Source of the DNA: Prolixibacteraceae bacterium | GTDB lineage: Bacteria; Bacteroidota; Bacteroidia; Bacteroidales; Prolixibacteraceae | Length of the DNA: 10,930 bases | Assembly (NCBI GenBank): GCA_014380255.1 | Contig: JACMKG010000161.1 | Span: 1 to 10,930, forward strand | Direction of reading: 5' to 3' | Shown here: positions 1-10,930 of the stretch, piece by piece | Position numbering within the stretch: position 1 is the stretch's first letter | Layout: each line of letters starts with the position of its first letter | Program-made: the position numbers and the translations under genes | The notes under the pieces: generated by a model | The model's input: the letters and a program-made list of their open reading frames with translations, nothing else | The model's database searches: none | What the model was told of the DNA's origin: nothing

Positions 1-53
1 CACGTAAGTAAAAAAAATAATCCCAACATTGAAAACAGCAATTTAGTCTTCAT
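1..53 (-). CDS. N-terminus of a secreted protein or lipoprotein (partial)
   Basis: An ATG at 53-51 on the minus strand opens a frame that leaves the window after 17 full codons. The peptide reads MKTKLLFSMLGLFFLLT: a positively charged start followed by an uninterrupted hydrophobic run, as in a signal peptide. The next codon begins TG, so it could be Cys or Trp (a stop is also formally possible). A Cys would give LLTC, a loose Bacteroidota-style lipobox. Its neighbour on the same strand, the DUF1648 protein, ends about 125 bp upstream. The function cannot be inferred from this fragment. An exported protein is likely but rests only on 17 residues. Confidence 0.5.
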   Translation of the reverse strand, partial: MKTKLLFSMLGLFFLLT

Positions 54-141
54 AGCCTGATGATTTTTGAGGTTTTAATCCTATAGATGTTAGATTATGT
101 TTTTTGGTTGCGTCTCCTTATTAGTGATAACGTTCAGAACT

Positions 142-164
142 GTATGCAGTAGCCAACTGCATAC
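142..164. repeat. Perfect 9-bp hairpin downstream of the DUF1648 gene
   Basis: GTATGCAGT (142-150) and ACTGCATAC (156-164) are perfect reverse complements separated by AGCCA. The hairpin lies just past the 3' end of the minus-strand DUF1648 gene, so it could slow or end its transcription. However, no T-run follows it on the minus strand, so it is not a canonical intrinsic terminator. Its function is unknown. Confidence 0.5.
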
Positions 165-179
165 TTCTTTTGTTCGTCT

Positions 180-665
180 TTATTTTGTCCTAACTGTTTT
201 TAATACAAAATATATCAATGAAGTAAAAAGTAATCCCATAGTCAAAGGTAAAAACCAAAACCCAAGACTATTCGTACTTTCTATTGTATTATATGCAATA
301 AATCCGAAAATTATAACAAAAATGAGTTTCAAATATCGATTCATTCTTGTGATATTTGAGTATTGTCTAAATGTATTCTCTTCTGTGATTTTGATCGGAT
401 AATTAAAAATGTGTGGGAACCTATTAGCTATTGTTATACCAACGAAAAGAATCGTTGCAATTAAGGGCAAAGTCAGAATATTTATCTTATTTCCAAATCT
501 ATCAATTTGTCCTGTTCCGTCATAATGTATTGGTATAGTGTCTGGCAAGTTTGAATAACTTGTAATTGCCAGTACCCAAATAGCTAATAAGGATAACCAA
601 CCGATAAGCTCAATTACTTTATCGGTTATGGTCAGTTCAATTTTTATTCTGGATCTTCCTTTCAT
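180..665 (-). CDS. DUF1648 family membrane protein
   Basis: This 161-residue protein is predicted to be an integral membrane protein with four hydrophobic segments, at about residues 20-37, 63-82, 111-128 and 136-155. Between the first two lies the DUF1648 signature at residues 40-60, beginning LPDTIPIHYDGTGQ and ending DRFGNK. This motif occurs in SdpI-like and related membrane proteins. In Bacillus, SdpI gives immunity to a toxic peptide, but most stand-alone DUF1648 proteins have no known role, so immunity is not claimed here. The N-terminus is charged (KGRSRIK) and there is no cleavable signal peptide. The ATG at 665 has no clear ribosome-binding site, which is usual in this phylum. The gene is monocistronic as far as can be seen, and its codon use matches the AT-rich surroundings. 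The family call is solid; the function is unknown. Confidence 0.8.
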   Translation of the reverse strand: MKGRSRIKIELTITDKVIELIGWLSLLAIWVLAITSYSNLPDTIPIHYDGTGQIDRFGNKINILTLPLIATILFVGITIANRFPHIFNYPIKITEENTFRQYSNITRMNRYLKLIFVIIFGFIAYNTIESTNSLGFWFLPLTMGLLFTSLIYFVLKTVRTK

Positions 666-804
666 TTTCGTCTCGAATTATCGACTATCAGCGGTCTGTT
701 AGTATTGGCTATAATATCTGTAAATCTGCCTCCAGTAGCGCTTATTTCCAATGTATGTTTAGTAGTTAATCTTTTTATAACAATCCATTTATAACATATC
801 CTTC

Positions 805-833
805 CAAAGCTAATTATTTAAATTATGATTCAA
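805..833 (-). promoter_or_regulatory. Possible Bacteroidota-type promoter for the DUF1648 gene
   Basis: On the minus strand TAGCTTTG (812-805) matches the Bacteroidota -7 consensus TAnnTTTG. A TTG (833-831) lies 18 nt further upstream, close to the usual spacing to the -33 box. This would give a leader of roughly 135 nt before the ATG at 665. The TTG lies inside the left terminal repeat of the MITE, so the insertion may have supplied part of the promoter. The match is short and could be chance in AT-rich DNA. Confidence 0.35.
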
Positions 834-1163
834 TGTCGTTTAGTTAATATTTTAATAAACAGAGAAAGGATAAGACCAAAGAAGTCAGTACCACGATTTC
901 GACATATAAAAATCTTATTTACGGTTTCTTTGATCTTAGTAACCGAACAGACACCCCTCAAACCCGATCTTATTTATCTTCTAATGAAATAGATAAGATT
1001 GGCGTACCGGGATTATTTGTGGTTACTAAGATGTTTTTTTAAAGTAAGATTTTAAAAAAGCACCATCCTATCCAAATTAAATGATTCCTTTTCAATTGCA
1101 ACCATTGAATGAACGATCTAAACATTCTTGTATTTCTAATTTCCTTAACTAAACGACATTGAA
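829..1163. mobile_element. 335-bp MITE with 19-bp TIRs and 6-bp target duplication
   Basis: The left end TTCAATGTCGTTTAGTTAA (829-847) and the right end (1145-1163) are perfect reverse complements over 19 bp. Directly outside both ends stands the same hexamer TTATGA (823-828 and 1164-1169), as expected of a target-site duplication. No open reading frame of useful length lies inside, so a transposase would have to act in trans. The interior folds back on itself in three nested stems: 909-920 with 1042-1053 (12 bp, one G-T), 933-944 with 1021-1032 (perfect 12 bp), and 964-977 with 989-1002. This is the structure of a miniature inverted-repeat transposable element. I cannot assign the parent insertion-sequence family. 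The perfect ends and duplication suggest a fairly recent insertion. Confidence 0.82.
933..1032. repeat. Nested fold-back stems in the MITE interior
   Basis: ATCTTAGTAACC (933-944) is perfectly complementary to 1021-1032. Within it, ATCTTATTTAT (967-977) pairs with ATAGATAAGAT (989-999) with one T-G pair, and extends outward to 964/1002. The inner loop closes again through TTC/GAA around TAAT. The two stems share the dyad at 982/983. As RNA or single-stranded DNA this would form one long interrupted hairpin, which fits the fold-back class of MITE. Confidence 0.75.
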
Positions 1164-1278
1164 TTATGATTCCCTAATATAAACCTGAAATAATAAATAT
1201 TTTCATAATTCTTCATCTAATTAACGTAACCTTTTATTTTATTTAGTCGTATCCGTGTTTAATTTCTAATGCAAACAT

Positions 1279-1476
1279 TCAATACAAACTCAATATATTC
1301 TCAATACCGATTCAATGGTTGACAGGTAGATTATAGGTACATTATAGGTAGATTATAGGTACATTATAGGTTCACTAACCTATGATCTACCTGTTAGCAT
1401 CCTGTTATCAACCCTTCAACCATTGAGGGAGTATTGAATGTGTATTGACTCTGTTTTGACTCTGTATCAATGGTTG
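1279..1476. repeat. Mirror-symmetric array of 11-bp units upstream of the DUF6266-like gene
   Basis: TCAAT recurs at 1279, 1290, 1301 and 1312. AGGT then recurs at 1324, 1335, 1346, 1357 and 1368, with full units AGGTA(G/C)ATTAT. On the other side, ACCT-like units stand at 1378, 1389, 1400 and 1411, and TTGA at 1423, 1434, 1445 and 1456. Every step within a run is exactly 11 bp. The two arms mirror each other about position 1369. Perfect inverted pairs include TCAATGGTTGA (1312-1322) with 1416-1426, ACAGGTAGAT (1322-1331) with 1385-1394, ATAGGTT (1366-1372) with 1377-1383, and ACATTCAATAC (1275-1285) with 1431-1441. A further TCAATGGTTG at 1467-1476 ends the array, 22 bp before the ATG at 1499. 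The 11-bp step is close to one helical turn, so all units face the same side of the DNA. The function is unknown. Confidence 0.88.
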
Positions 1477-1498
1477 GATTTACTAATACATAAAGGTT

Positions 1499-2122
1499 AT
1501 GGCTAAAGTTATGGACGGAGCAAGTGCAAAGCTCTCGGGAAAGGCAGACGGAAGGGTTTATGTGCAGTTTAACGGCGGAACCTATACCCGCAGGCTACCA
1601 AGGCGCACCAAGGATTCTACATCACCGGGCATGCTGAAAAACCAGCAGCGCTTCAGGGAGGTCAACAGTTTTTGCAATCAGTTTAAAGAATCGGTCATCC
1701 CGCAGATTTGGAAAGGGGCGGCTCAAAGGATGAGTGGCTATGCCCTTTTCCTGAAATCGAACATGGTAGCTTTCGGGGTAGATGGCAGTGTGGTGGATGT
1801 GAAAAAGATAAAGCTATCCACCGGGAAACTTTCCTTCCCGGAAGGGTTTGAAGCACACCGTTCAGAAGTGAATAGCCACAGGATTGATGTAAGTTGGCCC
1901 AAGGAGATGAATGTGGGAGGAATTCACCTGAAGGATGAACTGATGGTGATCAGCTCTGACAATGGCTTGTATTCAGATATTACGGCTACGGGCATTACCA
2001 AGGCAGATTTGAAGGGAAGTTTTGAACTACCTGAGCTAACCGTTGAGGGAGCTCATCTTTACCTTTTCTTTTGTTCTAAGGATCACAGGGATTATTCGGA
2101 GAGCGTTTGCATAGAGATTTAA
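1499..2122 (+). CDS. DUF6266-like protein of unknown function
   Basis: This 207-residue protein has no signal peptide or membrane segment. Its N-terminal part (residues 1-92) carries the pattern SGKADGRVYVQFNGGTYTRR, then LP, then a Pro/Gln-rich turn (SPGMLKNQQRF, 42-52), a segment around IWKGAAQRMSGYALFLKSN (70-88) and AF. This matches the layout I know for DUF6266, a Bacteroidota family of about 200 residues with no known function. The C-terminal half (about 100-207) looks like an all-beta, immunoglobulin-like domain (RIDVSWP, DELMVISSDN, LYLFFCSKDHRDYSESVCIEI). The ATG follows AAAGG closely. The G+C content is visibly higher than in the very AT-rich upstream DNA, hinting at a different history. 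The gene sits between the 11-bp palindromic array and a hairpin repeat cluster. No catalytic motif is visible. The family call comes from remembered patterns, not a search. Confidence 0.65.
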   Translation: MAKVMDGASAKLSGKADGRVYVQFNGGTYTRRLPRRTKDSTSPGMLKNQQRFREVNSFCNQFKESVIPQIWKGAAQRMSGYALFLKSNMVAFGVDGSVVDVKKIKLSTGKLSFPEGFEAHRSEVNSHRIDVSWPKEMNVGGIHLKDELMVISSDNGLYSDITATGITKADLKGSFELPELTVEGAHLYLFFCSKDHRDYSESVCIEI

Positions 2123-2135
2123 GTGTAGGCAAGGC

Positions 2136-2217
2136 GAATGGCAAGCGGGGATAAGATGGAATACACTCCAGGTTAATGTCACCGCTAACGCGGCTTTGGG
2201 TGCGTGGCTTGCCATTC
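2136..2217. repeat. Long-range 11-bp inverted repeat after the DUF6266-like gene
   Basis: GAATGGCAAGC (2136-2146) is the perfect reverse complement of GCTTGCCATTC (2207-2217). Between them lie a small hairpin, TGGA/TCCA (2157-2160 with 2167-2170), and the first CCGC-TAAC-GCGG hairpin. The outer stem begins 14 bp after the stop codon, so it could fold at the end of the mRNA. There is no T-run, so it is not a clear terminator. Confidence 0.65.
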
Positions 2218-2310
2218 TACCATACTATAACCGCTAACGCGGCTATCCAGGTGCGTTGCACTGCCAATATGGTAGAACCAATCTGATAGCACGTCTTTTT
2301 AGGTGCGTAG
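2181..2310. repeat. Three diverging copies of a ~49-bp hairpin-bearing repeat
   Basis: ACCGCTAACGCGGCT occurs at 2181-2195 and again at 2230-2244, 49 bp apart. A degenerate third copy starts near 2281 (ATCTGATAGCACGTCT). Each copy is followed by GGTGCGT, at 2199, 2250 and 2302. CCGC-TAAC-GCGG and GTGC-GTT/GTA-GCAC are small hairpins. In addition TTCTACCATA (2215-2224) pairs perfectly with TATGGTAGAA (2268-2277) around the second copy. The arrangement resembles dispersed intergenic palindromic repeats. No protein explains it. It is distinctly richer in G+C than the neighbouring spacers. Confidence 0.75.
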
Positions 2311-2354
2311 CACAGACAGTATAATAAAACTTGTATTTGTTTTATCGCAGGTTC

Positions 2355-2447
2355 AAATAGAAAAGGTTGGTTTCTGATATTCAGTATGGAGGTGCATTCT
2401 ATCTTTCTCAGCAAGAAGGATTAATAATCAGACCAAATTATTCTCAT
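2355..2447 (-). pseudogene. Decayed RelE/ParE-type toxin remnant
   Basis: Four nucleotides after the antitoxin stop, an ATG at 2447-2445 starts MRIIWSDY and then hits TAA (2423-2421). Short N-termini of the kind M-(K/R)-(V/I)-I-W-(S/T)-(D/E)-(F/Y) are typical of Bacteroidota RelE/ParE-family toxins of about 95-100 residues. In the same frame past the stop comes LLRKIECTSILNIRNQP, which loosely resembles the usual toxin end (IYRV...VFDTRQNP). Roughly 60 central residues are missing. I infer an internal deletion that left start and end fused with a stop. The head is a good match; the tail match is weak and could be coincidence. Confidence 0.5.
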
Positions 2448-2451
2448 GGCA

Positions 2452-2694
2452 TTACCAATTTTCAGATTCTTTTTCCAATTGTTCCTGTGTTTTGAATTGG
2501 CCTGCCTGGTAATCTTGGTTTGATTGTTTTGCTCTTGCTAAAAGCTGTCTTTTAGTAAAAGGTTTTAAATCCATTTTATCTTCTAATTGATTCTGGCTCT
2601 CCATAATCGTAGATTCTATTTTACTAAAAGCCTTCTCGTCCTGCAGATTAATCAGGTATTTAATGGCATTCAATTTTCTGGTTTGTAAATCCAT
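2452..2694 (-). CDS. Small antitoxin-like protein
   Basis: The protein has 80 residues from the ATG at 2694, starting MDLQTRKLNAIKYLINLQDE. It is highly charged and mostly helical in appearance, with a C-terminal stretch PFTKRQLLARAKQSNQDY followed by TQEQLEKESENW. This is the usual layout of antitoxins paired with RelE/ParE toxins in Bacteroidota: a leucine- and isoleucine-rich N-terminal half and a lysine/glutamate-rich toxin-binding tail ending in W. An upstream in-frame ATG at 2772 would add 26 hydrophobic residues, but a TAnnTTTG promoter element at 2718-2711 lies between the two, so I chose 2694. The toxin that should follow appears broken, leaving an orphan antitoxin. Such proteins normally bind and neutralise the toxin; DNA binding is not evident from the sequence. 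Confidence 0.65.
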   Translation of the reverse strand: MDLQTRKLNAIKYLINLQDEKAFSKIESTIMESQNQLEDKMDLKPFTKRQLLARAKQSNQDYQAGQFKTQEQLEKESENW

Positions 2695-2710
2695 TTTATT
2701 TGTTTTTAAA

Positions 2711-2718
2711 CAAAGATA
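2711..2718 (-). promoter_or_regulatory. TAnnTTTG -7 element of the antitoxin gene
   Basis: TATCTTTG on the minus strand matches the Bacteroidota -7 consensus TAnnTTTG and ends 16 nt before the ATG at 2694. Transcription would start about 10-12 nt before that ATG, which decides the start against the longer frame from 2772. No convincing -33 TTG at the usual spacing was found. Confidence 0.45.
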
Positions 2719-2836
2719 CAATACAATGAACAAAATACGGCTCAAGTAAAAGATTTGGTGAAGGATTTTCATTCTAAAAAGTTAATCGGTTAATCCTTAT
2801 TTCATTTTTTTACCTTCGATAAACTTCATTAAGGAA

Positions 2837-2991
2837 CCCTTATTTTTTGCCATTCCCTTAGTAGCCAGAATGACCACTCATAAACCCCACCCTTATTACC
2901 CTTATTTTGAACTGTTGATTTGGATAAGGGTGATAAGGGTGGATAAATGTAGGCAATTCATTGGCTACTAAGGGATATTGATTGATAAGGG
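2837..2991. repeat. Long palindromic array of CCCTTAT units
   Basis: CCACCCTTATTACCCTTAT (2887-2905) pairs with 2924-2942 over 19 positions with a single T-G pair, around an 18-nt loop. Outside it, CCCTTAGTAGCCA (2855-2867) is the perfect complement of 2962-2974, on exactly the same dyad (2914/2915). Outside that, CCCTTAT (2837-2843) matches ATAAGGG (2985-2991), one base off register. The short unit (C)CCTTA(T/G) thus occurs four times on the left arm and four times inverted on the right, with 9-bp steps in the inner pairs. The array fills the space between the nuclease 3' end and the antitoxin gene. The structure is obvious; its role is unknown. The rest of 2695-3141 shows nothing else. Confidence 0.88.
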
Positions 2992-3141
2992 TAGGAAAAA
3001 CAGGCGGATTAGTATAAAATTCCAAAAACATTCTGAAGGAAAGAAACCTATTATTTTATTTCCCACTCATTGCACTTAATCCCTAAATACACCAAAAATC
3101 GTATCAGTTTTTTCACTCATATAGAGAATGATTAACTCCCC

Positions 3142-5985
3142 TTATCTTCTGCAAATCTTGTTATACGAGCAATAGCTGCATTTCTGCAGGTCTTTGGTCT
3201 GATCAAAGGTATTGTTTACACTGAACATTTCGGATAAAACGGCTGAAAAGATACCGCTGAATTCACTCTCCACACGCTGGAAGGATAGCTTTTCACCCTG
3301 ATACATGACATTGGGAACAAACTCATCGTCAAACAGATCATCCAGCTTGTAAATGGCCGGGAAGATGGCCTTGTGCTGTTCAGTACGGTTCACAATGTCA
3401 GAATAGATCAGGGTCTGGAAGATCTCTTTTCTTCTGTCAGGACCAGAACGGTCAACCAGCTGAAGCCATTCTTTGAAATCAAGCTTCATGTTGCGACCTG
3501 TTTTATAGTCGATGATCCTTAATCCCTCATCGGTCTGATCAAGCCGGTCGATGATACCGCCGATGTTCAGCTGATGCATTTTCCCATCTGCCTCTACCTG
3601 ATATTTGGCAGCATATTCCTTTTCAAGGCCGATAATCTTAAAGGGGGCGAACTTGATATCGTTTTCCAATAGCTGATGAATGTAGTCCTTCATATGAGAG
3701 GCTATCAGGATGCTTTGTCCGCCAAGCTCAAACTTCGGAATTTCTTCCATCGTTATCTGGTTGTACTTGATAGCAATAGCCTGCAGGATCACTTCTTCAA
3801 TACGGCGGTTATCGGCCCTTAAGAGCTTTAATGCTGAAGCTTCCACTATCTTGTTTTCAAAAGGCCTGTACAGAAGCTCAATGGCATAATGGAACAGGTT
3901 ACCAAACAGCACCGCATCAATTTCTTCCTTCAGTTCATCTTTTTCCTGGATATCGGCAATGTATTTATAGTAGAACTTCAGTTTACAATCCAGGTAAACA
4001 TTGATGGCACTCGGACTTAATTTGCGTTCCCCATAAGTAGCCAGTAATTTCTCGATATGGGTATTGTTAGTTTCAATGCGGATAGGCTCGTTGGAACTTC
4101 CTTTAAAATTGAAGCTAAGGTTCAACTCTTCCACTTCAAAATCAGAATCATACATCAGCTGGTAAAGGAAACGGCTTCTTTCGGAAGTATTGACCCCTTC
4201 CGTATTTGAATTGTAGACCATGACCGTCTTTTCCGATCGCTGGATCAGGCGGTAAAAGTAATAGGCATACAAGGCATCACGATCTTCGTAGGTAGGCATG
4301 CCAAACCCTTTCCGTAGGTGATAAGGAACGAACGAATGCCCGGGAGCTATGCGTGGTAAAAAGCCTTCATTGGCCGAAAAGAGAACGAGGTTTTCAAAAT
4401 CAAGCCCCCTTGTTTCAAGCAGGCCCATAATCTGTAATCCACTAAGAGGCTCCCCTTCAAAGGGAACAGTTATGCGACGCATGCTTTGATCGAGCAAGCG
4501 GATCAGTATCTTAACCGGGAAATCAGGAACATTTAATGCCGTAAGGGTATCTTTTAACCGCTGCACGGCAAGGAAAGCCTGGAAGAGGTATTCCGCTTCA
4601 AGCTTCACCTGATCATTAACTGTACTGTCAAACTTGATGGCAAGATCGTTCAGTATGTCCAGGAAATAATTCAGCATATCCAACCAGGTATCCTGGCGGG
4701 TAAATATCTTTTGAACGAAAGGATTCAGGTTTAGCTCCTCTGCCTCCAGATACACCTTGTTCCTTCGGTATATGCCCGAAACAAAGGTTTTAATGGCCGC
4801 ATCAACTACAAACTGGTGATTAAGTAGAGCGACTACCGGCTTGTGATAGAACAAGGCCGACTTGCCTGACTTGCGGATGTTTTTCTGAAGGCTGATCAGC
4901 TGCGAAATAAAGCCGTATACAGGCGTATTTACAAACGGATAACCCATAGTGATGTTGATGTCCGAAAAGTTCTTCCCTACAGCCGAAATGACAGGTATCA
5001 GCAGGTTCTCGTCTGCCAGTACAAAGGCGGTATTGTCAAACCGGCTGGTGATATCAAAGTTTTTTACCACCTGCGGAATATTGATAGCCTGGGCCTGGGT
5101 GATGTTCCCCGGTACAGACACCATTGTGATTTTGCGGTCTTTTGGGCGTAGACCCTTTTCCAGTTTGAAATCCTTTGGAGCAGGAAACGAAATCGTGTTC
5201 GTTTGAAGGAAGCGACCTGCTTCATTCTCCGGATCTTTCATATAGAACTCATCATAGTCCCAGAAGTACATGGCCCTTTTGGCATTATCGAGTTTTTTGA
5301 AAATCTTACGCTCACAGTTATTCAACGCGTTGAAGCCGATAAATACATATTTCTTCGCTTTCAGGTTTTCGGGCACCTGCTCATTGAATGCTTCGGCCAC
5401 CTCACGGCACATCATTCCTGAATAACCTATTTGCTCCTTGCGCAGTGACTCTTTAAACTGGTGATAAATCGTAGCCAGTTTAATCCATATACCGATAAAC
5501 TTTTCCTTGTTGAATGAATGTGGTACTTTTTCAAGGTTTCCCCAGAATTCCTCGATAGCCTTTTTCTGCTCATCAGTCAGATAGTCAAACTGGTTTTCAA
5601 GATCTTTTAAGTCAGCGATATTTCTGAACAAGTCATTGGCATCCAGCAGGTATTTATCGACGTCATCAAAGTCAGAAATAAGAATTTCACCCCAGAAGAA
5701 AAACTCATCTAAGGGTTCGTGGTGCCCCGTAACCTTACTATACACTTCCTGAAGCTTAAGCACAAGGGTGACCAGATCAGCCTGCTGCAGTTCAGTAACC
5801 GAGGTCATCAGTTCGTGAATGGTAATCACCTCAGGCGACAGCATGGGCGTATCCACCAGTTCGTTCAGATAGGCGGTAAAGAATATTCCTGTTCTCCTTC
5901 CCGGAAAAACAAGGCAGTAGTCGCTCAGATCAGAGCGGTATGTAGTATATAAATAGTTAGCAACTTGTTTTAAAAAAGGACTCAT
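3142..5985 (-). CDS. AddB-like PD-(D/E)XK exonuclease with Fe-S cysteines
   Basis: This 947-residue cytoplasmic protein resembles the AddB subunit of AddAB helicase-nucleases, which process double-strand DNA ends for recombination. Residues 26-36 (VFPGRRTGIFF) sit where AddB proteins have a helicase-like ATP site, but the GKT/GKS of a true Walker A is absent, so helicase activity is unlikely. LETRGLDFENLVLFSANEGFLP (about 523-544) is the UvrD-like motif region. The C-terminal RecB-type nuclease has H699, D813 (GGIIDR), D826 and K828 (IIDYKTG), Q857 and Y861 (QTLIY), so the full catalytic set is present. Cysteines C667 and C936, C939, C945 (CSYC then CRR) match the four-cysteine iron-sulfur staple of AddB. 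No AddA helicase gene is in the window. Both adjacent spacers carry palindromic arrays. The nuclease domain is confident; calling it a true AddB partner is inference. Confidence 0.87.
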   Translation of the reverse strand: MSPFLKQVANYLYTTYRSDLSDYCLVFPGRRTGIFFTAYLNELVDTPMLSPEVITIHELMTSVTELQQADLVTLVLKLQEVYSKVTGHHEPLDEFFFWGEILISDFDDVDKYLLDANDLFRNIADLKDLENQFDYLTDEQKKAIEEFWGNLEKVPHSFNKEKFIGIWIKLATIYHQFKESLRKEQIGYSGMMCREVAEAFNEQVPENLKAKKYVFIGFNALNNCERKIFKKLDNAKRAMYFWDYDEFYMKDPENEAGRFLQTNTISFPAPKDFKLEKGLRPKDRKITMVSVPGNITQAQAINIPQVVKNFDITSRFDNTAFVLADENLLIPVISAVGKNFSDINITMGYPFVNTPVYGFISQLISLQKNIRKSGKSALFYHKPVVALLNHQFVVDAAIKTFVSGIYRRNKVYLEAEELNLNPFVQKIFTRQDTWLDMLNYFLDILNDLAIKFDSTVNDQVKLEAEYLFQAFLAVQRLKDTLTALNVPDFPVKILIRLLDQSMRRITVPFEGEPLSGLQIMGLLETRGLDFENLVLFSANEGFLPRIAPGHSFVPYHLRKGFGMPTYEDRDALYAYYFYRLIQRSEKTVMVYNSNTEGVNTSERSRFLYQLMYDSDFEVEELNLSFNFKGSSNEPIRIETNNTHIEKLLATYGERKLSPSAINVYLDCKLKFYYKYIADIQEKDELKEEIDAVLFGNLFHYAIELLYRPFENKIVEASALKLLRADNRRIEEVILQAIAIKYNQITMEEIPKFELGGQSILIASHMKDYIHQLLENDIKFAPFKIIGLEKEYAAKYQVEADGKMHQLNIGGIIDRLDQTDEGLRIIDYKTGRNMKLDFKEWLQLVDRSGPDRRKEIFQTLIYSDIVNRTEQHKAIFPAIYKLDDLFDDEFVPNVMYQGEKLSFQRVESEFSGIFSAVLSEMFSVNNTFDQTKDLQKCSYCSYNKICRR

Positions 5986-6032
5986 ATTGAGATATTAAGT
6001 AAGGAAATAGTCCCTTAATTTTTTATTGGAGA

Positions 6033-6040
6033 CAAAATTA
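6033..6040 (-). promoter_or_regulatory. TAnnTTTG -7 element of the nuclease gene
   Basis: TAATTTTG on the minus strand matches the TAnnTTTG consensus and lies about 47 nt upstream of the ATG at 5985. No clear -33 TTG at the right distance is visible, so this is a tentative promoter. Confidence 0.35.
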
Positions 6041-6117
6041 ACTAAAAAGAAAAGTATTACCTATTAACCTGAGTACGATATAATCGAAAGTGCCTGGATA
6101 AAGCAACAGAGAGACAA

Positions 6118-6280
6118 AGTTCCTGAGTTCCTGAGTGCCTAAGTGCCTAAGAAATACAGAATTCTGATCATTTACTGCTTTTAAGAGTAAATCAATTCGG
6201 TAATCATCTAAAAAATCAAAAAGGTGAAACTAGTCTTTCTCAGGCACTTTGGCACTCACGTACTCAGGAACTCAGGCACT
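6118..6280. repeat. Mirror-symmetric array of 8-bp units
   Basis: The left arm has four consecutive 8-bp units: AGTTCCTG at 6118 and 6126, AGTGCCTA at 6134 and 6142. The right arm has five: CAGGCACT at 6241, TTGGCACT at 6249, CACGTACT at 6257, CAGGAACT at 6265 and CAGGCACT at 6273. The arms are reverse complements about position 6195, continued inward by AGAAA/TTTCT (6150-6154 with 6236-6240). The middle is AT-rich and holds a TTTACT/AGTAAA hairpin (6171-6176 with 6186-6191). A stray AGTGCCTG stands at 6089. The array fills the divergent spacer between the nuclease and the transferase, and starts beyond the putative nuclease promoter. Confidence 0.87.
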
Positions 6281-6376
6281 CAACTTACAAAATTGAATAA
6301 CAATAAATATATCAGCAATTAGAAAAATGAATTGTTTAACTTTAAAGCTGAATCCAATCATTTCAATTCATCCAGT

Positions 6377-8065
6377 ATGAAATTTTATATATTAATTCTC
6401 TGCCTTTTTATTGAGCTTTCCAATTTATCGGCACAGGACCGCATTAGCGGCAAGCCTTTTGCTACCCGTTCTGAAGTCATTGCCCAACATGGTATGGCTT
6501 GTACCAGCCAGCCGCTGGCCACTCAAGTAGCCCTCGATATCCTTAAAGCTGGCGGAAATGCTATTGATGCAGCTATTGCAGCAAACGCAGTACTCGGGTT
6601 GGTTGAGCCTACTGGCAACGGGATTGGAGGCGATTTGTTTGCCATCGTCTGGGATGCCAAAACACAAAAATTGTACGGTTTGAATGCTTCCGGAAGATCG
6701 CCTTATGACCTGAGTTATGATTATTTTGTAAAAAACGGGATTTCCAGCATTCCTGCCTTCGGGCCACTACCTGTGTCTGTTCCCGGATGTGTGGATGGTT
6801 GGTTCGAATTGCATGCCAAATTTGGGAAACTTCCCGTTGCCGAAATCCTGAAACCAGCGATTGATTATGCTCATGAAGGATTTCCGGTATCAGAAGTTAT
6901 AGCCTATTACTGGAATTCAAACTCCCTTCTATTACAAAAATATCCCGGCTTTAAGGAAATTTATATGCCCGAAGGGAAAGCTCCAGCCAAGGGAGAAATC
7001 TTCCGGAATCCCTACCTGGCGGCAACATTGGAAAAGATTGTATCGGGAGGCAGAGATGCTTTTTACAAGGGTGAAATTGCACAAAAAATAGTTGATTACA
7101 TGAAGGAGCAAGGTGGGTTCTTAAGCATGCGCGACTTTGCCGATCATCATTCTGAATGGGTGGAACCCCTATCGACCAACTATCGAGGTTACGATGTTTG
7201 GGAATTACCCCCCAATGGACAAGGAACGGCTGTTTTGCAAATGCTCAATATGCTTGAAAAATTTGATATTGCTTCTATGGGATTTGGAAGTGCAGAGTAC
7301 CTCCATACCTTTATTGAGATCAAGAAGCTTGCATTTGAAGACCGCGCCAAATACTATTCAGACCCGGATTTTAACAAGGTACCTATACAAAAACTAATCT
7401 CTAAAGCCTATGCAAATGAGCGTTTAACACTTTTTGATGCAAAAAAAGCAGCAAAAAGCGTTCCCGCAGGCAACCTTGAGACCGGAAATACCATCTATCT
7501 GACAACGGCGGACAAAGACGGCAACATGGTTTCATTGATTCAAAGCAATTACCGGGGAATGGGTTCAGGAATGACGCCCGGGAAACTTGGATTTGTTTTA
7601 CAGGACAGGGGTGAGATGTTTATCATCGATCCCCATCATATGAATAGATATGAACCGCATAAGCGGCCCTTTCATACCATCATTCCGGCTTTTATCACGA
7701 AAGATGGGAAGCCATTGATCAGCTTCGGTGTCATGGGAGGCTCGATGCAACCGCAAGGACATGTTCAAGTGGTAGTCAACCTGGTAGATTTCGGGATGAA
7801 CCTTCAGGAGGCAGGAGACGCGCCTCGTCTTTGCCATGAAGGATCGAGTGAACCTACAGGTGAAAAGATGACCAATGGAGGGATTGTTTACCTGGAAAAT
7901 GGAATGCCTTACGAATCGGTACGTAATTTGTTAGGGTTGGGTCACAGCATTCAATTCATCAACGGAATCTATGGAGGTTATCAGGCCATCAAATGGGATG
8001 AAAAGAACAGAGTATATTACGGAGCCTCTGAATCGCGAAAAGACGGGCAGGCGGCCGGATATTGA
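6377..8065 (+). CDS. ggt: Secreted gamma-glutamyltransferase (glutathione hydrolase)
   Basis: This 562-residue Ntn-hydrolase family protein should cleave gamma-glutamyl bonds such as that of glutathione in the periplasm. Residues 1-20 form a signal peptide ending LSAQ. Conserved blocks follow: GGNAIDAA (59-66), EPTGNGIGGD (77-86), SGRSP (105-109), NTIYLTTADKDG with the predicted nucleophile T372, and the oxyanion-type GGS (454-456) followed by the VVNLVDFGMN block. Self-cleavage before T372 would give a small subunit of about 190 residues, the normal size. The block NTIYLTTADKDGN...QSNYRGMGSG resembles the YwrD/cephalosporin-acylase-like branch more than E. coli Ggt, so the preferred substrate may differ from glutathione. 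I chose the ATG at 6377 because it starts directly at the signal peptide; the frame could extend upstream only from a TTG. The SIMPL gene follows 44 bp downstream and is probably co-transcribed. Confidence 0.9.
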   Translation: MKFYILILCLFIELSNLSAQDRISGKPFATRSEVIAQHGMACTSQPLATQVALDILKAGGNAIDAAIAANAVLGLVEPTGNGIGGDLFAIVWDAKTQKLYGLNASGRSPYDLSYDYFVKNGISSIPAFGPLPVSVPGCVDGWFELHAKFGKLPVAEILKPAIDYAHEGFPVSEVIAYYWNSNSLLLQKYPGFKEIYMPEGKAPAKGEIFRNPYLAATLEKIVSGGRDAFYKGEIAQKIVDYMKEQGGFLSMRDFADHHSEWVEPLSTNYRGYDVWELPPNGQGTAVLQMLNMLEKFDIASMGFGSAEYLHTFIEIKKLAFEDRAKYYSDPDFNKVPIQKLISKAYANERLTLFDAKKAAKSVPAGNLETGNTIYLTTADKDGNMVSLIQSNYRGMGSGMTPGKLGFVLQDRGEMFIIDPHHMNRYEPHKRPFHTIIPAFITKDGKPLISFGVMGGSMQPQGHVQVVVNLVDFGMNLQEAGDAPRLCHEGSSEPTGEKMTNGGIVYLENGMPYESVRNLLGLGHSIQFINGIYGGYQAIKWDEKNRVYYGASESRKDGQAAGY

Positions 8066-8109
8066 AGAACGAAATAGTTTTAATAAGTAGAAACGAATTA
8101 AAAAGGAAC

Positions 8110-8817
8110 ATGAAAACAAGATTATTAGTAACATTATTGGCTGTTCTCCCCTTATTTGTATGGAGTCAGTATGTAGAACCAGGAAAAGAAATACCTGCCA
8201 TTGAAGTGGTGGGCACCGGAGAGATGGAAATAGTACCGGATGAAATCTACATATCCTTTACCTTGAAAGAGCGCTTTGAGGGAAAAAACAAGATTGATAT
8301 CGAAAACCAGGAAAAAGAGCTTAAGAAAAGACTGCTCAAGCTGGATATCGATCTAAAAGATTTACAATTGGCTGATGCAAGTTCTGATTTCATTAAAATC
8401 AAACGCAAAAAGAATGAGGTAATTGCCTCTAAAGACTATCTTTTAAAGGTGAAAACCACTTCACAGATTGCCAGTGTATTTGAACTTCTGGATGGGATCG
8501 ATGCCTTCAATGCAGACATCCAGCGGGTGGATCATTCAGAAATTGAGAAATACAAGAGTGAAGTAAAGATGATTGCCATTAAGGCAGCCAAGGAAAAGGC
8601 AACCAATCTTCTTTCAGCCATTGGTGAAACCATTGGAAAACCTTTGCTCATTCAGGAACGTGAACAGTATGAAGATCAACCCTTCTTGCGTAAAACGATG
8701 GAAATAGCCAATATGGCAATGGATGGCGGGAAAAAAGAAGAAGCGCCGCTTCCTGAAATAGGCTTTCAAAAGATAAAGCTTAAATATTCAGTATTTGCCA
8801 GGTTTGCCATTAAGTAG
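8110..8817 (+). CDS. Secreted SIMPL-domain (DUF541) protein
   Basis: This 235-residue protein starts with a signal peptide (residues 1-20, ending FVWSQ). The mature part opens with IEVVGTGEMEIVPDEIYISF (31-50), the hallmark first strand of SIMPL/DUF541 proteins, and ends with a matching beta-strand pair (KIKLKYSVFARFAIK). Between them is a charged, lysine-rich helical region that includes AIKAAKEKATNLLSAIGETIG, also typical of the family. Family members are periplasmic or surface proteins that form ring-like oligomers; their biochemical role is mostly unclear. The ATG at 8110 follows AAAAGGAAC, one of the few purine-rich possible ribosome-binding sites here. The frame could extend upstream only from a TTG overlapping the transferase stop, and that start would bury the signal peptide. 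It shares a likely operon with the transferase. Confidence 0.88.
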   Translation: MKTRLLVTLLAVLPLFVWSQYVEPGKEIPAIEVVGTGEMEIVPDEIYISFTLKERFEGKNKIDIENQEKELKKRLLKLDIDLKDLQLADASSDFIKIKRKKNEVIASKDYLLKVKTTSQIASVFELLDGIDAFNADIQRVDHSEIEKYKSEVKMIAIKAAKEKATNLLSAIGETIGKPLLIQEREQYEDQPFLRKTMEIANMAMDGGKKEEAPLPEIGFQKIKLKYSVFARFAIK

Positions 8818-8876
8818 CGAGCGTTCAATGGATAAAAAATAGAATATCCCCTATCGAATAAAGAATAAAAAAAATC

Positions 8877-8914
8877 AAAAAGGCGGTCTCAACTACAGTT
8901 GAAATCGCCTTTTT
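8877..8914. terminator. Bidirectional intrinsic terminator
   Basis: AAAAAGGCG (8877-8885) pairs perfectly with CGCCTTTTT (8906-8914), and the inner TCAAC/GTTGA (8889-8893 with 8898-8902) closes a TACA loop. T-runs follow on the plus strand, and the A-rich left flank gives a T-rich tail on the minus strand. It lies between two convergent genes and should end both the transferase-SIMPL operon and the dehydrogenase-cytochrome operon. Confidence 0.88.
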
Positions 8915-8938
8915 CATTGGCTTTAAAGATTGGATTGC

Positions 8939-9421
8939 TTATTTCCCGCTTCTTACCTTTTTCACCAGACTTGCATCTACCGGGTCAAAGTTATTCCCGA
9001 AACTTGATCGTATATAAGTTAATACAGCAGCAATTTCTTCATCGGTCAATTGGGCCTGCGACGGCATAAATCCATTGTACACTTCCCCATTGACTTCCAC
9101 TTTACCGCTAAGTCCTTTCATCATCATTGCAACCAACTCTTTTGGATCATTGCCAACCCAACTTCCGGGTGTCAATGGCGGATGCATTCCTGGAACACCT
9201 GATCCATCAGACTGATGGCACACCAGGCAATATTTGTCATACACGGCTTTACCTGGATTAACTGCTTCAGCCGCGGGCGCCTTGGCATCACTCTTAATTT
9301 CTTCTGTTTGCTGAGCCTGGCCGGTCGTTTCCTCTTTCTTATTTTCGCTGCTATTCTGGCAGGCGGTTGCCAAAACTACCAAAATCATGCTCAACATCAG
9401 CACGTTAACTACTCGTTTCAT
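8939..9421 (-). CDS. Lipoprotein cytochrome c (class I)
   Basis: This 160-residue protein carries one heme c. The N-terminus is a lipoprotein signal with lipobox LATAC (C21), so the mature protein should be anchored to a membrane. A flexible Glu/Lys/Gln/Ala-rich linker (about 22-54) follows. The cytochrome domain starts GKAVYDKYCLVCHQSDGSG, with heme-binding C65, C68 and axial H69, then GMHPPL and the likely second axial ligand M119 in NGFMPS. LTDEEIAAVLTYIRSSFGN is the usual C-terminal helix. It is a small electron carrier. It lies 58 bp downstream of the PQQ-type dehydrogenase on the same strand, with no terminator seen between them, so it is probably that enzyme's electron acceptor; this pairing is inference. 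TCAATATACAA occurs twice in the gap (9422 and 9447), a minor direct repeat. Confidence 0.92.
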   Translation of the reverse strand: MKRVVNVLMLSMILVVLATACQNSSENKKEETTGQAQQTEEIKSDAKAPAAEAVNPGKAVYDKYCLVCHQSDGSGVPGMHPPLTPGSWVGNDPKELVAMMMKGLSGKVEVNGEVYNGFMPSQAQLTDEEIAAVLTYIRSSFGNNFDPVDASLVKKVRSGK

Positions 9422-9479
9422 TCAATATACAATTAAGTTTGAATGCTCAATATACAACTATTTTGCTCATAAATAAATT

Positions 9480-10745
9480 CTACCGATATAAAATCCGATA
9501 AATACGCCCTTTTGCATCATCAGATACATACAAAGAACCATCGGGTGCCTGGGCCAAACCACATGGACGATGTTGAGCATCACGCGGACTTTTTACCTCC
9601 TCAACACCGGCAAAGCCATTGGCAAAAATTTCCCATTCTCCCGAAGGTGTGGAACCTTTAAAAGGAACGAATACCACATAAAATCCTTCCTGAGATTGGG
9701 GTGCACGGTTCCATGAACCATGGAAGGCCACAAATGCCCCGTTCTTGTATTTTTCTGGAAACATATCGCCTGTATAAAACAATACATCGTTGGGAGCGGT
9801 ATGAGCCGGGAAAGCCATGATAGGATCCTCAGCAGTCTCGCACCTATCCACTTTCATACCGTCACCTCCGTATTCAGGACCCAGCACTTTTTTGTTTTGC
9901 TTGCCATCGTAATAACAATAAGGCCAGCCGAAATCAGAGCCATCTTCAATCCTTAAGAACTCTTCAGCAGGAAGCTCTGAGCTTTGTTCATCGGTGTAAT
10001 ACTCGGGATAAAATTGAGACAGCTGATCCCTGCCATGCTGAATGGCATACAATTTATTTTCATTCTGATTCCAGGTGAGAGCTACGGCATTTCGTATACC
10101 GGTAGCATAACGATAACCATCTTTAGCCTGATCCTGATTCAATGCATCCGCTTTAAAGCGCCATATACCCCCATGCAGTTCAAGCAATGGGCAAGGATCC
10201 ATTCCGGGCGAGCCCTTTGTTCGGTCGTTTTCCTGGCAAGCATTGGAAGGAGCACCAACATTTACATACATATTTCCATCCCCATCAAAGGTAAAGGTTT
10301 TGGAAGCATGTTGGTTCTGTGCAGTAAATCCCATTGCGACAATTTCAGGATTCTCAGCTGGAATTAGTTCTCCTTCCTTTAGCTGATACCTGATAATCAT
10401 CGTGTCAACACCAAAATAGAGCTGCCCGTTGTGAATTCGGATGCCTGTACCATCAAATTCTCCATGATACTTAATCTGGTCAGCCTTGCCATCGTTATTA
10501 TCATCACGCATACATACGATCCCTCCCCCATTTTTCACACGTTTGAGTGATGCATATACATCCCCGTTTGAATGAATGGCAAGATGCCGTGCATTGCCTA
10601 CATCGTCTGCATAAACAAGAGCCGAAAAGCCGACTGGTAGTTTTAAACCTGTATTGTCCTTAACATTTTCAAAACTCTTTTTTGAATCAGATAGGCATGA
10701 GGTAAACAAAGAAAGAACAATCACAGTCAAGAAGAAGTTTTTCAT
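9480..10745 (-). CDS. Lipoprotein PQQ-dependent sugar dehydrogenase (sorbosone dehydrogenase-like)
   Basis: This 421-residue protein has a lipoprotein signal ending FTSC (C17). The rest is a beta-propeller of the soluble glucose/L-sorbosone dehydrogenase type, which oxidises sugars or aldehydes using PQQ. Visible landmarks: RHLAIHSNGDVYA (53-65), an EF-hand-like calcium loop D81-x-N-x-D85-G-x-x-D89, H146 in QNQHASKTFTFDGDGN, GIRN (216-219), HGRD (237-240), FGWPYC (272-277), FHGSWNR (341-347) and the last blade RPCGLA...PDGSLYVSDD (393-410). This matches the usual length and motif order. The actual substrate cannot be read from the sequence, and many Bacteroidota members are uncharacterised. 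It is the first gene of a two-gene operon with the cytochrome c. A weak TAATATTG (10774-10767) upstream is only a near match to the promoter consensus. Confidence 0.86.
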   Translation of the reverse strand: MKNFFLTVIVLSLFTSCLSDSKKSFENVKDNTGLKLPVGFSALVYADDVGNARHLAIHSNGDVYASLKRVKNGGGIVCMRDDNNDGKADQIKYHGEFDGTGIRIHNGQLYFGVDTMIIRYQLKEGELIPAENPEIVAMGFTAQNQHASKTFTFDGDGNMYVNVGAPSNACQENDRTKGSPGMDPCPLLELHGGIWRFKADALNQDQAKDGYRYATGIRNAVALTWNQNENKLYAIQHGRDQLSQFYPEYYTDEQSSELPAEEFLRIEDGSDFGWPYCYYDGKQNKKVLGPEYGGDGMKVDRCETAEDPIMAFPAHTAPNDVLFYTGDMFPEKYKNGAFVAFHGSWNRAPQSQEGFYVVFVPFKGSTPSGEWEIFANGFAGVEEVKSPRDAQHRPCGLAQAPDGSLYVSDDAKGRIYRILYR

Positions 10746-10930
10746 AATGGATAGTTTTGAGAATTACAATATTATCTGCGGAAATCAATTATTAACGAAA
10801 GTTGCCAGTTATACGAAGCCTGTAACCTTACCAGGAAGAATGAATAGGATAAGGGGCCGGCTGGCGACCAGCTTCTGGGAAGAAATACTTCGATCAAAAA
10901 CCATGAAGGATGTTAGCTGCATGGCTTTGC
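10746..10930. other. Gene-free end of the window with a small hairpin
   Basis: No reading frame in this stretch resembles a protein. The only structure is GCTGG-CGA-CCAGC (10860-10872), a perfect 5-bp hairpin in a locally G+C-rich patch. It is similar in style to the short palindromes at 2181-2310, but the sequence is different. It may belong to an intergenic repeat that continues beyond the window. Confidence 0.4.

Follow-up and report, generated by a model that had tools for sequence, protein, structure and literature searches.

An exact 11-bp repeat ladder accompanies genes of the DUF6266 family and recurs as solo copies

The window, the 10,930-nucleotide stretch of Prolixibacteraceae DNA analyzed here, carries, at 1279–1467, a ladder whose 11-bp units form two arms, with the gene for a DUF6266-like protein downstream. 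Exact 11-bp ladders of this kind accompany the DUF6266 family far more often than they accompany other genes, and the pairing of ladder and gene is real, conserved and, as far as our searches reach, undescribed. DUF6266 was not mentioned, and no paper describing these repeats was recognized, in the literature searched, which covers few subscription journals and no bioRxiv preprints.

An earlier note on this DNA had proposed that array and gene belong together, a claim that depended on what lies upstream of related genes. Ladders were indeed enriched there: 30 of 42 close relatives and 16 of 81 members of the wider family have one in their upstream region, compared with 3/233 and 2/254 control upstreams. 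The first scan comprised the window and 68 loci, left from 102 after removal of duplicates, contig-edge or partial copies and larger copies of the same places; the second used 54 of 56 new loci, with L141 and L154 dropped because the gene start was unmatched. From the 254-upstream control, 144 upstreams of DUF6266 regions had been excluded, and one of its two matches, L128, itself carries a DUF6266 ladder. Each sequence was shuffled 20 times (genes) or 10 times (controls) in the first scan, and 15 times in the second scan and the 254-upstream control.

In the window, the ladder consists of two concentric shells, TCAAT units outside and AGGTA(C/G)ATTAT units inside, with inverted counterparts on the right. 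The left outer shell (1279–1322, forward strand), seen in the sequence and by Tandem Repeats Finder, has four units starting TCAAT at 1279, 1290, 1301 and 1312; in the left inner shell (1324–1371, forward strand), AGGT recurs at 1324, 1335, 1346, 1357 and 1368. On the reverse strand follow the right inner shell (1378–1421), with ACCT-like units at 1378, 1389, 1400 and 1411, and the right outer shell (1422–1467), with (A)TTGA units at 1423, 1434, 1445 and 1456. Inverted-arm analysis placed the strandless center of symmetry (1361–1377) at 1369, just where the earlier note had put the mirror, with arms at 1279–1360 and 1378–1459 that are 72% complementary and 17 nt apart. The exact 11-bp stepping of landmarks that it had also described holds for the TCAAT, AGGT and TTGA runs, but only two of the four ACCT-like units (1378 and 1389) read ACCT, those at 1400 (TCCT) and 1411 (ACCC) each being one base off. 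The 11-bp phase is kept through both arms to within 1 bp (TCAAT at 3 mod 11, AGGT and TTGA at 4). Tandem Repeats Finder gave a period of 11 (or 22) at 1279–1307, 1324–1371 and 1431–1467, and identity over 1271–1480 was 0.60 at lag 11 and 0.48 at lag 22, with 0.18–0.32 at the remaining lags from 6 to 24. The periodicity has a z of 8.5 relative to dinucleotide shuffles, and no second lag-11 tract appeared in the window at the threshold used. The tract lies close upstream of the gene, as previously claimed, although its end is 23 bp from the ATG at 1499 rather than 22.

The gene (1499–2122, forward strand) encodes a 207-aa protein, which was characterized through its homologues, charge profile and structure model. 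The protein itself matched no Pfam family even at an E-value of 10. However, it has 196 homologues at E ≤ 1e-3, and among the 120 listed, P0111 and P0120 (54 and 53% identical) carry PF19781.5 (DUF6266). The name DUF6266 is used for the window protein because these relatives carry PF19781; the earlier designation of the gene as DUF6266-like is thus upheld by homology, not by a direct match. Several places in one genome, G001, match the A1 profile and, weakly, PF19781. Among five homologues with a named organism, four are from Prolixibacteraceae and one is from Candidatus Saccharibacteria; two related loci are both from Prolixibacteraceae. Phage and plasmid records gave no match.

The net charge of the window protein is +11 over residues 1–90 and −7 over the remainder, and in all 15 members examined the first 90 residues have a net charge of +10 to +16 and the remainder −1 to −9. 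The structure model (the second, from 93 sequences; mean pLDDT 87.4) predicts that the N-terminal half, a part that was compared within the whole model only, consists of a beta hairpin plus helices, and that the C-terminal domain (residues ≈109–207) is a beta sandwich resembling the FN3-type, FN3/Ig-like fold. No catalytic domain was found by Pfam (window protein), by PHROGs and NCBIfam (25 members) or by PDB sequence search, and no histidine is among the fully or almost fully conserved columns of alignments A1 and A3. A short ORF of ≈70 aa, hydrophobic over one stretch and rich in lysine at one end, precedes the DUF6266 gene in L090, L091, L096, L099, L120 and L125. Near two other DUF6266 genes there are ORFs (L159, +788 to 1255 relative to the gene, reverse strand; L172, +1347, forward strand) that we take to resemble IS200-type and REP-associated Y1 transposases.

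Ladder spelling is a private feature of the paralog group; the arms within a group differ by 22-bp steps. Gene-linked spellings in G001 include ACACACAAGGT (L003), ACAGATAGAAC (L007, L019, L021), GGRATACCCAA (L013 group), TTCGAATAAGC (L009), AAGTACGAGAT (L027) and CATACAGAAAC (L026). The L013 group consists of seven paralogs with an almost invariant core that contains a TATCTTTG-type box; the left arm is 22 bp longer in one member and the right arm 22 bp shorter in three. Distant DUF6266 proteins sometimes share one spelling. The close profile has 33 matches in G001, several of them broken. Homology among members mostly starts at −370 to −150 of the ATG and mostly ends at +595 to +680, so the shared unit is ladder plus gene; in one between-group comparison, it extends to about +990. 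These units occur on different contigs. In L064–L067, ACGAATTACACGAATT-type repeats directly follow the gene, at the 3′ end of the ladder–gene unit.

In three genomes (G001, G002 and G043), there are solo ladders spelled like a gene-linked one. The L007 spelling had 76 pattern matches in G001 with up to three mismatches, compared with 4 for the reversed-pattern control, and the L013 spelling had 47 with up to two, compared with 1; in these counts, and in that for G043 below, overlapping places in one ladder are counted more than once. Of the 76, 29 are exact, three of these being known gene-linked copies. A search of G002 with the window's ladder, in which only the best candidates per genome were scored, yielded five places, 72–83% identical over 89–189 bp. 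Of these, L002/L014 is linked to a gene, and the other four (L227–L230) have none nearby, with no match to the close profile listed for their contigs. The left outer shell of the window also occurs in L002/L014 and in the G002 solo ladders. In G043, a TCAAT ladder, which stands directly upstream of the DUF6266 gene L061, had 178 matches with up to two mismatches (control, 5) and was absent from the other 139 family genomes searched. Further places with a TCTGTGTA-type ladder, some of them gene-linked, occur in G025 and G050.

Among 66 places outside the known gene-linked ones, 64 had no DUF6266 match in the flank examined, a proportion that is not a genome-wide rate because the loci were picked from such places and that includes one locus, L203, where a contig end cuts the side on which the gene would lie. 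The remaining two have gene remnants of 38 and 92 aa; remnants adjoin the ladders in L199 and L202. Eight of 22 solo copies lie between convergent ORFs. The earlier note mentioned neither these solo ladders nor the private spellings nor the gene-linked ladders with a single arm.

Conservation within the units was examined in G043 by aligning 21 of 22 copies on their center; L239, which was not centered, was omitted. In this one population, conserved positions recur every 11 bp: per-column entropy had an autocorrelation at 11 bp of 0.54 in the left arm and 0.47 in the right, and at most 0.21 at the other lags from 5 to 16. The half-site is AAYTCART plus three loose positions, and about six of eleven positions are periodically conserved across dispersed copies.

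A promoter-like box was also found with the ladders. TAnnTTT[GAC] occurs 45 times in 35 ladder upstreams, compared with 20.9 expected by shuffling and 17 on the opposite strand, and 28 of the 35 have at least one, compared with 15.8 expected; the counts are mutually dependent owing to paralogs. The excess shrinks to a modest one when real intergenic upstreams are the reference (1.29 versus 0.84 per 220 bp; 80% versus 61% with at least one), and the pattern was not found in the window. A number of relatives have a −7-like box (TAnnTTTG type) within the ladder or adjoining it, and in several loci, for example L007, L026, L092 and the L013 group, the box is between or directly beside ladder units.

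From the position of the box, the basic N-terminal half and the model, we propose self-recognition and autoregulation. Each 11 bp of the ladder would hold one binding site, the sites being lined up in two inverted arms that surround or adjoin the gene's promoter, and it is the DUF6266 protein that would bind them, by means of its basic N-terminal half. Bound along one face of the DNA, the protein would occlude the promoter and control its own gene, and at the box it would block transcription. The solo ladders would then be dispersed, non-autonomous copies still bound by the same protein, and each gene–ladder pair would be its own specificity group. Taken as a whole, this is the best explanation we have, and we put its chances of being right at about even.

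The strongest competing explanation, which we nevertheless think unlikely, is that the ladders form the ends or the body of a MITE-like mobile element and are moved or copied by DUF6266, with or without help from a host enzyme, gene control being a by-product. Bounded ends are seen in one G001 family, a dispersed ≈390-bp element with 21 left-end and 15 right-end matches, the query's own included, among 58 loci searched (L180, L182, L184, L185, L188, L190–L192, L195, L198, L201 and L209–L218). Excluding the query copy, 11 of 20 left ends start at query positions 79–88 and 14 of 14 right ends end at 108–120, and several G043 copies have similar termini. This element has a promoter-like left end and, by eye, a short open frame in some copies, and its shared flanks enclose different ladder cores. 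The many dispersed copies, the remnants beside ladders and the presence of ladder-plus-gene units on different contigs also fit a mobile element. However, the domain searches described above (Pfam, window protein; PHROGs and NCBIfam, 25 members; PDB sequences) found nothing catalytic, no target-site duplication was seen by eye, and the per-unit conservation resembles binding sites.

Alternatively, a host regulator might bind the ladders, with DUF6266 as a regulated passenger. Regulators that read 11-bp direct repeats are known, e.g., those of the OmpR/PhoB type, and the sharing of one spelling by distant DUF6266 proteins would agree with such an arrangement. We consider it rather improbable, since a single genome can contain several unrelated spellings, every one of them at DUF6266 genes, the G043 spelling is present in only 1 of 140 family genomes, and solo copies lie between convergent ORFs.

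The mirror symmetry might instead serve base pairing within the leader, as an RNA hairpin or a DNA cruciform. Consistent with this, the RNA fold of 1260–1500 in the window has a z of −7.1 and long palindromes are present in G002 and G043. The 240 bp upstream fold at −80.4 kcal/mol, with an almost equal −76.3 for the opposite strand. In 20 G001 copies, two outer stretches match better within than between copies (p < 1e-4), with GT mismatches (128) exceeding AC (90), while an inner stretch showed no within-copy arm matching (p 0.20); for the outer arms, this would mean either that one site spelling is required in both or that the family is subject to pairing or gene conversion. In the 21 G043 copies, by contrast, base-pair covariation is absent: own-arm pairing was 79.9%, versus 80.9% after shuffling (p 0.997 versus between copies), and GT (89) and AC (95) mismatches were about equal. 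The symmetry in G043 is therefore one of sites, not of pairing. Neither strand is consistently preferred, the sense strand giving the better fold in 18 of 42 gene-linked regions and 14 of 23 others, and Rfam gave no match at gathering scores for the window and 15 loci. Some gene-linked ladders are one-armed (L085, L100) or very unequal (L083, five units versus one), which argues against pairing as a general purpose. The earlier note had left the choice between one-face protein binding and a hairpin or cruciform undecided; the 11-bp conservation and lack of covariation in G043 favor binding, the matching G001 outer arms notwithstanding, and we regard the base-pairing explanation as distinctly improbable. 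A neutral minisatellite grown by slippage within a palindrome would account for the 22-bp steps in arm length, but is very improbable given a repeat bound to one gene family, exactly 11 bp long and periodically conserved across dispersed copies.

We compared the proposed autoregulatory system with known ones as described in five sources (PMC3116915, PMC6006769, PMC3733652, PMC9426499, PMC9723704). REPIN/RAYT systems are REP doublets with cognate tyrosine transposases, the palindromes lying beside the gene with copies dispersed (PMC3116915, PMC6006769). The likeness is a protein gene with adjacent palindromes that are dispersed in the same genome, as seen for relatives in G001, G002 and G043, and solo ladders would relate to DUF6266 as REPINs do to RAYTs, but without a recognized transposase. 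DUF6266 has no HUH/Y1 match (Pfam, window protein; PHROGs and NCBIfam, 25 members; PDB sequences), in place of a REP doublet it has a palindromic ladder of about 110–230 bp made up of 11-bp units, and the gene itself is multi-copy in some genomes. Bacteroidetes genes of TnpA_Y1 subclass 2.6, according to PMC6006769, are likewise flanked by atypical structures with copies elsewhere in the genome, but there the gene is a Y1 transposase.

In ParR–parC, according to PMC9426499, direct repeats of family-specific sequence (11 bp in plasmid R1) adjoin the promoter of the gene, and the title of a reference cited there has ten repeats flanking the promoter in R1. DUF6266 genes also have 11-bp repeats, with a putative promoter suggested by a box that is modestly enriched and absent in the window. 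Unlike parC, DUF6266 ladders have inverted arms and dispersed solo copies, and no phage or plasmid record matches the system. ParM was absent among the three neighboring window ORFs tested (DUF1648, no hit, PDDEXK nuclease). ParR is a ribbon-helix-helix protein; the DUF6266 model, its N-terminal part compared within the whole only, suggests a beta hairpin and helices followed by a beta sandwich. The system is thus partly like REPIN/RAYT and parC but a member of neither, since no Y1 transposase was found and parC comes with ParM.

More tentatively, DUF6266 with its private ladders might represent a new class, selfish or chromosome-organizing, in which a non-enzymatic, sequence-specific DNA-binding protein owns dispersed mirrored ladders and independent specificity groups coexist without cross-talk, like plasmid incompatibility groups. 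If so, a family without known function would gain a testable one, and long, ordered Bacteroidota repeats, high-copy in one genome, would gain an owner. Where one genome has several paralogs, each with its private ladder, these would also offer a natural series for reading a DNA-recognition code.

The window has other repeats besides the ladder. Upstream of it, a 27-bp inverted repeat (821–847/1145–1171, 93% complementary) encloses 297 bp and could be a separate small element. A CCGCTAACGCGG stretch is repeated 3′ of the gene at 2174–2195 and 2223–2244 with GGTGCGT-type sequence adjoining, and a similar GGTGCAT-type sequence lies upstream of the gene in L001. Short tandem repeats of 9 bp, ACCCTTATT and TGGATAAGGG, occupy 2889–2946.
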